In this document: positions 1 to 64,000 of the stretch, in pieces
Position numbering within the stretch: the first letter of the stretch is position 1
Layout of the letters: the number at the start of each line of letters is the position of its first letter
Assembly (NCBI RefSeq): GCF_005298075.1
Contig: NZ_SZZH01000001.1
Location: forward strand, 1,364,001-1,428,000
Direction of reading: 5' to 3'
Origin: Nakamurella flava
Lineage (GTDB): Bacteria; Actinomycetota; Actinomycetes; Mycobacteriales; Nakamurellaceae
Length of the DNA stretch: 64,000 nucleotides
The notes under the pieces: generated by a model
Told to the model about the DNA's origin: nothing
Databases searched by the model: none
The model's input: the letters and a program-made list of their open reading frames with translations, nothing else
Program-made: the position numbers and the translations under genes

Positions 1-180
1 GCGGGGCAGATCGTCGTCAGTCTTCTCATCGTCGGTGTCCTCTACGCCACCATCGGGATCACCGCCGCGGTGCTGATGATCCGCCACGCGCGGCGGGGTG
101 TCGGGCCACTGCCGCCTGACGACCAGTCCCCGGGCGACCGCCCGACAACGAGGGCGGCCGGCGCGGCTGCGACCTACTGA
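1..180 (+). CDS. cydA: Cytochrome bd oxidase subunit I, C-terminal end (partial)
   Basis: Only the last 59 codons are inside the window. They encode one hydrophobic helix (IVVSLLIVGVLYATIGITAA), then a basic, polar tail ending in TGA at 178-180. The reading frame is open from base 1. The call rests mainly on position: the frame ends 11 bases before cydB, and CydA proteins end in a transmembrane helix with a short cytoplasmic tail. CydA carries the hemes and the quinol site of the high-affinity terminal oxidase. The heme ligands lie upstream and cannot be checked. Confidence 0.75.
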   Translation, partial: AGQIVVSLLIVGVLYATIGITAAVLMIRHARRGVGPLPPDDQSPGDRPTTRAAGAAATY

Positions 181-191
181 CGGAGGACGAC

Positions 192-1247
192 ATGGATCTG
201 CCCACCGTCTGGTTCGTGCTCATCGCCGTCCTGTGGACCGGGTTTTTCGTCCTGGAGGGCTTCGACTTCGGGGTCGGCGCCCTGCACGCCGTGGTCGGCC
301 GCACCGACGCCGAGCGGCGCAGCGCGCTGTCGGCCATCGGTCCCTGGTGGGACGGCAACGAGGTGTGGCTGGTGGTGCCGGTCGCCGGCACCTTCGCCGC
401 GTTCCCGCCCTGGTACGGCGCCTGGCTGTCCGGCCAGTACCTCGTTTTCTGGGGCGGACTGGCCGCCCTCATCGTCCGCGGTGTCGCTCTGGAGTTCGGC
501 AGGCATGCCGACGGGGCGGCGGCCCGGCGGGTGTGGACGGTCCTGCTGTCGGTCGCCTCGCTGCTGGCACCCGCCTTCCTGGGTCTGGCGCTGGGCGATC
601 TGGTCGCCGGTCTGCCGCTCGACGGGGCGGGCGACCTGGTCGGCGGTGCCGGAGCGGCGTTCACCCCCTACGGCCTCCTGGTGGCCGCGACGCTGACAAT
701 GCTGTGCCTGGCCCACGGGGCGACATTCCTGACCCTGCGCACCACCGGCACCGTGGAGGGGCGGGCCAGCACGCTGCGTCGCCGGTTGCTGCTGCCGGCG
801 ACCACGCTCGTCGTGCTGCTGGCGGTCGTGACGGTGGTCGCGCATCGTCCGGGGGCGGTGGCGACCGTCGCCGTGCTGGTTCCGGTGGCTGCGGCAGTCG
901 TCGCGACCCTGTGGTCGGGGGGCGCGTCCGCGGGCCGGACGTTCGCGGCGTCCGCGGTGGCCATCGGCGGCACGGTGGCCGCGATCTTCGTCGGGCTGTT
1001 CCCCAACGTGCTGGTCTCGACCGATCCGGCGACGACCCTGACCGTCGCCGGGACCGCGGCCAGTCCCTATGCCCTGCAGGTCATGTCGATCACGACCGCC
1101 GTCCTGCTGCCGATCGTGCTGGCCTATCAGGCGTGGGGCTTCTGGGTGTTCCGGGCCCGGGTCAGCGGGTCGTCGCCGGACGGTCCATCGACGAAGGCGT
1201 CAGCAGCAGCAGACTCCGCGGGCCGACCGTCACCCGACCCGCGCTGA
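192..1247 (+). CDS. cydB: Cytochrome bd ubiquinol oxidase subunit II
   Basis: This 351-residue, very hydrophobic protein has the usual CydB length. The N-terminus has the family signature: helix 1, then GFDFGVG near residue 25, and the GPWWDGNEVWL stretch near residue 50. About nine membrane segments follow. With CydA it forms the bd-type oxidase that reduces O2 to water at low oxygen tension without pumping protons. It lies 11 bp after cydA with a GGAGGA ribosome site. Its 3' end overlaps the convergent glgX by 86 bp. Its place next to a DevR/DevS-type cluster fits a micro-oxic role. Confidence 0.95.
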   Translation: MDLPTVWFVLIAVLWTGFFVLEGFDFGVGALHAVVGRTDAERRSALSAIGPWWDGNEVWLVVPVAGTFAAFPPWYGAWLSGQYLVFWGGLAALIVRGVALEFGRHADGAAARRVWTVLLSVASLLAPAFLGLALGDLVAGLPLDGAGDLVGGAGAAFTPYGLLVAATLTMLCLAHGATFLTLRTTGTVEGRASTLRRRLLLPATTLVVLLAVVTVVAHRPGAVATVAVLVPVAAAVVATLWSGGASAGRTFAASAVAIGGTVAAIFVGLFPNVLVSTDPATTLTVAGTAASPYALQVMSITTAVLLPIVLAYQAWGFWVFRARVSGSSPDGPSTKASAAADSAGRPSPDPR

Positions 1248-3345
1248 CGGTCGTCCCGGCCCGGTCCGGGGTCAGGCTGTCGACCACGACGCACCAGTCG
1301 TCACCGGCGCCGACGACGTCGGCCGGGACGGTGAAATCCAACGGTTCCCACCAGGCGTTGACGAGGACGGCGAGGACATCGGTGTCGGCGGCGACCGCGC
1401 CGGGGGCCCGTTCGGGGTCGCTGCCGACCGGTTCGACCCGGCCGTCCAGCACGATGGTCACGCTCTTGGCCGCCCCGTCGGCCCAGTCCGTACCGGTCAT
1501 CGGGTCGCCGGCCGGCGTGTAGCAGCGCTCCCCCGCCGCCGGTGGGTAGCGGTGCCGGCGCAGTACCGGGTGATCGCGGCGCACGCGGAGCAGGTCCCGG
1601 GTGAAGGCATGCAGGGCCTCGGCCGCGGGCGTCCGCAGCGCGGTCCAGTCCCACCAGGACAGCGCGGAGTCCTGGCAGTAGGCGTTGTTGTTGCCCTGCT
1701 GGCTGCGGCCCCGCTCGTCGCCCCCGAGTAACAGCGGCACCCCGCGGGCCAGCAGCAGGGTGGCCAGCAGGGCCCGGGTCTGGGCGGCCCGCAACCCGAC
1801 TACCGTCGGATCGTCGGTCGGGCCCTCGACACCGCAGTTCCAGGAACGGTTGTCGTCGGTGCCGTCGCGGTTGTCCTCCCCGTTGGCCTCGTTGTGCTTG
1901 TGGTCGTAACTGACCAGGTCGGCCAGGGTGAACCCGTCGTGCACGGTGACCAGGTTGATCGAGGCGTCCGGTCCGCGCCGGTCGGCCAGCCGGTCCCCGC
2001 CGTAGAGGTCGGCCGAGCCGAGGAACCGGGTGACCAGGTCGGGCAGCCGGTCGTCGTGACTGCGCCAGAAGTCGCGGACGGTGTCCCGGAAACGGCCGTT
2101 CCACTCCGACCACCCGGGCGGGAACCGGCCGATGTCGTAGCTGTCGCCCTGACCCACGTCCCACGGTTCGGCGATCAACGTCACCTCGGCGAGGACCGGA
2201 TCCTGGGCGGCGATCTCGAAGAACGCGGCGTGGTCGGAGAACGCCCCGTCGGAGCGGGCCAGGGTGGGAGCGAGGTCGAAACGGAAGCCGTCGACGCCCA
2301 TCTCGGTGACCCAGTAGCGCAACGAGTCCAGGATGAGCCGCAGGGTCGTCGGGTGGCCGACGTTCAGCGAGTTGCCACAGCCCGTGGTGTCGATGTATGC
2401 CGAAGGGTCCTCGGGAGCGAGCCGGTAGTAGTTCGCGTTGTCCAGGCCGCGGTAGGCCAGGGTCGGTCCGGTGGGGCCGGCTTCGGCGGTGTGGTTGTAG
2501 ACGACGTCCAGGATGACCGCAATGCCGGCGGCGTGCAGCGTGCGCACCATGTCCTGGAACTCGTCCACCGCACCGGCCGGGTCGCCGGCCCGGGCCGCGG
2601 CCGAGTAGCCGGGGTGCGGGGCGTGGAAGCCGATCGTGTTGTAGCCCCAGTAGTTGTCCAAACCCTTGTCCAGCAGGAAGGTCTCGGCGACGTGGTGTTG
2701 CACCGGAAGCAGCTCGACGGCGGTGATGCCCAGATCGGTTAGGTGGGCGACGGCGGCCGGATGGGCCAGACCGGCGTAGGTGCCGCGCAGCTCGGCGGGC
2801 ACATCGGGATGCAGCTGGGTGAAGCCCTTCACGTGCAGCTCGTAGAGCACGGTGTCGGCGATCGCAGTGTCCGGCCGGTTCCAGTCCGGACGAGCGCCGA
2901 CCGCAGCGCCCGCGACGATCACACTGTGTGGGACGGACCCGGCCGAGTCGAGGGTGCTGGGCCGGGACGGGTCGTCGACGTCATGTGCGTAGATCGCCGG
3001 GCCGACGACCAGATCACCGACGACGGCGCGGGCGTAGGGGTCGACGAGCAACTTGGCCGGATTGGCCAGCTGGCCGGCGGCCGGGTCCCATGGCCCGTCG
3101 ACGCGGAAGCCGTAGCGCTGCCCGGGGCGCAGGCCCAGGACGCGGCCGTGCCAGACCCCGGCGTCGACAGCGGGCAGTTCCACCCGGGTCTCGGTGACGC
3201 CGCCCGTGTCGGGATCGGTGTCGAGCAGGCAGAACCAGACCCGCTCGGCCGCCGACGAAGCGACGGCGACGTTCCAGCACCCGGGCCCGGCGTGCGGATC
3301 GGTAGTGACGCCCAATGGGTGCGGCCGACCCGGGATGACCTGCAT
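1162..3345 (-). CDS. glgX: Glycogen debranching enzyme GlgX (isoamylase-type GH13)
   Basis: The 727-residue protein begins at the ATG at 3345 (MQVIPGRP). The frame stays open further upstream, but GlgX proteins are near 700 residues and homology-like sequence starts here. An N-terminal CBM48-like domain (residues 10-110) precedes a GH13 barrel. Visible catalytic residues are the nucleophile Asp in GVDGFRFD (about 357), the acid/base Glu in LIAEPWD (about 393) and the HD pair in VTVHDGF (about 469-470). The enzyme hydrolyses alpha-1,6 branches of glycogen or limit dextrin. The last 86 bp run antisense into cydB. Confidence 0.93.
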   Translation of the reverse strand: MQVIPGRPHPLGVTTDPHAGPGCWNVAVASSAAERVWFCLLDTDPDTGGVTETRVELPAVDAGVWHGRVLGLRPGQRYGFRVDGPWDPAAGQLANPAKLLVDPYARAVVGDLVVGPAIYAHDVDDPSRPSTLDSAGSVPHSVIVAGAAVGARPDWNRPDTAIADTVLYELHVKGFTQLHPDVPAELRGTYAGLAHPAAVAHLTDLGITAVELLPVQHHVAETFLLDKGLDNYWGYNTIGFHAPHPGYSAAARAGDPAGAVDEFQDMVRTLHAAGIAVILDVVYNHTAEAGPTGPTLAYRGLDNANYYRLAPEDPSAYIDTTGCGNSLNVGHPTTLRLILDSLRYWVTEMGVDGFRFDLAPTLARSDGAFSDHAAFFEIAAQDPVLAEVTLIAEPWDVGQGDSYDIGRFPPGWSEWNGRFRDTVRDFWRSHDDRLPDLVTRFLGSADLYGGDRLADRRGPDASINLVTVHDGFTLADLVSYDHKHNEANGEDNRDGTDDNRSWNCGVEGPTDDPTVVGLRAAQTRALLATLLLARGVPLLLGGDERGRSQQGNNNAYCQDSALSWWDWTALRTPAAEALHAFTRDLLRVRRDHPVLRRHRYPPAAGERCYTPAGDPMTGTDWADGAAKSVTIVLDGRVEPVGSDPERAPGAVAADTDVLAVLVNAWWEPLDFTVPADVVGAGDDWCVVVDSLTPDRAGTTVSAGRVTVGPRSLLLLTPSSMDRPATTR

Positions 3346-3440
3346 GGCGGAAGCCTGACAGGTGGCGTCGGCACGCCGTGGCGAACGGTCCCGAACAGTC
3401 ACCGATCGGAGGATTCCGACGCGAGCGCGGGGGGCAAGGG

Positions 3441-3471
3441 TTGACCTGGAGCGCGCTCCAGCTTGCAGGGT
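3441..3471 (+). promoter_or_regulatory. MerR-type promoter/operator with 19-bp spacer
   Basis: A -35 box TTGACC (3441-3446) and a -10-like CAGGGT (3466-3471) are separated by 19 bp. Between them lies the perfect 16-bp palindrome CTGGAGCGCGCTCCAG (3446-3461). An over-long 19-bp spacer filled by a dyad is the hallmark of promoters twisted by MerR-family activators. The -10 ends 7 bases before the ATG at 3479, so the transcript would start at or next to the start codon (leaderless). The cognate regulator is probably the MerR gene at 4433. Confidence 0.8.
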
Positions 3472-3478
3472 GCCGGGC

Positions 3479-4420
3479 ATGGAACGCACGCCCTCCCCTG
3501 ACCAGGACCTCGTTCTCGGCACCATGTACTTCGGGACCCGCACCCCGGAAAACCATGCCTGGGCGCTCCTCGACCAGTACGTCGCGGCGGGCGGAACCTG
3601 GCTGGACACTGCCGACAACTACGCATTCTGGGCCGATCCGAGCGGTCTGGGCGGCGCCAGCGAGCGTGTCGTGGGTTCCTGGCTGCGCGTCAACCACGGT
3701 GCGCCGGTCAAGGTGGCCACCAAGGTCCGGTGGGCGCCACTGGTGCCCCATCGCTGGCCGGAGAGCGCGGCGGGACTGTCGGCCCCCGCCGTCCGGCGTG
3801 CCGTGGAGGGCAGTCTCGATCGGCTGGGCCTGGATGCCGTCGACCTGCTCTGGGCCCATGGGGAGGACCGGGACGTGCCCTTGAGCGAGGTGGTCGGGGT
3901 GTTCGGCGACCTCGTCGCCGAGGGCCGGGCCCGGCGCCTCGGCGCCGCCAACCATGCCGCGTGGCGGGTGGAGCGGGCCCGTGCCCTGGCGGTGGCCACC
4001 GGGCGCGAGACGTTCTCCGCCCTGCAGTTGCGTCATTCCCTGCTGCAGCCGCGGCCGGGGGCCGGCCTCCCGGACAGTGGGCACCGCCTGCTCGCGGACG
4101 AGGATCTCGACCTGGCGCAGGACGCCGGGCTGGCCGTGTGGGCCTACACGCCGCTACTCAACGGCGCGTACTCCCGTTCCGACAAGCCGTTGCCCGCCGC
4201 CTACGACCACCCTGGCACCAGGGCGGTGTCGGCGGTGCTCGACGACGTCACCGCCGAGACCGGCGCGACCCGCCATCAGGTGGTGCTCGCGTGGCTTCGA
4301 GCCCAGGGCATCACCCCCCTCGTCGGCGTCAGCACTCCCGGCCAGCTCGCCGAGGCCCTGGACGGTCGGGCGCTGCAACTCTCGGCGGACCACCTGGCGC
4401 GGTTCGCGGCTGCGCGATGA
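3479..4420 (+). CDS. Aldo/keto reductase, MerR-regulated
   Basis: The 313-residue protein has the AKR barrel layout. Tetrad residues are visible as DTADNY (Asp/Tyr), KVATKVRW (Lys) and DLLWAHGED (His). It would reduce carbonyls with NADPH; the substrate cannot be told. I chose the ATG at 3479 (MERTPSPDQ) because the family match begins at once and the MerR-type -10 box lies 7 bp upstream, leaving no room for a longer leader. The MerR gene follows after 12 bp in the same direction, so the two form an autoregulated operon. The gene is divergent from glgX. Confidence 0.9.
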   Translation: MERTPSPDQDLVLGTMYFGTRTPENHAWALLDQYVAAGGTWLDTADNYAFWADPSGLGGASERVVGSWLRVNHGAPVKVATKVRWAPLVPHRWPESAAGLSAPAVRRAVEGSLDRLGLDAVDLLWAHGEDRDVPLSEVVGVFGDLVAEGRARRLGAANHAAWRVERARALAVATGRETFSALQLRHSLLQPRPGAGLPDSGHRLLADEDLDLAQDAGLAVWAYTPLLNGAYSRSDKPLPAAYDHPGTRAVSAVLDDVTAETGATRHQVVLAWLRAQGITPLVGVSTPGQLAEALDGRALQLSADHLARFAAAR

Positions 4421-4432
4421 ACCGGTGATGTC

Positions 4433-4885
4433 ATGGAGACCATGAAGGTGACGCGACGACTCCCGACGGACGATCGGCCCGACGCGGCGGGTGGTCTCGC
4501 ACCGGCGGATGCCGCCGCCCACTGCGGCGTCAGCCTGGACACCCTCCGCTACTACGAACGTGAGGGGCTGATCGGCCCGGTGGCCCGTACCTCGGGCGGC
4601 CGTCGCAGCTACGACGAGAACGATCTGTTCTGGGTCGGTCTCGTCACGTGCCTGCGGTCGGCGGGACTCGGTATCGCCGACTTGCGGGAGTTCACCACCC
4701 TGCTGCGCAGCGAAGGCGATCCCGGTGCCCGGGTCGACTTCCCGGCCCATCACCGTGCGGTGCTGCAGCAGCGCGCGGCCAGCATCGCCACCGCGCGGGG
4801 AGTCCTCGACGAGAAGATCGCGCACTACTCGGCCGTCCCGCCGCCGACGGATCGCCCCGGCGAGGCCGACCGGCCCGTGGTCTGA
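4433..4885 (+). CDS. MerR family transcriptional regulator
   Basis: The 150-residue protein has a winged helix-turn-helix at about 22-90, with the family core GVSLDTLRYYEREGLIGPVARTSGGRR given here as two adjoining motifs: LDTLRYYEREGL and the RTSGGRR wing. A dimerisation helix follows, with HHRAVLQQRAASI. No metal-binding Cys cluster is present, so a small-molecule effector is more likely than a metal. The start may be 4433 or the in-frame ATG at 4442. It probably binds the palindrome at 3446-3461 upstream of the aldo/keto reductase. Confidence 0.9.
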   Translation: METMKVTRRLPTDDRPDAAGGLAPADAAAHCGVSLDTLRYYEREGLIGPVARTSGGRRSYDENDLFWVGLVTCLRSAGLGIADLREFTTLLRSEGDPGARVDFPAHHRAVLQQRAASIATARGVLDEKIAHYSAVPPPTDRPGEADRPVV

Positions 4886-4991
4886 TCCGGCGCGCCACCG
4901 GGGTCGAACCCACTCGTCAGGCCACACCGCCCGGCACCCGTTCGCGGCACACCGAGCCCCTTCCGAGCCAGGGGTGACCGGGGCGCCCTTG

Positions 4992-5006
4992 GAGACTTTC
5001 TGCCCT
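4992..5006 (+). promoter_or_regulatory. Candidate DevR box 1
   Basis: GAGACTTTCTGCCCT fits the GGGaC-N5-GnCCCt pattern shared by seven intergenic sites in this window. It lies 91 bp before the start of the membrane protein at 5098. DevR/DosR boxes of mycobacteria have similar GGGAC...GTCCC half sites. One mismatch in the left half makes this the weakest left arm of the set. Confidence 0.45.
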
Positions 5007-5097
5007 ATGACGCTTTTCGATCCACCGTCAGCATGGCTGGGTCAGCGCCGCCGGCGACGTCACCGGCGGTGATCCCGCCCTTCTCGAGGTGGTCGAA

Positions 5098-5595
5098 ATG
5101 CCGGAGCAGGATGGACGCATCGGAGCGGCGACCCGGCCGGGAGCGTTCCGGTGGTCGCGCGTGGCGCTCGAACTCGTCGTCGCGGCCGGGGCGGTGTACG
5201 GCGGTGTCGGGCTCATCGCCGGTAACAGCATCGGGATGCGGCCCGAATGGCTGGCGGCGACCCCGTTCTCGTCATGGGTGTGGCCCGGGATCCTGCTGCT
5301 CCTGGCGATCGCCGTGCCGATGACCCTCGCCGCGCTGCTCGAACTGCGCCGGTCACCGCGGGCGCACCGGGCCTCGCTGGTGGCGGCGGCCGCGCAGATC
5401 GGCTGGATCCTGGCGCAGTGGGTGATCATCCGGAAGTTCTTCCTCCTGCAGCCGGTCATGCTCTCCGCTGGTCTGCTGCTCGTTCTCCTGGTCTGGCTGA
5501 CCCATCGGAGCGAACCGAGACGGCGCCGTGGATGGTCCTGGGACTCGACCACAGCAGCCCGCTCCGATCCGACCGGACGTCCATACAAGGCCTAG
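5098..5595 (+). CDS. Four-helix membrane protein of unknown function
   Basis: The 165-residue protein has four predicted membrane helices at about 23-45, 60-80, 95-115 and 118-137, then an Arg-rich, polar C-terminus. I see no catalytic motif and do not recognise the family. The ATG at 5098 is preferred over the in-frame GTG at 5089 because GAGG lies 9 bases before it. The gene stands alone behind a candidate DevR box and ends tail-to-tail with the sensor kinase, sharing the bases CTAG, so it may be a dormancy-regulon membrane protein. Confidence 0.75.
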   Translation: MPEQDGRIGAATRPGAFRWSRVALELVVAAGAVYGGVGLIAGNSIGMRPEWLAATPFSSWVWPGILLLLAIAVPMTLAALLELRRSPRAHRASLVAAAAQIGWILAQWVIIRKFFLLQPVMLSAGLLLVLLVWLTHRSEPRRRRGWSWDSTTAARSDPTGRPYKA

Positions 5596-7313
5596 GACGG
5601 CGCCGACCGGCTCGCGGGCAGCGGGACCGACCACCGGAGAACGGCCCCCGGTTGCCCGGGCGGGCTCAACCACAGGGTGCCGTGGTGCCGTTCCGCGCGT
5701 CGTCGCAGGTTGTCCAGACCGCTGCGCGACTGGTCGTCACCGAACCCGGGCCCGTCGTCGATCACCTCGAGAACCAGGACGCCGTCGGCGACGTCGACTC
5801 CGACCTCGACGTCGTCGGCGTGCGCGTGGCGCGCGACGTTGGCCAGTCCTTCCCGGAGGACGGCTTCGACATCGGCGTACAGGGACCGGGGAACCAGTGA
5901 ATCCAGTGGCCCGCGCAGCTCGACCGTCGGCCGTCGCCGCAGTCCCGGGCTCAGCTCGTCGACGACTCGCAGGACGATGGCCCGCAAGGAACCGGACCCG
6001 GCGGTGGGCCGGCGGTTCAGTTCGAAGATCGTGGTGCGGATCTGCGTGATCGTGTCGTCGAGATCGTCGACGGCCTGGCCGATGCGGTCGGCCAGTTGCG
6101 GGGGTGCGGCCCGTTGGCCCCCCTGCAGCCGGAGACCGACGGCGAAGAGCCGCTGGATGACGTGGTCGTGCAGGTCCCGGGCGATGCGTTCACGGTCCTC
6201 GAGGATGTCGATCCGGGCCTGTGCAGCGCGGGCCTCCACGAGTTCGAGAGCGACGGCGGCGTGACCGGCGTACGTCGCAACCAGGTCGAGCTCGGCCGCG
6301 GTGAAGTCCGGGCGGTCCACCCGTCGACCGAGAACGAGGACACCCCGCGTGCCGTGCCCGCCGGTCAGCGGAACCATTATCAGTGGGCCGACCTCGTCGA
6401 GGTCGTCGAGTCGCAATGGCGGTGGGGTCTCGTTCCGGCCACCGATACGGGTGCGGAGCGACCGGCCGTTGTTGAGCACCTCTCGGGTACGGGTTCCCAT
6501 CAGCGGGAACGTGGCACCGGTCAGTCCGTCGACGGACGGTCCGCTGACTACGTCGATGACGGCGAGGTCGGAGTCGGGTACCGGTGAGGCGTGGAGGCCG
6601 ATGTCGGCGTCGGCGGTCTCCCGCGCGATGTCGACGACATGCTGGGTGTCGGCCGAGCCGGTGAGCACGTCGATCATGAGCTGATTGGACGACTGCAGCC
6701 AGCGCTGCCGGAGGTGGGCGGCGTCGAACAGGCGGGCGTTCTCGATGGCGGTCGCGGCGGTCGCCGCCAGCGCTTGGATGACCTCGGTGTCCTCGGTGGT
6801 GAACGCGGCGACCCGGGGGTCGGCGAGATACAGGTTGCCGTAGACCGCATCGCGCAGCCGGATGGGAACGCCGAGGAAGCTGCGCATGGGCGGGTGGCCA
6901 ACCGGGAGGCCGGAGGAGCGCGGATCCCCCGCCAGATCGTCGAGTCGGATCGCTTCGGCCTCGGAGATGACCGCGCCCAACAGTCCCAATCCGCGGGGCA
7001 GGTGATCGATTCCGGCGACTGCGTCCGGTGCCATCCCGGTGTGCAGGAACTGCTCCAGCCCGCCCTCGGGGCTCAGTACGCCGAGGGCCGCGTAGGTCGC
7101 GCCCGTGAGGTCGGCGGCGGCGGTCGTGACCCGTTGCAACACATCAGGCAGTTCCAACTGGGCCATGACGAGCCGACTGGCGTCGATGAGTTTGCGGAGC
7201 CGATCGCGGACCAAGAGCACCTCCTCGGCCTGGTCGATCAACTCGCGCAGCGGACTGCCGATGCGCAAGCCGGGATCGCTGTCGCCCGGGCGCCCGTCAC
7301 ATTTGCGGACCAC
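5592..7313 (-). CDS. devS: DevS/DosS-like heme sensor histidine kinase
   Basis: The 573-residue protein is arranged GAF (about 50-200), GAF (about 225-360), HisKA_3 dimerisation domain with RDLHDHVIQRLF (phospho-accepting His near 382), and a HATPase_c domain with N-box REGLANVARHAHA and G-box DDGPGFG. This is the DevS/DosT architecture, and the length matches (about 575). In the first GAF, HPPMRSFLGVP...GNLY places His140 and Tyr162 22 residues apart, the same spacing as the heme ligand His149 and distal Tyr171 of mycobacterial DevS. It should sense O2, NO or redox state and phosphorylate the DevR at 10515. Translation starts at GTG 7313. Confidence 0.92.
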   Translation of the reverse strand: MVRKCDGRPGDSDPGLRIGSPLRELIDQAEEVLLVRDRLRKLIDASRLVMAQLELPDVLQRVTTAAADLTGATYAALGVLSPEGGLEQFLHTGMAPDAVAGIDHLPRGLGLLGAVISEAEAIRLDDLAGDPRSSGLPVGHPPMRSFLGVPIRLRDAVYGNLYLADPRVAAFTTEDTEVIQALAATAATAIENARLFDAAHLRQRWLQSSNQLMIDVLTGSADTQHVVDIARETADADIGLHASPVPDSDLAVIDVVSGPSVDGLTGATFPLMGTRTREVLNNGRSLRTRIGGRNETPPPLRLDDLDEVGPLIMVPLTGGHGTRGVLVLGRRVDRPDFTAAELDLVATYAGHAAVALELVEARAAQARIDILEDRERIARDLHDHVIQRLFAVGLRLQGGQRAAPPQLADRIGQAVDDLDDTITQIRTTIFELNRRPTAGSGSLRAIVLRVVDELSPGLRRRPTVELRGPLDSLVPRSLYADVEAVLREGLANVARHAHADDVEVGVDVADGVLVLEVIDDGPGFGDDQSRSGLDNLRRRAERHHGTLWLSPPGQPGAVLRWSVPLPASRSAPS

Positions 7314-7391
7314 GGTACGAACGGTAACGGCACACTGCGCCCGAAGCGAGCGGTTCGTCCGTTTCGGCGGAGCGGTCTTCCCGCTGCAGTA

Positions 7392-7406
7392 GGGGCTTTC
7401 GCCTCA
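7392..7406 (+). promoter_or_regulatory. Candidate DevR box 2
   Basis: GGGGCTTTCGCCTCA lies between the divergent sensor kinase (start 7313) and alcohol dehydrogenase (start 7462) genes, 55 bp before the latter. The left half is good; the right half deviates at two bases. It could serve both genes. Confidence 0.45.
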
Positions 7407-7461
7407 GGCCCGCAGCGGCGGAAACATCGATCGTGGACCGGTCGAACAGGAGGGACCGAAG

Positions 7462-8463
7462 ATGAAGGTGTGGTCGGTGGTGACCCCGGGGCCGATCGAC
7501 AGCGGCCCGATCGCACGACAGGAGCGACCGATCCCTCTCCCGGGTCCCGGCCAGGTCGCGGTCAAGGTGCGCTGCTGCGGGGTGTGCCGGACGGATCTGC
7601 ACGTCGTCGAAGGTGACCTCCCCCCGCACCGCCGGGGGGTCGTTCCCGGACACGAGGTGGTCGGCGTGGTGTGGGCCGTCGGGCCGCGGGCCGACCGCTT
7701 CACCGTCGGGGATCGAGTGGGGGTGGCGTGGCTGGCGGCCACCGACGGCAGCTGTCGGTTCTGCCGCCGCGGCGACGAGAACCTCTGCGAAGAGCCGCAG
7801 TTCACCGGATGGGATCGGGACGGCGGTTACGCCGACGTGTGCGTGGCCGACGAGCGGTTCGTCTACGACCTGCCGGCGGGCGTCGACGACGAGCAGGCGG
7901 CGCCGATGCTGTGCGCCGGCATCATCGGCTTCCGCGCGTTGCGGGCCAGCGGAGTACGGCCGGGCGGACGGCTCGGGCTCTACGGTTTCGGCGGCAGCGC
8001 CCACCTCACCGCGCAGATCGCCCTGCACCTCGGGATGCGGGTCCATGTGATGACCCGGGGAGAGCAGAACCGCGGTCTGGCCACCGACCTGGGTGTGGAC
8101 TCCGTCCGGGGCGCCGCCGATGCCCCACCGGAACAACTCGACGGCGCCATCCTCTTCGCCCCGGCCGGTGACCTGGTCCCGGTGGCCCTGCGTGCGCTCG
8201 ATGACGGGGGAATCCTGGCGGTGGCGGGTATCTGGCTGTCGGGGATTCCGGCGCTGGACTATCAGACCCACCTGTTCCGCGAACGGTCGATGCGAAGCGT
8301 GACGGCCAATACCCGGCAGGACGGAGCGGATTTTCTCGCCCTAGCAACGCGTTTCGGGATCCGCGCGACCACAGTCCCGTACCCCATGGATCAGGCCCAG
8401 CGAGCGTTGTCCGACCTGCGCCACGGCCGGTTCGCCGGCGCGGCGGTCCTGGTGAACGACTGA
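7462..8463 (+). CDS. Zinc-dependent alcohol dehydrogenase family protein
   Basis: The 333-residue protein has a GroES-like catalytic domain followed by a Rossmann domain. Catalytic zinc ligands are Cys42 (GVCRTD) and His64-Glu65 (PGHEVVG), with a third Cys in APMLCAG. The structural-zinc loop has Cys98, Cys101 and Cys109, but Asp95 stands where the first of four Cys is expected, so this site may be weak or lost. The dinucleotide motif is degenerate (GFGGSAH). It would interconvert alcohols and aldehydes with NAD(P)H. A GAGGGA ribosome site precedes the ATG. It lies between devS and devR, behind a DevR-like box. Confidence 0.9.
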   Translation: MKVWSVVTPGPIDSGPIARQERPIPLPGPGQVAVKVRCCGVCRTDLHVVEGDLPPHRRGVVPGHEVVGVVWAVGPRADRFTVGDRVGVAWLAATDGSCRFCRRGDENLCEEPQFTGWDRDGGYADVCVADERFVYDLPAGVDDEQAAPMLCAGIIGFRALRASGVRPGGRLGLYGFGGSAHLTAQIALHLGMRVHVMTRGEQNRGLATDLGVDSVRGAADAPPEQLDGAILFAPAGDLVPVALRALDDGGILAVAGIWLSGIPALDYQTHLFRERSMRSVTANTRQDGADFLALATRFGIRATTVPYPMDQAQRALSDLRHGRFAGAAVLVND

Positions 8464-8611
8464 GGGTTCGCGCCGACCTTCACCGTATGCGGACACCGCA
8501 CGCGCCGGTCCCGGTCAGTGGATGTGGCCTCGCTCGAAGGCACCGACGGCGGCGACCGACAGGGGGCTGGGCGCGACGCGGGTGAGTGCTTGCGCAGACC
8601 GTGCCCGCTAA

Positions 8612-9217
8612 TCACGGCGTCCACGGCCGACCTCCGGCATTGACGAGCGCCCATTCCTGCGCCCACTGCCGGTACCGCCCCCGGTCCAAAGCGCGTCGTC
8701 CCAGGCTCAGCACGCCGGCCAGCAGTCCCCCGAGGACGAGCCACGCGACGAACGCACTCACCACGAGCAGAACGCAGGCGGTCGTGGGTGTCATGGGCTG
8801 CGGCACCACGGACCCGTCCTGGGCCAGCCACACCTGCACCGGCCCGCCGGCCATCGACCCGGACGGCACCGTGACCGGACCCTGCACGGTCGCCCCCGAC
8901 CGGTCGGTCCACTGCGCCACCGCGGCGTGGTCGACCGGCATCGACATCCGCGTCGGGGGTGGCGGTGTCCCGGTGACCAGCACGGCGTCCACCGCGACGA
9001 CGCCGGAGCGATCGTGTTCGATCCGCTCGGAGATGCCCGGCCAGGCTGCACTGCCGGCCACCGCGATGATCGGCGCAGCCAACGCCCAGAGCGCGACCAG
9101 GAACAGCACCAGCAGGCTTTCGCAGCGGTCGCCGGGGCGGGCCAGCGGATTGCGCCAGACCCTAAGGCCCACCGGGATCCTCGGCATCGACAGCGGGGAG
9201 CGGGACGTGTCCAGCAT
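8612..9217 (-). CDS. Rv1733c-like two-helix membrane protein
   Basis: The 201-residue protein has an N-terminal cytoplasmic stretch with RNPLARPGDR, a membrane helix at about 35-58, an extracytoplasmic loop of about 90 residues and a second helix at about 150-175. This layout, the R-NPL-RxxDR motif before helix 1 and the length resemble Rv1733c, a membrane antigen of the mycobacterial DosR regulon. Function is unknown. The ATG at 9217 is chosen because GGAGGAG lies just upstream; the longer frame runs through a likely promoter region. It is divergent from the alcohol dehydrogenase at 9468 and may share its DevR box. Confidence 0.75.
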   Translation of the reverse strand: MLDTSRSPLSMPRIPVGLRVWRNPLARPGDRCESLLVLFLVALWALAAPIIAVAGSAAWPGISERIEHDRSGVVAVDAVLVTGTPPPPTRMSMPVDHAAVAQWTDRSGATVQGPVTVPSGSMAGGPVQVWLAQDGSVVPQPMTPTTACVLLVVSAFVAWLVLGGLLAGVLSLGRRALDRGRYRQWAQEWALVNAGGRPWTP

Positions 9218-9371
9218 GGCTCTCCTCCTGGGACGAATGACGTCCGCGACGCCGGACTGCGCGCCCGATGTCGTCGCCTGCATCGTGGGCGACGGGTGGG
9301 CGCCCGGTGAAGGTCCGAAGGTCCCCATCCGCGGCAGCGCGGGTGGTGCCCCCTGCGTCGTCGGACCGATT

Positions 9372-9386
9372 GGGGCCCAAAGCCCC
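9372..9386 (+). promoter_or_regulatory. Candidate DevR box 3
   Basis: GGGGCCCAAAGCCCC has perfect outer GGGGC/GCCCC arms. It lies in the divergent space between the Rv1733c-like gene (start 9217) and the alcohol dehydrogenase (start 9468), 81 bp before the latter. It is one of seven similar sites. Confidence 0.55.
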
Positions 9387-9467
9387 AGTCCTACCGTCGA
9401 GTCATCGCGCAGGCTTGCCTGTCGGGACCCGGGCGAGCCGGGTACCGGACATGATCGGAGAGCCATC

Positions 9468-10526
9468 ATGCGGGCAGCCGTGGTCACCTCGTTCGACGGT
9501 CCCATCACCATCCAGGAGCGGCCGATGCCGGTGCCGGGGACGGGTCAGGTGCTGGTGGGTGTCGAGGTATGCGGGTTGTGCCACACGGACATCCACGCCG
9601 CCCGCGGGCACTGGCCGGTCACCCCGCCGTTGCCGTTCGTTCCCGGCCACGAGGGCATCGGCCGGATCGAGCAGGTCGGTCCCGGAGTGGACCCGGGGCG
9701 CATCGGTCAGCGGGTGGCCCTGGCCTGGTTGGGGTCGGCCTGCGGGGTCTGCCGCTACTGCGTCTCGGGACGGGAGACCCTCTGCCCCCGGCAACGCAAC
9801 ACCGGGTACTCCATCGACGGCGCGTTCGCCGAATACGCCGTCGCTGACGCCCGTTTCGCCGTCCCGGTTCCGGACGCCGTCGCTTCGATCGACGCGGCCC
9901 CGCTCACCTGCGCGGGAGTGACCACCTATGCCGCCGTCCGGGCCGCCGCAGTGCGACCGTCCGAACGGGTCGGCGTCTTCGGGATCGGCGGCCTGGGACA
10001 TCTGGCGGTGCAGTACGCGCGACTCGTCGGCGGTGAGGTCGTCGCGGTCGACATCCTCGATCACAAACTGCGTCTGGCCACCGAACTGGGCGCCGACCAT
10101 GTGGTCAACGCCGCCGCGGTCGATCCGGTCACCGCCATCGCGGACCTCGGGGGCCTCGACGTCGCCGTGGTGCTCTCGGTCGCGCCCGCGGTGTTCCGTC
10201 AGGCGTTCGCCTCGCTCAACCGGGGCGGCCGCCTGGTCCTGGTGTCACTGCCCGCGCACGGCGAGCTGACCCTGCCCATCTTCGACACCGTCCTCAAGGG
10301 CATCCGGGTCATCGGATCCATCGTCGGTACCCGAGAGGATCTGGCCGAAGTGTTCCGTCTGCACGCACTCGGACGCACCACCGTCATCACTCAGACCCGA
10401 GTGCTGCAGGACGTCGAGCAGTCCTTCACCGACGTGCTGAACGGCGCTGTCCCCGCGCGCATCGTGTTCGACCTCGAAGCGGTTCCCGCCGACGATCCGC
10501 GGGACCGGGCTTCACTACTCGGATGA
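9468..10526 (+). CDS. Zinc-dependent alcohol dehydrogenase (AdhP-like)
   Basis: The 352-residue protein is a full medium-chain dehydrogenase. Catalytic zinc ligands are Cys38 (CGLCHTD) and His61-Glu62 (PGHEGIG), with a third Cys in LTCAGVT. All four structural-zinc Cys are present (92, 95, 98, 106). The Rossmann motif is GIGGLGH, and VVAVDI has an acidic residue at the strand end, suggesting NAD specificity. It likely oxidises short alcohols or reduces aldehydes under low oxygen. The ATG at 9468 matches the family start; the open frame upstream overlaps the divergent gene and is not coding. Its 3' end overlaps devR by 12 bp, tail to tail. Confidence 0.93.
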   Translation: MRAAVVTSFDGPITIQERPMPVPGTGQVLVGVEVCGLCHTDIHAARGHWPVTPPLPFVPGHEGIGRIEQVGPGVDPGRIGQRVALAWLGSACGVCRYCVSGRETLCPRQRNTGYSIDGAFAEYAVADARFAVPVPDAVASIDAAPLTCAGVTTYAAVRAAAVRPSERVGVFGIGGLGHLAVQYARLVGGEVVAVDILDHKLRLATELGADHVVNAAAVDPVTAIADLGGLDVAVVLSVAPAVFRQAFASLNRGGRLVLVSLPAHGELTLPIFDTVLKGIRVIGSIVGTREDLAEVFRLHALGRTTVITQTRVLQDVEQSFTDVLNGAVPARIVFDLEAVPADDPRDRASLLG

Positions 10527-11207
10527 TCGGAGCGCCGATCGTGTCGACGCCGCCGGTGACGGCACGCTCCCGGGTGTGCGGTGGCGTTCGGCGAACACGG
10601 CGGCTTGGGTGCGGCGCTCGAAGCCGAGCTTGGCCAGCAGGCGGGACACGTGGTTCTTGATGGTCTTCTCCGACAGCACCAGTTGCGCGGCGATCTGCCG
10701 ATTGGTCAGCCCCTGACCGATCAGCCCCAGGATCCGGCGTTCCTGGCGGGTCAGCACGGCCAGGGCGGGATCCAGTTCGGGGCCTTCCCGTAGCCGTCGC
10801 ATCACCGCCTCCACGGTGCCGGGGTCGAGCAGGCTGTGCCCGGCGGCGACGGCGCGAACCGCTTGCAGCAGGTCGCCCCCGCGGATCTGTTTGAGGACGT
10901 ACCCGGCGGCGCCGGCCAGCACGGCGGCGGCCAACGCGTCGTCGTCGTCGTAGGAGGTCAGGATGATCGCGCGGATCGTCGGATCCTTGGAGCGCACCGC
11001 CCGGCAGACGTCGATGCCCGAACCGTCGGGCAGGCGGGCATCGAGGATCGCCACCTGCGGGCGCAACGCCAGTATCTGCCCCTGGGCCGAGGCACGTCCG
11101 GACTGCCCGATGACGGTGATGTCGCCGTCGCTCTCCAGCAGATCCCGCAAGCCCATGCGGACGATCTCGTGATCGTCCAGCAGATACACGGTGATCGACC
11201 CCGGCAT
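10515..11207 (-). CDS. devR: DevR/DosR-like response regulator (NarL/LuxR type)
   Basis: The 230-residue protein has a receiver domain with the acidic pair DDHE (11-12), phospho-acceptor Asp56 (ILDARLPDGSG) and a conserved Lys in GYVLKQ. It ends in a LuxR-type helix-turn-helix with LSEKTIKNHVSRLLAKLGFERRTQAAVFAE split here as SEKTIKNHVSRLLAKLG and ERRTQAAVFAE, nearly the DosR recognition helix. It is the natural partner of the sensor kinase at 5592. The ATG at 11207 (MPGSITVYLLDD) matches the family start; a DevR-like box 52 bp upstream suggests autoregulation. Neighbouring genes look like its regulon. Confidence 0.95.
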   Translation of the reverse strand: MPGSITVYLLDDHEIVRMGLRDLLESDGDITVIGQSGRASAQGQILALRPQVAILDARLPDGSGIDVCRAVRSKDPTIRAIILTSYDDDDALAAAVLAGAAGYVLKQIRGGDLLQAVRAVAAGHSLLDPGTVEAVMRRLREGPELDPALAVLTRQERRILGLIGQGLTNRQIAAQLVLSEKTIKNHVSRLLAKLGFERRTQAAVFAERHRTPGSVPSPAASTRSALRSSE

Positions 11208-11258
11208 CAGGCCATGGTGCGACCACGGCGGTGGTCCGGCAAGCCGACCACCGCAGAT

Positions 11259-11274
11259 GGGGTCGCAAGTCCCT
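11259..11274 (-). promoter_or_regulatory. Candidate DevR box 4 (autoregulatory)
   Basis: Read on the minus strand the site is AGGGACTTGCGACCCC, a close match to the mycobacterial GGGACTT..G.CCC motif. It is 52 bp upstream of the devR start and 119 bp upstream of the gene at 11394, so it could govern both. Confidence 0.6.
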
Positions 11275-11393
11275 ATGCGCGCAATCTTGGGCGCCGGACT
11301 CTGAAGGGGCACGCATCGGTCTGACCGCCGGGCGCCGCTCCGTCGGAACAGTCGACTCGGATTCCAGGTCACCTCGGCCCCAGGGAGCCAGTC

Positions 11394-12212
11394 ATGCCCG
11401 GCCTCACCCGCTCACCCACCGGCACTCAGGCCGAGGCGACCGCCTGGAACATGTCGCCGCCGCGGGCGGCGCGACCGGTCACGCGTCTGTGGCAGCACCT
11501 GTCGACGACGACGTACCCCGAGCGGGTCTACGACCCGGCCGAGTGGGCCGACCATCCGGAGCCGGTCCGCCGCTGGCTCGATCACGCCATCGCGGCGGGC
11601 ACGCCACTGTGGTCGGTGGGGCAACTGCGGATGACCGGGACGATCCGGTTGGGCCGGTGGCGCCCGTTCACCGCGACCCAGGTTCTGGCGCCGGAACGGG
11701 GCTACATCTGGTCGGCTCGGGCGAGGGTGGCCGGGCTTCCGGTCAGCGGCTACGACCGATTCGGCGACGGTGTCGGTGAGATGCGATGGCGAGGGTGCGG
11801 CATCATCCCGGTCCTGAACTCCGCCGGCCCGGATGTCGCGTTGTCGGCGGCTGGGCGACTGGCCGCCGAGATCGTTTTCGTGCCCACCGCTTTCATGATC
11901 GGCCACTGGACTGCCGACGATCGCGACCGTGACGTCCTGGTCGGTCACCTGCCCGGCCCGGCGACCCGGCGCGCCGTCCGTATCCGGCTAGACCCCGGCG
12001 GGCGGGTCACCCAGGTGAGGGTACGGCGATGGGGCGCCCCGGCCGGTCACCCGCTCGACTGGTACCCGTTCGTCGTCAGCGCCTCGGCGGAGACGACTGT
12101 CGGCGGCGTCACCATTCCCAGCGTCCTGCGAGCTGCGTGGTGCCCCGACGGATCACCGGCCGGCGACGGCGAGTTCTACCGCGCGACCGTCACCCACGCG
12201 ATCTTCCACTGA
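11394..12212 (+). CDS. DUF6544-like conserved hypothetical protein
   Basis: The 272-residue soluble protein has the pattern of the DUF6544 (formerly DUF6920) family: PEPVRRWLDHAIA near the start, the strand QLRMTGTIRLGRWRPFTATQVLAPERGYIW given here as MTGTIRLGRWRPF and QVLAPERGYIW, and WYPFVVSASAETTVGGVTIPS as TTVGGVTIPS near the C-terminus. No catalytic residues are evident and the function is unknown. It sits between devR and a universal stress protein, 44 bp before the latter, and probably shares its transcript and hypoxia control. Confidence 0.75.
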   Translation: MPGLTRSPTGTQAEATAWNMSPPRAARPVTRLWQHLSTTTYPERVYDPAEWADHPEPVRRWLDHAIAAGTPLWSVGQLRMTGTIRLGRWRPFTATQVLAPERGYIWSARARVAGLPVSGYDRFGDGVGEMRWRGCGIIPVLNSAGPDVALSAAGRLAAEIVFVPTAFMIGHWTADDRDRDVLVGHLPGPATRRAVRIRLDPGGRVTQVRVRRWGAPAGHPLDWYPFVVSASAETTVGGVTIPSVLRAAWCPDGSPAGDGEFYRATVTHAIFH

Positions 12213-12256
12213 ACCACCGCTGCCGGCGGTTCCCGCGCCGGAGACAGGAGAGCACG

Positions 12257-13168
12257 ATGTCCGTCGTCCGCATCAACACCATCGTCGTCGGTATCGACGG
12301 GTCGGCCGAGAGTGTGTCCGCAGCACTCTGGGCGGCCGGCGAGGCCCGTCGCCGGGACGCTGCCGTCCGCCTGGTCCACGGCTTCACCATGCCGGTGGGC
12401 GCTGTGCCGGGCAGCGAAATCAGCGCCGGCGATCTGCGCAACGCACTGCACAAGGAGGGGCAGGCCCAGCTCGCCCTGGCCGCCCACAAGGTCGGCGCCC
12501 AGTACCCCGACGTGCCGCTGACCACGGCTTGCTTCGGCGACCACCCGGTGCTGGCTCTACAGCACACCTGCGAGCACGCCCTCTTCGCGGTGGTCGGGGC
12601 CCACGGTCAACGTTCGTTCCCGGACACCCTGCTGGGTTCCATCGCCCGTCAGGCCGCCGGTCACCTTCCCTGCCCCGTGGTGGTCGTGCGTCGGGATCCT
12701 CGGACCGACGCCGTACGGATGCGCGGACCCGTCCTGGTCGGGCTGGACGGGTCCGCCCATTCGGATCGGGCGCTGGCCTTCGCCATGGAGGAGGCCTCCT
12801 GGCGGGGTGAGCCGCTGATCGCGGCGCACAGCTGGCTCGACTTCTCGGAGTGGTATGCGCTGTCCGTCGGGGTACCCATCTCGGAGCAACCGCTGGAGGG
12901 CCGGGAGGCCCGCCTGTTGTCCGAGCAGCTCGCCGGCTGGTCCGAGAAGTACCCCGACGTGACAGTGCACGAGACGCTCCGCGCCGGCGACCCCACCCCC
13001 ACCCTGCTCGACATCGCCGAGCATTCGGTCGACGGGCTGCGGCCGCCGTCGCTGCTGGTCGTGGGCTGCCGGGGGCGCGGGGGCTTCCGGGGACTCGTCC
13101 TGGGCTCCAACAGCCAGCACCTGATCGCCCACGCCCCCTGCCCCGTGGCGGTCACCCCGGCCCACTGA
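12257..13168 (+). CDS. Universal stress protein, tandem USP domains
   Basis: The 303-residue protein holds two USP domains (about 7-145 and 155-300), the layout of mycobacterial DosR-regulon USPs. The second domain has a full ATP-binding signature (VVGCRGRGGFRGLVLGSNSQ, G-x2-G-x9-G-S). In the first it is altered (VVGAHGQRSFPDTLLGSIAR). Such proteins bind ATP and affect survival in non-growing cells. The ATG at 12257 follows AGGAG. The upstream DUF6544-like gene lies 44 bp away, so co-transcription is likely. Confidence 0.93.
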   Translation: MSVVRINTIVVGIDGSAESVSAALWAAGEARRRDAAVRLVHGFTMPVGAVPGSEISAGDLRNALHKEGQAQLALAAHKVGAQYPDVPLTTACFGDHPVLALQHTCEHALFAVVGAHGQRSFPDTLLGSIARQAAGHLPCPVVVVRRDPRTDAVRMRGPVLVGLDGSAHSDRALAFAMEEASWRGEPLIAAHSWLDFSEWYALSVGVPISEQPLEGREARLLSEQLAGWSEKYPDVTVHETLRAGDPTPTLLDIAEHSVDGLRPPSLLVVGCRGRGGFRGLVLGSNSQHLIAHAPCPVAVTPAH

Positions 13169-13232
13169 CCCGCCGGGCGGTGTGCCTGCGACACCCGGGA
13201 TCCTCGCGGCCGGGCCGGCTCCCGCGACGCCA

Positions 13233-13538
13233 TCAGTGCCGGGCCGTCCCCACCTCGAAGGTCGGTCGGAGCAGATCGAGTTCGCGCCACCAGGCGATGC
13301 CCGGAGCCGGCACGCGACAGGCCCGCGGGGCGGGTATGAAGAACGGCGTCCACCCGCTGGGAGGTGACGCGGGCCCGGCCGACGGATCGGCGGCGGCGCG
13401 ATCGGCCAGAATCAGCTCCAGCTGCTGCTGCGGGGTCACACACCCCGTTCCGCTCAGATGGTGACGGATGGCCGTGGCCAGACGGCTCGCTGCCGTCGAG
13501 GGATCTTCGACGGTCCGTCGCACCGGCCGGCGACCCAC
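13233..13538 (-). CDS. Small hypothetical protein coupled to DUF1918
   Basis: The 101-residue protein is not recognised. It has a short helical N-terminus (STAASRLATAIRHHL), an acidic-helical middle (QQLELILADRAAA) and a Pro/Trp-rich end. The GTG start at 13538 lies one base after the TGA of the DUF1918 gene, which points to translational coupling and supports a real gene. No motif suggests a function. Confidence 0.5.
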   Translation of the reverse strand: MGRRPVRRTVEDPSTAASRLATAIRHHLSGTGCVTPQQQLELILADRAAADPSAGPASPPSGWTPFFIPAPRACRVPAPGIAWWRELDLLRPTFEVGTARH

Positions 13539-13539
13539 G

Positions 13540-13758
13540 TCAGTCGTCCCCGGCCAGCTCGTCGAACAGCTGCTCGCTGGTGACGATCTCGGCGTCGGGC
13601 CCGGGGAACACGATGCCGTTCCGATCGTCGTCGGTCCATCGGACCGCGTACGGCGGAGCTCCCGACGGGCCGACCCGGAGGATCTGCGCTCGCCGCTCGG
13701 GCTGCCCCTGGACCCGCCCGTGAACGATCAGCCAATCCCCTGCCCGAGCGTGCATCAT
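13540..13758 (-). CDS. DUF1918 domain protein
   Basis: The 72-residue protein starts MMHARAGDWLIVHG and contains GEILRV-type and PPYAVRWTDD strands ending FPGPDAEI, the DUF1918 pattern: a small SH3-like beta-barrel common beside stress genes in actinobacteria. Function is unknown. The start is at 13758 with GGAAGGA upstream; the longer frame is not needed. A candidate DevR box lies 155 bp upstream in the divergent space before the SulP gene. Confidence 0.85.
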   Translation of the reverse strand: MMHARAGDWLIVHGRVQGQPERRAQILRVGPSGAPPYAVRWTDDDRNGIVFPGPDAEIVTSEQLFDELAGDD

Positions 13759-13912
13759 GTCGACCCGTCCTTCCGGCCCTGCCCATTTACGACCTTGGGT
13801 TCCTGGTGCAGGCCCACCCGGGCCCCGCGCAGTGATGTCATCACCGGCGCCCGCTGTCGGACAGGGCCGTTCGATCCCATTTGTCTGATCGGGTCGAGAA
13901 CGTCTCCGTGGT

Positions 13913-13927
13913 AGGGCTTTCGGCCCT
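13913..13927 (+). promoter_or_regulatory. Candidate DevR box 5
   Basis: AGGGCTTTCGGCCCT is a near-perfect palindrome, 27 bp before the SulP transporter start (13954) and upstream of the divergent DUF1918 gene. Of the seven sites this is among the most symmetrical. Confidence 0.6.
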
Positions 13928-13953
13928 GGGCCCAGCACTGCTGCGGCTCTACC

Positions 13954-15705
13954 GTGCGAAGGGTGAGATGGCCGCCCGGCGGTTCCGCGGCGCGGGCCGC
14001 CGCGCACCACACCCGACGGACATCCGCGTCGCGGCAGTGGCTGTTCGCCGACACCGTGGCCGGACTCACGGTCTGCGCCTACCTCGTGCCGCAGGTCATG
14101 GCCTACGCGCAGATCGCCGGACTTCCCGCGGTCACCGGTCTCTGGGCGGTCATGGGTCCGTTGGCGGTCTACGCGCTGCTGGGGTCGTCCCGGCAATTGT
14201 CCGTCGGCCCCGAGTCCACCACCGCGGTGATGACCGCGGTCGCCCTGCTGCCCCTGGCCGCCGGCGACCCGACCCGCTACGCCGGTCTCGCCGCCCTGCT
14301 GGCCCTGCTGGTGGGCGCCGTCTGCCTGCTGGCCTGGGCGTGCCACCTGGGCTTCGTCGCCGACCTGCTGTCCAAGCCGGTGCTGACCGGCTACATGACG
14401 GGGGTCGCGCTCATCATGATGGCCGGCCAGCTCCACACCGTCACCGGTGTGCCGGTGACGGGAGACGGTGTGGTCAGCCAGGTCGTCGAGGTCCTGACCC
14501 ACCTGGGACGGATGCAGTGGCCCACCATCACAGTGGCCGGCGGGACCCTCCTCACCCTGGTGGCCCTGCGGCGGTGGGCGCCTCGGCTGCCCGGCCCGCT
14601 GCTGGTCGTGGTCATCGCGGCGGCCGCAGTGGCGCTCTTCGGACTCGGGGCCAGCGGCATCGAACTCATCGGGGCGGTCCCGGCCGGCCTACCGATGCCG
14701 TCCGTGCCCCCGGTGACCGGCCCCGACGTCGTCGCCCTGGCGGTCCCGGCACTCGGCGTGGCGTTCGTCGGCTACACCGACAATGTCCTCACGGCCAGGG
14801 CTTTCGCATTCAAGCAACGGCACCCGCCGGTGGACGCCAACCGGGAGTGGCTCGCGCTGGGGACGGCCAACCTGTCCTCGTCGCTCCTGCACGGCTTCCC
14901 GGTCAGCTCCAGTGGCAGCCGTACCGCGATCGCCGTCAGCGCCGGTGCCCGCAGCCAGTTCTCCTCGCTCGTGGCCCTCGGAGGCGTCGTCGTCACCCTC
15001 GTCTGCGCGGGACCGCTGCTGTCCACCTTCCCGCGGGCGGCGCTGGGCGCCCTGGTCGTCTTCGCAGCGACCCAGCTCATCGACGTCGCCGAACTCCGGC
15101 GGATCGCCCGGTTCCGGCGCAGCGAGCTGCTCATCGCCCTGCTGACCACCGTCGCCGTCGTCGGCCTGGGGGCCGGTGCGGGCGTGGTGGTGGCGGTGGG
15201 TCTGTCGGTCGCCGATCTGCTGCGACGGGTCGCCCGCCCGCACGCGGGCATCCTCGGCGTCGTCCCCGGAGTGGCCGGTATGCACGACGTCGACGACTAC
15301 CCCGGAGGGCACCGCATCCCCGGACTGGTGGTCTACCGCTACGACGCGCCTCTGTGCTTCGCCAACGCGGACGATTTCCGTCACCGGGCGCTGGCCGCCG
15401 CCCGCCCCGCTGGGAGCGGTGACGAGCCCGTCGACCCGCAATGGTTCGTCCTCAATGCCGAGGCCAACGTCGACATCGACCTGACCGCGGCCGACGCACT
15501 GCGGGATGTCGTCGACGAGCTACAGCGTGACGGGGTCGTGGTCGCCCTCGCCCGGGCGAAACAGGAACTACTGCCGGGCCTCCGGGCCGCGGGCATCATC
15601 GGGAAGATCGGCGACGGGCACGTCTTTCCGACGCTGCCGACGGCCGTGGAGGCCTTCCGGCGATGGCGAGATGAGCAGCTCCGGCGGCCGGGATCAGGGA
15701 CCTGA
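13954..15705 (+). CDS. SulP-family anion (sulfate) transporter with STAS domain
   Basis: The 583-residue protein has about 10-12 membrane segments (35-420) and a C-terminal STAS domain (about 450-575). The SulP signature region LVPQVMAYAQIAGLPAVTGLW appears near residue 45 (cited here as AYAQIAGLPAVTGLW). It likely moves sulfate or a related anion or bicarbonate. An orthologous SulP (Rv1739c) lies within a DosR-induced region in M. tuberculosis. Start is GTG 13954 or 13963; the ATG at 13968 is out of frame. It ends 5 bp from the convergent small gene at 15711. Confidence 0.92.
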   Translation: MRRVRWPPGGSAARAAAHHTRRTSASRQWLFADTVAGLTVCAYLVPQVMAYAQIAGLPAVTGLWAVMGPLAVYALLGSSRQLSVGPESTTAVMTAVALLPLAAGDPTRYAGLAALLALLVGAVCLLAWACHLGFVADLLSKPVLTGYMTGVALIMMAGQLHTVTGVPVTGDGVVSQVVEVLTHLGRMQWPTITVAGGTLLTLVALRRWAPRLPGPLLVVVIAAAAVALFGLGASGIELIGAVPAGLPMPSVPPVTGPDVVALAVPALGVAFVGYTDNVLTARAFAFKQRHPPVDANREWLALGTANLSSSLLHGFPVSSSGSRTAIAVSAGARSQFSSLVALGGVVVTLVCAGPLLSTFPRAALGALVVFAATQLIDVAELRRIARFRRSELLIALLTTVAVVGLGAGAGVVVAVGLSVADLLRRVARPHAGILGVVPGVAGMHDVDDYPGGHRIPGLVVYRYDAPLCFANADDFRHRALAAARPAGSGDEPVDPQWFVLNAEANVDIDLTAADALRDVVDELQRDGVVVALARAKQELLPGLRAAGIIGKIGDGHVFPTLPTAVEAFRRWRDEQLRRPGSGT

Positions 15706-15710
15706 TCACG

Positions 15711-15932
15711 TCACCCCGCCGCCGGCGGCCCGAGCCGCACCCGGACGAGCCGCGTGACCATCTCCGGGAGCGACTCGGTGGCGATGGACCCGGAGAGCTC
15801 GCGGAGGGCCTGTCGGGCCGAGCGGGTGATCTCGTCCGAGCGCTGCTCGCCGTACTCGTCGACGAGTTCATCGACGCAGATCGCGAGGTAGTGGTCCGCC
15901 TCACGCCTGCGGGTCCTTTGGGTGGTGGTCAT
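15711..15932 (-). CDS. Small helical hypothetical protein
   Basis: The 73-residue protein is all-helical by eye: Arg/Glu-rich first helix, then VDELVDEYG, DEITRSARQALRELSGSI and EMVTRLVRVRLG. This resembles short actinobacterial proteins annotated as three-helix-bundle dimerisation domains, but the match is from memory and weak. The ATG at 15932 has GGAGAG at a good distance; the longer frame to 15989 lacks one. It is likely part of the same stress island. Confidence 0.6.
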   Translation of the reverse strand: MTTTQRTRRREADHYLAICVDELVDEYGEQRSDEITRSARQALRELSGSIATESLPEMVTRLVRVRLGPPAAG

Positions 15933-16022
15933 GTCATCTCTCCTGGTGGTCGGACAGGGGTGGTCGGACAGGGGTGGTCGATGGGTCACGAGGTCGAGGC
16001 GTCCTCGATGGCCCTCGAGGTT

Positions 16023-17552
16023 TCAGACATCTCCCGCGCTCATCGGTCGATCTCCGCCACAGACGACCTCCAGGGCCAGGTCCAGCGTCCGCTCCGGTTC
16101 CCCGGTGGTGGGCAGCCCGATGCTGTCCGGCCAGGGGTCGGCGGCCTTGGCCATCACCCGGGCGATGTCGACGGTGGCCTGCGACGGGCCGGCAGGCCGG
16201 TCCCGTAGTCGCTGTTCACGCACCTCGGGCGGGGCGACACACCGCAACCCGACCAGGCGGGAGAAGGTGCGGTACGCAGCTCTCTCGGCCAGCAGCCGAT
16301 GACCGGTGTCGACGAAACTGGCGTCCACGACGACGGTCTCGCCCATCTCCAGCAGCACCTCCGCCCGCCGGAAGATCTCCTGGTACACCTGGTCACGGTG
16401 CTGCCGGTCGTAGCGGCCGCAGCCGAACGGTGCAGGAGCGGGGCCGGCGGCGGGCTCGACCTCCTGCTCCCGCAGGACATCGCTGGACAGCAGGACGGCG
16501 TGCAGCCGGTCGGCCAGTCCACCGGCCACGGTGCTCTTCCCGCTGCCGGGCAGACCGCCGACCAGGATGAGACGCACCTGCCCGGCCCGCAGGTGCCGCA
16601 CCGCGCAGTCCAGCAGGGTGCGGGCCGTCCGGCCGGCATCCACGTCGTGGTCGCGAGCCCGTAGGCACGCCACCTTGAGCCGGACGAACGCCCGGTAGGC
16701 GACGTAGTGGTGCCACAGCGATGCCGGCGCAGGATCGGCGGCGTACGCCGTGTACCGCTCGAACAGGTACCGGGCGGCGTACTGACTTCCCAGCGCTTCC
16801 AGGTCCATGGCCAGGCAGGCCACGTCGTCCAACCCGTCGACGTACCGCAGCGTGTCGTCGAAATCCAGGCAGTCCAGGATCCGGGGGCCGTCGGCGAGGC
16901 AGAAGATGTCGTCGCACAACAGGTCCGCGTGGCCGTCGACCACCCGTCCCGCCGTGATGCGGGAGCGGAACAGTCGTTCCCGGCCGGTGAGGAAATCGTG
17001 GACATGGTCGCGGACCACGCGCAGGTGGGCGACGTCCAGCAGGTCCCCGCCGTCGCGGGCGATGTCGGCGAAGGTCGACTCCCACCGGGCGGAGATCGCT
17101 GCCGGCATCGCCTGGGCGTCGATGGTCGCACCACGCCGGGCGGTGCTGTGGAAGGACGCCACCATCCGGGCGATCTCGTCGATGACGTCGCGGACGCCGG
17201 AGCCCCGGCGGACCACCGCGGTCAGCCGGGCGTCCTCGGGCAGGCGGCGCATCACCACCGCCGGCTCGGGCGGCCCGCCCGCGGGATCGGAGACCTCGGC
17301 CACGCCGAGGTACACGTCGGGAGCCAGCCTGCGGTTGAGCGTGATCTCACGCTGGCAATGACGGCGCCGGTCGGCCACCGCGCGGAAATCCAGGTACCCC
17401 AGGTCGACCGGCTTCTTGAACTTGACCGCCCGGTCCCCCCACAGAACGACGACACCGCTGTGGGTCTCGCGGACCGCCACCCATGGTTGACCCGTCGGTG
17501 GGCCACCGGCGCCCCACCCCCCGGTCCCGCCCGCCGAGGACCACGCTGTCAT
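16023..17552 (-). CDS. Rv2004c-like fusion: phosphotransferase-like domain plus P-loop kinase
   Basis: The 509-residue protein joins an aminoglycoside-phosphotransferase-like domain (about 20-330, with VVDGHADLLCDDIF and LDCLDFDD resembling HGDLxxxN and the Mg-binding D) to a P-loop kinase domain (about 340-505) with Walker A GGLPGSGKST. Both halves, the order and the length match Rv2004c, a DosR-regulon protein of unknown substrate. The ATG at 17552 follows GGGGGA. A candidate DevR box lies 65 bp upstream, shared with the divergent DUF1876 gene. Confidence 0.88.
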   Translation of the reverse strand: MTAWSSAGGTGGWGAGGPPTGQPWVAVRETHSGVVVLWGDRAVKFKKPVDLGYLDFRAVADRRRHCQREITLNRRLAPDVYLGVAEVSDPAGGPPEPAVVMRRLPEDARLTAVVRRGSGVRDVIDEIARMVASFHSTARRGATIDAQAMPAAISARWESTFADIARDGGDLLDVAHLRVVRDHVHDFLTGRERLFRSRITAGRVVDGHADLLCDDIFCLADGPRILDCLDFDDTLRYVDGLDDVACLAMDLEALGSQYAARYLFERYTAYAADPAPASLWHHYVAYRAFVRLKVACLRARDHDVDAGRTARTLLDCAVRHLRAGQVRLILVGGLPGSGKSTVAGGLADRLHAVLLSSDVLREQEVEPAAGPAPAPFGCGRYDRQHRDQVYQEIFRRAEVLLEMGETVVVDASFVDTGHRLLAERAAYRTFSRLVGLRCVAPPEVREQRLRDRPAGPSQATVDIARVMAKAADPWPDSIGLPTTGEPERTLDLALEVVCGGDRPMSAGDV

Positions 17553-17616
17553 CGCAGTCCCCCGGTCGGCGGAGCGACCCCCACGACCAGCCGGCCGCCG
17601 CAGGCCCGCCCTGATG

Positions 17617-17631
17617 GGGACCAACGGCTCT
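17617..17631 (+). promoter_or_regulatory. Candidate DevR box 6
   Basis: GGGACCAACGGCTCT lies midway between the Rv2004c-like gene (start 17552) and the DUF1876 gene (start 17708). The left half is perfect and the right half has one mismatch. Its position suits bidirectional control. Confidence 0.55.
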
Positions 17632-17707
17632 GGCCGGACGCCCGCGTCGCGCAGACGCTGACATCCCCTGTCCCAGCGTGGATGTCCGAGAATCCGGAGG
17701 AGCGGTC

Positions 17708-17959
17708 ATGACACACACCGAACGGTGGTCCGTCGAGGTCTTCCTGTTCCAGCACGAGACCGGGACGACGGCGCGCGCCCGACTGCGGGCCACCGGCTCC
17801 GCGGAGGTCATCGGGGAAGGGACAGCCTCCCGGCCGACCGCGGCCGGGAGGCTGGCCGAGGTCGTCGATGAGATCGCCGCGGGGCGGGCACTGGTGGACC
17901 TCGGGCACCGGTTGACCGCGGTCGCCGGCGACGACGCCCGAGGAGTCCAGTCGCGCTGA
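17708..17959 (+). CDS. DUF1876 (Rv1738/Rv2632c-like) protein
   Basis: The 83-residue protein starts with WSVEVFLFQHETGTTARARL, continues ATGSAEVIGEGTAS, and ends with VVDEIAAGRALVDLGHRL. This is the DUF1876 pattern, a small dsRBD-like fold. Rv1738, its mycobacterial relative, is strongly induced by DosR and has been compared with ribosome hibernation factors. A role in ribosome protection during dormancy is therefore possible but unproven. GGAGGA precedes the ATG at 17708. Confidence 0.88.
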   Translation: MTHTERWSVEVFLFQHETGTTARARLRATGSAEVIGEGTASRPTAAGRLAEVVDEIAAGRALVDLGHRLTAVAGDDARGVQSR

Positions 17960-18014
17960 CCCCATCGACGGGCAGCCGGACGACCCGTCCCGTCGCCGGC
18001 TGCCGACCCGGGAC

Positions 18015-19214
18015 TCAGCCATCGGACGCCGTTGCCTGGCCGGCGCCGACGACCATGACCGGGCACGTGCTGTAGCTGGCCACCATGTGACTGGTCGACC
18101 CCAACAGCAGTCCGGCCAGGCCACCCCGTCCACGGGTGCCGACGACCAGGAGTCCAGCGGTGCCGCCCTGCCGCAGCAGCGCCGTGGCCGGCCGCGCACG
18201 GTCCACCACCGCCCGCAGCGGTACGTCAGGGAACCGTTCCTGCCAGGGGGCCAGCTGGTGGAGCACCCGGGTGCGCTCCTGCTCCTCCAGCTCACGCGGG
18301 TCGCTCATCAGCTGGTGGAGCCGGTTCGCGTCCCGGTCCGCGTCGTTCCAGGCGTGGACGGCGATGACCTGCTCGCCACGCACCGTGGCCTCTTCCATGG
18401 CCACCCCCACGGCGGCCTGGCTCGCTGCCGAACCGTCGAAACCGACCACCACCGGGCCGGATCGACGTGCGGAGTCCGGTCCCACCACCACCACCGGAGC
18501 CGGGCAGCGGGACACCACCGACAGGCTGACCGACCCCAGCAGCACCCGGGAACCCCGGGACGCCGGCGAATGACCGACCACGGTCAGCCGCGCACCGTCC
18601 GACGCCGACCGCAGCACCTGCGCGGCACGCCCGTTCACCAGCGAGGCGACCACCGGCAGACCGGGACGAGCGACGCGGATCTGCTGCTCGGCGACGGCCA
18701 GCCGATCCGCGGCCGACTGCCGTGCCCGATCGAGCAGATCCCCGGCGTACAGGCGGTACTCCGGCTGCCACGCCATCGCCGGCAGGTCGAAGCAGTGGAC
18801 CAGGTGCAGCGTTGCGTCCCGACGCTCGGCCTCCTCGGCGGCCCATCCCATGGCTGCGTCGCTGGAGGAGTCGTCGTCGATGCCGACGACCACGGCGCCG
18901 GGGGGACACGGACCGAGGTCCGGGAAACGTGCGCCCACGGTGGCGATCGCGGACACGCCCACCCCGTCCGCGGGCGTGTCCCGGTCCGGGGCGACCGCGA
19001 CCGACCGGACCGGAGGGGCCGGCGGGGCCGACTCACCGGCGGCGACCGCGACCGACGGGACCGGAGGGGCCGACTCACCGGCCGGGGCCGGCGTGTGCTG
19101 TGTCGTGCTCAGGTACCGCTGCACCGCCCGCTCGTAGCGGGACATGCCCCCCGGTCTGGCCGCCGTGGCCCGCCGGGCCTCGGCAGTGATTCGAGCATCC
19201 TCGACAGCACTCAT
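18015..19214 (-). CDS. Universal stress protein with long disordered N-terminal region
   Basis: The 399-residue protein has about 110 residues of Ala/Pro-rich, low-complexity N-terminus, then two USP domains (about 115-255 and 262-395). Both domains keep the ATP-loop pattern: VVGHSPASRGSRVLLGS and VVGTRGRGGLAGLLLGS. The N-terminal region contains an imperfect in-frame duplication around AAGESAPP. The ATG at 19214 has GGAGGA upstream; the frame runs on to 19529 but crosses the promoter region. Divergent from the PspC gene with a DevR-like box between. Confidence 0.9.
   Translation of the reverse strand: MSAVEDARITAEARRATAARPGGMSRYERAVQRYLSTTQHTPAPAGESAPPVPSVAVAAGESAPPAPPVRSVAVAPDRDTPADGVGVSAIATVGARFPDLGPCPPGAVVVGIDDDSSSDAAMGWAAEEAERRDATLHLVHCFDLPAMAWQPEYRLYAGDLLDRARQSAADRLAVAEQQIRVARPGLPVVASLVNGRAAQVLRSASDGARLTVVGHSPASRGSRVLLGSVSLSVVSRCPAPVVVVGPDSARRSGPVVVGFDGSAASQAAVGVAMEEATVRGEQVIAVHAWNDADRDANRLHQLMSDPRELEEQERTRVLHQLAPWQERFPDVPLRAVVDRARPATALLRQGGTAGLLVVGTRGRGGLAGLLLGSTSHMVASYSTCPVMVVGAGQATASDG
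18991..19082 (-). repeat. Imperfect tandem duplication inside USP N-terminus
   Basis: Two copies of a unit starting GCGACCGCGACCGAC (from 18991 and from 19042) and ending GACTCACCGGC lie in direct repeat. They differ by a short insertion in the first copy. The duplication encodes the repeated ESAPP...SVAVA segment of the stress protein's disordered N-terminus, so it changes linker length without touching the USP folds. Confidence 0.65.
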
Positions 19215-19350
19215 CGCATCCTCCGTGGCTACGGCGCCTGTGGTGCCCGGCGATCGGGGCGACATCGACGGTGCCCGGCGCGACGGTTCCGAAGGAGTGC
19301 CGAAAGACTCAGTTCGCACACGGGACCGAGGCGGCGGCGCCGGCGCGATG

Positions 19351-19365
19351 GGGGCTTGTGGCCCT
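19351..19365 (+). promoter_or_regulatory. Candidate DevR box 7
   Basis: GGGGCTTGTGGCCCT lies between the divergent USP (start 19214) and PspC (start 19438) genes, 73 bp before the latter. Outer arms GGG/CCC are perfect. Confidence 0.55.
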
Positions 19366-19437
19366 GTCGTCGTTCCCACCGCGGGCGCACCCTGGTACCT
19401 GGTCCCACCCGAGTGGAACCCGCCGGAGAGGATCGAC

Positions 19438-19869
19438 ATGTCAGATGTGTCCACGCTTCCCGGACCCGGAACGACGGCCTCGGCACCGTCGATGCGCGGA
19501 CTGTGGCGCAGCCGCCGGGATCGCGTCATCGGCGGAGTCTGCGGCGGGCTGGGCCACTACTTCGAGGTCGACCCCGTGGTGCTGCGGGTGGCCGCCGTCC
19601 TCCTCACCCTGTCCGGCGGTGCCGGAGTGATCATCTACCTGGTCGCCTGGATCGCCGTGCCGGTGGAACCGTCTTCGGCGACCCGGCCGGCGATGTCGAC
19701 GCGACGTCGCCGACCCACCGCGGCGGTGGTCACCGGGGTCGGTCTGCTCGTCGGCGGCGGACTGCTGATGTCCCGGGCGGTCATGCCCTGGTGGGACTGG
19801 CCATGGGTGTGGCCCCTGCTGCTGGTGGCCGCCGGCACCCTGGTCACCGTCTCCGCCTGGCGGCGGTGA
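19438..19869 (+). CDS. PspC-domain membrane protein
   Basis: The 143-residue protein has a PspC domain at about 20-78: LWRSRRDRVIGGVCGGLGHYFEVDP (motif GGVCGGLGHYF), then a membrane helix with GGAGVIIYLVAWIAVP. Two further helices fill the C-terminus. PspC proteins belong to envelope-stress responses. GGAGAGG precedes the ATG. It starts a four-gene run (19438-21600) with overlapping or near-touching ends, behind a DevR-like box. Confidence 0.9.
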   Translation: MSDVSTLPGPGTTASAPSMRGLWRSRRDRVIGGVCGGLGHYFEVDPVVLRVAAVLLTLSGGAGVIIYLVAWIAVPVEPSSATRPAMSTRRRRPTAAVVTGVGLLVGGGLLMSRAVMPWWDWPWVWPLLLVAAGTLVTVSAWRR

Positions 19870-19875
19870 TCCCCC

Positions 19876-20556
19876 ATGGTCCTGTTCTTTCCGGACCACG
19901 GTCCGCATCCGCTCCCGGTGGCCGCGCCACGCCGTCCGTCCTCCGGGCGACTCCTCCGGACCGAGCGCTTCGCGATCGGTCTGCTGATCGGCTCGGTCGG
20001 CGTGGGGTGGCTGCTGGATCTGTCCGGCCGGTCCGTCCCCTGGCACTTCTTTCCCGCCATCGCGCTGACCGTGATCGGCGCCGCGCTGATGGCGACGACC
20101 GTCCTGCCCGGACGCCGTCGACTGTTGATCTGGTGCGGCGTCATCTCGCTGCTCGCCGCGGCCTCCGTGGGTGCCGGCGCGGACCGGTTCGCCGGCCCGA
20201 TCGGAAACGTCACCCTCACCCCCGATTCCCCGGACTGGCCCGTCTCCCAGACCACCAGCGCAGGGAGTGTGACGCTCGACCTCACGCGTCACCGGCTGCC
20301 GACGACCGGAAGCGGAACCATCGGCGTGGGGATGGGGCACGTCGTCCTCATCCTGCCCCGCGATGGAACGTCCCGGCCGTCGGACGGGATGGATCGGATC
20401 GCTGTGGTGGTCGGCATCGGCACCGGAACGGTCCAGCTCGACGGGCACGCCATCGACGACGGTGTCGACGTCGTCTGGACGCAGGCTCCCCCAGCGCCGA
20501 CGGTGACGATCGGTATCGACGTCGGAGTCGGCGACGTGGAGATCCGCCATGGCTGA
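19876..20556 (+). CDS. LiaF-like membrane protein (cell-wall stress, DUF2154-type)
   Basis: The 226-residue protein has three or four N-terminal helices (about 30-105) and an extracytoplasmic-type beta domain (about 120-226) with the repeated Gly-rich strands IGVGMGHVVLILP and IDVGVGDVEIRHG. This matches LiaF/toastrack-type proteins that accompany PspC in envelope stress sensing. It begins 6 bp after the PspC stop and overlaps the next gene by 8 bp. Confidence 0.8.
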   Translation: MVLFFPDHGPHPLPVAAPRRPSSGRLLRTERFAIGLLIGSVGVGWLLDLSGRSVPWHFFPAIALTVIGAALMATTVLPGRRRLLIWCGVISLLAAASVGAGADRFAGPIGNVTLTPDSPDWPVSQTTSAGSVTLDLTRHRLPTTGSGTIGVGMGHVVLILPRDGTSRPSDGMDRIAVVVGIGTGTVQLDGHAIDDGVDVVWTQAPPAPTVTIGIDVGVGDVEIRHG

Positions 20557-20749
20557 GGGCGATCCGGTCCGGCCCTTCATCGTGGGCCTGGGCAACTTCT
20601 TCTTCGTCGTCGGTGTCCTGCTGCTGCTCCAGGAGGTGTTCGCCCTGCGCATCGACTGGTCCGTGGCCCTTCCCGGGATCGCCGTCGCCGTCGGCGTATC
20701 CGTCCTGTTCAGCGCCCTACGGCCGCCCCGCTCCCCGAGGGGGACGTGA
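20549..20749 (+). CDS. Small two-helix membrane protein
   Basis: The 66-residue protein has two membrane helices (about 10-30 and 37-58) with a short RIDWS turn between them. It overlaps the LiaF-like gene by 8 bp and the following gene by 1 bp, so it is clearly part of the operon. Its layout resembles the LiaI/DUF5668-type small membrane proteins that pair with LiaF, but this is inference from context. Confidence 0.7.
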   Translation: MAEGDPVRPFIVGLGNFFFVVGVLLLLQEVFALRIDWSVALPGIAVAVGVSVLFSALRPPRSPRGT

Positions 20750-21600
20750 TGTCCGACCGGCCGACCGGCGGGCTCACGTCCGACCCGATGGACACCGGTG
20801 GCCCGGTCGGTATCGGGATACCCGACGGCGCCGTCGTTCTCGCACTCGAATCCTCCGAGTACGCCGCCCCGGCGATCATCTGGGCCGCCGGCGAATGCCG
20901 TCGCCGGGCGGCCCCCCTCCACCTGCTGGTCGGGACGTCCGACCGGCCCGACTGCTCGGCGTGCGATGTCGACCGAACCGTGTCCGCCGCCCGCTCCGCA
21001 CACCCGGCTCTGGTGGTCACGACCGCCGTCGTCACCGGCGATGACCTGTGGAGGCAGGTACGAGCCTGTTCGGCATCGGCGGTCATCGTGGTCACCGCGG
21101 TTCCGGCGGCGACCGCGACCGGTCGGGCGCGGGCCAGCGCGCTCCTGGAGAGGGCGTCGTGCCCGGTCGTCATCACCCCCGTGGAGGTGCCCGACCCCGT
21201 GACGGGCCCGGCCATGACGAACGCGCCGGTCCTCGCCCTCGTCGACCCGGGGGGCAGAGCGGTCCTGACCCATGCGCTGGCGATGGCGTCCCGTCGCTGG
21301 AGCGACCTCGTGGTCGTGACGTCGGAGACGGCCGCCGCGGAGGATCGCATGGACGATCTGCTCCGGGGGTTCCCGGACGTCCACACCCACCTCGTGGTGC
21401 CCGCCACCGACCCCGTCGGCGACATCGTCCGCCGCGCCGACCGGGCCGCTGTGCTCGTCGTCAGCAGTGTCCGCGCCATCGACGAATCGGCCGGCCCCAG
21501 CCTGCTCGACCGGTGGCGACTGACCACCCCGTGCCCGCTGATGACCGTGCCGCACGTGTCGCTGCCGACCGCACCGGTCAGTGCAGGTCGATCAGCATGA
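20749..21600 (+). CDS. Degenerate tandem USP-like protein
   Basis: The 283-residue protein shows two USP-like halves. The first has VVLALESSEYAAPAIIWAAGECRRR (core SSEYAAPAIIWAAGE) and ends in SCPVVITP; the second ends in PCPLMTVP. The ATP-binding G-x2-G-x9-G-S signature is absent in both, so nucleotide binding is doubtful. The start is taken at ATG 20749 (overlap TGATG with the previous stop); GTG 20746 is equally possible. It closes the PspC/LiaF-type operon and overlaps the convergent PucR gene by 23 bp. Confidence 0.75.
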   Translation: MSDRPTGGLTSDPMDTGGPVGIGIPDGAVVLALESSEYAAPAIIWAAGECRRRAAPLHLLVGTSDRPDCSACDVDRTVSAARSAHPALVVTTAVVTGDDLWRQVRACSASAVIVVTAVPAATATGRARASALLERASCPVVITPVEVPDPVTGPAMTNAPVLALVDPGGRAVLTHALAMASRRWSDLVVVTSETAAAEDRMDDLLRGFPDVHTHLVVPATDPVGDIVRRADRAAVLVVSSVRAIDESAGPSLLDRWRLTTPCPLMTVPHVSLPTAPVSAGRSA

Positions 21601-23275
21601 GGGCGGCGTGCAGCGAGGTCCGCGACTCCACCGATTCCAGGGACACTCCGAGGATCCGCTCGATGCTGGCCAGACGGCTGTAGAGGGTGGGCCGGCTCAG
21701 GCCGGTGCGGCGGGCCGTGTCCGTCTTGCCCCCGCCGCTGGCGAGGAAGGCCCGCAGCACGTCGGTGAGCCGTTCGCCGGTGCGGGCGTCGTGGTCGAGC
21801 AGCCGCCCCAGCTCGCTCTCGGCGAACTGCTGCACCCGGTGGTCGTGGCGGAGCAGGGTCAGCAGGCCCCGCAACCGGACGTCGCTGGGCCGGAACAGCC
21901 GTTGCCGGGTCCCGTCCGCCACCGGGGCCGCGGCCAGTCCGACCTCGGCGACATGGTCGGCCTCGGCCAGCGCCCGCGCCGCGGCCACCAGCCCGGGTAC
22001 CGGCCCCGACGTGCCGACCGCCCAGTTCCGGGTCTCGACCGACCGGGTCGACAGTCGCCGCTCCACAGCGGCGCAGGTCGCCTGCAGCAGGCGGTCGACC
22101 AACGCCGCGCGGGAACTGCCGACCAGCAGGGCGATGGTGCCGGGGCGACGGATGGAGCCGATCGCGGTACCGCCCGCGGTGGTGATCTCCTGCCGGACGG
22201 CCGACAGCACCCGCCGGTCGATCTCGCCGGCGGCCACCGCGTCGGACGGGTCGTCCGCCACCCCGGATCCCAGGCGCACCACGACGGGGACGTGCCGCGC
22301 TCCGAGGCCGGCGGGCACCTGCAGGCCGAGCGCGGCGGCGCGGGCCTGGGCCTCGGGCTCGTCGGTGATCCGCCCGGTGAGCAGGTCGTCGAGCAGCCCA
22401 CCGAAGGCCTGCAGCAGCAGGGCGTCGCGGTCCCGTTCCAGCATGCGGTGCAGGTGCAGCGACTGGGCCGCCCGCTCCAGCACCATGCTGGTCCGGCTGG
22501 CGCCGGAGGGCCGACTCGCGTCCACCCCCGTCGACGCATGGGTCGACCGGCGGTCGGGGTCAGGCGGGCCCGGGCGGATCAGCCGACCCCACCGGGTCGA
22601 TCCGGCCGTCGGATCGCCCCCCGGGGCGGCGTCCCCCACCCCGACCACCGTCCAGTCGGCGGGAGCTCGCCGGGACCGTTCCGTCCAGTCCTGCAGCAGC
22701 TCGGCCGTCGGCCGCGGGCCTGCCGCGAAGGCCAGGACCCGATGGGTCAGATCCTCGAGAACGACGGCGTCGCCGAGCATCTCGGCGGCCCGGCCGACGA
22801 TGTCGGTCGGCGTGGCGCGGGCCAGATTGAGCGAGGTGAAGACCTGGTGGGTCGCGTGCGCGAACTGCAGTTCCTCGAACTGGTCGGCCACGATCAACCG
22901 GTGGGTCTGCTCGGTGACGGCGACGAAGGCGGTCGGTCGGGAGAGGGTCACCACCGGCAGGCCCAACACGTCGGCGCATTCCCCGGTCGCCGCCGGCAGC
23001 TGCTGCACCGAGCGGCCCAGTTCGACGACCAGCGCAGCGACGCGCAGTTCGGCGAGCATGCGGAGGTAGTCCCGTCCGACCGGGTCCGGGCCGGCGAACG
23101 GCAGACCGGTGGTGAGCACCATCTCCCCACCGCTGAGCAATTGGTGCAGGTCGCTGACGTCGCTGACGTGTACCCAGCGGACGGGCGCGTCCAGACCGGC
23201 GGCCCCGCCGACGACGGTGGGCTCACCACGACGGACGGAGGGCAGGTCCAGCACGGACCGCACGGTGGGCAGCAC
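21578..23275 (-). CDS. PucR-family transcriptional regulator
   Basis: The 565-residue protein has an N-terminal PucR domain (about 5-125, with VRWVHVSDVSDLHQLLSGGEMVLTTG, cited as VHVSDVSDLHQLL), a GGDEF-like middle region and a C-terminal PucR-type helix-turn-helix (about 510-560, FLASGGGKTDTARRTGLSR split as ASGGGKTDTARRTGLSR). I chose GTG 23275 because the PucR domain begins there and the upstream frame crosses the operator dyad. Divergent PucR genes commonly control neighbouring amine, purine or amino-acid catabolism genes; here the target would be the aminotransferase/ald operon. Confidence 0.88.
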   Translation of the reverse strand: MLPTVRSVLDLPSVRRGEPTVVGGAAGLDAPVRWVHVSDVSDLHQLLSGGEMVLTTGLPFAGPDPVGRDYLRMLAELRVAALVVELGRSVQQLPAATGECADVLGLPVVTLSRPTAFVAVTEQTHRLIVADQFEELQFAHATHQVFTSLNLARATPTDIVGRAAEMLGDAVVLEDLTHRVLAFAAGPRPTAELLQDWTERSRRAPADWTVVGVGDAAPGGDPTAGSTRWGRLIRPGPPDPDRRSTHASTGVDASRPSGASRTSMVLERAAQSLHLHRMLERDRDALLLQAFGGLLDDLLTGRITDEPEAQARAAALGLQVPAGLGARHVPVVVRLGSGVADDPSDAVAAGEIDRRVLSAVRQEITTAGGTAIGSIRRPGTIALLVGSSRAALVDRLLQATCAAVERRLSTRSVETRNWAVGTSGPVPGLVAAARALAEADHVAEVGLAAAPVADGTRQRLFRPSDVRLRGLLTLLRHDHRVQQFAESELGRLLDHDARTGERLTDVLRAFLASGGGKTDTARRTGLSRPTLYSRLASIERILGVSLESVESRTSLHAALMLIDLH

Positions 23276-23293
23276 CGCACGATTGTAAAGAAC

Positions 23294-23326
23294 CCGGTCT
23301 TGAACTTGACAGACAGTCAAGACCGG
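23294..23326. promoter_or_regulatory. Operator dyad between PucR gene and aminotransferase
   Basis: Perfect 10-bp arms CCGGTCTTGA (23294-23303) and TCAAGACCGG (23317-23326) are separated by 13 bp. Inside lies a second dyad, CTTGAC (23305-23310) and GTCAAG (23316-23321). The TTGACA at 23307-23312 also fits a -35 box reading toward the aminotransferase. The site is 19 bp from the PucR start and 76 bp from the aminotransferase start. It is the most likely PucR binding site. Confidence 0.7.
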
Positions 23327-23401
23327 TTCTGCCACGATGGATGCACTGCACCGGCACCGCCCGCCACCGCCCACCGTTGTGGATCAGACCCAGGAGCGCC
23401 C

Positions 23402-24760
23402 ATGACCGTCTCGGCCGCCGACCACCTCTGGCTGCACTTCACGGCGATGGGCCCCTACGCCGACGGCCGCGCCCAGGTGCCGACCATCGTCCGCGGCGAG
23501 GGCACGTCGATCTGGGACAGCCACGGGCGTGAATACCTCGACGCCCTGTCCGGGTTGTTCGTGGTGCAGGCCGGCTACGGCCGCGAGGAGATCGTCGAGG
23601 CCATCGCCCGCCAGGCCCGGGAGCTCGCTTTCTTCCCGGTGTGGGGGTATGCGACCCCGCCGGCGATCGAGCTGGCCGACCGGCTGGCCGCTCTCGCGCC
23701 CGGCGATCTCAACAAGGTGTTCTTCTCCTCCGGCGGCAGCGAGTCGGTGGAGACCGCCTGGAAGGTGGCCAAGCAGTACTTCAAGCTGACCGGCCGGCCG
23801 AACAAGACCAAGGTCATCTCCCGGGCCGTCGCCTACCACGGGGTCACCCAGGGCGCGCTGGCGATCACCGGCGTCCCCCGCTTCAAGCACGCGTTCGAGC
23901 CGCTGGTGCCGGGTGCGGTCAAGGTGCCCAACACCGACTTCTACCGGGCCCCGGAGTTCGTGGCCGACGACGAGAAGGTGTTCGGCCGGTGGGCGGCCGA
24001 CCGGTTCGAGGAGGCCATCCTGGCCGAGGGGCCGGATTCGGTGGCCGCCGTGTTCGTCGAACCGGTGCAGAACGCCGGCGGGTCGATCCCGCCGCCCGCC
24101 GGCTACTTCGAGCGGCTGCGCGAGATCTGCGACGCCCACGACGTCCTGCTCGTCTCCGACGAGGTCATCTGCGCCTACGGGCGCCTGGGCACCATGTTCG
24201 GCTGTGAGAAGTTCGGCTACCAGCCGGACATCATCACCACCGCCAAGGGTCTGACGTCCGGGTACTCACCCTTGGGCGCGGCGATCATCTCCGACCGCAT
24301 CTTCGAACCCTTTGCTGCCGATGGGGTCTCGTTCGGCCACGGCTACACCTTCGGCGGGCACCCGGGCGCCTGCGCGGGCGCGCTGGCCAACCTGGACCTG
24401 TTCGGACGGGAGGACCTGCTCGGACATGTCCGCCGGAACGAAGGCGCCCTGGAACACACCCTGCGGCGGCTCCTGGACCTGCCCATCGTCGGTGACGTCC
24501 GCGGCAACGGCTACTTCTGGTCGGTCGAGCTGGTCAAGGATCAGCACGCCAAGACCCCGTTCACTCCGGCCGACTGCCAGCGGGTGCTCCGCGGGTTCGT
24601 CGCTCCCGGTCTGTGGGAGGCCGGCGTGTACTGCCGGGCCGACGACCGCGGCCAGGCCGTCGTGCAGTTCGCCCCGCCGCTGATCAGCGGGCAGCGCGAG
24701 TTCGACCGCATCGAGCAGGCCCTGCGGTCGGTGCTGTCCGACGCCTGGACCCAGCTCTAG
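23402..24760 (+). CDS. Class III (PLP) aminotransferase, omega-amino acid or amine type
   Basis: The 452-residue protein has the class-III pattern: N-terminal LWLHFTAMG, GLFVVQAGYGR, the cofactor motifs SSGGSESVETAWK and VEPVQNAGG, SDEVICAYGRLG with the PLP-binding Asp, and the Schiff-base Lys in TTAKGLTSGYSPLG. Such enzymes move the amino group from beta-alanine, taurine, GABA or similar donors to pyruvate. The adjacent alanine dehydrogenase would regenerate pyruvate from the alanine formed and release ammonia. The ATG at 23402 follows GGAGCG. The long open frame upstream is antisense to the PucR gene and is not coding. Confidence 0.92.
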   Translation: MTVSAADHLWLHFTAMGPYADGRAQVPTIVRGEGTSIWDSHGREYLDALSGLFVVQAGYGREEIVEAIARQARELAFFPVWGYATPPAIELADRLAALAPGDLNKVFFSSGGSESVETAWKVAKQYFKLTGRPNKTKVISRAVAYHGVTQGALAITGVPRFKHAFEPLVPGAVKVPNTDFYRAPEFVADDEKVFGRWAADRFEEAILAEGPDSVAAVFVEPVQNAGGSIPPPAGYFERLREICDAHDVLLVSDEVICAYGRLGTMFGCEKFGYQPDIITTAKGLTSGYSPLGAAIISDRIFEPFAADGVSFGHGYTFGGHPGACAGALANLDLFGREDLLGHVRRNEGALEHTLRRLLDLPIVGDVRGNGYFWSVELVKDQHAKTPFTPADCQRVLRGFVAPGLWEAGVYCRADDRGQAVVQFAPPLISGQREFDRIEQALRSVLSDAWTQL

Positions 24761-24833
24761 TTCTCCCCCCATCCCGACTCACCCCACGGGCCACCAGCCC
24801 GACACCTTCCCTCCCCACCCCCAGGAGCGCACC

Positions 24834-25961
24834 ATGTCCCGTCTCGTCGTCGGTGTCCCCAAGGAGATCAAGGACAACGAGAACCGCGTCGCCGTCCAAC
24901 CCGACGGCGTCGCCGAGCTCGTCCACCACGGCCACCGCGTGGTCGTGCAGGCCGGAGCCGGGCTCGGCTCCCGCTTCCCGGACGCCGAGTACGTCGCCGC
25001 CGGGGCCGAAGTGCTGGCCACCGCCGACGAGGTCTTCGCCGCCGCCGACCTCATCGTCAAGGTCAAGGAGCCGATCCCGGCCGAGTACCACCGCTTCCGC
25101 GAGGGCCAGCAGCTGTTCACCTACCTCCACCTGGCCGCGGACAAGCAGCTCACCCAGTTCCTGCTGGACAAGAAGATCGACTCCATCGCGTACGAGACGG
25201 TGGAGTTGCCCGGCCGCAAGCTGCCGCTGCTCACCCCGATGAGCGAGGTCGCCGGCCGGATGGCCGTGCAGGCCGCCGCGCACGCCCTGGAAAGCCCGTC
25301 CGGTGGGGCCGGCATTCTGATGGGCGGCGTCCCCGGTACCCCGGCCGCCCGGGTCACCATCATCGGTGGCGGCGTCTCCGGCACCGAGGCCGCCAAGATC
25401 GCCCTGGGCATGCGCGCCCTGGTCACCGTGTTCGACACCAACCCCGCCCGGCTGGCCTACCTGTCCGACATCTTCGGTGGACGACTGGATCTCGTGACCC
25501 CGAACCGGGCCCGCACCGCCGCCTACATCGCCGAGTCGGACGTCGTCATCGGCGCCGTCCTGGTCCCCGGGGCCAAGGCCCCCAAGCTCGTCTCCCGCGA
25601 GATGGTCGCCTCCATGCGACCCGGCAGCGTCGTCGTCGACATCGCCATCGACCAGGGCGGGTGCATCGAGACCAGCCGCCCCACCACGCATTCCGATCCG
25701 ACCTTCGTCGAGGAGGGCGTCGTGCACTACTGCGTCGCGAACATCCCCGGCGCGGTCGCCCGTACGTCCACCCTCGCCCTGACCTCGGCCACCCTGCCCT
25801 ATCTGGTGACCGTCGCCGACTGCGGCGTCGCCGCCGCGGCCAGCGGTGACCCCGCCCTGCGGCACGGTCTGTCGACCCTGCGCGGCCACCTGGTCACCCG
25901 CCCGGTCGCGGACTCGCTGGAGCTGGCGTTCACCGATCCGGCCACCCTGCTGGCCGGCTGA
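24834..25961 (+). CDS. ald: Alanine dehydrogenase
   Basis: The 375-residue protein matches alanine dehydrogenase over its length: GVPKEIKDNENRVA at the start (substrate Arg18), VKVKEP (Lys), TYLHLA (His), the NAD motif IGGGVSGTEAAK, and the signature VDIAIDQGGC with the catalytic Asp. It catalyses L-alanine + NAD to pyruvate + NH3 + NADH. It lies 73 bp after the aminotransferase and completes an alanine-recycling pair. In mycobacteria Ald rises under low oxygen, so a link to the nearby hypoxia island is possible. Confidence 0.97.
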   Translation: MSRLVVGVPKEIKDNENRVAVQPDGVAELVHHGHRVVVQAGAGLGSRFPDAEYVAAGAEVLATADEVFAAADLIVKVKEPIPAEYHRFREGQQLFTYLHLAADKQLTQFLLDKKIDSIAYETVELPGRKLPLLTPMSEVAGRMAVQAAAHALESPSGGAGILMGGVPGTPAARVTIIGGGVSGTEAAKIALGMRALVTVFDTNPARLAYLSDIFGGRLDLVTPNRARTAAYIAESDVVIGAVLVPGAKAPKLVSREMVASMRPGSVVVDIAIDQGGCIETSRPTTHSDPTFVEEGVVHYCVANIPGAVARTSTLALTSATLPYLVTVADCGVAAAASGDPALRHGLSTLRGHLVTRPVADSLELAFTDPATLLAG

Positions 25962-25980
25962 CGCGGGGACGGGCGGTGGG

Positions 25981-26003
25981 TCGGTCACGACGGCCGTGAC
26001 CGA
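25981..26003. terminator. Hairpin between convergent ald and kinase genes
   Basis: TCGGTCACG (25981-25989) and CGTGACCGA (25995-26003) form a 9-bp perfect stem with a 5-base loop, 20 bp after the ald stop. It covers the last codons of the kinase gene on the other strand. No U-run is visible, as is usual for high-GC actinobacteria. Confidence 0.45.
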
Positions 26004-26521
26004 TCGACCGCCTGCTCCAGTTCGTCGAGTTGACGGGCGTTCGCGGCGATGCGGACGACGCCTGGGCGGCGGGCGACGACAGCGTCGAAGCGGGCTGCGG
26101 TGTCGGTCATGTCACCCGTGAGCCGACCCCAGGGCTCATCCGCGCCGGCGTCCCGCGCGCGGGCCGTGAAGCGTTGCGCAGCGAGCGCGGGATCGATGGT
26201 CAGGACGACCTCGACGAAACCGGCACCGACGGCGTCGGCCACCCCGCGGAGGCGCTCGACGAAGTCCGGCCGGCCGAGAAACTGCGGGACGACGACATCT
26301 CGCCCACTGCCCAGGTGGGTGGCGATGGCGGCGAGGGCGATGTCCCGGGCGGCCGACCCGGCCTCGAAGGAGGCCTCCCGCCAGCCGGCGACCATCGACC
26401 GGATCACGTCGATGTCGAGACAGAGCGGAAGCTGCGAGGCATGTCTGGCACACCATTGCCGGCCCAGCGTCGACTTCCCGCTGGCGGGTAACCCATTGAT
26501 GAGAACGAGGACCGGCGGCAT
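25985..26521 (-). CDS. P-loop NTPase / small kinase of unknown substrate
   Basis: The 178-residue protein starts MPPVLVLINGLPASGKSTLG: a strand and Walker A motif GLPASGKST. It continues with CLDIDVIR, a kinase-like lid region and FVEVVLTIDPALAAQRF. The pattern resembles the AAA_33 family of small kinases (zeta-toxin, shikimate or gluconate kinase-like). No antitoxin-like partner is adjacent, so a toxin role is unlikely. The ATG at 26521 is chosen for the family start; its ribosome site is weak. Confidence 0.8.
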   Translation of the reverse strand: MPPVLVLINGLPASGKSTLGRQWCARHASQLPLCLDIDVIRSMVAGWREASFEAGSAARDIALAAIATHLGSGRDVVVPQFLGRPDFVERLRGVADAVGAGFVEVVLTIDPALAAQRFTARARDAGADEPWGRLTGDMTDTAARFDAVVARRPGVVRIAANARQLDELEQAVDRSRPS

Positions 26522-26668
26522 CGGACCATCATGAGGCGCATCCGGCCGGATCCCGGCGACCCGACCGGGGACACCCGGCCTGCGCGACAGCTTCCCGTCA
26601 GGTCCGTGGTGTAGGACGGTGGCGGGCGGGTTCGAAGCGCGGACGCCGCCCGACCGGGGAGGCTTGAC

Positions 26669-28078
26669 GTGCACACACCTGCGGCGACGGCAACGGTGAT
26701 CGGCGGCGGCATGGCGGGCGTCGCCGCGGCCACCCATCTGGCCAAGCACGGGGTCCGGGTCACGGTCATCGATCGCAACGACTACCTGCAGTTCCAGCCG
26801 CTGCTCTACCAGGTGGCGACCTCGCAGCTACCGGCCGAGGACGTCGCCCGGCCTTTGCAGACCCTCTTCGCCGACTCCCCCACCGTCACCGTCGTTCAGG
26901 CCGAGGTGACCGGCGCCGACCTGCAGCGGCGCGTGGTCCACACCTCGCAGGGCGACATCGGCCCGGCCGACCATCTCGTGGTGGCCGCCGGGTCGACGGC
27001 CAACTTCTTCGGCACCCCGGGCGCGGCCGAGCATTCCTTTCCGCTCTATTCGGTGGTCGACGCGGAGCGGCTGCGCCGGCAACTCTCCGGTGAGCTGCGC
27101 CGGGTGTGCCTGCCGGCCGGGGCCGAGCAGACCGCCGCTTCCCGATCGGCGGACGAGGCCGCCGCGGCCGATCCCGCGGACCGACCGGTGGCCAGTCAGG
27201 ACCAGACGACCGTGGTGATCGTCGGGGGCGGCCCCACCGGGGTCGAGACGGCCGGTGCCGTCGGCGAGCTCGTCGATGCGCTGGTCCGTGAGGGGCGGCT
27301 GGCCGGGTCCGCAAAGGTGCAGCTGGTCGACCACGGACACGCGCTGCTCAAACCGTTCACGCAGGAGTCGCAGCAGTACGCCCTGGCGAAGCTGCAGAAG
27401 ATCGGCGTGGACGTCGAGTTCGGTCTGGCGGTCACCGGCGTGCAGGCCGACGGGGTCACGCTGTCCGACGGTTCCACCCGGCCCGCGCACACGGTGGTGT
27501 GGGGTGGTGGCGTCTCGGCCCCTCCGGTGGTCGCGAACCTCGGCGCCCCGACCGGGCACGGCGGCCGGATCGATGTCGCCGCGGATCTGTCGGTCCCCGG
27601 GTTCCCCGGGGTATGGGCCATCGGCGATGTGGCGAACATCCCGGACACCCACGACCAGGAGCGCGCCGCCGGGGCCGACTCCCCGCCCGGGCATCCACCG
27701 ACGCTGCCGCAGCTCGGGTCGGTCGCCGTCCAGTCCGGCGAGGCCGTCGCCCACAACATCCGGGCCGTACTGAAGGGCAAGGGCACCGAACCGTTCGCTT
27801 ACCGGGACAAGGGCATCATGGCCATGATCGGCCGCAACGCCGCCGTCGCCGAGGTGGGCCGGCACCGGCACGAGATCCACGGTCCCGTCGCGTTCATCGC
27901 GTGGCTCGGCCTGCACGCCATGCTGCTGTCCGGGGTGCACAGCCGGGTCGATGCGTTCCTGCAGTGGGCCAACGGCTACGTCCACAAGGACCGGGCCGCC
28001 CGACTCGAACTCGACGGCCAGCCGGACCGGATCGCCTGGGACGACGACTCGGCCGACCGACCGACCATCGACGCCTGA
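26669..28078 (+). CDS. ndh: Type II NADH dehydrogenase
   Basis: The 469-residue flavoprotein has two dinucleotide folds: FAD site VIGGGMAGVAAA at the N-terminus and NADH site IVGGGPTGVETAG near 200. The second FAD motif is FPGVWAIGDVANI. A C-terminal hydrophobic/amphipathic stretch (FIAWLGLHAMLLSGV) serves as membrane anchor. It passes electrons from NADH to quinone without proton pumping. Translation starts at GTG 26669 after GAGG. An Ala/Asp-rich insert (about 150-180) before the NADH fold is a small local extension. Confidence 0.93.
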   Translation: MHTPAATATVIGGGMAGVAAATHLAKHGVRVTVIDRNDYLQFQPLLYQVATSQLPAEDVARPLQTLFADSPTVTVVQAEVTGADLQRRVVHTSQGDIGPADHLVVAAGSTANFFGTPGAAEHSFPLYSVVDAERLRRQLSGELRRVCLPAGAEQTAASRSADEAAAADPADRPVASQDQTTVVIVGGGPTGVETAGAVGELVDALVREGRLAGSAKVQLVDHGHALLKPFTQESQQYALAKLQKIGVDVEFGLAVTGVQADGVTLSDGSTRPAHTVVWGGGVSAPPVVANLGAPTGHGGRIDVAADLSVPGFPGVWAIGDVANIPDTHDQERAAGADSPPGHPPTLPQLGSVAVQSGEAVAHNIRAVLKGKGTEPFAYRDKGIMAMIGRNAAVAEVGRHRHEIHGPVAFIAWLGLHAMLLSGVHSRVDAFLQWANGYVHKDRAARLELDGQPDRIAWDDDSADRPTIDA

Positions 28079-28412
28079 TTCCGCGGTCTCGGCGATCGAG
28101 AATGTTCGCGCTCGCCGGGCGGGAGGGCCTTTCGGTCCGCCGGGTGTGCGCGTGACGGACCTCGCAGCCGGACCCGGCCGGTGCCAGCGGGCGTCAGTCG
28201 TTCGGCTGCCGGGCTCGCGCCGGGGATGTCGGGCGGAGCATGCCGCTGGGCCCGCCGGACGAACGCGTGGTGATGGAGCGTTGCTGTGCTCTGCCAAAAG
28301 GATGTGGCACTGACGCCGGGCGGACGATGACTCGATCCGCTGGGCATCTCTGCTCGAACCTGCGCGACGATCCACGATCCGCGCCCGGCCGTCCTCCTCG
28401 CTCATTGCCTGC

Positions 28413-28441
28413 GAGAACTACTGTGAGATAACAGTTCTCAC
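28413..28441. promoter_or_regulatory. Nested operator-like dyads upstream of lacI-type gene
   Basis: GAGAACT (28413-28419) pairs with AGTTCTC (28433-28439). Within and across it, ACTGT (28420-28424) pairs with ACAGT (28431-28435) and GTGAGA (28423-28428) with TCTCAC (28436-28441). Such interleaved inverted repeats in an AT-richer stretch suggest a protein-binding site or an RNA structure. The binding factor is unknown. Confidence 0.45.
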
Positions 28442-28561
28442 CAGCCTCGACAGCGCAGCAGGACAGTGGGTCGCTGATCGCGCGACTGGGCCGACGGAGT
28501 GAGCGCAACATCCATGCTTGACAGCAACGGGTGTCTGCCCGATTCTTCTCTCGTCCGACTA

Positions 28562-28569
28562 AAACGTTT
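28562..28569. promoter_or_regulatory. LacI-type operator core AAACGTTT
   Basis: AAACGTTT has the central CG and A/T flanks of LacI/GalR operators. It lies 24 bp before the start of the LacI-type gene at 28593, so it suits autoregulation. The flanking bases extend the symmetry only slightly. Confidence 0.5.
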
Positions 28570-28592
28570 GGGCAACTCGACGAGGAGGTGTG

Positions 28593-29624
28593 ATGGCGAA
28601 GACGACGCTGCGTGACGTGGCCGAGCGATCGGGTTTCTCCATCACCACCGTCTCCCAGGTCCTCAACGACGTGCCGGGCAAGCGGATCCCCGACTCGACG
28701 CGCGACCGGGTGCGGGCCGCGGCCGACGCGCTCGCTTACTCCCCCAACCGGCTGGCCCAGGGCCTGCGGCTGCAGCGTTCCAACACCCTCGGGTTCATCA
28801 GCGACCAGATCGGGACCTCGCCTCATGCGGGGCAGACCATCCTGGGCGCGCAGGACGCGGCGGCCGAGCACGGCTACCTGCTGATGCTCATGAACTCCGG
28901 TAACGATCCGGAACTGGAGGACCGGGAGATCCGGGCGCTGCGCGACCGTCAGGTCGACGGCATCGTGTACGCGGCCGAGTACCACCGCGTGCTCACTCCC
29001 CCGGCGTCGCTGAAGACCGTCCCCGCCGTGCTGCTGGACGCCCGGGCCGACAACGGCGGGTTCTCCTCGGTCGTCCCCGACGAGGCCGGGGGCGCGATGA
29101 CCGCGGTCAAGGAGTTGGCCGACCACGGTCACCGCCGGATCGGCTTCATCAACAACGTCGACGACATCCCAGCCGCAGTCATGCGTCTCGAGGGGTACAA
29201 GAAGGGCCTGAAGGCGGCCCGCCGGCCGTACCAGAAGGCTCTGGTGGTCAGCGACCAGTCCGAGTCCCAGGGCGGATACCGCGGCGCGAGCACGCTGCTG
29301 GACCTGCCGGCCGCCACCCGTCCGACTGCCCTGTTCTGTTTCAACGACCGCATGGCGATGGGTGCCTACCAGGCCGCCGCCGAACGCGGTCTCCGGATCC
29401 CTGAGGACCTGTCCATCGTCGGCTTCGACAACCAGGAACTCATCGCGGCCAGCCTCCGCCCAGGGCTGACCACCGTTGCGCTGCCCCACTACAAGATGGG
29501 GCGCTGGGCCGTGACCACCCTGCTCCGCAGCATCGACGCCGATGGAAAGGAGTCCCTCCGCGCGGAAGCTCTGCCCTGCCCACTGGTGCGCCGTGCATCG
29601 GTGGGCCCGCCGCCCCGGTCGTGA
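28593..29624 (+). CDS. LacI-family sugar-responsive repressor
   Basis: The 343-residue protein has the LacI helix-turn-helix at residues 1-50 (TTLRDVAERSGFSITTVSQVLN, cited as LRDVAERSGFSITTVSQVLN) and a periplasmic-binding-like effector domain (about 62-335, with VVPDEAGGAMTAVKELADHGH cited as AGGAMTAVKELADHGHRRI, and FCFNDRMAMGAY). GGAGGT lies just before the ATG at 28593. It is followed after 117 bp by a sugar ABC operon, which it most likely represses until a sugar ligand binds. Confidence 0.93.
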   Translation: MAKTTLRDVAERSGFSITTVSQVLNDVPGKRIPDSTRDRVRAAADALAYSPNRLAQGLRLQRSNTLGFISDQIGTSPHAGQTILGAQDAAAEHGYLLMLMNSGNDPELEDREIRALRDRQVDGIVYAAEYHRVLTPPASLKTVPAVLLDARADNGGFSSVVPDEAGGAMTAVKELADHGHRRIGFINNVDDIPAAVMRLEGYKKGLKAARRPYQKALVVSDQSESQGGYRGASTLLDLPAATRPTALFCFNDRMAMGAYQAAAERGLRIPEDLSIVGFDNQELIAASLRPGLTTVALPHYKMGRWAVTTLLRSIDADGKESLRAEALPCPLVRRASVGPPPRS

Positions 29625-29741
29625 CCCGGGACGGCGAGCGACACCCACCCCGAATCCGCCCGTTCCCGCGGGCGAACCGACAGTCCGGCCTGACCGGACG
29701 ACTCCGGCCTGCCCGGACAACAGTGAGTTGGAGAACACCCA

Positions 29742-31052
29742 GTGGTACCCACACCTCTGAAGCGCCTCGCGGCCGTGAGTCTAGCGGCGGCGATGGCTCT
29801 TTCCCTGGCCGCTTGCGGCAAGGGCGGCAGCTCGAACACCGCGGCCACGACCGATGCCAACGGTACGACCACCCTCAAGATGTGGACGCACAACGCGGGC
29901 AACGACAAGGAACTCGCCGCGATCACCCAGGTGGTGAACGACTACAACGGCAGCCAGAGCAAGTACAAGGTCGAGATCCAGGCCTTCCCGCAGGACTCGT
30001 ACAACACGTCGGTCACCGCGGCCGCCGCGTCCAAGAGCCTGCCCTGCATCCTCGACGTCGACGGACCGAACGTGCCGAACTGGGCGTGGGCCGGGTATCT
30101 CGCGCCGCTGGACGGCATGGACGACCAGATCTCGAAGTTCCTGCCCAGCGTCGTCGGGAAGTACAACGACAAGAACTACGCGGTCGGCTACTACGACGTC
30201 GCCCTCGTCATGGAGGCCCGCAAGTCGGCGCTCGAGGCCAGCGGTATCCGCATCCCGACCATCGACTCGTCCTGGACCAAGGACGAGTTCGCCGCCGCCC
30301 TGGCCGCCATCAAGGCCACGGGCAAGTGGGAGAACACCCTCGACATGCAGACCGGCAACACCGGTGAGTGGTGGCCGTACGCGTACTCGCCGTTCCTGCA
30401 GAGCTTCGGCGGCGACCTGATCAACCGGGACGACTACAAGTCGGCCGACGGGGTCCTCAACGGCGCGGCCGCGGTCGAGTGGGCCAACTGGTTCCGCAGC
30501 CTGACCTCCGACGGCTACATGCCGCTCAAGTCCGGCGCCGATCCCGGCCAGGACTTCCTCAACGGCAAGACCGCGATCCTCTACAACGGCTCGTGGGGTG
30601 CCGAGGCGGCCAAGGCCTCGTCCATCGCCGACGACATCCTCTTCCTCCCGTCGGTCGACCTGGGCAACGGTCCGAAGATCGGCGGCGGGTCCTGGCAGTG
30701 GGCGGTCGGTTCCGGTTGCTCGGCCCCCGAGGGCGCTCTGGACTACATGAAGTTCGCGATGCAGGACAAGTACGTGGCCTCGGTGTCCGAGGCGTCCGGC
30801 ACCATCCCGGCCACCGACGGTGGAGCCGCCCTGGTCAAGGGCTACGAGACCGGTGGCGAGTACGACATCTTCCGCCAGTACTCCAAGAAGTTCGCCGAGG
30901 TCCGGCCGGTCACCCCCGGCTACCCGTTCATCGCGACGACCTTCACCAAGACCGCGCAGGACATCCTCAACGGCGCCGATCCGCAGGCCACCCTGGACCA
31001 GGCGGTCAAGGACATCGACGCGAACCAGCAGTCCAACAACAACTTCCAGTAA
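29742..31052 (+). CDS. Extracellular sugar-binding lipoprotein of ABC importer
   Basis: The 436-residue protein starts (GTG 29742) with a lipoprotein signal: KRL, a hydrophobic core and lipobox SLAAC with Cys25. The mature part follows the type-1 sugar-binding fold: TLKMWTHNAGNDKELAAI at the N-terminus, FLNGKTAILYNGSWGA and SGTIPATDGG in the C-terminal half. It captures a carbohydrate outside the membrane for the permeases at 31178 and 32137. The GH32/GH68-like gene in the same operon hints at a fructose-containing sugar; this is inference. Confidence 0.93.
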   Translation: MVPTPLKRLAAVSLAAAMALSLAACGKGGSSNTAATTDANGTTTLKMWTHNAGNDKELAAITQVVNDYNGSQSKYKVEIQAFPQDSYNTSVTAAAASKSLPCILDVDGPNVPNWAWAGYLAPLDGMDDQISKFLPSVVGKYNDKNYAVGYYDVALVMEARKSALEASGIRIPTIDSSWTKDEFAAALAAIKATGKWENTLDMQTGNTGEWWPYAYSPFLQSFGGDLINRDDYKSADGVLNGAAAVEWANWFRSLTSDGYMPLKSGADPGQDFLNGKTAILYNGSWGAEAAKASSIADDILFLPSVDLGNGPKIGGGSWQWAVGSGCSAPEGALDYMKFAMQDKYVASVSEASGTIPATDGGAALVKGYETGGEYDIFRQYSKKFAEVRPVTPGYPFIATTFTKTAQDILNGADPQATLDQAVKDIDANQQSNNNFQ

Positions 31053-31177
31053 ACCCGGGACTGCTCCCGCCGTCCGTCCGTGAGATCGGGCGGGTGATCG
31101 CCACCGACGCACGCCTTGCCGTGTGGTCGTGCACACCGGTCGCCCGCCCGGCCTTCGGCAACCCCAAAGGGAAGGCA

Positions 31178-32140
31178 ATGACGCAAACACTGGGGGCAGC
31201 CCACCCCACTCCACCCACCGTCGGGCAGATCGAGAAACTCAGCTTCAAGCAGCGCCGCTACACCAAAGCCAAGCAGTCCCAGCGACTCGCCGCGGCCTGG
31301 ATGGTGACGCCCGCGGTCGCCCTGCTGCTCGTCTTCGTCATCATCCCGATCGTGCTGACGTTCGCCCTGGCGTTCACCAACGCCAAGCTGATCTCCCCGA
31401 CCGGCCCGCAGTTCGTCGGCATCGACAACTTCTCCCGCCTGTTCGGCGATCCGGTGTTCTGGAAGTCGCTGCGGAACACGCTGATCTTCACCATCTTCGT
31501 CGTCCCGCTGCAGGCGGGTCTGGCTCTGGTGCTGGCCCTGCTGATCAACGTCAGGATCCGCGGCGTCAACTTCTTCCGCACCGTCTACTTCCTGCCGGTG
31601 GTCACCTCGATGGTGGTCATCTCGCTGCTGTGGAAGTTCATGTACCAGCCGAACGGGCTGATCAACGGATTCCTGGCCGTCTTCGGCATCGACGGACCGG
31701 ACTGGCTCGGCAATCCCAACACCGCACTCGTGGCCGTCCTGATCATGTCGATCTGGCAGGCCGTCGGCTTCCACATGGTCATCTGGCTGTCCGGCCTGCA
31801 GACCATCCCGCAGGACATGTACGAGGCCGGCGCCATCGACGGGGCCAGCAACTGGCAGCGTTTCCGCTACCTCACCTGGCCGGCGCTGCGGCAGACCCGG
31901 ACCTTCATCCTCATCACCATCACCATCCAGGCGTTCGCGCTGTTCACCCAGATCCAGGTGATGACGCAGGGCGGCCCGCTGGATTCGACCTCCACGATCG
32001 TCTATCAGGCCGTGCGGACCGGGTTCTCCCTGCAGCAGACCGGCTACGCCTCGGCGCTGTCGCTGGTCTTCTTCGTGCTCGTACTGGTCGTCTCGCTCGC
32101 GCAGCGGTACCTGACCCGTGACAAGGACGTGAAGAAATGA
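31178..32140 (+). CDS. Sugar ABC transporter permease 1 (UgpA/MalF type)
   Basis: The 320-residue protein has six membrane segments and the ABC-permease EAA loop (EAGAIDGASNWQRFRYLTWP) near 225-245. A polar N-terminal tail precedes helix 1. AAGGGAAGG precedes the ATG at 31178. Its stop overlaps the start of the second permease (ATGA). It lies 125 bp after the binding protein. The partner ATPase is not encoded here. Confidence 0.95.
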   Translation: MTQTLGAAHPTPPTVGQIEKLSFKQRRYTKAKQSQRLAAAWMVTPAVALLLVFVIIPIVLTFALAFTNAKLISPTGPQFVGIDNFSRLFGDPVFWKSLRNTLIFTIFVVPLQAGLALVLALLINVRIRGVNFFRTVYFLPVVTSMVVISLLWKFMYQPNGLINGFLAVFGIDGPDWLGNPNTALVAVLIMSIWQAVGFHMVIWLSGLQTIPQDMYEAGAIDGASNWQRFRYLTWPALRQTRTFILITITIQAFALFTQIQVMTQGGPLDSTSTIVYQAVRTGFSLQQTGYASALSLVFFVLVLVVSLAQRYLTRDKDVKK

Positions 32141-33051
32141 GCGACACCCTGGCCCACGTCGCCGAAGCCGATCCCGTTCCCGTCGGCGAACCCGGCCCCG
32201 AGCGTTCGGCCGGCCGGACGGTGCTCCGCTACGCGGTCCGCCTGCTGCTGGTGCTGGTCTTCGCGCTCCCGCTGCTGTTCATGCTGGTGTCTTCGTTCAA
32301 GCCGGACACCCAGATCTTCGGTGACCTCGACTCGATCGACGCGTTCCTGCCGGTCGGCGACGTCTCGCTGGACAACTACTCGGCGGTCTTCGACCGGGTG
32401 CCGTTCTGGCAGTTCATGATGAACTCGGTCCTGATCACCGTGCTGACCGTGGTGCTCGGCCTCATCGTCAACAGCATGGCCGCGTTCGCGTTGGCCCGCC
32501 TGAAGTTTCGCGGCCAGGGCATTCTGCTCGGCGTCATCCTGGCCACCCTGATCGTGCCGTTCGAGACGCTGGCCCTGCCGCTGCTGTGGTGGGTCAACCA
32601 CCTGCCGTACTACGACGGCAGCATCGGCTGGCTCGACACCTACGAGGTGCAGATCATCCCGTTCGTCGCCAACGCGTTCTCGATCTACCTCTTCTACACC
32701 TACTTCGACTCCATCCCGCGCGAGCTGGACGAGGCGGCCAAGGTCGACGGGGCCAGCTGGTTCACGATCTACCGCAGGATCGTCATGCCGCTCTCCGGGC
32801 CGGCCATCGCCACCGTGTCGATCCTGACCTTCCTGCCGGCCTGGAACCAGTACCTGTGGCCGTTGATGGCCGTGCAGTCCGAGAGTCTGCGCCCGGTGCT
32901 GGTCGGCATCGACTACTTCTCGCAGCTGACCACCAACTGGGGCCAGATCATGGCCTACGCCTCGATGATCACCGTCCCGGTGCTGGTCATGTTCATCGCC
33001 TTCCAACGGGCGTTCATCAACTCCATCGCCACCTCCGGCGTGAAGGGATAA
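32137..33051 (+). CDS. Sugar ABC transporter permease 2 (UgpE/MalG type)
   Basis: The 304-residue protein has six membrane helices and the EAA loop (DEAAKVDGASWFTIYRRIVMP) near 205-225. It starts in the ATGA overlap with permease 1, showing tight coupling, and the next gene starts 2 bases after its stop. With permease 1 it forms the membrane channel of the importer; the ATPase is probably a shared MsiK-type protein encoded elsewhere. Confidence 0.95.
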   Translation: MSDTLAHVAEADPVPVGEPGPERSAGRTVLRYAVRLLLVLVFALPLLFMLVSSFKPDTQIFGDLDSIDAFLPVGDVSLDNYSAVFDRVPFWQFMMNSVLITVLTVVLGLIVNSMAAFALARLKFRGQGILLGVILATLIVPFETLALPLLWWVNHLPYYDGSIGWLDTYEVQIIPFVANAFSIYLFYTYFDSIPRELDEAAKVDGASWFTIYRRIVMPLSGPAIATVSILTFLPAWNQYLWPLMAVQSESLRPVLVGIDYFSQLTTNWGQIMAYASMITVPVLVMFIAFQRAFINSIATSGVKG

Positions 33052-33053
33052 CC

Positions 33054-34034
33054 GTGCTCCGTCTACCCGACTCGTGGGTCTGGGACTTCTGGATCGTGGA
33101 GGACGAGGGCACGTATCACGCCTTCTTCCTCTACGCCTCGCGTGCCCTGCACCACCCCGACCTGCGGCACCGCCGGGCCGCCGTCGGTCACGCCATCTCC
33201 ACCGATCTGGTCAGCTGGGAACGGGTGAAGGACGCCCTGGTCCACGGCAGCCCGCCCAGTTTCGACCAGACCGCCACCTGGACCGGCTCGGTCGTGCGTG
33301 GCGACGACGGCCGGTGGTACATGTTCTACACCGGGTCGACCCTGGCCGACGAGGGTCAGCTGGTGCAGCAGATCGGGCTGGCAACCTCGGACGACCTGTT
33401 CACCTGGGTCAAGCACGACCGGAACCCGGTGGTCAGCGCCGATCCCCGCTGGTACGCCCCGATGGGCGGGCCTGCGCCCTGGCAGGACGAGCACTGGCGC
33501 GACCCGTGGGTGATGGCCGACCCGGACGGCGACGGCTGGCACATGCTCATCACCGCGCGCAGCAACGACGGTCCGTTGGACGAGCGCGGGGTCATCGGCC
33601 ACGCCCGGTCGAAGGACCTGCTGGAGTGGACCGTGCAGCCGCCGCTCACCGCGCCCGGTGCCGGCTTCGGCCAGCTCGAGGTGCCGCAGGTCGAGAACGT
33701 CGACGGGCGCTGGGTTCTCGTCTTCAACTGCCTCGGGAACGAGTTCTCCCGCAGCCGGGCCTCGGCCGGAAGCACCGGCGGGGTCTTCGCCGCCCGCGCC
33801 GAGTCCGCGCTCGGCCCCTACGACATCGCCGGGGCCACTGCGCTGACCGACGAGTCGCTGTACGTCGGCAAGCTCGTCCGTGACCCGTCCGGACGGTGGG
33901 TGTTCCTGGCCTTCGTCAACCGCGACGCGAACGGCGATTTCGACGGCGTCATCAACGACCCCGCCCCGGTCCGCTGGGACGGCGACACTCTTGTCGTCGA
34001 CCACGCCGATCGGCAGGCGGCGCTGGCGAACTGA
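33054..34034 (+). CDS. GH32/GH68-like five-bladed beta-propeller glycosidase
   Basis: The 326-residue protein starts at GTG 33054, 2 bases after the permease stop. It has blade-like repeats (GRWYMFYTGS, GWHMLITARS, GRWVLVFNCL, GRWVFLAFVN) and the motifs HWRDPWV (RDP) and QLEVPQVE (E-[CV]-P-like), which match the transition-state and acid/base motifs of GH32/GH68 enzymes. The N-terminal VWDFW replaces the classic WMNDPNG, so the nucleophile would be this Asp. There is no signal peptide, so it acts on imported sugar inside the cell. A fructofuranosidase is plausible; GH43-like activity is possible. Confidence 0.8.
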   Translation: MLRLPDSWVWDFWIVEDEGTYHAFFLYASRALHHPDLRHRRAAVGHAISTDLVSWERVKDALVHGSPPSFDQTATWTGSVVRGDDGRWYMFYTGSTLADEGQLVQQIGLATSDDLFTWVKHDRNPVVSADPRWYAPMGGPAPWQDEHWRDPWVMADPDGDGWHMLITARSNDGPLDERGVIGHARSKDLLEWTVQPPLTAPGAGFGQLEVPQVENVDGRWVLVFNCLGNEFSRSRASAGSTGGVFAARAESALGPYDIAGATALTDESLYVGKLVRDPSGRWVFLAFVNRDANGDFDGVINDPAPVRWDGDTLVVDHADRQAALAN

Positions 34035-34210
34035 TCAGTCCGGTCACCAGCTCGGCACCGCCGCGGCGGCGCCGCCGGTCGGTCGACCGGTGGCGCCGCT
34101 GCTCCGTCGGCGACCGCCCGCTCGTCAGGTACTCCGGACGGTGGTCTCTTTGGTTTGATCTGCCCGCCCGACGACCGCTCGAGGTGCACGGCAGATGCCA
34201 CTCTCACGGC

Positions 34211-35164
34211 ATGTGCACCCGCATCCTGTGGAACGACAACGGCGTGGCCACGGTCGTCGCCCGCACCATGGACTGGTCCTTCAGTGACGAGCCCAGCCTG
34301 TGGGTGCTCCCGGCGGGCCTGCGGCACGAACCGGCCGGGGCGCCGACCGACCTGGCCTGGACGTCGACCTACGCCAGCGCCGTGCTGACCATGTGGAACG
34401 CGGGCACCTGTGACGGGGTGAACTCCGCAGGCCTGTCGGCCCACGCCCTGTATCTGGATGACGTCGACTGGGGCGAACCCGACGACCGGTCGTCCATCCC
34501 CAATCTGTACTGGGTGCAGTACCTGCTCGACACCTACGCCACGGTGGCCGAGGTCGTCGCGCACGTCGACGAACTGCGGCCGTACTCGATCCCGTTCCGC
34601 GGTCTGGAACTGGGCTGTCACATCGCGGTCGAGGACGCGTCCGGTGATTCGGCCATCCTCGAGCCCGACGCGGACGGCACCCGGGCCCGGGTGGTGGTGC
34701 ACCACGGCCGCGAGCACACGGTGATGGCCAACTCGCCGCTCTACGACGAGCAGCTGGCCAACCGGGCCCACTACCGGCCGTTCGGTGGTCCGCTCGCTCC
34801 GCCCGGCGACATCAGCTCCCTGGATCGCTTCGTGCGGGCCAGCTACTACCACCACTACCTGCCCACGCCGGCCTCGGCCGACCATGCCCTGGCCGGGATC
34901 GCCCAGGTCGCCGACACGGTCACCGTCCCGGCGGGCGCGCCGTACACGGACGGGATCTACCCGACCTGGTGGCGGTCCGCGGTGGACCTGACCAACGGCA
35001 CGTACTACTTCTGGGGCACGGCGTCGCCGGCGGCCATCTGGCTGGAACTGGAACCGGTGTTCGCGTCCGCGGCAGCGGCGGGGGTGCGCCGATTGGACCC
35101 GCAGCAGCCCAACCTGGTGGGCGAGGTCACCGACGCGCTGGAACCGGCCACCCTGCCGTTCTGA
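34211..35164 (+). CDS. Linear amide C-N hydrolase (choloylglycine hydrolase family)
   Basis: The 317-residue protein begins Met-Cys2, and the mature enzyme would use Cys2 as N-terminal nucleophile after Met removal. Arg18 and Asp21 (ARTMDWS) match the positions of bile salt hydrolase and penicillin V acylase. Further family motifs are NAGTCDGVNSAGLSAHALY (cited as GVNSAGLSAHALYL) and MANSPLYDEQ. It would hydrolyse a linear amide such as an N-acyl homoserine lactone, penicillin V or bile-salt-like molecule; the substrate is open. No signal peptide is seen. The gene stands alone. Confidence 0.92.
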   Translation: MCTRILWNDNGVATVVARTMDWSFSDEPSLWVLPAGLRHEPAGAPTDLAWTSTYASAVLTMWNAGTCDGVNSAGLSAHALYLDDVDWGEPDDRSSIPNLYWVQYLLDTYATVAEVVAHVDELRPYSIPFRGLELGCHIAVEDASGDSAILEPDADGTRARVVVHHGREHTVMANSPLYDEQLANRAHYRPFGGPLAPPGDISSLDRFVRASYYHHYLPTPASADHALAGIAQVADTVTVPAGAPYTDGIYPTWWRSAVDLTNGTYYFWGTASPAAIWLELEPVFASAAAAGVRRLDPQQPNLVGEVTDALEPATLPF

Positions 35165-35176
35165 GCTCCCAGGCCC

Positions 35177-35205
35177 ACCGGACCGGCCGAGTCGGCCGGT
35201 CCGGT
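35177..35205. terminator. Bidirectional hairpin terminator
   Basis: ACCGGACCGGCCGA (35177-35190) and TCGGCCGGTCCGGT (35192-35205) are perfect 14-bp arms around a single base, 12 bp after the amide hydrolase stop and 8 bp from the convergent aldo/keto reductase stop. The position between two 3' ends supports a terminator for both. Confidence 0.75.
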
Positions 35206-35213
35206 TCTGCGCG

Positions 35214-36077
35214 TCAGGCGGCGGCGTCGAGCTCGGCGACGGCGTCAGCGGGCAGACGCAGGTCGGCTGCGGCCAGGTTCTCCTCGAGGTGCTGCACCGA
35301 TCCGGTACCCGGGATGGGCAGGATGACCGGGGACTTCTGCAGCAGCCAGGCCAGCGCCACCTGGGACGCGGTGGCCGAGACCTGGTGGGCGACCCGGTCG
35401 ACCGCACCGCCCGGGCGGGCCAGCTCGCCGGCCGACACCGGAGCCCACGGGATGAACCCGATGGCACGCTCTGTGCAGTAGTCGAGCACGTCGGCCGAGG
35501 AACGGTCGGTGAGGTTGTACCGGTTCTGCACCGTGGCCACGGTGAAATACTCGCCAGCGGCCTTGATCTCGTCCACCGAGACCTGAGACAGGCCGAGCGC
35601 CTTGACCTTCCCCTCCTTCTGCAGGTCGGCCAGCACGGCGAACTGCTCGTCGCGATCGACCTTCGGGTCGATGCGGTGCAGCTGGAACAGGTCCAGCGCC
35701 TCGACCCTGAGTCGACGCAGGCTGAGTTCGGCCTGCTGGCGCAGATACTCGGGTCGGCCGACGGGGATCCACTGGTCGGGTCCGGTACGGACCAGGCCGG
35801 CCTTGGTGGCGACCCGCACGTCATCGCCGTACGGGTACAGCGCCTCGGCGATGATCTCCTCGCTGATGTTCGGGCCGTAGGAGTCGGCGGTGTCGATGAG
35901 CGTGACGCCCAACTCGACGGCCCGCCGGACGACGGCGCGGGCGGTCTCCCGGTCGGCCGGCTCACCCCAGATACCCGGCCCGGTGATGCGCATGGCCCCG
36001 AACCCGAGCCGGCCGACCGGACCGAGGTCCGGCACGTCGAAGGTGGAAGCGGACACGTTCTCGGTGGAAGTACTCAT
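35214..36077 (-). CDS. Aldo/keto reductase
   Basis: The 287-residue protein has the AKR barrel with tetrad motifs DTADSYGPN (Asp/Tyr), RVATKAG (Lys) and LFQLHRID (His), and the C-terminal cofactor loop [11 protein letters not shown]. The family resembles bacterial general aldo/keto reductases that use NADPH. The ATG at 36077 is the natural start. Divergent from the small membrane protein at 36183; no operon partner is seen. Confidence 0.92.
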
Positions 36078-36182
36078 GCCGTGGTGCAACCGGGCCGCCG
36101 CGCCCGGTGTTCCCCGGCGCGGGCGACCCGATGGATACGCTGCGACGAGGGCGGTGGACGACCCAGGGACGGAGGCCAGGCG

Positions 36183-36431
36183 ATGGAGCCGGAACGGCGC
36201 AGCGAGTCCGGCAAGCTGGGAAACCCCGGGCGCCGGAACCAGTTCTGGATCGCCGTCATCGCCGTGGTGGCGAGCTGCGTCTGGCTGATCTACTTCGGGA
36301 TCACCGCGCTCACCGCCGACGGCCCGGCCCGCGGCGCCAGCATCGCCATGGTGGTGCTCGGGCTGTTCTACCTGGCCGCGTGCGGGGTCTACGTCCGCAA
36401 GGTGGTGTTGGCGCCGCCGGCGGACCGCTGA
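36183..36431 (+). CDS. Small two-helix membrane protein
   Basis: The 82-residue protein has a basic N-terminus ([15 protein letters not shown]) and two membrane helices at about 23-45 and 52-72, then a short tail. GGAGG precedes the ATG. Not recognised beyond being a generic actinobacterial small membrane protein. It faces the aldo/keto reductase and stands alone. Confidence 0.65.
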
Positions 36432-36475
36432 GTGTCCCGTCGACGCTCGCCTCGGCGGATCCGGTGCCGGGGAGC

Positions 36476-36703
36476 TCAGCGTCCGGTCGAGCTGTCGACC
36501 GGAAGATCGGCATCGTCCGGTTCGAAGATGTCCTCGATGGCGCAGTCGAAGATCCGGGCGATACGGAACGCCAGCGGCAGACTGGGGTCGTAACGTCCGG
36601 TCTCCAACGCGTTGACCGTCTGCCGCGAGACGTCCAGCCGGTCGGCGAGGGCGGCTTGGGTCCAACCCCGCCGGTCACGGAGGGCGCGGAGGTGGTTACG
36701 CAC
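36476..36703 (-). CDS. Short XRE-family HTH regulator
   Basis: The 75-residue protein is little more than a Cro/C1 helix-turn-helix: [20 protein letters not shown], then [20 protein letters not shown] and an acidic tail (EDIFEPDD). This matches the short regulators that pair with a membrane protein in autoregulated operons. GTG 36703 lies 4 bp after the stop of the membrane gene at 36708. It probably binds the twin sites at 37106 and 37155. Confidence 0.88.
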
Positions 36704-36707
36704 CGGG

Positions 36708-37124
36708 TCAGCCGCGCCGGCCGGCCGGCAGTGTCCCGAGTAGCCACGCAGCCATTCCGGCGCCGAAGATCATCCACCCGGCGGACGGCAGGTCGAGGCC
36801 GGCCAGCGAGAGCAGACCCACGGTGAGCGCGGCCAGCATGGCCACCACGAAGCCGATGGAGAGGCCCTGCAGCATCTGCCGCTGCTGGTATTCGTCGATG
36901 CGCCGCAGATGACGGAACACGGCGAACGCGACCCAAGCCAGCGGGATCAACGGCAGCAACGCCCAGATCCACCGGCTCGGCGCGGTCCCGTCCAACCCGC
37001 CGAATCGGATGACCAGCGGCAGGACGATCGTGTACCCGGCCATACCGGGAAGGAAGTCGCGCGCATAGGCGCGGGCCCGAGCCCGGTCCCCGGCACTGGT
37101 CCTGGTGTCAAGCTTGCTTGTCAT
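36708..37124 (-). CDS. Four-helix membrane protein in XRE operon
   Basis: The 138-residue protein has a polar N-terminus, then membrane helices at about 32-50, 57-75, 90-110 and 113-130, with a conserved-looking RRIDEYQQRQMLQG cytoplasmic loop. The loop and partner HTH resemble a common actinobacterial/bacillar pair of unknown function. Start is ATG 37124, which lies inside operator site 1, so a bound regulator would cover the ribosome-binding region. Confidence 0.8.
   Translation of the reverse strand: MTSKLDTRTSAGDRARARAYARDFLPGMAGYTIVLPLVIRFGGLDGTAPSRWIWALLPLIPLAWVAFAVFRHLRRIDEYQQRQMLQGLSIGFVVAMLAALTVGLLSLAGLDLPSAGWMIFGAGMAAWLLGTLPAGRRG
37106..37123. promoter_or_regulatory. Operator site 1 for XRE/membrane operon
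   Basis: TGTCAAGCTTGCTTGTCA is a near-palindrome (TGnCAAG-N4-CTTGnCA). Its last bases form the start codon of the membrane gene on the minus strand. A second copy lies 31 bp away at 37155. Confidence 0.7.
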
Positions 37125-37154
37125 GCTGAGAGCATGCTCCCGCCGACGAAGCGG

Positions 37155-37172
37155 TGTCAAGCGTCCTTGTCA
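37155..37172. promoter_or_regulatory. Operator site 2 overlapping the -35 box
   Basis: TGTCAAGCGTCCTTGTCA is the second copy of the same motif. Read on the minus strand it contains TTGACA, a perfect -35, followed after 18 bp by CATGCT, a fair -10, and then the ATG at 37124. Repressor bound here would block RNA polymerase. The site also covers the final codon of the oxygenase gene. Confidence 0.7.
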
Positions 37173-38228
37173 CACCTGACGGAGCCGGGACGCTTCCCGG
37201 GCCGCCGCCACGTTCAGCGTCCCGCCGCGCGACCCGGCCAGCTTCGCCGCGATGTGTTCGGCCACCGAGATCGGCTCGTAGTACATCTCTCCCGCGTCGG
37301 CACAGCCGGGCAGGCAGGACACCACCGCGTCGGCGTTGCCGTCGTGGAAGTACGCCGCCGACCGCCGCAGGATCGGCGTGCCGTCCGATCCGATCGGGGC
37401 GAGCACCCGGTGCATGGTCGAGATCCACCGGTCGTTGGTCCAGCGGGCCAGCAGGTCACCCAGATTGATCAGCAGCGCGCCGGGCGCGGGCCGCACGTCG
37501 TGCCAGCCGCCCTCGGAGTCCAGGATCTGCAGGCCGGGCAGCACGTCGTCGGCCCACAGCACGGTGACGATGCCGAAATCCGTGTGCGGCCCCATCCCCA
37601 GCTGACCCGGCTCCAGGCGGACGTCACCGTCGGGCATCGAGTAGCGGTTCATCCGCAGCATGTCGATGGAATGGTCGGTGTAGGCCTTGAAGTAGTCGGC
37701 CGGCAATCCGAGGGCGACCGCGAAGACCTCGGTGAGGGTGCGGGCCAGCCCGCCGGCCTGCTCCATCCACGCCTGCACGTTGCGCTCGAACAGCGCCGGC
37801 CGGTCCGGCCACATGTTGGCCGGGTAGTGGTCCTCGACGTCGTCGGGCACGGCCTTGCCGTACTGGCCGGCGGTGGAGCCGACGTTGAACGCCTCGAACA
37901 GGTCGGCCGCCGACTCGACACCCAGGCTGTGACTGAGGCTCTCGGTCCGCGGTCCGGTGTATCCGCGGTTCACCGACACGTCGGCCGGGCGCAGCGCCTG
38001 CTTCCGCTCGAACGGCAACGCGAAGAAGCCGTCCATCGCCTCGGTCAGCCCGTCGGCGGCCAGCTCCGGGATCCCGTGTCCGCTGATCTGCATGAAACCC
38101 ACCGTGCGAGCGGCGCGGTCGACCTGGCGGGCGACCCGCTCACGGACCGTCGAATCGCCGCTGGAGAACCCGGCGATGTCGACGACGGGGATGTCGAGGC
38201 GGCCGCCGACCGCCTGTGCTGTGGCCAT
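37170..38228 (-). CDS. 2-oxoglutarate/Fe(II) oxygenase, isopenicillin-N-synthase family
   Basis: The 352-residue protein has the DIOX_N region (IPVVDIAGF, VGFMQISGHGIP) and the jelly-roll core with iron ligands His215 and Asp217 (GPHTDFG) and His273 (STMHRVLAP). Arg288-x-Ser290 (RRSAAYF) would bind the 2-oxoglutarate carboxylate. It hydroxylates or otherwise oxidises an unknown substrate with O2. A 19-bp palindrome lies 68 bp upstream and an XRE-cupin regulator gene sits directly upstream, so expression is probably controlled by that regulator. Confidence 0.93.
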   Translation of the reverse strand: MATAQAVGGRLDIPVVDIAGFSSGDSTVRERVARQVDRAARTVGFMQISGHGIPELAADGLTEAMDGFFALPFERKQALRPADVSVNRGYTGPRTESLSHSLGVESAADLFEAFNVGSTAGQYGKAVPDDVEDHYPANMWPDRPALFERNVQAWMEQAGGLARTLTEVFAVALGLPADYFKAYTDHSIDMLRMNRYSMPDGDVRLEPGQLGMGPHTDFGIVTVLWADDVLPGLQILDSEGGWHDVRPAPGALLINLGDLLARWTNDRWISTMHRVLAPIGSDGTPILRRSAAYFHDGNADAVVSCLPGCADAGEMYYEPISVAEHIAAKLAGSRGGTLNVAAAREASRLRQV

Positions 38229-38295
38229 GATCGTTGATCCTTCGGGCCGGGTCCGTCGCGCCGATGGAACGGAGGTGAGGTGCTGACCCGACAGA

Positions 38296-38314
38296 CGATA
38301 AGTGACACTTATCG
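38296..38314. promoter_or_regulatory. Perfect 19-bp palindromic operator
   Basis: CGATAAGTGACACTTATCG is perfectly symmetrical around the central A. It lies between the XRE-cupin gene (stop 38329) and the oxygenase start (38228), in an AT-richer patch that otherwise holds only the oxygenase promoter. It is the likely binding site of the upstream regulator. Confidence 0.78.
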
Positions 38315-38328
38315 GCAGGGCAAGGGGG

Positions 38329-38943
38329 TCAGCCGGGACCGGCCGCCACCACGACGAGGTGCGTCGGCTCCGAACCGACCTGCCGCCAGCGCCGCCGCAA
38401 CCGGCCCGAGTGCAGCATCGTGTCGCCCGGCCCCAGCCGCCAATCCCCCACCCCCGGCATCTCCACCTCGAGGTGGCCGGAGATGACGTGGAGGGTGATG
38501 TCGGTGTCGGTCTCGAACCAGCTGTCCAGCCGCTCCCCGGGGGCGACGCGGTACTCGGTGAGGCTCATCCGTCCGTCCGGACCGACGACGACGCGGCCGA
38601 CCGCCGCTCTCGCTTCCTCGCCCACCGGTATCCGCACCCCCTCGTCGGATCGGACGACGACGACCTCGGTCGGGCCCGGGCTGAGCAGCGCCCCGGGCGG
38701 AACGGCGAGTGCCGTGGCCAACCGGTGCAGGGTGGCGATCGACGCCGCGACCAGACCACGCTCGAGTTGGCTGAGGAACGGCTGACTGACCCCCGCCTCA
38801 GCGGCCAGGGCCCGCATCGACAGACCGGCCGACTCCCGCCGCGCGCGCACCGCCGCACCGATCGCGGAGTTGAGGTCACCGTCCGACGGCCCCCCAGGGG
38901 CAGCGGGCGGCTGGGCGGCGGAAGGCACGACTGATCGTGACAC
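38329..38943 (-). CDS. XRE-family regulator with cupin sensor domain
   Basis: The 204-residue protein has an XRE helix-turn-helix at about 28-82 (RARRESAGLSMRALAAEAGV, QPFLSQLERG) and a cupin barrel at about 110-200 (VISGHLEVEMPG, LGPGDTMLHSG). Such regulators sense a small molecule through the cupin domain and control an adjacent catabolic gene. Start is GTG 38943; the first 20 residues are low complexity. The P450 gene starts 71 bp away on the other strand and may share control. Confidence 0.9.
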   Translation of the reverse strand: MSRSVVPSAAQPPAAPGGPSDGDLNSAIGAAVRARRESAGLSMRALAAEAGVSQPFLSQLERGLVAASIATLHRLATALAVPPGALLSPGPTEVVVVRSDEGVRIPVGEEARAAVGRVVVGPDGRMSLTEYRVAPGERLDSWFETDTDITLHVISGHLEVEMPGVGDWRLGPGDTMLHSGRLRRRWRQVGSEPTHLVVVAAGPG

Positions 38944-39014
38944 AGGGGATGGCGCCGGAGCCGGCGGCCTGCCACCGTGGAGACCAGTAGCACCGACCGC
39001 AGGGGGACAGCGGA

Positions 39015-40424
39015 ATGGGAACCGACGTGCACACCGCGGACCGCCCGCCGGCCGGCCCGGCCATCCCTCCGCACTTCGCCGGCCGGCCGATCGTCGGGGC
39101 CGGCATCGATCTGCAACGCGACTTCCTCGGCACCCTACTCACGATCGCCGCCGGACCGTCCCCGGTGACCAAGGTCGTCGCCGGGCCACCCGGCTGGCGT
39201 CGCGAGTTCTATCTGACCAGCCATCCGGACGCCGTCGGACCGATCCTCAGCGCGCCCGAGCGCTGGGTCAAACAGACCGCGACCTACGAGATCGTGCGTC
39301 GGACATTGGGGAACGGCATGCTGACCGCCGAAGGCGACGAGTGGCGTCGCCAGCGTCGGTTCCTCGCCCCGGTCTTCACCCCGCGCCGGATCGCCGGTGC
39401 CTACGCCGACATCATCGTCGACGAGACCAGCCGGCTGGCCGACCGGTGGGACACCACCACGGGCCGGACCGTCGACGTCCACGCCGACATGGTCGAGCTG
39501 ACCGCCCGCATCATCGGGCGCATCCTGTTCGGCGCCGACATGACCGAGGCGATCCGCCGGATCACGCGGGTCGCGTTCGTCAACGAGGCCCTGATGCGAC
39601 GGGGACTGGTCCCCCACCCGCTACCGCTGGCGGTGCCCACGCCCGGGAACCGCCGCGTCGTCGCTGGTCTGCGGGAGATCCGTTCCGTCGCCAGCGATCT
39701 CATCGCCGAGCGACGTCGACGCTACCCGTCAGGAAGATCGACGGCGGACGACGCGCAGGACATGCTCAGCCTCCTGCTGAACGCCCGCGACGCCGAGAAC
39801 CCCACCGACCGGTTGACCGACCAGGAGGTCGCCGACCAGGTCCTGATCTTCCTGCTGGCCGGGCACGAGACCACCGCCTCCACCCTGGCCTGCGGCCTGG
39901 TCGAGTTGGCCCGGTCGCCGCACTGGCAGGCGGTGCTGCATTCCGAGCTCGACAACATCGGCTATCCGCCCGCCAGTGCGGATCTGCCTCGGCTGGTGTG
40001 GACCGGTCGCGCCGTCCGTGAGTCGCTCCGTCTCTACCCGGCCGCGCACACGCTCGGCCGTCGCGCTCTGGCTGACGAGATCCTGTGCGGGTACGCCATT
40101 CCCGCTGGTTCCGACGTCCTGATCTCGCCGTGGGTGCTGCACCGATCGCCCCGTATCTGGCCCGAGCCGGCGCGTTTCGATCCCACCCGCTTCGACCTGC
40201 CGGACGGGGCGCTGCCGGGCGGAAGCCGGCACGCGTGGATGCCGTTCGGGGCCGGGCCACACACGTGCGTCGGCATGCAGCTGGCGATGACCGAGGCCCC
40301 TCTGGTCCTCGCCGGGCTGCTGCGACGCTTCGAGTTCACGACCGAGCTGACGTCGGTGCCGTTGACCGCCGCCGTCAGTCTGCGACCGTCGCGGCCGCTC
40401 CCCGTCAGCCTCCGCGCCCGCTGA
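39015..40424 (+). CDS. Cytochrome P450 monooxygenase
   Basis: The 469-residue protein has all P450 signatures: I-helix AGHETTAS (about 285), K-helix ESLRLYP (ExxR), a PERF-like segment PARFDPTRFD and the heme loop FGAGPHTCVG with the Cys ligand (about 412). Length and the WRRQRRFLAPVF C-helix resemble class II/CYP102-like or CYP110/120 types rather than short actinobacterial class I forms. Substrate unknown; no ferredoxin is adjacent. GGGGACAG lies upstream of ATG 39015. Divergent from the XRE-cupin gene. Confidence 0.95.
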   Translation: MGTDVHTADRPPAGPAIPPHFAGRPIVGAGIDLQRDFLGTLLTIAAGPSPVTKVVAGPPGWRREFYLTSHPDAVGPILSAPERWVKQTATYEIVRRTLGNGMLTAEGDEWRRQRRFLAPVFTPRRIAGAYADIIVDETSRLADRWDTTTGRTVDVHADMVELTARIIGRILFGADMTEAIRRITRVAFVNEALMRRGLVPHPLPLAVPTPGNRRVVAGLREIRSVASDLIAERRRRYPSGRSTADDAQDMLSLLLNARDAENPTDRLTDQEVADQVLIFLLAGHETTASTLACGLVELARSPHWQAVLHSELDNIGYPPASADLPRLVWTGRAVRESLRLYPAAHTLGRRALADEILCGYAIPAGSDVLISPWVLHRSPRIWPEPARFDPTRFDLPDGALPGGSRHAWMPFGAGPHTCVGMQLAMTEAPLVLAGLLRRFEFTTELTSVPLTAAVSLRPSRPLPVSLRAR

Positions 40425-40441
40425 CATTGAGGCGCAGGCGC

Positions 40442-40468
40442 GGTCGGCCGACGTGTCGACGGCCGACC
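40442..40468 (+). terminator. Hairpin after P450 gene
   Basis: GGTCGGCCG (40442-40450) and CGGCCGACC (40460-40468) form a 9-bp perfect stem with a 9-base loop, 18 bp after the P450 stop. It fits an actinobacterial terminator without U-run. Confidence 0.6.
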
Positions 40469-40743
40469 CGCGGAGCCTGTCGGGTCGTGGCCGCCTCGTC
40501 GGCGCGGGGGTTCGGCACGGGGGTAGACAGGTCACCCGGTCCGAGATCTTCATCAGCCCGGGTGACCCGTCGACGGCGTCCTCGCGACAGGCGGTGACGA
40601 GACCGACATCGGTCCAGCGATTACCGCTGCGAGACGGCGCATTCAGCCGGAGCCGGTTCTACGCTCGACAGTCAGTTTGGTCTGTTGTGCCCGATTCGAC
40701 GGTCATCGTCGGTCGTGGCCCGTCGCCGGAGGGAGCGTGAACG
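40469..40743. other. Intergenic region upstream of surface-protein gene
   Basis: About 275 bp between the P450 terminator and the repeat-rich surface protein. No convincing frame is present. A GGTCACCCGG...CCGGGTGACC dyad (around 40528-40569) may be a second hairpin or operator. GGAGGGAGC at the right edge is the ribosome site of the next gene. Confidence 0.4.
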
Positions 40744-42099
40744 ATGGTCGCCAACGTTCGCCGTTCCCGGCGCTGGTCCCGGCTGCTGGTGCGCTCCGGG
40801 GTGATCGCCGGGTTCGGTCTCGGGCTCTGGTGCGCGGGTGCGGCGACCGCTGGGGCGTCGGAACTGCCTGCCACCGGCGAGGTCTCGTCGGTGGTGCAGG
40901 AGGTGTCCGATGCGGTGCCGGCCCCGGGCGTGCTGTCCCTTCCGACCGCTGATTCCGAGGCCGGCTCGAATGCCGGGTCGGCGTCTGCACCGGCTGAGCC
41001 GGTCCCGGCCGAACCGGAATCCGCAGATACGGGCGATCACGACTCGACAGTCGTGGCGGACACCTGGGTGTCCGACACAGCGAGCGACATCAGCGCTGAC
41101 GTGACGGATCTGGTGCCCGAGCAGGTGGTGGAGCCGGTCGTCGAGATCAGTGAGCCGGTCGTCGAGGACGTGGTCGAGCCGGCCGCGGAGCCGGTGTCAA
41201 CGATCACCGAGCCGGTCGTGCAGGACATCGTGGAACCGAATGTCGAGCCGGTGGTCGAGGACGTGGTCGAGCCGGTCGTCGAGGACGTGTCGGAGGCGGT
41301 GGAGCCGGTGACGGCTCCGGTGCTCGAGACGGTGACCGATGAGGTCGTCGAGCCGGTCACCGGAACGGTCGGACCGATCGTGAGTGGCGTGGTCGAACCC
41401 ATCGTCGACGCCGTCGGCGGCGGCCTGATCGACCCGGTCATCGACACGGTCGAGCCGGTGGTCACTCCCGTCCCGGGCACCTCCCCCGGCCTGCCGGGTC
41501 TGCCCGGCTTCCCGGGCATGCTCGGCTCTCCCGCTCTGCCCAGCATTCCGGGTCTGCCGCTGGGAGCGGTCGTGACCCCGGTCGTGGACCTGGAGGCCGC
41601 CGCTCCGGCTTCCTCTGACACCACTGCCACTGCCGCTTCCGCAGTCGAGCTCCGGCTCGCTCCCGCACTCGTGGTCGCCGGAGCGCCGATCTCGTTCGAC
41701 CCGGAAATGGTCGCGGCGCCGACCGCTGACCTCACCGCCTCGGTGACAGCCGGCCCCGCGGGTGGCGCATTCCTCGCGGTCGTCGGTGCCCCGTTCGACA
41801 CGTCCACCGGGGCCGACGAGCCGTCCACCGTGACCGGGCCGGTGGCCGCTGCGGTGGCCGTGGTTCCGGCTGGGGCCGGTGATGCACCGGTCGCGCTGGC
41901 AGCCCCGCTGGGGGGCCCGCCGGTCCCGGGATGCGCCAACGGCGCCGCCGGCGGCAGCAGCGGCAGTTCCGGCGGCACCAGCGCCGCGACCCTGAGCGCG
42001 TGGGCCACGGTCCCGGCTCAGCCCACCGACGCGGCGGTCCGATCCGCCGATCTGATCCTGCCGGCCCTGCCGGTCCGGCCGGACGTCTCGCCCGACTGA
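40744..42099 (+). CDS. Secreted Val/Glu/Pro-repeat surface protein
   Basis: The 451-residue protein has a signal peptide (basic RRSRRWSRLLVR, hydrophobic core, AGASE cleavage region near 38). Residues about 125-250 are built from short repeats of EPVVE/EPV/DVVEP type, then a Pro/Gly stretch (PGLPGLPGFPGMLGSP), then an Ala/Val-rich and a Gly/Ser-rich tail with one Cys. No enzyme motif or sortase signal is seen. It is probably an extracellular or wall-associated structural protein. It precedes the chaplin-like gene by 163 bp, and both may be surface components. Confidence 0.8.
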   Translation: MVANVRRSRRWSRLLVRSGVIAGFGLGLWCAGAATAGASELPATGEVSSVVQEVSDAVPAPGVLSLPTADSEAGSNAGSASAPAEPVPAEPESADTGDHDSTVVADTWVSDTASDISADVTDLVPEQVVEPVVEISEPVVEDVVEPAAEPVSTITEPVVQDIVEPNVEPVVEDVVEPVVEDVSEAVEPVTAPVLETVTDEVVEPVTGTVGPIVSGVVEPIVDAVGGGLIDPVIDTVEPVVTPVPGTSPGLPGLPGFPGMLGSPALPSIPGLPLGAVVTPVVDLEAAAPASSDTTATAASAVELRLAPALVVAGAPISFDPEMVAAPTADLTASVTAGPAGGAFLAVVGAPFDTSTGADEPSTVTGPVAAAVAVVPAGAGDAPVALAAPLGGPPVPGCANGAAGGSSGSSGGTSAATLSAWATVPAQPTDAAVRSADLILPALPVRPDVSPD

Positions 42100-42262
42100 C
42101 CGCTCTCCCGATCGCCCCACCCACGCTTGTGGGCCGGAGGTGTCGTGACCCAGCAACGTGCTCTCTCACCGTTCGGTCGGACCCACCCCTGTGGTCCTCG
42201 TCGCCGCTGATCCTCCGCGGCACCCGTACACACACGTTCTGTCTTCTCGGGAGAAACCCACC

Positions 42263-44050
42263 ATGAACGCCTGGATGTCGCGCGGCCTGCTGTTGGCAGG
42301 CATCAGCGCCAGTTCCCTGCTCCTGGGCGCCGGACTCGCCTCCGCCGCCGAGGACTCACCCACCACCGACCTGTCCATCGAGGTCACCGGCCCGACGCAC
42401 CACGATCAGGACGTCACCGTCCTGGACGCCCCGATCACCATTTCCGACACCGACATCGAGGTCCTCACCCACCGCACCAGTTCTGGCTCGGACGACCACG
42501 ACTCCAGCGGCGGGAGTGGCGGGCACGGCGACGCCGCACTCGTCGACGCTCCGGTCACCGTCGACGACGTCGATGTGGACGTCCTGACCCATGGCTCCGA
42601 AACGGCCCCGGCCGGGGACTCCACCGGATCCGACGACTCCTCGGAGTCCGCCAGTTCCTGGTCGTCCGGGGACGGCGGTTCCGTGGCCGATGCCCCGGTC
42701 ACCGTCACCGACGTCGACATCGACGTCCTGACCCATGACTCCGCCTCGGGTGAGGACCTCAGCGGATCCGGCGGCTCCTCGGAATCCGACGAGTCCTGGG
42801 AATCCAGTGACGGCGGGTCCGTCGTCGATGCCCCGGTCACCGTCGACGACGTCGATGTGGACGTCCTGACCGACCAGTCCAGCGGCGCGCAGTCACCGGC
42901 GGAAGAGCCCGCGCCGGCCGACCCGGCCCCCGCGAGCGATGACACGGGCCTGGTCGACGTCCCGGTCACCGTCACCGACCTCGATGTCGACGTCCTGACC
43001 CACCGGGACGACGGCGACCAGCTGCCCGCTGAGGAACCCGCCCCGTCGGACCCGGCCGATCCCGCTCCGGCTGATCCGGCACCCGGCAATGACAATGCGG
43101 TCGGCATCCCGGTCACCGTCTGCGGTATCGCGGTCGGCGTCGCCGGCGACACCTCCGCGGACTGCGCCCCCACCGCCGGATCCACCGGGGACATCGTCAA
43201 CGCCCCCGTCACCGTCTGCGGGATCGGCGCCGGCATCCTGGGCGACGCCACTGGGCACTGCGCCCAGACCGGTCACACCGATGAGGGCGGCACCCCGGTC
43301 GTCGACATCCCGGTCACCGTCTGCGGTATCAGCGCCGGCATCCTCGGTGACGCCGACAGCGACTGCACCGGCACCACCCCCGGCGGGGCCACCGACGGTC
43401 CGGGCCTGATCGACGTCCCGGTCACCGTCTGCGGCGTCAGCGCCGGCATCCTCGGCAACGCCGACGGCACCTGCACCACCGGCGGAACGCCGGGCGGACC
43501 GGGCGTCATCGACCTCCCCGTCGAGGTCTGCGGTATTGGCATCGGCATCCTCGGTGACGCCGACGCCGACTGCACCACACCGGGCACCAACCCGACTGAT
43601 CCGACCAACCCCGCGAACCCGACCGACCCGACTGATCCGACCGACCCCACGAACCCGACCGACCCCACGAACCCGACCAGCCCTACGAACCCGACCAGCC
43701 CCACCGAGCCGTCGCACCCGGACACCCCGACCGGACCCGGATCCCCGGCCCTGCCCACCACCCCGACCGACTCGACCCCCGCGGTCGGTCAGCCCAGCGG
43801 CGGCGCACCCCGCTTCGTCCAACAGGTCCCCGCCCGCCCCACCATCACCACGGGCGGCCGCACCATTGCTCCCCGCTCGGCCGCGGTCACCGCTCGCCCG
43901 ATGACCACCGTGATCACGCCCCGCCCGGCAACCACCGGCACCGGGGCGCTCGCCTCCACCGGAGTCCCCGCCGGCGAGCTCGCTCTCCTGGGGCTGCTGC
44001 TGGTCTTGGCCGGCGTCGTCCTCACGATGCGCCGCCGCCGCGTGCAGTGA
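42263..44050 (+). CDS. Ten-module chaplin-like protein with LAxTG sortase motif
   Basis: The 595-residue protein has a signal peptide ending ASAAED (about 29). Ten copies of a common module follow. Five are acidic and Cys-free (such as DAPVTVDDVDVDVLTH), separated by Ser/Asp-rich linkers. Five carry a Cys pair (such as IPVTVCGISAGILGDADSDC), with 13 residues between the Cys, recalling the chaplin pattern PVNVCGN...C. A Pro/Thr/Asn linker (NPTDPTNP repeats) leads to LASTG, a hydrophobic helix and RRRR. LAxTG is the class E sortase signal of long chaplins. The protein should be covalently attached to the wall. Confidence 0.85.
   Translation: MNAWMSRGLLLAGISASSLLLGAGLASAAEDSPTTDLSIEVTGPTHHDQDVTVLDAPITISDTDIEVLTHRTSSGSDDHDSSGGSGGHGDAALVDAPVTVDDVDVDVLTHGSETAPAGDSTGSDDSSESASSWSSGDGGSVADAPVTVTDVDIDVLTHDSASGEDLSGSGGSSESDESWESSDGGSVVDAPVTVDDVDVDVLTDQSSGAQSPAEEPAPADPAPASDDTGLVDVPVTVTDLDVDVLTHRDDGDQLPAEEPAPSDPADPAPADPAPGNDNAVGIPVTVCGIAVGVAGDTSADCAPTAGSTGDIVNAPVTVCGIGAGILGDATGHCAQTGHTDEGGTPVVDIPVTVCGISAGILGDADSDCTGTTPGGATDGPGLIDVPVTVCGVSAGILGNADGTCTTGGTPGGPGVIDLPVEVCGIGIGILGDADADCTTPGTNPTDPTNPANPTDPTDPTDPTNPTDPTNPTSPTNPTSPTEPSHPDTPTGPGSPALPTTPTDSTPAVGQPSGGAPRFVQQVPARPTITTGGRTIAPRSAAVTARPMTTVITPRPATTGTGALASTGVPAGELALLGLLLVLAGVVLTMRRRRVQ
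43590..43720 (+). repeat. Pro/Thr/Asn/Asp-rich tandem repeat (wall-spanning linker)
   Basis: Short units coding NPTDPT, NPTNPT and NPTSPT variants are repeated in frame inside the chaplin-like gene. Such regular proline-rich stretches span the cell wall in sortase-anchored proteins. The DNA units (ACCCGACC-type) are prone to slippage, so copy number may vary between strains. Confidence 0.75.
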
Positions 44051-44060
44051 CGCACTGACA

Positions 44061-44105
44061 CCGCTGCCGCGTGCGCCCGGACCCACCGGACGCCCGCGGC
44101 AGCGG
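44061..44105 (+). terminator. Hairpin after chaplin-like gene
   Basis: CCGCTGCCGCG (44061-44071) and CGCGGCAGCGG (44095-44105) are perfect 11-bp arms with further pairing inside the loop. It begins 10 bp after the stop. Confidence 0.7.
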
Positions 44106-44145
44106 GGCACGACCCGGGCGATCCCGACCCGGGCCACTCACCGAC

Positions 44146-44406
44146 TCACATCAATTGGGCACCCGGACCGGGAGCCGACCAGCTCACCGTCTCCTGGGCG
44201 GCGCGATGCCCGGCGAGCGCATTCTCGAGCCGGGCGATGAGGGCGTCGACCCGGTCACGATCCTCGGCGGCCTGCCGGGGCAGGGCGGCGAGCAGTACCT
44301 GTAGCCAGGTCAGTTGATCCTCGACCCAGTCCGGTGGCGGGGAGGACTCCCGCACCCGGTCTTCGATCTCGGAGAGGGTGGCCCGTACCGCTGTCGGCGC
44401 CGACAT
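44146..44406 (-). CDS. Small helical hypothetical protein
   Basis: The 86-residue protein from ATG 44406 (MSAPTAVRATLSE) is helical by eye: TLSEIEDRVRES, WVEDQLTWLQVLLAALP and RVDALIARLENALAGHR, a heptad-like pattern. Not recognised. The upstream frame continues to 44517 but that part is basic and disordered and lacks a ribosome site. Convergent with the chaplin-like gene. Confidence 0.6.
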   Translation of the reverse strand: MSAPTAVRATLSEIEDRVRESSPPPDWVEDQLTWLQVLLAALPRQAAEDRDRVDALIARLENALAGHRAAQETVSWSAPGPGAQLM

Positions 44407-44625
44407 GTCCGAAGGGTACCCATTCGCGAGGAATCGACGCCGCTCATCCGGTGGCGCCGTGAGGCTGGGCCGCAGAACGAATACCCGGGTCGGCGGCGGT
44501 CGGTGTCGTCGCCGCAACGACGAGACGGGCCACCCCGACCTGTCCCTGGAGGTCGGAGCGGCCCGCCGGTTCCTTCCCGGCCGGCGGAGTTGACGGTCCG
44601 GACGCCGGGAAGGTGGTTTCGCCGT

Positions 44626-44658
44626 GGTTCCCGGGCCCGTCGAGCAGGCCTGGGAACC
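44626..44658. terminator. Hairpin after GH81 gene
   Basis: GGTTCCC-G-GGCC (44626-44637) pairs with GGCC-T-GGGAACC (44647-44658), an 11-pair stem with one mismatch, 12 bp beyond the GH81 stop (minus strand). The rest of the gap between 44407 and 44670 shows no gene. Confidence 0.6.
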
Positions 44659-44670
44659 GGAGGGGGTCGA

Positions 44671-46839
44671 TCAGTCGGAGCTGTCGGCCCGGCTCAGCAC
44701 GTAGGCCATCACGTAGGCCTTGGTGGTGGCGTTGTCGATCTCGGCCGGGAGGTTGCCCAGCTGCGCCTTGGCGGCCGCCGGATCGGCCAGGGCGAGGTAC
44801 TGCGCCATGTATTCGCCGAACTGCACGCCGTACCCGCCGCTCGCCCCCTCGGCCAGGTTGGCCTTGATGCGGTCGGCATCGCCGGCCAGGTACTGCGAGT
44901 ACGGGCCCATGGGGATGAGCTGGATACCGAGAGCGGCGCCCGGCTCGGCGCTGAACCAGGTGGCGTAGTCGCGCTTGCCACCCCAGTTCAGGGCGACGAT
45001 CGAGTGCGTGAACCCGGCGAACTCCGAGAGGTCGGTGTTCGTCCAGTACCGCTTGGCACTCGCCGCCTCCGTGCTCATCATCCACTCACCCTGGGTGGTG
45101 AGCTGCTGGTCGTCGGTCACCTGGCCCCAGAGCGCGACGGCGTTCCAGGCGTTGACGGCCTCGCTGCTGGACTCCTGGTTGTTGCCGTCACCGAAGGGGC
45201 TCGACCCGGACGCCCAGGCGTGCCCGGCGTAGGGGTCGAAGTTGCGGTACTGCGGGAAGTCGGCGGTGGCCTGCGACGAGGCGATGTCGGCGACGAGAAG
45301 GTCGGCTACCGGGGTGATCTCGGCCTTGAGAGCCGCATCGTCCTTGGCCAGCACGGCCGCCGCGTACAGCAGGTAGCCGTAGTGGAAGTGGTGGTCGTTG
45401 ATCTCGTCGGATCCGAAGGAGGCCTGCTGACCGATGACCGTCTTGGCTGTCGGGTCGTAGACGAAGCACTTGGTGGCGGTGGCGTCGGCGCAGCCCTTGG
45501 CCGAGAACCACTGCTTGACCTGAGCGGTCAGCGCGGTGCGCAGCTGACCGGCGACGTCCGACAGACCCAGCTGGTCGGCCAGGGTCATCAGGGTGGTGGC
45601 CCGGTACAGGAATTTGCCACCGAAGTAGGTGTCGGTGGCCGAGAAGTTGTCGGCCAGCACGGCGGCCGCATCGGTCCGCACCTGATCGGCCACCGCCTGC
45701 CGGTCGGCGTCCGACAGTCCGGACAGATCGAGTTCGGACGCCGGCTGGGTGAGCGGCGCCTGAACGGTGACGCTGGTCCCGGTGTAGATCCCGGCGGAGC
45801 CGTAGATGGTCGGGTAGGTCCCGTCGGTGGCCGCACCCGCGGTCACCGTGGTGCCGGCCATCGGGACGATGGCGGTCGGGCCGCCGCCGGCGGTGCGGTA
45901 CTGCAGCGTGGTGCTGACCGTGTCGCCGGAGACCTGGTAGCTGACGTCGCCGCCGACGACCGGGTCGGACGCGGTGGCGGCCAGGTCGGCCAGGCTCATC
46001 CCGTCGGCCGCGGCGAAGACGGTCATGGTGCCGCCGGCGGGGAGGGTGACGGCCCCGGGGGTTCCGGAACCGGCGGTGCCGAGGGTGGCGCCCTGGCCGA
46101 CGACCAGGCCGTACTCGTGCCCGGCGACTGTGACGCTGGCCGGCCCACCGGAGGCGGAAGGGGTGAAGATCGGCTCCACCGGGATGGTCTGGTCGGTGGC
46201 CGCGGTGTAGGTGACGTACGGCGAGCCCTGGACCAGGGTGACCGAGCCGAGGGCAGCACCGTCGGCCGCGCTGTAGGTGGCGGTGACCGAGAGCGTGTCG
46301 TACGCGGTGACGGTCATCTTCGCCGCACCCAGCGGCAGCTGGATCTGCGGGTTGATGCCACCCATGATCGTCTTCTCGGTGGCGGTGACCTGGGGCAGAC
46401 CCAGGGCCAGACCGGTATCGGACAGCTTGATCGACAACGGGTTCGGAAAGACCGGCAGCGGTTCGTCCCCGTAGACCAGCCCGGAGAACCAGCGGTTCGT
46501 CGGCGGCACCAGTCCGTCGGCCAGCCGGGTCGGCGCGATCTTGGCCACGCTCTGCTGGTCGATGCCGGCCAGCGCGGCGGTCACCGCGGCGTCGGTCGGG
46601 GCGGGCGAACCGGCCGCGCCGGAACCACCGCCGTCACCGGTCGCCGTGCCGGACGCCGAGGAGGTGCCCTCGACGGAAGCCGCCGGGCCGCCGGTGCATC
46701 CGGCCAGCAGGGCCGCCCCGGCGAGGAGCGCGACGGGCGCGGCGATCCGCGAGCGCCGGCGGCCGATCGGGGTGTGGGAGCCGGCCGAGCCGGTGCTGAT
46801 GGTGCTGTTCGTGGAGCGGGTGGCGCGGGGGGAGAACAT
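44671..46839 (-). CDS. GH81 endo-beta-1,3-glucanase lipoprotein
   Basis: The 722-residue protein has a long signal with lipobox ALLAGC (Cys48) and a Gly/Ser linker, so the enzyme is tethered outside the membrane. The catalytic region follows the GH81 layout: PPTNRWFSGLVYGD near 110, then the (alpha/alpha)6 part with NDHHFHYGYLLYAAAVLA and GNNQESSSEAVNAWNA. The Asp of NDHHFHYG and the Glu pair in QESSSE correspond to the family's catalytic acids. It cleaves beta-1,3-glucan. The GT2 synthase operon lies just upstream on the same strand, so it may trim or release that polymer. Confidence 0.9.
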   Translation of the reverse strand: MFSPRATRSTNSTISTGSAGSHTPIGRRRSRIAAPVALLAGAALLAGCTGGPAASVEGTSSASGTATGDGGGSGAAGSPAPTDAAVTAALAGIDQQSVAKIAPTRLADGLVPPTNRWFSGLVYGDEPLPVFPNPLSIKLSDTGLALGLPQVTATEKTIMGGINPQIQLPLGAAKMTVTAYDTLSVTATYSAADGAALGSVTLVQGSPYVTYTAATDQTIPVEPIFTPSASGGPASVTVAGHEYGLVVGQGATLGTAGSGTPGAVTLPAGGTMTVFAAADGMSLADLAATASDPVVGGDVSYQVSGDTVSTTLQYRTAGGGPTAIVPMAGTTVTAGAATDGTYPTIYGSAGIYTGTSVTVQAPLTQPASELDLSGLSDADRQAVADQVRTDAAAVLADNFSATDTYFGGKFLYRATTLMTLADQLGLSDVAGQLRTALTAQVKQWFSAKGCADATATKCFVYDPTAKTVIGQQASFGSDEINDHHFHYGYLLYAAAVLAKDDAALKAEITPVADLLVADIASSQATADFPQYRNFDPYAGHAWASGSSPFGDGNNQESSSEAVNAWNAVALWGQVTDDQQLTTQGEWMMSTEAASAKRYWTNTDLSEFAGFTHSIVALNWGGKRDYATWFSAEPGAALGIQLIPMGPYSQYLAGDADRIKANLAEGASGGYGVQFGEYMAQYLALADPAAAKAQLGNLPAEIDNATTKAYVMAYVLSRADSSD

Positions 46840-46928
46840 GTGCCGTCCCTTCGGGAGTCGCGCGTCAGGCGCGGCCTCCGTGGTCGCGGTCGAAGTGGCG
46901 ATCGGATGTCCGACGCCGTGAACAACGA

Positions 46929-46965
46929 TGGGGTGACCCGGGTCCGGACGGACCGGGTCACCCCA
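46929..46965 (-). terminator. Strong hairpin between membrane-fusion gene and GH81 gene
   Basis: TGGGGTGACCCGGGTCC (46929-46945) pairs with GGACCGGGTCACCCCA (46950-46965): 16 pairs with one bulged G and a 4-base loop. It lies 8 bp after the stop at 46974, in the direction of transcription. It should end or attenuate the GT2 transcript before GH81. Confidence 0.72.
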
Positions 46966-46973
46966 CCGGAACG

Positions 46974-47702
46974 TCAGGCCTGATCGCCCAGACCCACCGC
47001 GGAGGTGATGCTGTTGGTGACGTCGGTGACCACACCGCTGTTGTCGAGGTGCAGGGTGGCCTGCACCGGGGTGCCGACGGCGAACAGGCCGGTGCCGTCG
47101 GCCAGGTCGGGGCTGTAGGCGCGGATGATGGTCCGCGCCTGGCCGTCCTCGGTCTGCACCTGGATCTGGCTCACCTGGGCGGTGACCTTCTCGTTGTTCG
47201 GCAGCACCAGGTCGACCTTGGCCTGCGCCGGGATACGGGCGTAGTCCTTGGCCGACAGCACGAAGTCGGCCGAGACGTACATGGAACCGGCCTGCTGGAT
47301 GGTGGCGATCGTGGTGTTGGCCGGGACGAACGCACCGTTGGTGTAGGCCACCGAGGACACGACGCCGTCATTGGTGGCGGCCAGCACGATCGTGTTGTCG
47401 TTCTTCACCTCGTAGGTGAGATTGCTGGCGGTGACGAGGTTCTGGGCGATGTCGCGCTCCAGGGTGGCCGACTGCACCTCGAAGAGCGGCTGACCGGCCT
47501 TGACCACGTCGCCGGTGTGCACGTACTGCTGGGTCACGGTGCCGGCGTAGTCGGTGCCGACCGGGTAGTCCTCGGCGACGAGCGAAGCCGAGCGGCTCTC
47601 GACGATGCCGTTGTTGCGGTTGACGATCATGGTCAGGACGGCGGCCAGGGCCAGCACGCCGATGAGGCCGAGGCCGAGGCGGATGCGGTTGCGCCAGGTC
47701 AT
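46974..47702 (-). CDS. Membrane-fusion (HlyD/Alg44-like) partner of GT2 synthase
   Basis: The 242-residue protein has one N-terminal membrane helix (about 8-28) and an extracytoplasmic part with two lipoyl/barrel-sandwich-like halves (GTVTQQYVHTGDVVKAGQPLF, cited as VHTGDVVKAGQPLF, and GVVSSVAYTNGAFVPANTTI as GAFVPANTTIATI) and a beta-barrel (IPAQAKVDLVLPN). This is the plan of periplasmic-adaptor proteins, shortened. GGAGA favours ATG 47702 over 47714. It follows the GT2 gene by 92 bp and likely guides the polymer across the envelope. Confidence 0.82.
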   Translation of the reverse strand: MTWRNRIRLGLGLIGVLALAAVLTMIVNRNNGIVESRSASLVAEDYPVGTDYAGTVTQQYVHTGDVVKAGQPLFEVQSATLERDIAQNLVTASNLTYEVKNDNTIVLAATNDGVVSSVAYTNGAFVPANTTIATIQQAGSMYVSADFVLSAKDYARIPAQAKVDLVLPNNEKVTAQVSQIQVQTEDGQARTIIRAYSPDLADGTGLFAVGTPVQATLHLDNSGVVTDVTNSITSAVGLGDQA

Positions 47703-47794
47703 GGGAATCTCCAAAGGGTCTGCACGAAGCGGGAAGTCGAGGGGCGGCAGGCTGCCGCACGCGGCACCAGGCGGATCGGTGCCGGATCAGGCGG

Positions 47795-49699
47795 TCAGCG
47801 GCCGACCGGGGTCAGCGCGTCGTAGGTGCGGTCCGCGTCGGTGTCCACGGACCGAGCCGGGACGGGGGCGGCGGCGGTGAAGGCCGGGCGGGCGGGGGTG
47901 TCCCCACCGGCGGTGACCTCGAAAGCGCGGCCGGCGCGCTTGCTGCGACGGGACTCCTTGGGCGGCAGCCCCTTCTCGGCGCGCTTGTTCGCCCGCGACT
48001 CGCGGACGGCGGTGACCACGAAGGCCCCGAGCACGAAGGTGTTCAGCAGGTTCCAGCACAGGGCCAGCGTGAAACTGGAGACCGTCATCGCCTGCCAGAT
48101 GCCGACGATCGATGTGAGCACCAGGAACGCGAAGGCCATCAGCTGCTGGACGATGAAGTTGTACGGCGAGGCCTTCTTACCGGTCGCGCCGGTGGCCGAC
48201 CACTTCTGGTCCTTGCCGCGGATCGCCGCGATGAGGGCCTTGGTGTAGATCGGGAAGGAGGCGGTGGCCAGCATCAGGGTCTCCCACCGGAACGACCCGA
48301 TGGTGTACAGCGCCACGACGACCTGCAGGAAGTAGAACCCCAGGTAGTACAGCAGCCACTGGCCGAACGAGACGCCGGTGTTGATCGGCATCAGGCCCAG
48401 GAAGATCTGCATCGGCGGGACGAGCAGAAGCAGACCCGGGGCGATGCCGATGAAGTAGAACGTCGCCGTGCCGAAGTACTGCAGGCGCTGGTCCAACGTC
48501 AGGTTGCGCTTGCGCGAGAACGGGTTCTGCTTGAGCAGGATCTCGAACCCGCCGGTCGCCCACCGCTGCTGCTGCTTGGTGTAGGCCTCGATGGTCTCCG
48601 GGGTGTCGCCGACGGCGAGGACGGTCGAGATGTAGACCGACTTCCAGCCCTTCTCGTGCAGGTGCAGGCTGGTCCACACGTCCTCGGACTTGCTGCCCAT
48701 GTACATGCCGCCGATTGACTCGATCGCGGTGCGGCGGAAGATCACGTTGGTGCCGACACAGAACGCGGCGTTGAACCGGTTCTTGCCGGGCTGGATGAAG
48801 CGGTAGAAGACCGATTGCATGTAGCCGGCACCCTTGGAGATCAGGTTGCCGAGGTTGCCGTACGCCTGCGGGGTCTGGACGAACGCGACCTTGCTCTCGG
48901 CGAAGAACGGCACCGTCTGGTACAGGAAATCGGGCTTGGGGACGAAGTCCGCGTCCAGGATGACGAAGTACTCGCCCGAGGTCACCGACAGCGCGTGGTT
49001 GATGTTGCCGGCCTTGGCGCCGGCGTTGCCCTCCCGGCGGATGTACTCGGCCCCGAGTTCGGCGGCCAGCGCCCGGACGTCGTCGGACTTGCCGTCGTCG
49101 AGGACGTAGGTGGTGTGCCGGCCGTACATGGCGACGGCCGCGCTGACGGTGCGCCGGATCGTGTCCAGACTCTCGCCGTAGGTGGTGATGTAGACGTCGA
49201 CCGCGACCGGGGTCTCGTGCAGGTGCATCGGCAGGGCGACGAGATCGTCGGCCGCGGACTCCGCGAAGTCCGGGGCCTTGCCAGCCGCGCCCCACAGGCG
49301 GTTCTGCGCGTTGTGGAACCGGTAGCCGCGCGGGTTGTGCCCGGAGGACAGGATCGTCCACAGCGACAGCAGTGCCTGGAAGATGATGACCGACTCGGCG
49401 GTCAGCACCATCAGGTACGGGAGCCAGCTGCCCCGGTTGGAGAAGTCGAAGAGGAACGTGGTGTAGAGCAGCACGCCGATGGTGGCGATGAGCACCAGCA
49501 TCATCAGGGACGGCGAGTCACGGGCACCGCGACGGCGGTCGACCGATTCACTCAGGCCGTCCTGCTCACCGGACAGTGCGGACGGCGTCACCTCGGGCAA
49601 CGCGGGTGCGGGCATGGTGCTCGGGTCGGACGGTTCGCCGTCACCCGGTGCGCCGTGACGCACGGGGGTGGCGGACCGGTTCCGGTCGCGCAGGGACAT
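47795..49699 (-). CDS. Processive GT2 polysaccharide synthase (cellulose/curdlan synthase-like)
   Basis: The 634-residue protein has two N-terminal membrane helices (about 65-120), a cytoplasmic GT2 domain and five or so C-terminal helices, the BcsA-like plan without a PilZ domain. The D,D,D,QxxRW residues are visible: DDGKSDD (201), DAD (249-251), SED (338-340), QQQRW (376-380). It would polymerise UDP-glucose or a similar sugar and extrude the chain. The companion adaptor and the nearby beta-1,3-glucanase favour a beta-glucan, but the linkage cannot be read from sequence. Start ATG 49699 is chosen; the frame runs to 49765. Confidence 0.92.
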   Translation of the reverse strand: MSLRDRNRSATPVRHGAPGDGEPSDPSTMPAPALPEVTPSALSGEQDGLSESVDRRRGARDSPSLMMLVLIATIGVLLYTTFLFDFSNRGSWLPYLMVLTAESVIIFQALLSLWTILSSGHNPRGYRFHNAQNRLWGAAGKAPDFAESAADDLVALPMHLHETPVAVDVYITTYGESLDTIRRTVSAAVAMYGRHTTYVLDDGKSDDVRALAAELGAEYIRREGNAGAKAGNINHALSVTSGEYFVILDADFVPKPDFLYQTVPFFAESKVAFVQTPQAYGNLGNLISKGAGYMQSVFYRFIQPGKNRFNAAFCVGTNVIFRRTAIESIGGMYMGSKSEDVWTSLHLHEKGWKSVYISTVLAVGDTPETIEAYTKQQQRWATGGFEILLKQNPFSRKRNLTLDQRLQYFGTATFYFIGIAPGLLLLVPPMQIFLGLMPINTGVSFGQWLLYYLGFYFLQVVVALYTIGSFRWETLMLATASFPIYTKALIAAIRGKDQKWSATGATGKKASPYNFIVQQLMAFAFLVLTSIVGIWQAMTVSSFTLALCWNLLNTFVLGAFVVTAVRESRANKRAEKGLPPKESRRSKRAGRAFEVTAGGDTPARPAFTAAAPVPARSVDTDADRTYDALTPVGR

Positions 49700-50326
49700 G
49701 GTGGAACCCCATTCAGGCAGGGACGGTTCTGGATGCTCACGAGCCGGACGGCGGCGTCGGCCCATGGGCTGTCGATGCGTGATCAGTCATTGATCGGCGG
49801 TCTCGGTCACCGGGTCGTCCCCCGGGGGCGCCGTGCGCCCACCCCGGGGATCCGGCACGACGCACGACTGCGGGCGTGACCGATGCGGCACTCGTCCTCG
49901 AGCTGCTCGCACTCCTTCGAGTCCGCATCACCCGACCAGGAGACCGTCAATGCTCCGGGGCGGGATGGTGCGGTAGTGAGGACGAGATTCCTGCATCGAT
50001 CAAGATGTGTCAACGTAGTCGGCCTCACGACATGGTGAACCCGGCGTTACGCCGATCGGGTGATGATCACCACGGAACGCTACGACCTGCGTCAACGCAT
50101 CGGTGAATGGCCGTCACTCACCCCTACTCCCCACCTGATCACCCTTCGTGACGATGGTCACCGGGAGACTGGGCAACGAAGGGCCGACCTGTGCGTCGGC
50201 ACCGTCCGCGGACCATCGGACGGTCCGCGGTGGCTAGGCTGCTGCCGGTCCTCCGACCGGTCGTCCCGCCGGAGTCGACCGGACGACGACGTCCCTGTCG
50301 ATGCCCACCGGAAAGGTGTTCCCTCG
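49700..50326. other. 627-bp intergenic region between divergent GT2 and pfp genes
   Basis: No convincing gene is present, and GC is lower than in the flanks around 49960-50130. It contains an imperfect hairpin (49882-49929: GATGCGG-c-ACTCG against CGAGT-CCGCATC) and a 13-bp palindrome GGTGATGATCACC (50059-50071). Its length suggests long leaders or several promoters for the polysaccharide operon and pfp. I could not match it to a known riboswitch class. Confidence 0.5.
50059..50071. promoter_or_regulatory. Palindrome GGTGATGATCACC, possible operator
   Basis: A perfect 13-bp odd-centred palindrome in the long divergent region between the polysaccharide synthase and pfp. Related GTGA/TCAC half-sites recur nearby (50152-50163). 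The bound factor is unknown. Confidence 0.4.
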
Positions 50327-51553
50327 ATGAGCCTGCACAAGGTCGCCCTGCTCACGGCGGGCGGATTCGCCCCCTGCCTGTCGTCCGCGGTGGGCGGACT
50401 GATCGGCCGCTACAGCGACCTGGCCCCGGAGATCGAGATCATCGGCTACCGCTACGGCTATCAGGGGCTGCTGCAGGGAGACAGCCGGCCGGTGACGCCG
50501 GCGGTCCGCGCCGGGGCGCGGCTCATGCACCAGTACGGCGGCTCTCCGCTGGGCAACTCCCGGGTGAAGCTGACCAACGCCGCCGACCTCACCAAGCGTG
50601 GGCTGATCCCGGACGGCGCCGATCCCCTGCAGGTCGCGGCCGAGCAGTTGATGGCCGATGGCGTCGACGTCCTGCACACCATCGGCGGCGACGACACCAA
50701 CCTGACGGCCGCCGACCTGGCCCGCTACCTGGCCGACCGGGGTCACGACCTGACGGTGGTGGGTCTGCCCAAGACGATCGACAACGACATCGTGCCGATC
50801 AAGCACTCACTCGGGGCCTGGACCGCCGCCGAGGAGGGCGCGCGGTTCGCGCGGAACGTCGTCGCCGAACACAACGCGAACCCGCGGACGCTGATCGTCC
50901 ACGAGATCATGGGTCGGCACTGCGGGTGGCTGACCGCGGCGACCGCGGCGGCCTACGCCCGGTGGCTGGGTACCCAGCGATGGATCCCGGAGTTCGGCCT
51001 CTCCCGGGACGCCTGGAACGTCCACGGCGTGTACATCCCGGAGGCCGTCTTCGATATCGAGGCCGAGAGCGCCCGCCTGCGTGAGGTGATGGACACCATC
51101 GGCAACGTGACCGTCTTCGTCTCGGAGGGCGCGGGCGTCGACACGATCCTCGCCGAGATGACCGCCCGCGGCGCCGACATCCCCCGCGACCCCTTCGGCC
51201 ACGTCAAGCTGGACAAGATCAACCCCGGTCAGTGGTTCGCCTCGCAGTTCGCCGACCGCATCGGGGCCGAGAAGGTGCTGGTGCAGAAGTCCGGGTACTT
51301 CGCCCGGTCGGCACCCGCGGACGAGACCGATCTGCTGCTCATCAAGCAGATGACCGACTACGCCGTCGGGTCCGCCCTGCGCGGCATCCCCGGCGTCGTC
51401 GGTCACGACCAGGAGCGGGGCGACCAGCTGCGGACGGTCGAGTTCGACCGCATCGCCGGGGCGAAGAAGTTCGACGTGACCGAGACCTGGTACCGCGGCC
51501 TGCTCGAGGAGATCGGCCAGCCCGCCGCAGCCGCGGCCACCGTCCACGCCTGA
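50327..51553 (+). CDS. pfp: Pyrophosphate-dependent 6-phosphofructokinase
   Basis: The 408-residue protein has the PFK fold signatures: LLTAGGFAPCLSSAVGG, GGDDTN (about 122) and GLPKTIDNDI (about 148). An Asp after GGD together with Lys in PKTIDND marks PPi rather than ATP as phosphoryl donor. IMGRHCGWLTA is the substrate-binding segment. The reaction (fructose-6-P + PPi to fructose-1,6-bisP + Pi) is reversible and spares ATP, useful under low energy supply. ATG 50327 (MSLHKVALLT) matches the family start, with GGAAAGG upstream. Confidence 0.93.
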   Translation: MSLHKVALLTAGGFAPCLSSAVGGLIGRYSDLAPEIEIIGYRYGYQGLLQGDSRPVTPAVRAGARLMHQYGGSPLGNSRVKLTNAADLTKRGLIPDGADPLQVAAEQLMADGVDVLHTIGGDDTNLTAADLARYLADRGHDLTVVGLPKTIDNDIVPIKHSLGAWTAAEEGARFARNVVAEHNANPRTLIVHEIMGRHCGWLTAATAAAYARWLGTQRWIPEFGLSRDAWNVHGVYIPEAVFDIEAESARLREVMDTIGNVTVFVSEGAGVDTILAEMTARGADIPRDPFGHVKLDKINPGQWFASQFADRIGAEKVLVQKSGYFARSAPADETDLLLIKQMTDYAVGSALRGIPGVVGHDQERGDQLRTVEFDRIAGAKKFDVTETWYRGLLEEIGQPAAAAATVHA

Positions 51554-51636
51554 TCGCCGGGCCGATCGGGGCCCGTCCGAGGGGTTCCGCGACAAAGAAG
51601 TCGCCGCAGGCCACCCCCAGGGGCGACCCTTCCGGG

Positions 51637-52950
51637 GTGAGCACAGCGCCCCATCCCGACCGTCCGGCCGTCACCGCGTTCGCCGCACCCTCCCCCGGGC
51701 CGCTCCCGGTGGTGCCGCTGACCGACGCCGACGTCGACGACCTCATCGAGATGGACCAGCTCTCCTTCAACTACTCGGTGAGCCGGGCCTACCAGGACCG
51801 GGTGACGCGACGCCTGCTCGACCCACTCCGCTTCGTCGGCGTCCGGGACCACGGGGCCGGGAACGTACTGGTCGCCGCGTCCGGCATCTACAGCTGGGGG
51901 ATGACGTTCCCCGGCGACGGCGGTGGGCCGGGCACGCCGGCGGCCGTGCATCCCGTGGCCGCCGTGACCTGGGTGGCCGTCCGCACCGGCTGGCGCGGAA
52001 GGGGTCTGCTCCGGGCGATGATGCGCGCCCAGCTCGACCAGTTGCACGACGGCGGCGAGGCGGTCGCCATCCTGACCGCCTCCGAACCTGGCCTCTACGG
52101 GCGGTACGGCTACGGGTCGGCCATCCCCCGCAACCGCGCGGAGATCGCCCACAGCGGCCACGGAACCGGGTTCCAGCCGACGGTCCCGACCCCGGCTCCG
52201 CTGCGCGAACTCACCACCCGTGAGGCGGCACCGCTGCTGCCGTCCCTCTGGGATCGCCTCGCCCCCACCATGACCGGACACCTCAGTCGCCCTCCGGCGG
52301 CGTGGGCCGCGTTTCTGGACATCGATGACGACGACGAGGACGACAGAGGCGGTCGGGCCATCCGCTGGGCCATCCACCCGGACGGCTTCGTCGGCTACCG
52401 CATCCGTCCCGAGTGGGAGGACAGCGGGCCGAAGCACGAGGTCACCGTGTCCCAGCTGGTCGCCGCTTCGCCGGCGGCGTTCGTCGCCCTCTGGCGCCAC
52501 CTGCTGGACCTGCCGCTCACCCGCACCATCTCCTGGGGCTCGATGGCCATCGACGATCCGCTCCCGGACCTGCTCGTCAACCCGCGTCTGCTGCGGACCA
52601 ACCGGGCCGATCACGTCTGGCTCCGGCTGGTCGACCTCCCCCGTGCCATCGGACTGCGGGGCTACCGGGCGCCCGCGCGGGTGACGGTCGACGTGCGGGA
52701 CACGTTCTGCCCGTGGAACTCCGGTCGCTGGCTCCTGGACCTCGAGACCACCGGCGGATCGGCCGTGCGGACGGACGGTGCCGCGGACGTCGTCCTGGAC
52801 ATCGCCGACCTCGGGGCCACGTTCCTCGGTGGCACACCGCTGGCCCGGCTGGTCGCGGCCGGGCGGGTCACGGGTGACCCGACGGCCCTGGCCACGCTGG
52901 GGCTGGCGCTGAGCACCCCGCTGGCCCCGTCCTGCCCCGAGGGGTTCTGA
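51637..52950 (+). CDS. Eis-like GNAT N-acetyltransferase
   Basis: The 437-residue protein has the Eis plan: N-terminal GNAT domain with WVAVRTGWRGRGLLRAMM (acetyl-CoA loop RTGWRGRG), EPGLYGRYGYG, a second GNAT-like domain and a C-terminal SCP2-like domain with FLGGTPLARLVAAGRV. Eis proteins acetylate amines on small molecules or peptides; some inactivate aminoglycosides. The C-terminal residue is Phe, as in Eis where the terminal carboxylate takes part in catalysis. Start GTG 51637 is uncertain. Confidence 0.9.
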   Translation: MSTAPHPDRPAVTAFAAPSPGPLPVVPLTDADVDDLIEMDQLSFNYSVSRAYQDRVTRRLLDPLRFVGVRDHGAGNVLVAASGIYSWGMTFPGDGGGPGTPAAVHPVAAVTWVAVRTGWRGRGLLRAMMRAQLDQLHDGGEAVAILTASEPGLYGRYGYGSAIPRNRAEIAHSGHGTGFQPTVPTPAPLRELTTREAAPLLPSLWDRLAPTMTGHLSRPPAAWAAFLDIDDDDEDDRGGRAIRWAIHPDGFVGYRIRPEWEDSGPKHEVTVSQLVAASPAAFVALWRHLLDLPLTRTISWGSMAIDDPLPDLLVNPRLLRTNRADHVWLRLVDLPRAIGLRGYRAPARVTVDVRDTFCPWNSGRWLLDLETTGGSAVRTDGAADVVLDIADLGATFLGGTPLARLVAAGRVTGDPTALATLGLALSTPLAPSCPEGF

Positions 52951-52982
52951 ACCCCGGTCCGTCGCGTCCGCCGGGCCGGGGT
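52951..52982 (+). terminator. Hairpin after Eis-like gene
   Basis: ACCCCGGTCC (52951-52960) can pair with GG-CCGGGGT (52972-52982 region), directly after the TGA. Pairing is imperfect at the loop end. Confidence 0.35.
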
Positions 52983-53030
52983 CGGCGCCGCCGGTGGGCA
53001 CCAGTGGTCGGAGCCCGGCATGCTGGAGCG

Positions 53031-53627
53031 GTGCAGCCGCCCCCGCCGCCCCGTCGTCGCCGTCGCGCCGGTCGGGCGGCCGGTCCGCCCTCACCCGCTC
53101 CGGAAGGCACGTTCCCGCCGGCGCCGGGTGCGGCGTCCGGTCCGGCCGGCCGGACCGACGACATGGCCACCGCTCCCTACCGGGTGGTCGACCCCGCTTC
53201 CGACGCGGGGACCGCCGCTCCGGTGGTGCCACCGAGCCCGCCCCCGGCGGATGCACGTCGGCGCGGGTTCGGGCCGGGGACCGAGTCGGTCGGCCACTCA
53301 CCCGTCGAGGCCGGTCGCGGTACACGGTGGACCGCGACCGGACGGCGGCGGGGCCCCCGCGACGACCAGGGGGAACGGGCGCTGCGGGCGCTGGCCACCC
53401 AGCGGGGCAGTCAGGTGTCGCCGACGGCCGCACTGCGCGCCCGGGAGGTCGAGGTCCCCACCGCGGACGACCTGGCGGCCGCCGAGCAGGAGATCGTCAT
53501 CGTGCGGCGGAACTACGTGCCGCCGACGGCGCTACCGCCCAGCCGACGGGCCGGGCGGGGCCGCCCGGAGGCGGGTGGCTCGGACCGGCCACGGGCCCGC
53601 GGGTGGGTCGAGCGCGGACTGTCCTGA
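53031..53627 (+). CDS. Pro/Arg-rich hypothetical protein
   Basis: The 198-residue frame (GTG 53031; alternatives GTG 53004 and ATG 53163) codes for a Pro/Arg/Ala-rich, likely disordered protein with one ordered-looking part near the C-terminus: RALRALATQRGSQVSPTAAL and ADDLAAAEQEIVIVRRNYVP. Codon third positions are G/C-rich in this frame, in line with real genes. Not recognised; the first 40 codons may be untranslated. Confidence 0.5.
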   Translation: MQPPPPPRRRRRAGRAAGPPSPAPEGTFPPAPGAASGPAGRTDDMATAPYRVVDPASDAGTAAPVVPPSPPPADARRRGFGPGTESVGHSPVEAGRGTRWTATGRRRGPRDDQGERALRALATQRGSQVSPTAALRAREVEVPTADDLAAAEQEIVIVRRNYVPPTALPPSRRAGRGRPEAGGSDRPRARGWVERGLS

Positions 53628-53689
53628 GCGTCCGGCGCGCGTTCTTGGCTCGGGAGACGGGCCCCGGCGGGTCCCACCGGCTCGGGCGA

Positions 53690-54259
53690 CTAGGGGACGA
53701 CCAGGACCGGGAACTTCTGCCGGGCCACGACCGCCCGGGAGACGGACCCCGACGTGATGCGGTGCAGCACCCCGGCGAACCCGGTGTGCCGCTTGCCCAC
53801 GACCACGCAGGCGGCGTCCCGCTCCTCGGCGATCCGGACCAGCTCGCTACCGGCCTCACCGGTCGTCGACAGCAGCTCCCACTCCACGCCCGCCAGATCG
53901 GGCGAGGACGAGAAGGTGCGCACGAGATCGGCCTCGACCGCGTCCTCGGCCTCGTCGTTCACGCCCATCTCCTCCGGGATGGGGACGTACCCCTCGACCA
54001 TCGGCATGGCGCGCCGGCGGACGTGGATGAGCAGCAGCGGTTGTCCAGTCGCCCGGGCCAGGAACACCGCGGCCCGCAGGGGCCGCGCACACGCGGATGC
54101 CTCGTCGACACCGACGATGACCGGCCCGCTGCGCAGGCTGGGCGGCAGCGGGATCCCCGTCGGGGAGTACCGCACTGGCGGCTCGCCGGCCCCGGACGTC
54201 CCGGGGGCGGAGGTCCGGTCGTCGGCCGGAATGGTGGAGTGTCGATCCTGCGTGGTCAT
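53690..54259 (-). CDS. Universal stress protein, single domain
   Basis: The 189-residue protein has a 40-residue disordered N-terminus and one USP domain (about 45-189): VIVGVDEASACARPLRAAVFLAR (core GVDEASACARPL), VVVGKRHTGFAGVLHRITSGSVSRAVV with the G-x2-G-like loop altered, and a terminal FPVLVVP. It may still bind ATP weakly. It lies just outside the conserved block that begins with the Rv2466c-like gene, on the same strand, 166 bp downstream of it. Confidence 0.88.
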   Translation of the reverse strand: MTTQDRHSTIPADDRTSAPGTSGAGEPPVRYSPTGIPLPPSLRSGPVIVGVDEASACARPLRAAVFLARATGQPLLLIHVRRRAMPMVEGYVPIPEEMGVNDEAEDAVEADLVRTFSSSPDLAGVEWELLSTTGEAGSELVRIAEERDAACVVVGKRHTGFAGVLHRITSGSVSRAVVARQKFPVLVVP

Positions 54260-54326
54260 GACGCACCTCCCGAACCCGGTGGTGCACAGGGTGCGGGTTG
54301 CACCACGCGGCCACCGTTCCCATTGT

Positions 54327-54348
54327 GCCTCCGGCCAGGCCCGGAGGC
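54327..54348 (-). terminator. Hairpin after Rv2466c-like gene
   Basis: GCCTCCGG (54327-54334) and CCGGAGGC (54341-54348) form a perfect 8-bp stem with a 6-base loop, 78 bp beyond the stop at 54426. Confidence 0.45.
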
Positions 54349-54425
54349 GTCGTCGACCCGGCGACGGTCCCCCTGACGGACGCCCCGTCGAGGTCCCACC
54401 GCCGATCCCCCGCCCGCCCGGAGGG

Positions 54426-55115
54426 TCAGTCGAAGGTCGGGTCCTCGGAGCGTGTGCGCTTGAGCTCGAAGAAGTGCGGATACTCGGCCAGGGTCACCGA
54501 CGCGTCCCACAGCTTGCCGGCCTCCTCGCCGCGCGGGATCCGGGTCAGCACGGGTCCGAAGAAGGCGATGCCGTTGATGTGGATGGTCGGCGTGCCGACG
54601 TCGTCGCCGACCGCGTCCATCCCGGCATGGTGGCTGGCCCGCAGGGTGGCGTCCAGCGCGTCCGACCCGGCCGCGTCGGCCAGGTCGGCCGGGAGGTCCA
54701 GCTCGGCCAGCGACTGCTCGATGACCGACGGCAGGTCCTTGTTGTTCTGGTTGTGGATACGCGTGCCCATCGCGGTGTAGAGCGGGGACAGGATCTCGTC
54801 GCCCTTGAGTTCCGCCGCGGCGATGGCCACCCGCACCGGGCCCCACGCCTTGGTCATCAGCCGCTGGTAGTTCTCCGGGAGGTCCCGGCCCTCGTTCAGC
54901 ACGGACAGGCTCATCACGTGGAAGTGCACCTCGATGTCGCGGACCTTCTCGACCTCGAGGATCCAGCGGGAGGTGATCCAGCAGAACGGGCACAGCGGAT
55001 CGAACCAGAAATCGGCGCGGTCCTTGCCGCCGGCCGCGGCCTGCTGGTCGGCGTGGGCGGCCTCCGCGGCCGGGTCGTGCGCGGTGGACGAGGGGACGGA
55101 GCTGGTGTCGGTCAT
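54426..55115 (-). CDS. Mycothiol-dependent DsbA-like oxidoreductase (Rv2466c-like)
   Basis: The 229-residue protein matches the Rv2466c family almost throughout: [20 protein letters not shown] (active-site Cys42-Pro-Phe-Cys45), [57 protein letters not shown] and the C-terminal [14 protein letters not shown]. Rv2466c is a mycothiol-dependent reductase that also activates nitro prodrugs. This variant has a 30-residue Ala/Gln-rich N-terminal extension. GGGAG precedes ATG 55115. Divergent from pepN as in mycobacteria. Confidence 0.95.
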
Positions 55116-55298
55116 GACACTCCCTGGGGAACGAGTGGGCTGGTGGATCGGTTCGGCCGGTCGGCACCGGGCACAACCACCCGGGCCTTATAGGTTGTTC
55201 CCGAAGCCGGGCCACCTTGATCATCGCCCGCCCAGGCACCCGGACGGCGGCCGGGCCACATTCGTGATCCCACCGGAAACCAGAACGAAGGATGCCGC

Positions 55299-57872
55299 AT
55301 GGTGCAGACCCCGAACCTCACCCGCGATCAGGCGACCGAACGGTCGGAGATCGTACGAACCGACAGCTACGACATCCAGTTGGACGTCACCGACGGGGCC
55401 GGCGGCCCCGGGACGAAGACCTTCGCCACCCGCACCACCCTCCGGTTCGGCGCGACGGCCGGCGCCTCGACCTTTGTGGACTTCGTCGGCGACGGCATCC
55501 GGTCGGCCACCCTCAACGGTCGCGCCCTGGACGTCGACGGCTGGACCAACGTCGGCGGTCTGGCGCTGCCCGACCTGGCCGACGACAACGAGCTCGTCGT
55601 GGACGCCGACGGCCTTTACACCAACAGTGGCGAGGGCCTGCACCGCTTCGTCGACCCGGTCGACGGGCAGACCTACCTCTACACGCAGTTCGAGACGGCG
55701 GACGCCAAGCGGATGTTCGCCTGCTTCGACCAGCCCGATCTCAAGGCCCGCTTCACCGTCACCGTGACCGCCCCGGCGGGCTGGCACGTCGTCTCCAACG
55801 GCGCCGCCTCCGGTGACCCGGAGGACGGTCCGGCCGGATCGCAGGTGCACCGGTTCGTCACCACCGAGCCGATGAGCACCTACATCACCGCGCTCGTCGC
55901 CGGCCCGTACCACGTGGTCCGGGACTCCCACGACGGGATCGACCTCGGGCTCTACTGCCGGGCGACGCTGGCCGAGTTCCTGGACGCCGAGCGGCTTTTC
56001 ACCGAGACCAAGCAGGGCTTCGACTTCTACCACCGGAACTTCGGCATCCGGTACCCGTTCGGCAAGTACGACCAGCTGTTCGTCCCCGAGTTCAACGCCG
56101 GGGCCATGGAGAACGCCGGTTGCGTCACCTACCGCGAGGAGTACGTCTTCCGCTCGCGGGTGACCCGCTACCTCTACGAGCGGCGCTGCGAGACGGTGCT
56201 GCACGAGATGGCCCACATGTGGTTCGGCGACCTGGTGACGATGCGGTGGTGGGACGACCTGTGGCTGAACGAGTCGTTCGCCACCTGGGCGTCCGTGCTG
56301 TGCCAGGCCTCGGCCACCGAGTACACGAGCGCCTGGACGACGTTCGCCAGCGTCGAGAAGTCGTGGGCGTACGTGCAGGACCAGCTGCCGTCGACGCACC
56401 CGATCTCGGCGGACATGGTCGATCTGCGGGCGGTCGAGGTGAACTTCGACGGGATCACCTACGCCAAGGGCGCGAGCGTCCTCAAGCAGCTCGCCGCCTA
56501 CGTCGGGCTCGAGGAGTTCCTGTCCGGTCTGCGCCACTACTTCCAGGCCCACCAGTTCGGCAACGCCACGCTGGCCGACCTGCTGTCCGCACTGGAGGAG
56601 ACCTCCGGTCGCGACCTGGGCGAGTGGTCCAGGGCCTGGTTGACCACCACCGGCATCAACACGATCAGCGCGGACTTCGACACCGAGACCGGCGAGGACG
56701 GGGCGGAGGTCTTCAGCCGCTTCGAGCTCGTCCAGCACGGCGCCGAACCGGGCGCCGGGGAACTGCGGCCGCACCGGCTCGCCGTCGGTGTCTACGACAC
56801 CACCGAGGCCGGCGCGTTGAAGCGGATCAAGCGGGTCGAGCTGGACGTCACCACCGAACGCACCCCGGTGCCGGATCTGGTGGGCACGCCGCGCGGCCGG
56901 CTGGTGCTGGTCAACGACGACGACCTGACCTATTGCAAGGCCCGGCTGGACGCCGACTCACTCAGCACGGTCATCGAGGGCATCGGGACGGTCGGCGACT
57001 CGCTGGCGCGCACGCTGCTGTGGTCGGCGGTGTGGGAGATGACCCGTGACGGGTTGATGCGGGCCCGGGACTTCATCACCCTGGCCGCCCGCGGCATGCA
57101 GAACGAGGACCAGAGCGGCGTGCTCGAGCGCGTCTACGCGCAGCTCCAGTTGTCGGTCGGTGCCTACGCCGACCCGGCCTGGGCGGCCGAGGAAGGCTGG
57201 CCGCAGGTCCGTCGGGCGCTGCTGGACGCGGCGCTCGGGGCGGAACCGGGCAGCGACACCCAGCTGTCGGCCGTTCAGGCCCTGGCCGCCTGCTCGCTGA
57301 GCCCCGACGAACTGGACGTCATCGCCGGCTGGCGGTCGGGCGAACGACCCCTGCCCGGCCTCACCGTCGACACCGACCTGTCCTGGACCCTCCTCGGGGC
57401 GCTGGTCGCGCACGGGCGCGCCGGTGCCGGCGAGATCGACGAGGCCGCCGCAGCCGACGCGACCGCCTCCGGCGAGCGCCGTGCGGTACAGGCCCGGGCG
57501 CTGGTTCCCACCGCGGAGAACAAGCGCGCGGTGTGGGATCAGATCTTCGGGGAGGACACCCTGGCCAACGCCCTGGTGAACGCGGCGATGGCCGGCTTCG
57601 CCCACCCCGCCCAGACCGAGTTGCTGCTGCCGTACACCGAGCAGTACTTCGAGCAGGTGCCGGCCCTGTGGGAGGGCCGGTCGTCGGAGATCGCCAAGCG
57701 GGTCACCACCGGGCTCTACCCGAGGTGGGACGTCTCGGAGCGGACGGCCGAGCTGGCCCGCGCCTTCGAGGCCGGTGACGCCCAGCAGCCGGCACGGCGA
57801 CTGGTCTCCGAGGGCCGGGCCGGGACCGAGCGGGCTCTGCGGGCACGCGCCGCGGACGCCGGCTCCCGCTGA
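55299..57872 (+). CDS. pepN: Aminopeptidase N (M1 metallopeptidase)
   Basis: The 857-residue protein has the M1 layout: N-terminal beta domain, exopeptidase motif GAMENAG (about 268), zinc motif HEMAHMWFGDLVT with the downstream Glu in LWLNESFATW, and an ERAP1-like C-terminal helical domain. Length matches actinobacterial PepN. It removes N-terminal residues from peptides in the cytoplasm. GAAGGA lies before ATG 55299. Order and orientation relative to the Rv2466c-like and DUF5130 genes match M. tuberculosis Rv2466c-Rv2467-Rv2468c. Confidence 0.97.
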   Translation: MVQTPNLTRDQATERSEIVRTDSYDIQLDVTDGAGGPGTKTFATRTTLRFGATAGASTFVDFVGDGIRSATLNGRALDVDGWTNVGGLALPDLADDNELVVDADGLYTNSGEGLHRFVDPVDGQTYLYTQFETADAKRMFACFDQPDLKARFTVTVTAPAGWHVVSNGAASGDPEDGPAGSQVHRFVTTEPMSTYITALVAGPYHVVRDSHDGIDLGLYCRATLAEFLDAERLFTETKQGFDFYHRNFGIRYPFGKYDQLFVPEFNAGAMENAGCVTYREEYVFRSRVTRYLYERRCETVLHEMAHMWFGDLVTMRWWDDLWLNESFATWASVLCQASATEYTSAWTTFASVEKSWAYVQDQLPSTHPISADMVDLRAVEVNFDGITYAKGASVLKQLAAYVGLEEFLSGLRHYFQAHQFGNATLADLLSALEETSGRDLGEWSRAWLTTTGINTISADFDTETGEDGAEVFSRFELVQHGAEPGAGELRPHRLAVGVYDTTEAGALKRIKRVELDVTTERTPVPDLVGTPRGRLVLVNDDDLTYCKARLDADSLSTVIEGIGTVGDSLARTLLWSAVWEMTRDGLMRARDFITLAARGMQNEDQSGVLERVYAQLQLSVGAYADPAWAAEEGWPQVRRALLDAALGAEPGSDTQLSAVQALAACSLSPDELDVIAGWRSGERPLPGLTVDTDLSWTLLGALVAHGRAGAGEIDEAAAADATASGERRAVQARALVPTAENKRAVWDQIFGEDTLANALVNAAMAGFAHPAQTELLLPYTEQYFEQVPALWEGRSSEIAKRVTTGLYPRWDVSERTAELARAFEAGDAQQPARRLVSEGRAGTERALRARAADAGSR

Positions 57873-57890
57873 TCGGGACGACCGGTACCG

Positions 57891-57944
57891 ACGACACAAG
57901 GGCCGGGTCCCGGGGGTCACCCCCGGACCCGGCCCTTGTGTCGT
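57891..57944. terminator. Long bidirectional hairpin between pepN and DUF5130 gene
   Basis: The arms 57891-57910 and 57925-57944 are complementary over 20 bp (ACGACACAAGGGCCGGGTCC on the left), with extra pairing GGGGGT/ACCCCC next to the loop. It lies 18 bp after the pepN stop and 8 bp before the DUF5130 stop on the other strand, so it ends both transcripts. It is the strongest hairpin in the window. Confidence 0.9.
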
Positions 57945-57952
57945 TCGGTGAT

Positions 57953-58411
57953 CTACCAGGTGGCCCGTTCGGGCAGGATGCCAGCCTGGTCGGCGAGGAT
58001 CCGGACCCCGGTGGCCAGCGCCCCGGGAAGGTCGCCCTCGGAGCACGACGCCACGACCGCGAGCACGGCCAGCCGGGCGGCCCGGTCACTGACCCGCCGG
58101 ACGGCCTCGGTACCGGTCACGACCTCGACGACGTGCTGGCCGGGTGAGACGGCGAGCAGCACGGCCGACGGCGCGTCGGCGCCCAGACCCGATAGCAAGT
58201 TGTCCGCGGTGGCCCGGGTGTTCTCCCCCAGGTCGCCCAGGTAGACCGAGAACCGCAGACCGGTGGACAGCTCGGCGCGGTAGATGACGTCGTCGAGGAA
58301 CTCACGCTGGGAGGACGTCAGGGGCTCCCGGACCGCCGGGGTCGGGCCGACCTGCGGATCCCAGTTGCCCAGGGCGGACGGGTTGGCGACGGCTACTTCA
58401 CCATGTGCCAC
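57953..58411 (-). CDS. DUF5130 (TPM-like) protein
   Basis: The 152-residue protein contains the actinobacterial DUF5130 pattern: LTSSQREFLDDVIYRAELSTGLRFSVYLGDLG (cited as EFLDDVIYRAELSTGLRFSV), VLLAVSPGQHVVEVVTG and AVLAVVASCSEGDLPGAL. It resembles the TPM/phosphatase-like fold of unknown function. GTG 58411 follows GGAGG at 5 bp and is preferred over GTG 58423. It overlaps the 3' end of the small membrane gene at 58398. Equivalent to Rv2468c by position. Confidence 0.88.
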   Translation of the reverse strand: MAHGEVAVANPSALGNWDPQVGPTPAVREPLTSSQREFLDDVIYRAELSTGLRFSVYLGDLGENTRATADNLLSGLGADAPSAVLLAVSPGQHVVEVVTGTEAVRRVSDRAARLAVLAVVASCSEGDLPGALATGVRILADQAGILPERATW

Positions 58412-58637
58412 GGGCACCTCCACGAGTCGAGCCGGACGTGGCGGCCGCGCCGCCCGCGCCGGGAACCGCGACGGGCTGATCGCCCGCCCACCACTGCGGT
58501 GCGTACTGCCACTCCTGGCCGACCTTATAGGCCTGGTGCCGACGGGCTCGACCCGTCGTGAACACGAACAGAGCCATCCCCAGGTAGATGAGGACGGGAC
58601 CCCCGACGAAGACCAGGAGGGTCTGCAGGATCGTCAT
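58398..58637 (-). CDS. Small membrane protein coupled to DUF5130
   Basis: The 79-residue protein has one membrane helix (about 3-27) followed by GRARRHQAYKVGQEWQYAPQWW and a Gly/Ala-rich tail. The pairing of such a short protein with DUF5130 downstream of pepN is seen in other actinobacteria. Its last 14 bp overlap the DUF5130 start, so the two are translationally coupled. Function unknown. Confidence 0.78.
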   Translation of the reverse strand: MTILQTLLVFVGGPVLIYLGMALFVFTTGRARRHQAYKVGQEWQYAPQWWAGDQPVAVPGAGGAAATSGSTRGGARGTW

Positions 58638-58699
58638 GGCCGTTACGGTATCGGACCGGTCCCCCGGCGGCCGGATCGACCCGGGGAACGACCTTCGTC

Positions 58700-60010
58700 C
58701 TAGCGCCCCGCCCCGTCCCCGGTCCCGCCGGTCGGGTCCGGGGCCGGCGCCTCGTCGTCCATTCCACGGGGCTCGGTCGACCAGAACGACCGGGCGACGG
58801 CCAGTCCGGCGACCGCGGTGACCACTCCGGCGATGAGGAACACCATCGGGACGCCCAGGTGCTCACCCAGCGTTCCCCCGAGACCGGCACCGATGGGCAG
58901 CACACCCCAGGCGACGACTCGGAACGCGCTCGAGACGCGGCCGATCATGGCGTGCGGGGTCTGGCGCTGGCGCCGGGTCGCCGACAACACGTTCCAGGTT
59001 CCCCCGGCCAACCCGAGCAGCGCGTAGGCGGCCAGCGCCACGCCCACGGCCGGCCATAGTCCCAGCAGGACCATCGCCAGGGCGAGGCCGGCGATGGCCA
59101 GCACCATGATCTGACCGCCGCGCAGGCGCCGCAGGAACCGGCCGACCAGGGCGGCGGCCAACAGCGTGCCGACGGAGTAGGCGGCCAGCAGGGTCGGGTA
59201 GAACTGCTCGGGCATCGCGAGCACCTGGGTGCTGTAGAGCACCAGCACCGCGTCGGCGGCCGCGTTCGCCATGGCCAGGACGGCGACGGTCAGCACCAGG
59301 GTGCGCAGCACGTCGTCCCGGACCAGGCGGGACAATCCGGCCCGGATGTCGGCGAGCGGATGGTCGGTCGAGGTGGTGTCGGGATCGCCGCGGGTCGCCG
59401 GCAACCGCAGGACGGCTGCGGTGGCGACGAGGAACGCGGCCGCCGAGAAGGCGAACGGCAACCACGGGGCGAGGACGAATAGCACACCCGCCGACAGCGG
59501 CCCGGCGAGATCCAGCGCCAGGGTCTCGACGGTGACGAAGCGGGCGTTGGCCCGTTCGAGCCCGTTCCGGGGGACGACCCGGAGCAGCAGGGTCTGCGAG
59601 GCGGCGTCGCCCATCGTCTCGACCGCGGTGATGGCGAAACCGACCACGCAGAGCGTGGCGATGCCCACGCCCGGCGAGAACGGCCCACCGCCCCGAGCCA
59701 GGCCCCCGGCGATCAGACCGACGACCGCCAGCGTCAACAGGGCACGCAGGAGGTGGGCGACGACGAGCAGGGTGCGCGCGTTGCGGCGGTCGACGAGCAC
59801 TCCGGCCGGTACGGCCAGCAGCAGCCAGGGCAGTGCGGTGATGGCGGCGACGAGACCGACCGCACCGGGAGAGGGATCGACCGACACCGTGAGAAGGGGC
59901 AACGCGACGACCCGGATGCCGTCCCCGGTCATCGAGCCGGTCCAGGACAGCACCAGACGGCGGAACTCCTGTCCGCCAACCGGCAAGGAGGCGGGCTCCG
60001 ACCTCGGCAC
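58700..60010 (-). CDS. MFS transporter, EntS-like exporter
   Basis: The 436-residue protein has twelve membrane helices and MFS loop motifs (GVLVDRRNARTLLVVAHLLRA, cited as GVLVDRRNARTLL, between helices 2 and 3; GRFLRRLRGG between 8 and 9). It resembles the EntS/MFS_3 group that exports siderophores or antibiotics. GTG 60010 has GGAGG upstream. No counterpart is expected at this place in the mycobacterial block. It lies next to the RGSRIG peptide genes and transcribes away from them, so it is a candidate exporter or immunity pump for them; that link is inference. Confidence 0.88.
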   Translation of the reverse strand: MPRSEPASLPVGGQEFRRLVLSWTGSMTGDGIRVVALPLLTVSVDPSPGAVGLVAAITALPWLLLAVPAGVLVDRRNARTLLVVAHLLRALLTLAVVGLIAGGLARGGGPFSPGVGIATLCVVGFAITAVETMGDAASQTLLLRVVPRNGLERANARFVTVETLALDLAGPLSAGVLFVLAPWLPFAFSAAAFLVATAAVLRLPATRGDPDTTSTDHPLADIRAGLSRLVRDDVLRTLVLTVAVLAMANAAADAVLVLYSTQVLAMPEQFYPTLLAAYSVGTLLAAALVGRFLRRLRGGQIMVLAIAGLALAMVLLGLWPAVGVALAAYALLGLAGGTWNVLSATRRQRQTPHAMIGRVSSAFRVVAWGVLPIGAGLGGTLGEHLGVPMVFLIAGVVTAVAGLAVARSFWSTEPRGMDDEAPAPDPTGGTGDGAGR

Positions 60011-60040
60011 GCCCCTCCCATCCCGGCCGTCAAGGCACTG

Positions 60041-60055
60041 TTCCAGTAGGTGGAA
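60041..60055. promoter_or_regulatory. Operator-like dyad TTCCA-N5-TGGAA before MFS gene
   Basis: TTCCA (60041-60045) and TGGAA (60051-60055) form a short dyad 31-45 bp upstream of the MFS start, in the gap between the MFS gene and the minus-strand ORF at 60062. A regulator gene for it is not obvious nearby. Confidence 0.4.
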
Positions 60056-60061
60056 TCCCCT

Positions 60062-60376
60062 CTAGGGTGAACCCAGCCACCAACGGATTACGTCTGATCG
60101 GGTGATCCCGACCGATTGCAAGTCGAAATCGCTCGGTTGCACATCACCATGGCCCGCTACCGTCACCGACGGTAAGGCATCGGCGGGGCCAATCAGGTAC
60201 CTGCCGGAAGGCCCCGCATAGTATTCGGTTGTCCCCAAGAGATGTCCGAAGAGCTCACAACCATTGTGTCTCAACAGGTTTCCAATGGCAAATGGCGCGC
60301 ACTCCGATGCAGCCCAGCCGGCGGCTCCCGCCAGAATTTCTCTTTCCGGACACCACGGACAGCAACGAAGACCCAT
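60062..60376 (-). CDS. Low-GC hypothetical ORF with CCPWC motif
   Basis: From ATG 60376 a 104-residue protein is encoded: MGLRCCPWCPEREILAGAAG at the start, then NLLRHNGCELFGHLLG and TTEYYAGPSGRYLIG, ending DVIRWWLGSP. It is not recognised. Third codon positions are only about half G/C, unlike all neighbours, so either the frame is not coding or it was acquired from elsewhere. It runs toward the MFS gene (51 bp gap). Its start is only 18 bp from the start of the RGSRIG peptide 1 gene on the other strand, leaving no room for two separate promoters. Confidence 0.35.
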   Translation of the reverse strand: MGLRCCPWCPEREILAGAAGWAASECAPFAIGNLLRHNGCELFGHLLGTTEYYAGPSGRYLIGPADALPSVTVAGHGDVQPSDFDLQSVGITRSDVIRWWLGSP

Positions 60377-60394
60377 CACCCCAAGGAGTGCCTC

Positions 60395-60526
60395 ATGTCG
60401 GACATCGCCCGCACCGCCCAGTTGACCGTCACTCGCGGTTCGCGTATCGGCCGGGGTTCCCGCATCGGCCGCGGCTCGCGCATCGGCCGTGGCTCGCGCA
60501 TCGGTCGCGGCTCGCGCATCGGCTGA
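60395..60526 (+). CDS. RGSRIG repeat peptide 1 (43 residues)
   Basis: AAGGAG lies 6 bp before ATG 60395. The peptide is MSDIARTAQLTVT followed by exactly five RGSRIG hexapeptides and TGA. The repeat tail is strongly cationic (10 Arg in 30 residues), lacks acidic, aromatic and Cys residues, and has no membrane segment. Codons vary among units (CGC/CGG/CGT, GGT/GGC, TCG/TCC) but every change is synonymous. This pattern indicates a translated, selected product. Candidates are a multi-core ribosomal precursor peptide cut at Arg, a cationic antimicrobial peptide, or a nucleic-acid-binding peptide; none can be proved here. Confidence 0.75.
   Translation: MSDIARTAQLTVTRGSRIGRGSRIGRGSRIGRGSRIGRGSRIG
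60434..60523 (+). repeat. 18-bp tandem repeat array 1 (5 units)
   Basis: Five direct 18-bp units (consensus CGCGGCTCGCGCATCGGC) encode RGSRIG. Units are contiguous with no spacers. Substitutions fall only at synonymous positions. Confidence 0.95.
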
Positions 60527-60639
60527 CCCACCCGAACCGACCGGCTCCCGTAGTACCCCGCCTCCGGCGGCGGCCACGGTCGCTCCCGACCGGCAGGCCC
60601 TCTGATCTGCACTGACACCCTCAGACCCAGGAGAACGAC

Positions 60640-60753
60640 ATGACCTCGAACACCATCACCCGTGGATCCCGCATCGGCCGTGGCTCGCGTATCGGCCGTG
60701 GCTCGCGCATCGGCCGTGGCTCGCGCATCGGCCGTGGATCCCGTATCGGCTGA
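60640..60753 (+). CDS. RGSRIG repeat peptide 2 (37 residues)
   Basis: AGGAG lies 8 bp before ATG 60640. The peptide is MTSNTIT followed by exactly five RGSRIG units and TGA. The leader differs from that of peptide 1 apart from the shared Thr just before the repeats, while the repeat tail is identical at amino-acid level. All five units begin with CGT, and the first and last carry GGA TCC where the middle three have GGC TCG, so the array is not a recent copy of array 1. The two genes are 113 bp apart, same strand, probably co-transcribed. Length preservation at five units in both copies suggests a functional constraint. Confidence 0.75.
   Translation: MTSNTITRGSRIGRGSRIGRGSRIGRGSRIGRGSRIG
60661..60750 (+). 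repeat. 18-bp tandem repeat array 2 (5 units)
   Basis: Five contiguous 18-bp units (consensus CGTGGCTCGCGCATCGGC) encode RGSRIG. Differences from array 1 are again all synonymous. Confidence 0.95.
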
Positions 60754-60766
60754 CCAACTGCCCGTG

Positions 60767-60792
60767 AACCCACCGACCGTTTCGGATGGGTT
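60767..60792 (+). terminator. Weak hairpin after RGSRIG genes
   Basis: AACCCA (60767-60772) pairs with TGGGTT (60787-60792), with CCGA/TCGG pairing possible inside. It lies 13 bp after the stop of peptide 2 and is followed by TTTG. It may end the peptide transcript before the convergent HNH gene. Confidence 0.5.
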
Positions 60793-60887
60793 TGTCCCCC
60801 AGTCGAGTGAACCCCTCCTGAACGAAGTGTCGCCGACGCGCCGCGACCCGTTCAGCACAGCTTCACCGTCCAGTACAGCTCCACCGG

Positions 60888-61541
60888 TCAGGCCACGGCT
60901 CCGAGCCACGGTTCCCAGACCGGATCGGCCTCGTCGGCCGCGAACATCGCACCCAGAGGTCCCCGCCGTGGCACCGTCGGCGGTATCCGCAGCGTCCAGC
61001 CCAGCTCGGACAGCAGCCGGTCGGCCTTTCGGGTGTTGCACCGAAGACAGCACGCGACGCAGTTCTCCCAGGAATGCCCGCCTCCGCGGCTCCGGGGAAC
61101 GATGTGATCGACCGTTTCTCCCCGCCCACCGCAGTAGGCACAGCGCCGCCCGTCCCGTCGCAGCACCCCGGCCCGCGTGACCGCCGGAGGCGGCTGGAAC
61201 GGCACCCGGACGTAACGGCGGAGCCGCACCACCGCCGGAACAGCCATCTGCGCCGACGGCGAATGCAGCACCGGGCCGTCGCGCTCGAGAACACATTCGG
61301 CCTTGCCGGCTACCACCAGGACCACCGCCCGGCGTCCCGGAACCACCGACAGCGGTTCGTGGCTCGCGTTCAGCAGCAGCGCACGGACCAGACCAGGCGT
61401 CGCGACGACCAACGTCCCGACGACCGCGCCCGGCACCGGCGGATCGCTCCCCGGTCCGACGACGTCCACCGGGCCGTTCACCGCGACCGGCAGGGCGGCA
61501 GCCGCTCCTCGCCCCGCGGTCGATCGCCGGCGATCGCTCAC
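60888..61541 (-). CDS. HNH endonuclease, conserved actinobacterial type (Rv2469c-like)
   Basis: The 217-residue protein has the N-terminal segment ALLLNASHEPLSVVPGRRAV and a C-terminal HNH domain: CAYCGGRGETVDHIVPRSRGG (CxxC, DHIVPRSRGG) followed by WENCVACCLRCNTRKADR (N and CxxC). Zinc-binding Cys pairs and the catalytic DH are intact. This is the single-copy HNH gene found beside pepN/glbO in many actinobacteria, with a suspected DNA-repair or restriction-like role. GTG 61541 gives the usual length; GTG 61550 is possible. Confidence 0.88.
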   Translation of the reverse strand: MSDRRRSTAGRGAAAALPVAVNGPVDVVGPGSDPPVPGAVVGTLVVATPGLVRALLLNASHEPLSVVPGRRAVVLVVAGKAECVLERDGPVLHSPSAQMAVPAVVRLRRYVRVPFQPPPAVTRAGVLRRDGRRCAYCGGRGETVDHIVPRSRGGGHSWENCVACCLRCNTRKADRLLSELGWTLRIPPTVPRRGPLGAMFAADEADPVWEPWLGAVA

Positions 61542-61904
61542 GTGCCACACCCCCACTCCCGTCAGGCCGGACCGGCATCGCCGACCGGCCGACGACCGGG
61601 GGCGATGCGACGTCCGACAAACGCGAGGTGCAGCACCCCGCGTGTACGCATGGGACCACTGGCCAGAAGAGTAGCGCCGTGTTCGCCCCGCGCCCGTGGC
61701 ATTTGCCCGGAACGCAGCCTGCGGCGGCCGGTGGTTCGACGGCTCCCCCGCTCGGCGAATCGCGCGGCGACCGCCGGGCCCATTCCGCCCGTTCCCTGAC
61801 CGCCTCGTCCCCGGGGTCCCTCTCCCCCGAGCGCGCCATGACCCGGCTGCCCGTCCGACTACCGTGTCCGCCGTGAACCGATCGCTGCCATCCCGGTCCT
61901 GCCC
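61542..61904. other. Divergent intergenic region between HNH and MscS genes
   Basis: About 360 bp with no convincing frame. It must hold the promoters of both divergent genes. I see short GC-rich dyads (for example around 61585-61606, GGCCGGACCGG / CCGACCGGCC) but nothing assignable. Confidence 0.4.
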
Positions 61905-62894
61905 GTGGACGTGACCGCACCCGACTGCGCCGCCGACGCCGGTTCGGTCTGCGCCTGGGTCTGGAACAACACCGGCCTGGACCTGCTGGCCCGCAACGCC
62001 GACCGCGTCGTCGGCGGCGCGTGGCACATCGTGCTCATCGTCGTCGTCGCCCTGGTGCTGCGGTGGCTCGCGTACCGGGTGATCAACCGGGTGGCCGGAC
62101 TCACCGCGCAGGGCACCCCGCCGGCGATGCTGCGTCCGCTCCGGCAGATGCCGCTCCGCAACCGGATCACCCGAGGGGTGTCGGCCGAACGCCGACGTCA
62201 GCGGGCGCTGGCGGTGGGTTCGCTACTGAGGTCCGTCGTCTCCTTCCTCATCCTCGGCACCGCTTCGGTCCTGGTCCTCGCCGAGCTCGGCATCGACGTC
62301 GCCCCGCTCCTGGCGTCGGCCGGGATCCTCGGGGTCGCCCTGGCCTTCGGCGCCCAGAACCTGGTCAAGGACTTCCTGTCCGGGCTGTTCCTGACCCTGG
62401 AGGACCAGTTCGGGGTCGGCGACACCGTCGACCTGGGTGCCGCCACCGGCGTGGTCACCGAGGTCGGCCTGCGCACCACCACCGTGCGAGCCGGCGACGG
62501 CACCATCTGGCACGTCCGCAACGGGGAGATCCTGCGGGTCGGCAACTCCAGCCAGGGCGAGGCGGTCGTCTCGGTGGATCTGGTGATGCCGTACGACGCG
62601 GACGTCGCCAAGGCCACCGAGGTGGCGCAGCGGGAATCGGACCTGGTCGCCGATCAGGCCGACTGGGCCGAGAAGGTCGTCGAGCGGCCCGCCGTGGTCG
62701 GGATCGCCGCCGTGGGCCCCGGGACGGTTACCCTGCGCGTCACCGCCACGGTGCGCAGCGGAGACCAGGATGCGTTCGCCCGCGCCCTCCGGGCCGCCAT
62801 CCGGGTCGGTTTCGACGCCGCCCGGAACGAGAACCCGGCGTGGGACTTCCGGCCGCCGGCTCCGGCCGGCGAGCGCGGGACAATGGACCGGTGA
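61905..62894 (+). CDS. MscS-family mechanosensitive channel
   Basis: The 329-residue protein has three or four N-terminal membrane helices. The pore helix TM3 ([27 protein letters not shown], cited as [19 protein letters not shown]) matches the MscS core A/G-rich helix. The cytoplasmic beta domain has [11 protein letters not shown] and [18 protein letters not shown]. It protects against hypo-osmotic shock. Start GTG 61905 or 61911. It ends in a GTGA overlap with glbO. Confidence 0.92.
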
Positions 62895-63328
62895 GCGACT
62901 CCCGTCCCCCCGCCCTCGGCCCCCTCACCCCGGCGTCCCCGCCGCCGGCGAGCCCCGGTTCGTTCTACGAGGAGGTCGGCGGCGCCGAGGTGTTCGCCGG
63001 CATCGTCCACCGGTTCTACGAGGTGGTCGCCGACGACCCGGTCCTGCGCCCGCTGTACCCGGAGGAGGATCTGGGTCCGGCCGAGGTGCGGCTCCGCCTG
63101 TTCCTCGAGCAGTACTGGGGTGGTCCACGCACCTACTCCGAGCAGCGCGGACATCCCCGGCTGCGGATGCGGCACGCCCCGTTCGCGATCGGGCACCGCG
63201 AGAAGGAGCACTGGCTGGCCGCCATGCGGGTCGGGGTCGACGGCGCGGGGCTCACCCCGCCGCAGTACGAGCGGCTGTGGGCGTACCTGGAGATGGCCGC
63301 CGAGAGCCTGGTCAACCGCCCGCACTGA
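62891..63328 (+). CDS. glbO: Group II truncated hemoglobin
   Basis: The 145-residue protein has a 20-residue Pro-rich lead and a 2/2 globin fold with the TrHbII signature: [37 protein letters not shown] (distal Trp region) and the proximal His in [14 protein letters not shown]. It binds O2/NO and supports respiration or NO detoxification. Start GTG 62891 overlaps the MscS stop (GTGA). Same order as M. tuberculosis Rv2469c-glbO, with MscS inserted. Confidence 0.95.
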
Positions 63329-63350
63329 GCGGTGCGGGCGGCCGCGATGC

Positions 63351-63980
63351 TCAGAGCAGCAGCGGCAGGAGCGAGTGCCGTCGGCGGACCACCGCGCCGT
63401 ACCGGGCGTCGATCCGCGCCCAGGCATCGGTCGCGCTGATCCGCACCGTCTCCCCCGCGGCCGACGGCGCGAAACCCATGCCGGACAGGGCGAACAGCAT
63501 CCGCAGGCTGATCGGCACCCGCATCCCCTGACCGGTCACCGTCAGCACCTCGGTGTCCAGCAGTGCCGTGGACGCCGCACCCATGGGCCCGGGGCGGGCC
63601 TTGGCGCCGGTGGCCCCGTCGGCGGCGAGGTCGGCGAGCACGTCGGCCGGCACCTCGTCGACGACGACCCATCCCGAACGCGGCGGCAACTGTGACCGCC
63701 ACTGGGCGTCGACGCGCACCCCGGGGTCGACCCGTTCGGATCGGGCGACGGCCAGCCCGGCGAGCAGATTGCCGGCCAGCACGGTGATGTCGGTCGGGTC
63801 GACGGTGCCGCTGATCGCCCGCGTGACCAGGGCGTCGAACGGCGTCCCCGCCCAGATCCGGACCAGGTCACCGTCGGCGCGCAGCCGCACCGCGCCGGCC
63901 GGGTCCCAGCGGGCGACGCGGCCGACGAACGCCGTCGCATCGGACCGGTCGGCGTCCTGCGCCGGCAACAGGAACGTCAC
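63351..63980 (-). CDS. Conserved hypothetical protein
   Basis: The 209-residue soluble protein (GTG 63980) has strands VARWDPAGAVRLRADGDLVRIW (core GAVRLRADGDLVRIWA), the helix TDITVLAGNLLAGLAVAR, WVVVDEVPADVLADLA and a C-terminal DAWARIDARYGAVVRRRHSLLPLLL (end HSLLPLLL). This looks like an actinobacterial conserved protein of unknown function found near pepN/glbO loci, but I cannot name a family. It ends 22 bp from the convergent glbO stop. The true start could lie beyond the window edge. Confidence 0.7.
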   Translation of the reverse strand: MTFLLPAQDADRSDATAFVGRVARWDPAGAVRLRADGDLVRIWAGTPFDALVTRAISGTVDPTDITVLAGNLLAGLAVARSERVDPGVRVDAQWRSQLPPRSGWVVVDEVPADVLADLAADGATGAKARPGPMGAASTALLDTEVLTVTGQGMRVPISLRMLFALSGMGFAPSAAGETVRISATDAWARIDARYGAVVRRRHSLLPLLL

Positions 63981-64000
63981 GCCGAACCCGCCACACCCGC

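Follow-up and report, generated by a model that had tools for sequence, protein, structure and literature searches.

Tiny motif-repeat proteins beside an HNH endonuclease-like gene in Nakamurella and Pseudonocardiaceae: an apparently undescribed family

Left-handed beta-helix (LbH) proteins of the transferase hexapeptide type (Pfam Hexapep, PF00132) follow the rule [LIV]-[GAED]-x2-[STAV]-x. The array proteins described here share the six-residue period, and most of their tandem units in Nakamurella obey this rule, whereas they have no transferase domain, are only 37-43 aa long in the DNA studied, carry a constant arginine that would point outward, and are not fixed in unit length; in Pseudonocardiaceae they have T or N where the rule requires G, A, E or D. 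ASCIZ is a eukaryotic multi-motif hub with many LC8-binding TQT motifs. Such hubs resemble the arrays in presenting many short strand-like motifs on variable linkers, but ASCIZ is eukaryotic, with another motif and partner. Precursors of multi-core ribosomal peptides (RiPPs) share a short leader and repeated identical cores, but the arrays combine a lax leader with mostly single-residue linkers, and no modifying enzyme was seen nearby. RGG/RG-box RNA-binding regions are rich in Arg-Gly, as are most Nakamurella members, but neither RG nor positive charge is conserved across the array family. Finally, many array proteins end in DYALAA, DFALAA or EYALAA, much like the tmRNA (ssrA) tags of these families (EFALAA, DFALAA or EYALAA); in the arrays, however, the tail is encoded in the gene itself, and it is absent from the Nakamurella members read.

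No model naming the array family was found in Pfam, NCBIfam, PHROGs or PADLOC. The only matches over a curated cut-off were Hexapep for some Nakamurella hexamers and DUF2345/DUF3540 for one Solihabitans array (L153), all of repeat type; NCBIfam and PHROGs gave weak repeat-type matches and PADLOC gave none. A search of open-access literature at the level of titles and abstract openings found no description of the family, and the motif letters occur in papers whose titles look unrelated. The first-pass annotation, which knew of no described family with this unit, agrees with the four databases and with the literature as far as it was covered, and the family of tiny motif-repeat proteins is apparently undescribed so far.

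The two mini-genes and their surroundings

The window, i.e. the whole stretch of 64,000 nucleotides of Nakamurella flava DNA that was analysed, contains the features listed in Table 1. Two tandem genes of 43 and 37 codons had been annotated, each with a good ribosome site and each ending in five exact RGSRIG hexapeptides; coordinates and translation confirmed both genes, and Shine-Dalgarno-like sites are present ahead of each. ORF1 has an alternative longer in-frame start at 60242 (94 aa), but the start in Table 1 is favoured: it has a Shine-Dalgarno site, and the homologs also start short. Both peptides have a net charge of +10.

Table 1. Array genes and neighbouring genes in the window (positions within the window)
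Feature	Position	Strand	Remark
Rv2466c-like mycothiol-dependent nitroreductase	54426-55115	-	conserved neighbourhood
M1 aminopeptidase (PepN-like)	55299-57872	+	conserved neighbourhood
DUF5130 gene	57953-58423	-	conserved neighbourhood
ctaJ, aa3-type cytochrome oxidase subunit	58398-58637	-	79 aa; NCBIfam NF050118 above cut-off
MFS transporter gene	58700-60010	-	divergent from array genes
Shine-Dalgarno-like site of ORF1	60383-60388	+	AAGGAG
ORF1	60395-60526	+	43 aa: leader MSDIARTAQLTVT, (RGSRIG)5, stop
ORF1 repeat	60434-60523	+	five 18-bp RGSRIG units, stop codon directly after
Shine-Dalgarno-like site of ORF2	60629-60633	+	AGGAG
ORF2	60640-60753	+	37 aa: leader MTSNTIT, (RGSRIG)5, stop
ORF2 repeat	60661-60750	+	five 18-bp RGSRIG units
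HNH endonuclease-like gene	60888-61547	-	convergent with array genes; recurring neighbour in relatives; 5' coordinate is the edge of the translated segment, not a located start codon
MscS-type channel gene	61905-62894	+	homologs in L028, L035-L037
Bacterial-like (truncated) globin gene	62891-63328	+	conserved neighbourhood

The claim that all codon differences among the units are synonymous, with Ile always ATC, held over the ten units. The variable columns are 3, 6, 9, 12 and 18 of 18, all third codon positions (random placement of five variable columns would give this with a chance of 7e-4), and ATC was found in 10 of 10 units. The unit pattern CGNGGNTCNCGNATHGG had 11 matches in the whole genome, ten at the array genes and an isolated one elsewhere. 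Neither a promoter-like site on the + strand nor a terminator-like site was found at 60000-61000, and nothing in the window reached the Rfam gathering threshold. The gap between ORF2 and the HNH gene contains 2.2 copies of another 18-bp unit (60848-60886), which matches the coding units in period but not in sequence. Several longer tandem arrays with periods of 57, 138, 129, 99 and 36/18 bp occur at 41130-43733, perhaps in a gene for a repeat-rich protein.

On the side opposite the HNH gene, the order is a divergent ctaJ (window, L030 and L035-L037), DUF5130 and then the PepN-like gene. The ctaJ gene and the beginning of the DUF5130 ORF overlap, and CtaJ matches were also obtained in L030, L035, L036 and L037. 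An MFS gene intervenes between the array and the CtaJ/DUF5130 side in the window and in five of the six other Nakamurella loci (L028-L031 and L033); no homolog was found for L032 or for the three Pseudonocardiaceae loci compared. A 209-aa protein of the conserved neighbourhood (63351-63980, - strand) had no Pfam or NCBIfam match. The address beside ctaJ, the globin gene and the mycothiol reductase gene hints at respiration or redox.

Relatives, motif and genomic address

A search for (RGSRIG)n relatives in related actinobacteria, suggested with the first-pass annotation, found them in Nakamurella and Pseudonocardiaceae. In a protein search of 61 genomes (that of N. flava and relatives), 12 matched at E ≤ 0.001, and two of these were dropped as chance frames: G023, a Rho-like arginine-rich frame, and G006, where the match (L021) lay at another place in the genome and the true member at the HNH locus. 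Also rejected were a match in G222 (C19), which is another repeat, the true member there being L228, and the chance frame L159. The search of the order gave matches in 75 of 298 genomes (E ≤ 0.001); 28 loci were examined together with 12 further regions, and of these 12, four (in G132, G191, G234 and G250) held family arrays and eight did not. The class sample (345 genomes) and the phylum sample (346), which overlap each other and the order, gave 15 and 5 matching genomes at E ≤ 1e-5. The window genome is counted in both samples and G029 in that of the class; beyond the order, no true member was found in either. The 17 matching loci outside the order look like other repeats or other frames, and in none of them does a short leader precede repeats that run up to a stop (one locus is cut at its end). 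A phage or plasmid origin was set aside: the query L149 had no plasmid or phage match, within the limits of BLAST low-complexity filtering, and the one viral-contig match was an irregularly spaced frame, rich in R, T and G, at the end of its contig.

Within Nakamurella, an array stands beside the HNH gene in 11 of 17 genomes, one of them with partly unreadable arrays; none was found in the other six, three of which have a distant HNH match only, so that the address there is uncertain. The arrays include (RGTRVG)7, (RGARIG)6, (RGIRMG)4 and, in two genomes, six R/F-linked copies of GTRVG. Locus L032 of G012 has four tandem mini-genes of RAVRVG units with similar leaders, which is gene duplication instead of longer arrays. 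Among the best 80 of at least 568 HNH loci, all named, an array was found at 31: Amycolatopsis 16/16, Prauserella 4/4, Kutzneria 3/3, Kibdelosporangium 2/2, Nakamurella 2/3, Saccharomonospora, Labedaea and Solihabitans 1/1 each, and one unclassified metagenome-assembled genome (MAG). In the same 80, none was found in Pseudonocardia (0/19), Actinomycetospora (0/6), Actinophytocola (0/2), Haloechinothrix (0/1), Rhodococcus (0/6), Nocardia (0/3), mycobacteria (0/8) or three other MAGs; some of the contigs concerned break off early, and one- or two-copy forms could escape.

Because the named loci came from an HNH search and their address was thus preset, the address was checked with loci found independently of HNH. 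Counting only loci found via the array or its upstream element, a gene homologous to the HNH gene of the window is convergent to the array in 38 of 39 loci and 34 of 35 genomes, and the sole exception (L134) is cut by the contig end. The distance from the matched 3' end of the HNH gene to the array stop is 14-931 bases, some of the larger values reflecting several intervening array genes. The array genes are an apparently undescribed family found in Nakamurella and Pseudonocardiaceae with the same HNH neighbour.

Comparison of the arrays indicates that the working unit is the pentapeptide [GSA]-x-R-[VIMF]-[TGN] with a constant central arginine, here GSRIG. The proteins contain 2-51 motif copies on linkers of 1-24 residues, mostly a single residue, and motif starts are spaced mainly by 6, 7, 8 or 9 residues, differing by lineage. 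Each protein tallied uses one motif variant, except one mixing GTRVT and GTRVV (motif and codon tallies cover motif-matching units only). The variants are GSRIG, GTRVG, GARIG, AVRVG, GIRMG, GVRVG, GGRFG and GCRIG in Nakamurella, and GTRVT, GVRVT, SVRIT, GIRVN and GVRVN in Pseudonocardiaceae. Degenerate units occur inside some arrays (MDTPAT, GTQVT and GVPVT; AIPVG in Nakamurella). One Nakamurella genome has three copies of RGVRVG and another three of RGGRFG, joined by unlike S/T/A-rich spacers; the motif is therefore distinct from a mere DNA repeat. The other Nakamurella members tallied are 28-51 aa long with net charges of +5 to +13, while the family ranges from -7 (L228) to +66 (L264). The RG dipeptide occurs in most Nakamurella members and is absent from SVRIT arrays; the G012 units read RAVRVG. 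The acidic L228 (G222) has 20 SVRIT units, D-rich linkers and a DFSLAA tail.

Selection, tails and upstream element

Across 386 motif-matched Pseudonocardiaceae units, all four Gly codons, all four Thr codons and three of the four Val codons are used, and Arg is encoded by the four CGN codons and AGG, with one AGA. Arrays of equal length from four Amycolatopsis species differ pairwise at 15-24 of 84 synonymous sites and at 0 of 164-165 non-synonymous sites; for six further species the differences are 9-25 of 87-88 and 0-4 of 179-180, respectively. Summed over 21 non-independent Amycolatopsis pairs, the arrays differ at 390 of 1,819 synonymous and 19 of 3,681 non-synonymous sites, and the leaders of the same pairs at 35 of 359 and 90 of 1,216, respectively. 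Judged from these counts, constraint on the leader is much weaker than on the repeats. The leader changes at similar rates at both kinds of site; since its synonymous differences (0.10 per site) are fewer than those of the array (0.21), the leader DNA may itself be constrained.

Units of one array differ at third positions by means of 0.29-0.70 (24 arrays; random expectation 0.58), the lowest mean being that of the MAG array L164. Between species, units of the same index differ by 0.09-0.29 and those of other index by 0.59-0.65. Because units are near random within an array and yet agree by index between species, most are old and were not homogenised. From these comparisons, most arrays are old, their units keep their positions, and selection restricts them to a single peptide; the L164 array and parts of others look like more recent copying. 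The annotated selection on the peptide, not on DNA repeats, is thus supported by the synonymous-only variation of the units, by the ortholog comparison, in which the proposed check among homologs found non-synonymous changes nearly absent from the arrays, and by the near-saturated synonymous sites.

The named genes from the best 80 of at least 568 HNH loci have a C-terminal LAA in 17 of 31 cases, in the forms DYALAA, DYTLAA, DYSLAA, DFALAA, DFSLAA, EYALAA and QFELAA, and two Kutzneria arrays end in AA. In 14 genomes of both families (three of Nakamurella), the predicted tmRNA tags end in EFALAA, DFALAA or EYALAA, which the array tails resemble. The window genes end in RIG, and no ssrA-like tail was present in the Nakamurella members read. 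Members with an LAA tail would be quickly removed by ClpXP.

A Shine-Dalgarno-like site precedes all 33 genes read (having such a site was among the criteria by which the relatives' start codons were picked), and AGGAGG stands ahead of most Pseudonocardiaceae starts. At 71-74 bases ahead of the ATG, most named Pseudonocardiaceae genes have the conserved block TTCACCTGTACGG-R-CCTTGCG. With up to two mismatches allowed, 16 of the 20 Pseudonocardiaceae genomes searched have the block, always as a single match that lies at the array gene, and the other four have none; a regulon was therefore rejected, as no second site was found in the 20 genomes. An RNA element was likewise set aside, as the 5' region has no supported fold (19 sequences, four pairs, none compensatory); because no RNA fold is conserved, the block is more likely a promoter, an operator or a transcript start. 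The upstream element TTCACCTGTACGGRCCTTGCG of L149 and other Pseudonocardiaceae loci contains the near-palindrome CCTGTACGGG, a possible candidate operator of some regulator.

Readings of the arrays

We favour, at a probability of about 0.4, a multivalent motif array with one co-evolving candidate partner, a reading drawn from the sequence comparisons. Small, probably intracellular array proteins would present one motif 2-51 times, and the copies would act jointly by multivalency on the partner, as scaffold, sink or sensor, possibly with stacking of the array as a beta-solenoid; the place of one long array may be taken in Nakamurella by sets of short genes, of which there are two here and four in one relative. 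In favour of the multivalent array are motif copies that stay identical despite divergent linkers, the many linker lengths in long arrays, purifying selection on the motif, the recurring address, the translation signals, the upstream element matched only at the array gene, lineage-specific variants, the lax leader and the ssrA-like tails. Against it, forms with 2-3 motifs would be only weakly multivalent, no array was found in 6 of 17 Nakamurella genomes or at 19 of 19 Pseudonocardia loci, some arrays have degenerate units, the Nakamurella members read have no ssrA-like tails, and LbH-leaning searches or a three-motif limit of R-linked runs would make the repeat structural. These last points belong to the main rival, a rod in which the repeats stack as a three-sided (LbH-like) or related beta-helix, with V/I and a small residue inside and the constant arginines outside as ladders that would bind a regular polyanion or serve as scaffold. 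Such a rod is unlikely, though worth serious thought. At the Hexapep cut-off of 27, ORF1 (27.3), ORF2 (28.1), G007 (28.3) and G008 (36.1) passed, six permuted control hexamers failed (best 19.3), G004 reached 12.8, and G012, one G041 peptide and L149 had no match; ORF1 and ORF2 have neither a transferase domain nor several complete coils, being 43 and 37 aa without a further domain match. A PDB sequence search gave 10 of 10 chains with the Pseudonocardiaceae profile (E 0.0027 to 8.6) and 7 of 8 with an idealised GTRVT array that we take, from the chain names, to be of hexapeptide/LbH type, but the E-values are weak, and of three permuted GTRVT arrays one also drew mainly LbH-type chains (6 of 11; the other two 0 of 2 each). 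The 8-residue Solihabitans array scored 42.4 with DUF2345 (cut-off 30.7) and 32.9 with DUF3540 (27.9) and weakly matched VgrG models, all of which are presumably beta-helix proteins. The best pointer, a hint, to a three-strand structural unit is that R-linked runs seldom exceed three motifs: runs of length 1, 2 and ≥3 number 95, 103 and 4 in 38 distinct GTRVT arrays and 95, 44 and about 36 in shuffled arrays, counts that are not a probability because the 38 arrays are related. The rod is opposed by the T or N of the Pseudonocardiaceae units and by L149, by motif spacings of 6, 7, 8 or 9 across lineages, and by Nakamurella members that have 2-3 copies (in two cases with spacers of 8-11 residues) and cannot build a solenoid alone. 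The 7-9-residue spacings and the low-copy forms suggest that fold is not the conserved property. Both the multivalent array and the solenoid make the arginine-centred strand the contact unit.

The readings of the first-pass annotation as a RiPP precursor, an antimicrobial or an RG-type binder fit poorly, because the leader is lax, no modifying enzyme was seen among the neighbours examined and charge is not conserved. A cationic peptide of RG/RGG type that binds nucleic acid or forms condensates appears improbable: the window peptides are indeed cationic, the Nakamurella members tallied are basic, mostly with RG pairs, and one has RGGRFGF motifs, but RG and charge are not kept in the family (SVRIT arrays, RAVRVG in G012, net -7 to +66), and a binder driven by composition should not need a motif and order this strict. 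We also hold it quite improbable that the arrays are precursors, either of a multi-core RiPP or of a signal freed by proteolysis, perhaps by ClpXP acting on the ssrA-like tail and by the neighbouring aminopeptidase. The leader with identical repeated cores, the lineage-specific core variants and the PepN-like gene of the conserved neighbourhood would suit a precursor, but constraint is much lower in the leader than in the repeats, the linkers are mostly single residues, no hydrophobic signal sequence is apparent by eye, and no RiPP enzyme was found in ten scanned window neighbours or among the recurring neighbours listed for nine syntenic loci, which are the same genes; neither leader nor enzyme supports the RiPP claim. 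That the units are tandem repeats of neutral DNA, or an array bound at the DNA level and open by chance, would be extremely improbable. They are 18-bp tandem units, and GC-rich DNA is often open on both strands, but the 386 (motif-chosen) units draw freely on synonymous codons, CGN and AGG among them, ortholog non-synonymous changes are nearly absent and most arrays are near synonymous saturation. A neutral minisatellite was rejected, since the changes respect codons and the likeness of the units does not come from recent copying alone.

In conclusion, a nearly pure-repeat protein with almost no amino-acid change, whose copies are mostly near synonymous saturation, is a rare case of a functional unit legible in the sequence. 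Tentatively, and at less than even odds, the arrays may represent an undescribed regulatory or scaffold class, a counterpart of eukaryotic multi-motif hubs, in which a lineage-specific pentapeptide is presented 2-51 times, motif and receptor are switched wholesale between lineages, and in many species a genome-encoded near-copy of the tmRNA-tag end serves for destruction on demand. With its built-in ssrA-like tail, such a protein would be a clear example from nature of turnover regulated through ClpXP. Since the functional unit can be read from sequence as one pentapeptide, a synthetic peptide would allow a direct test of the presumed interaction in Amycolatopsis, an antibiotic-producing genus.
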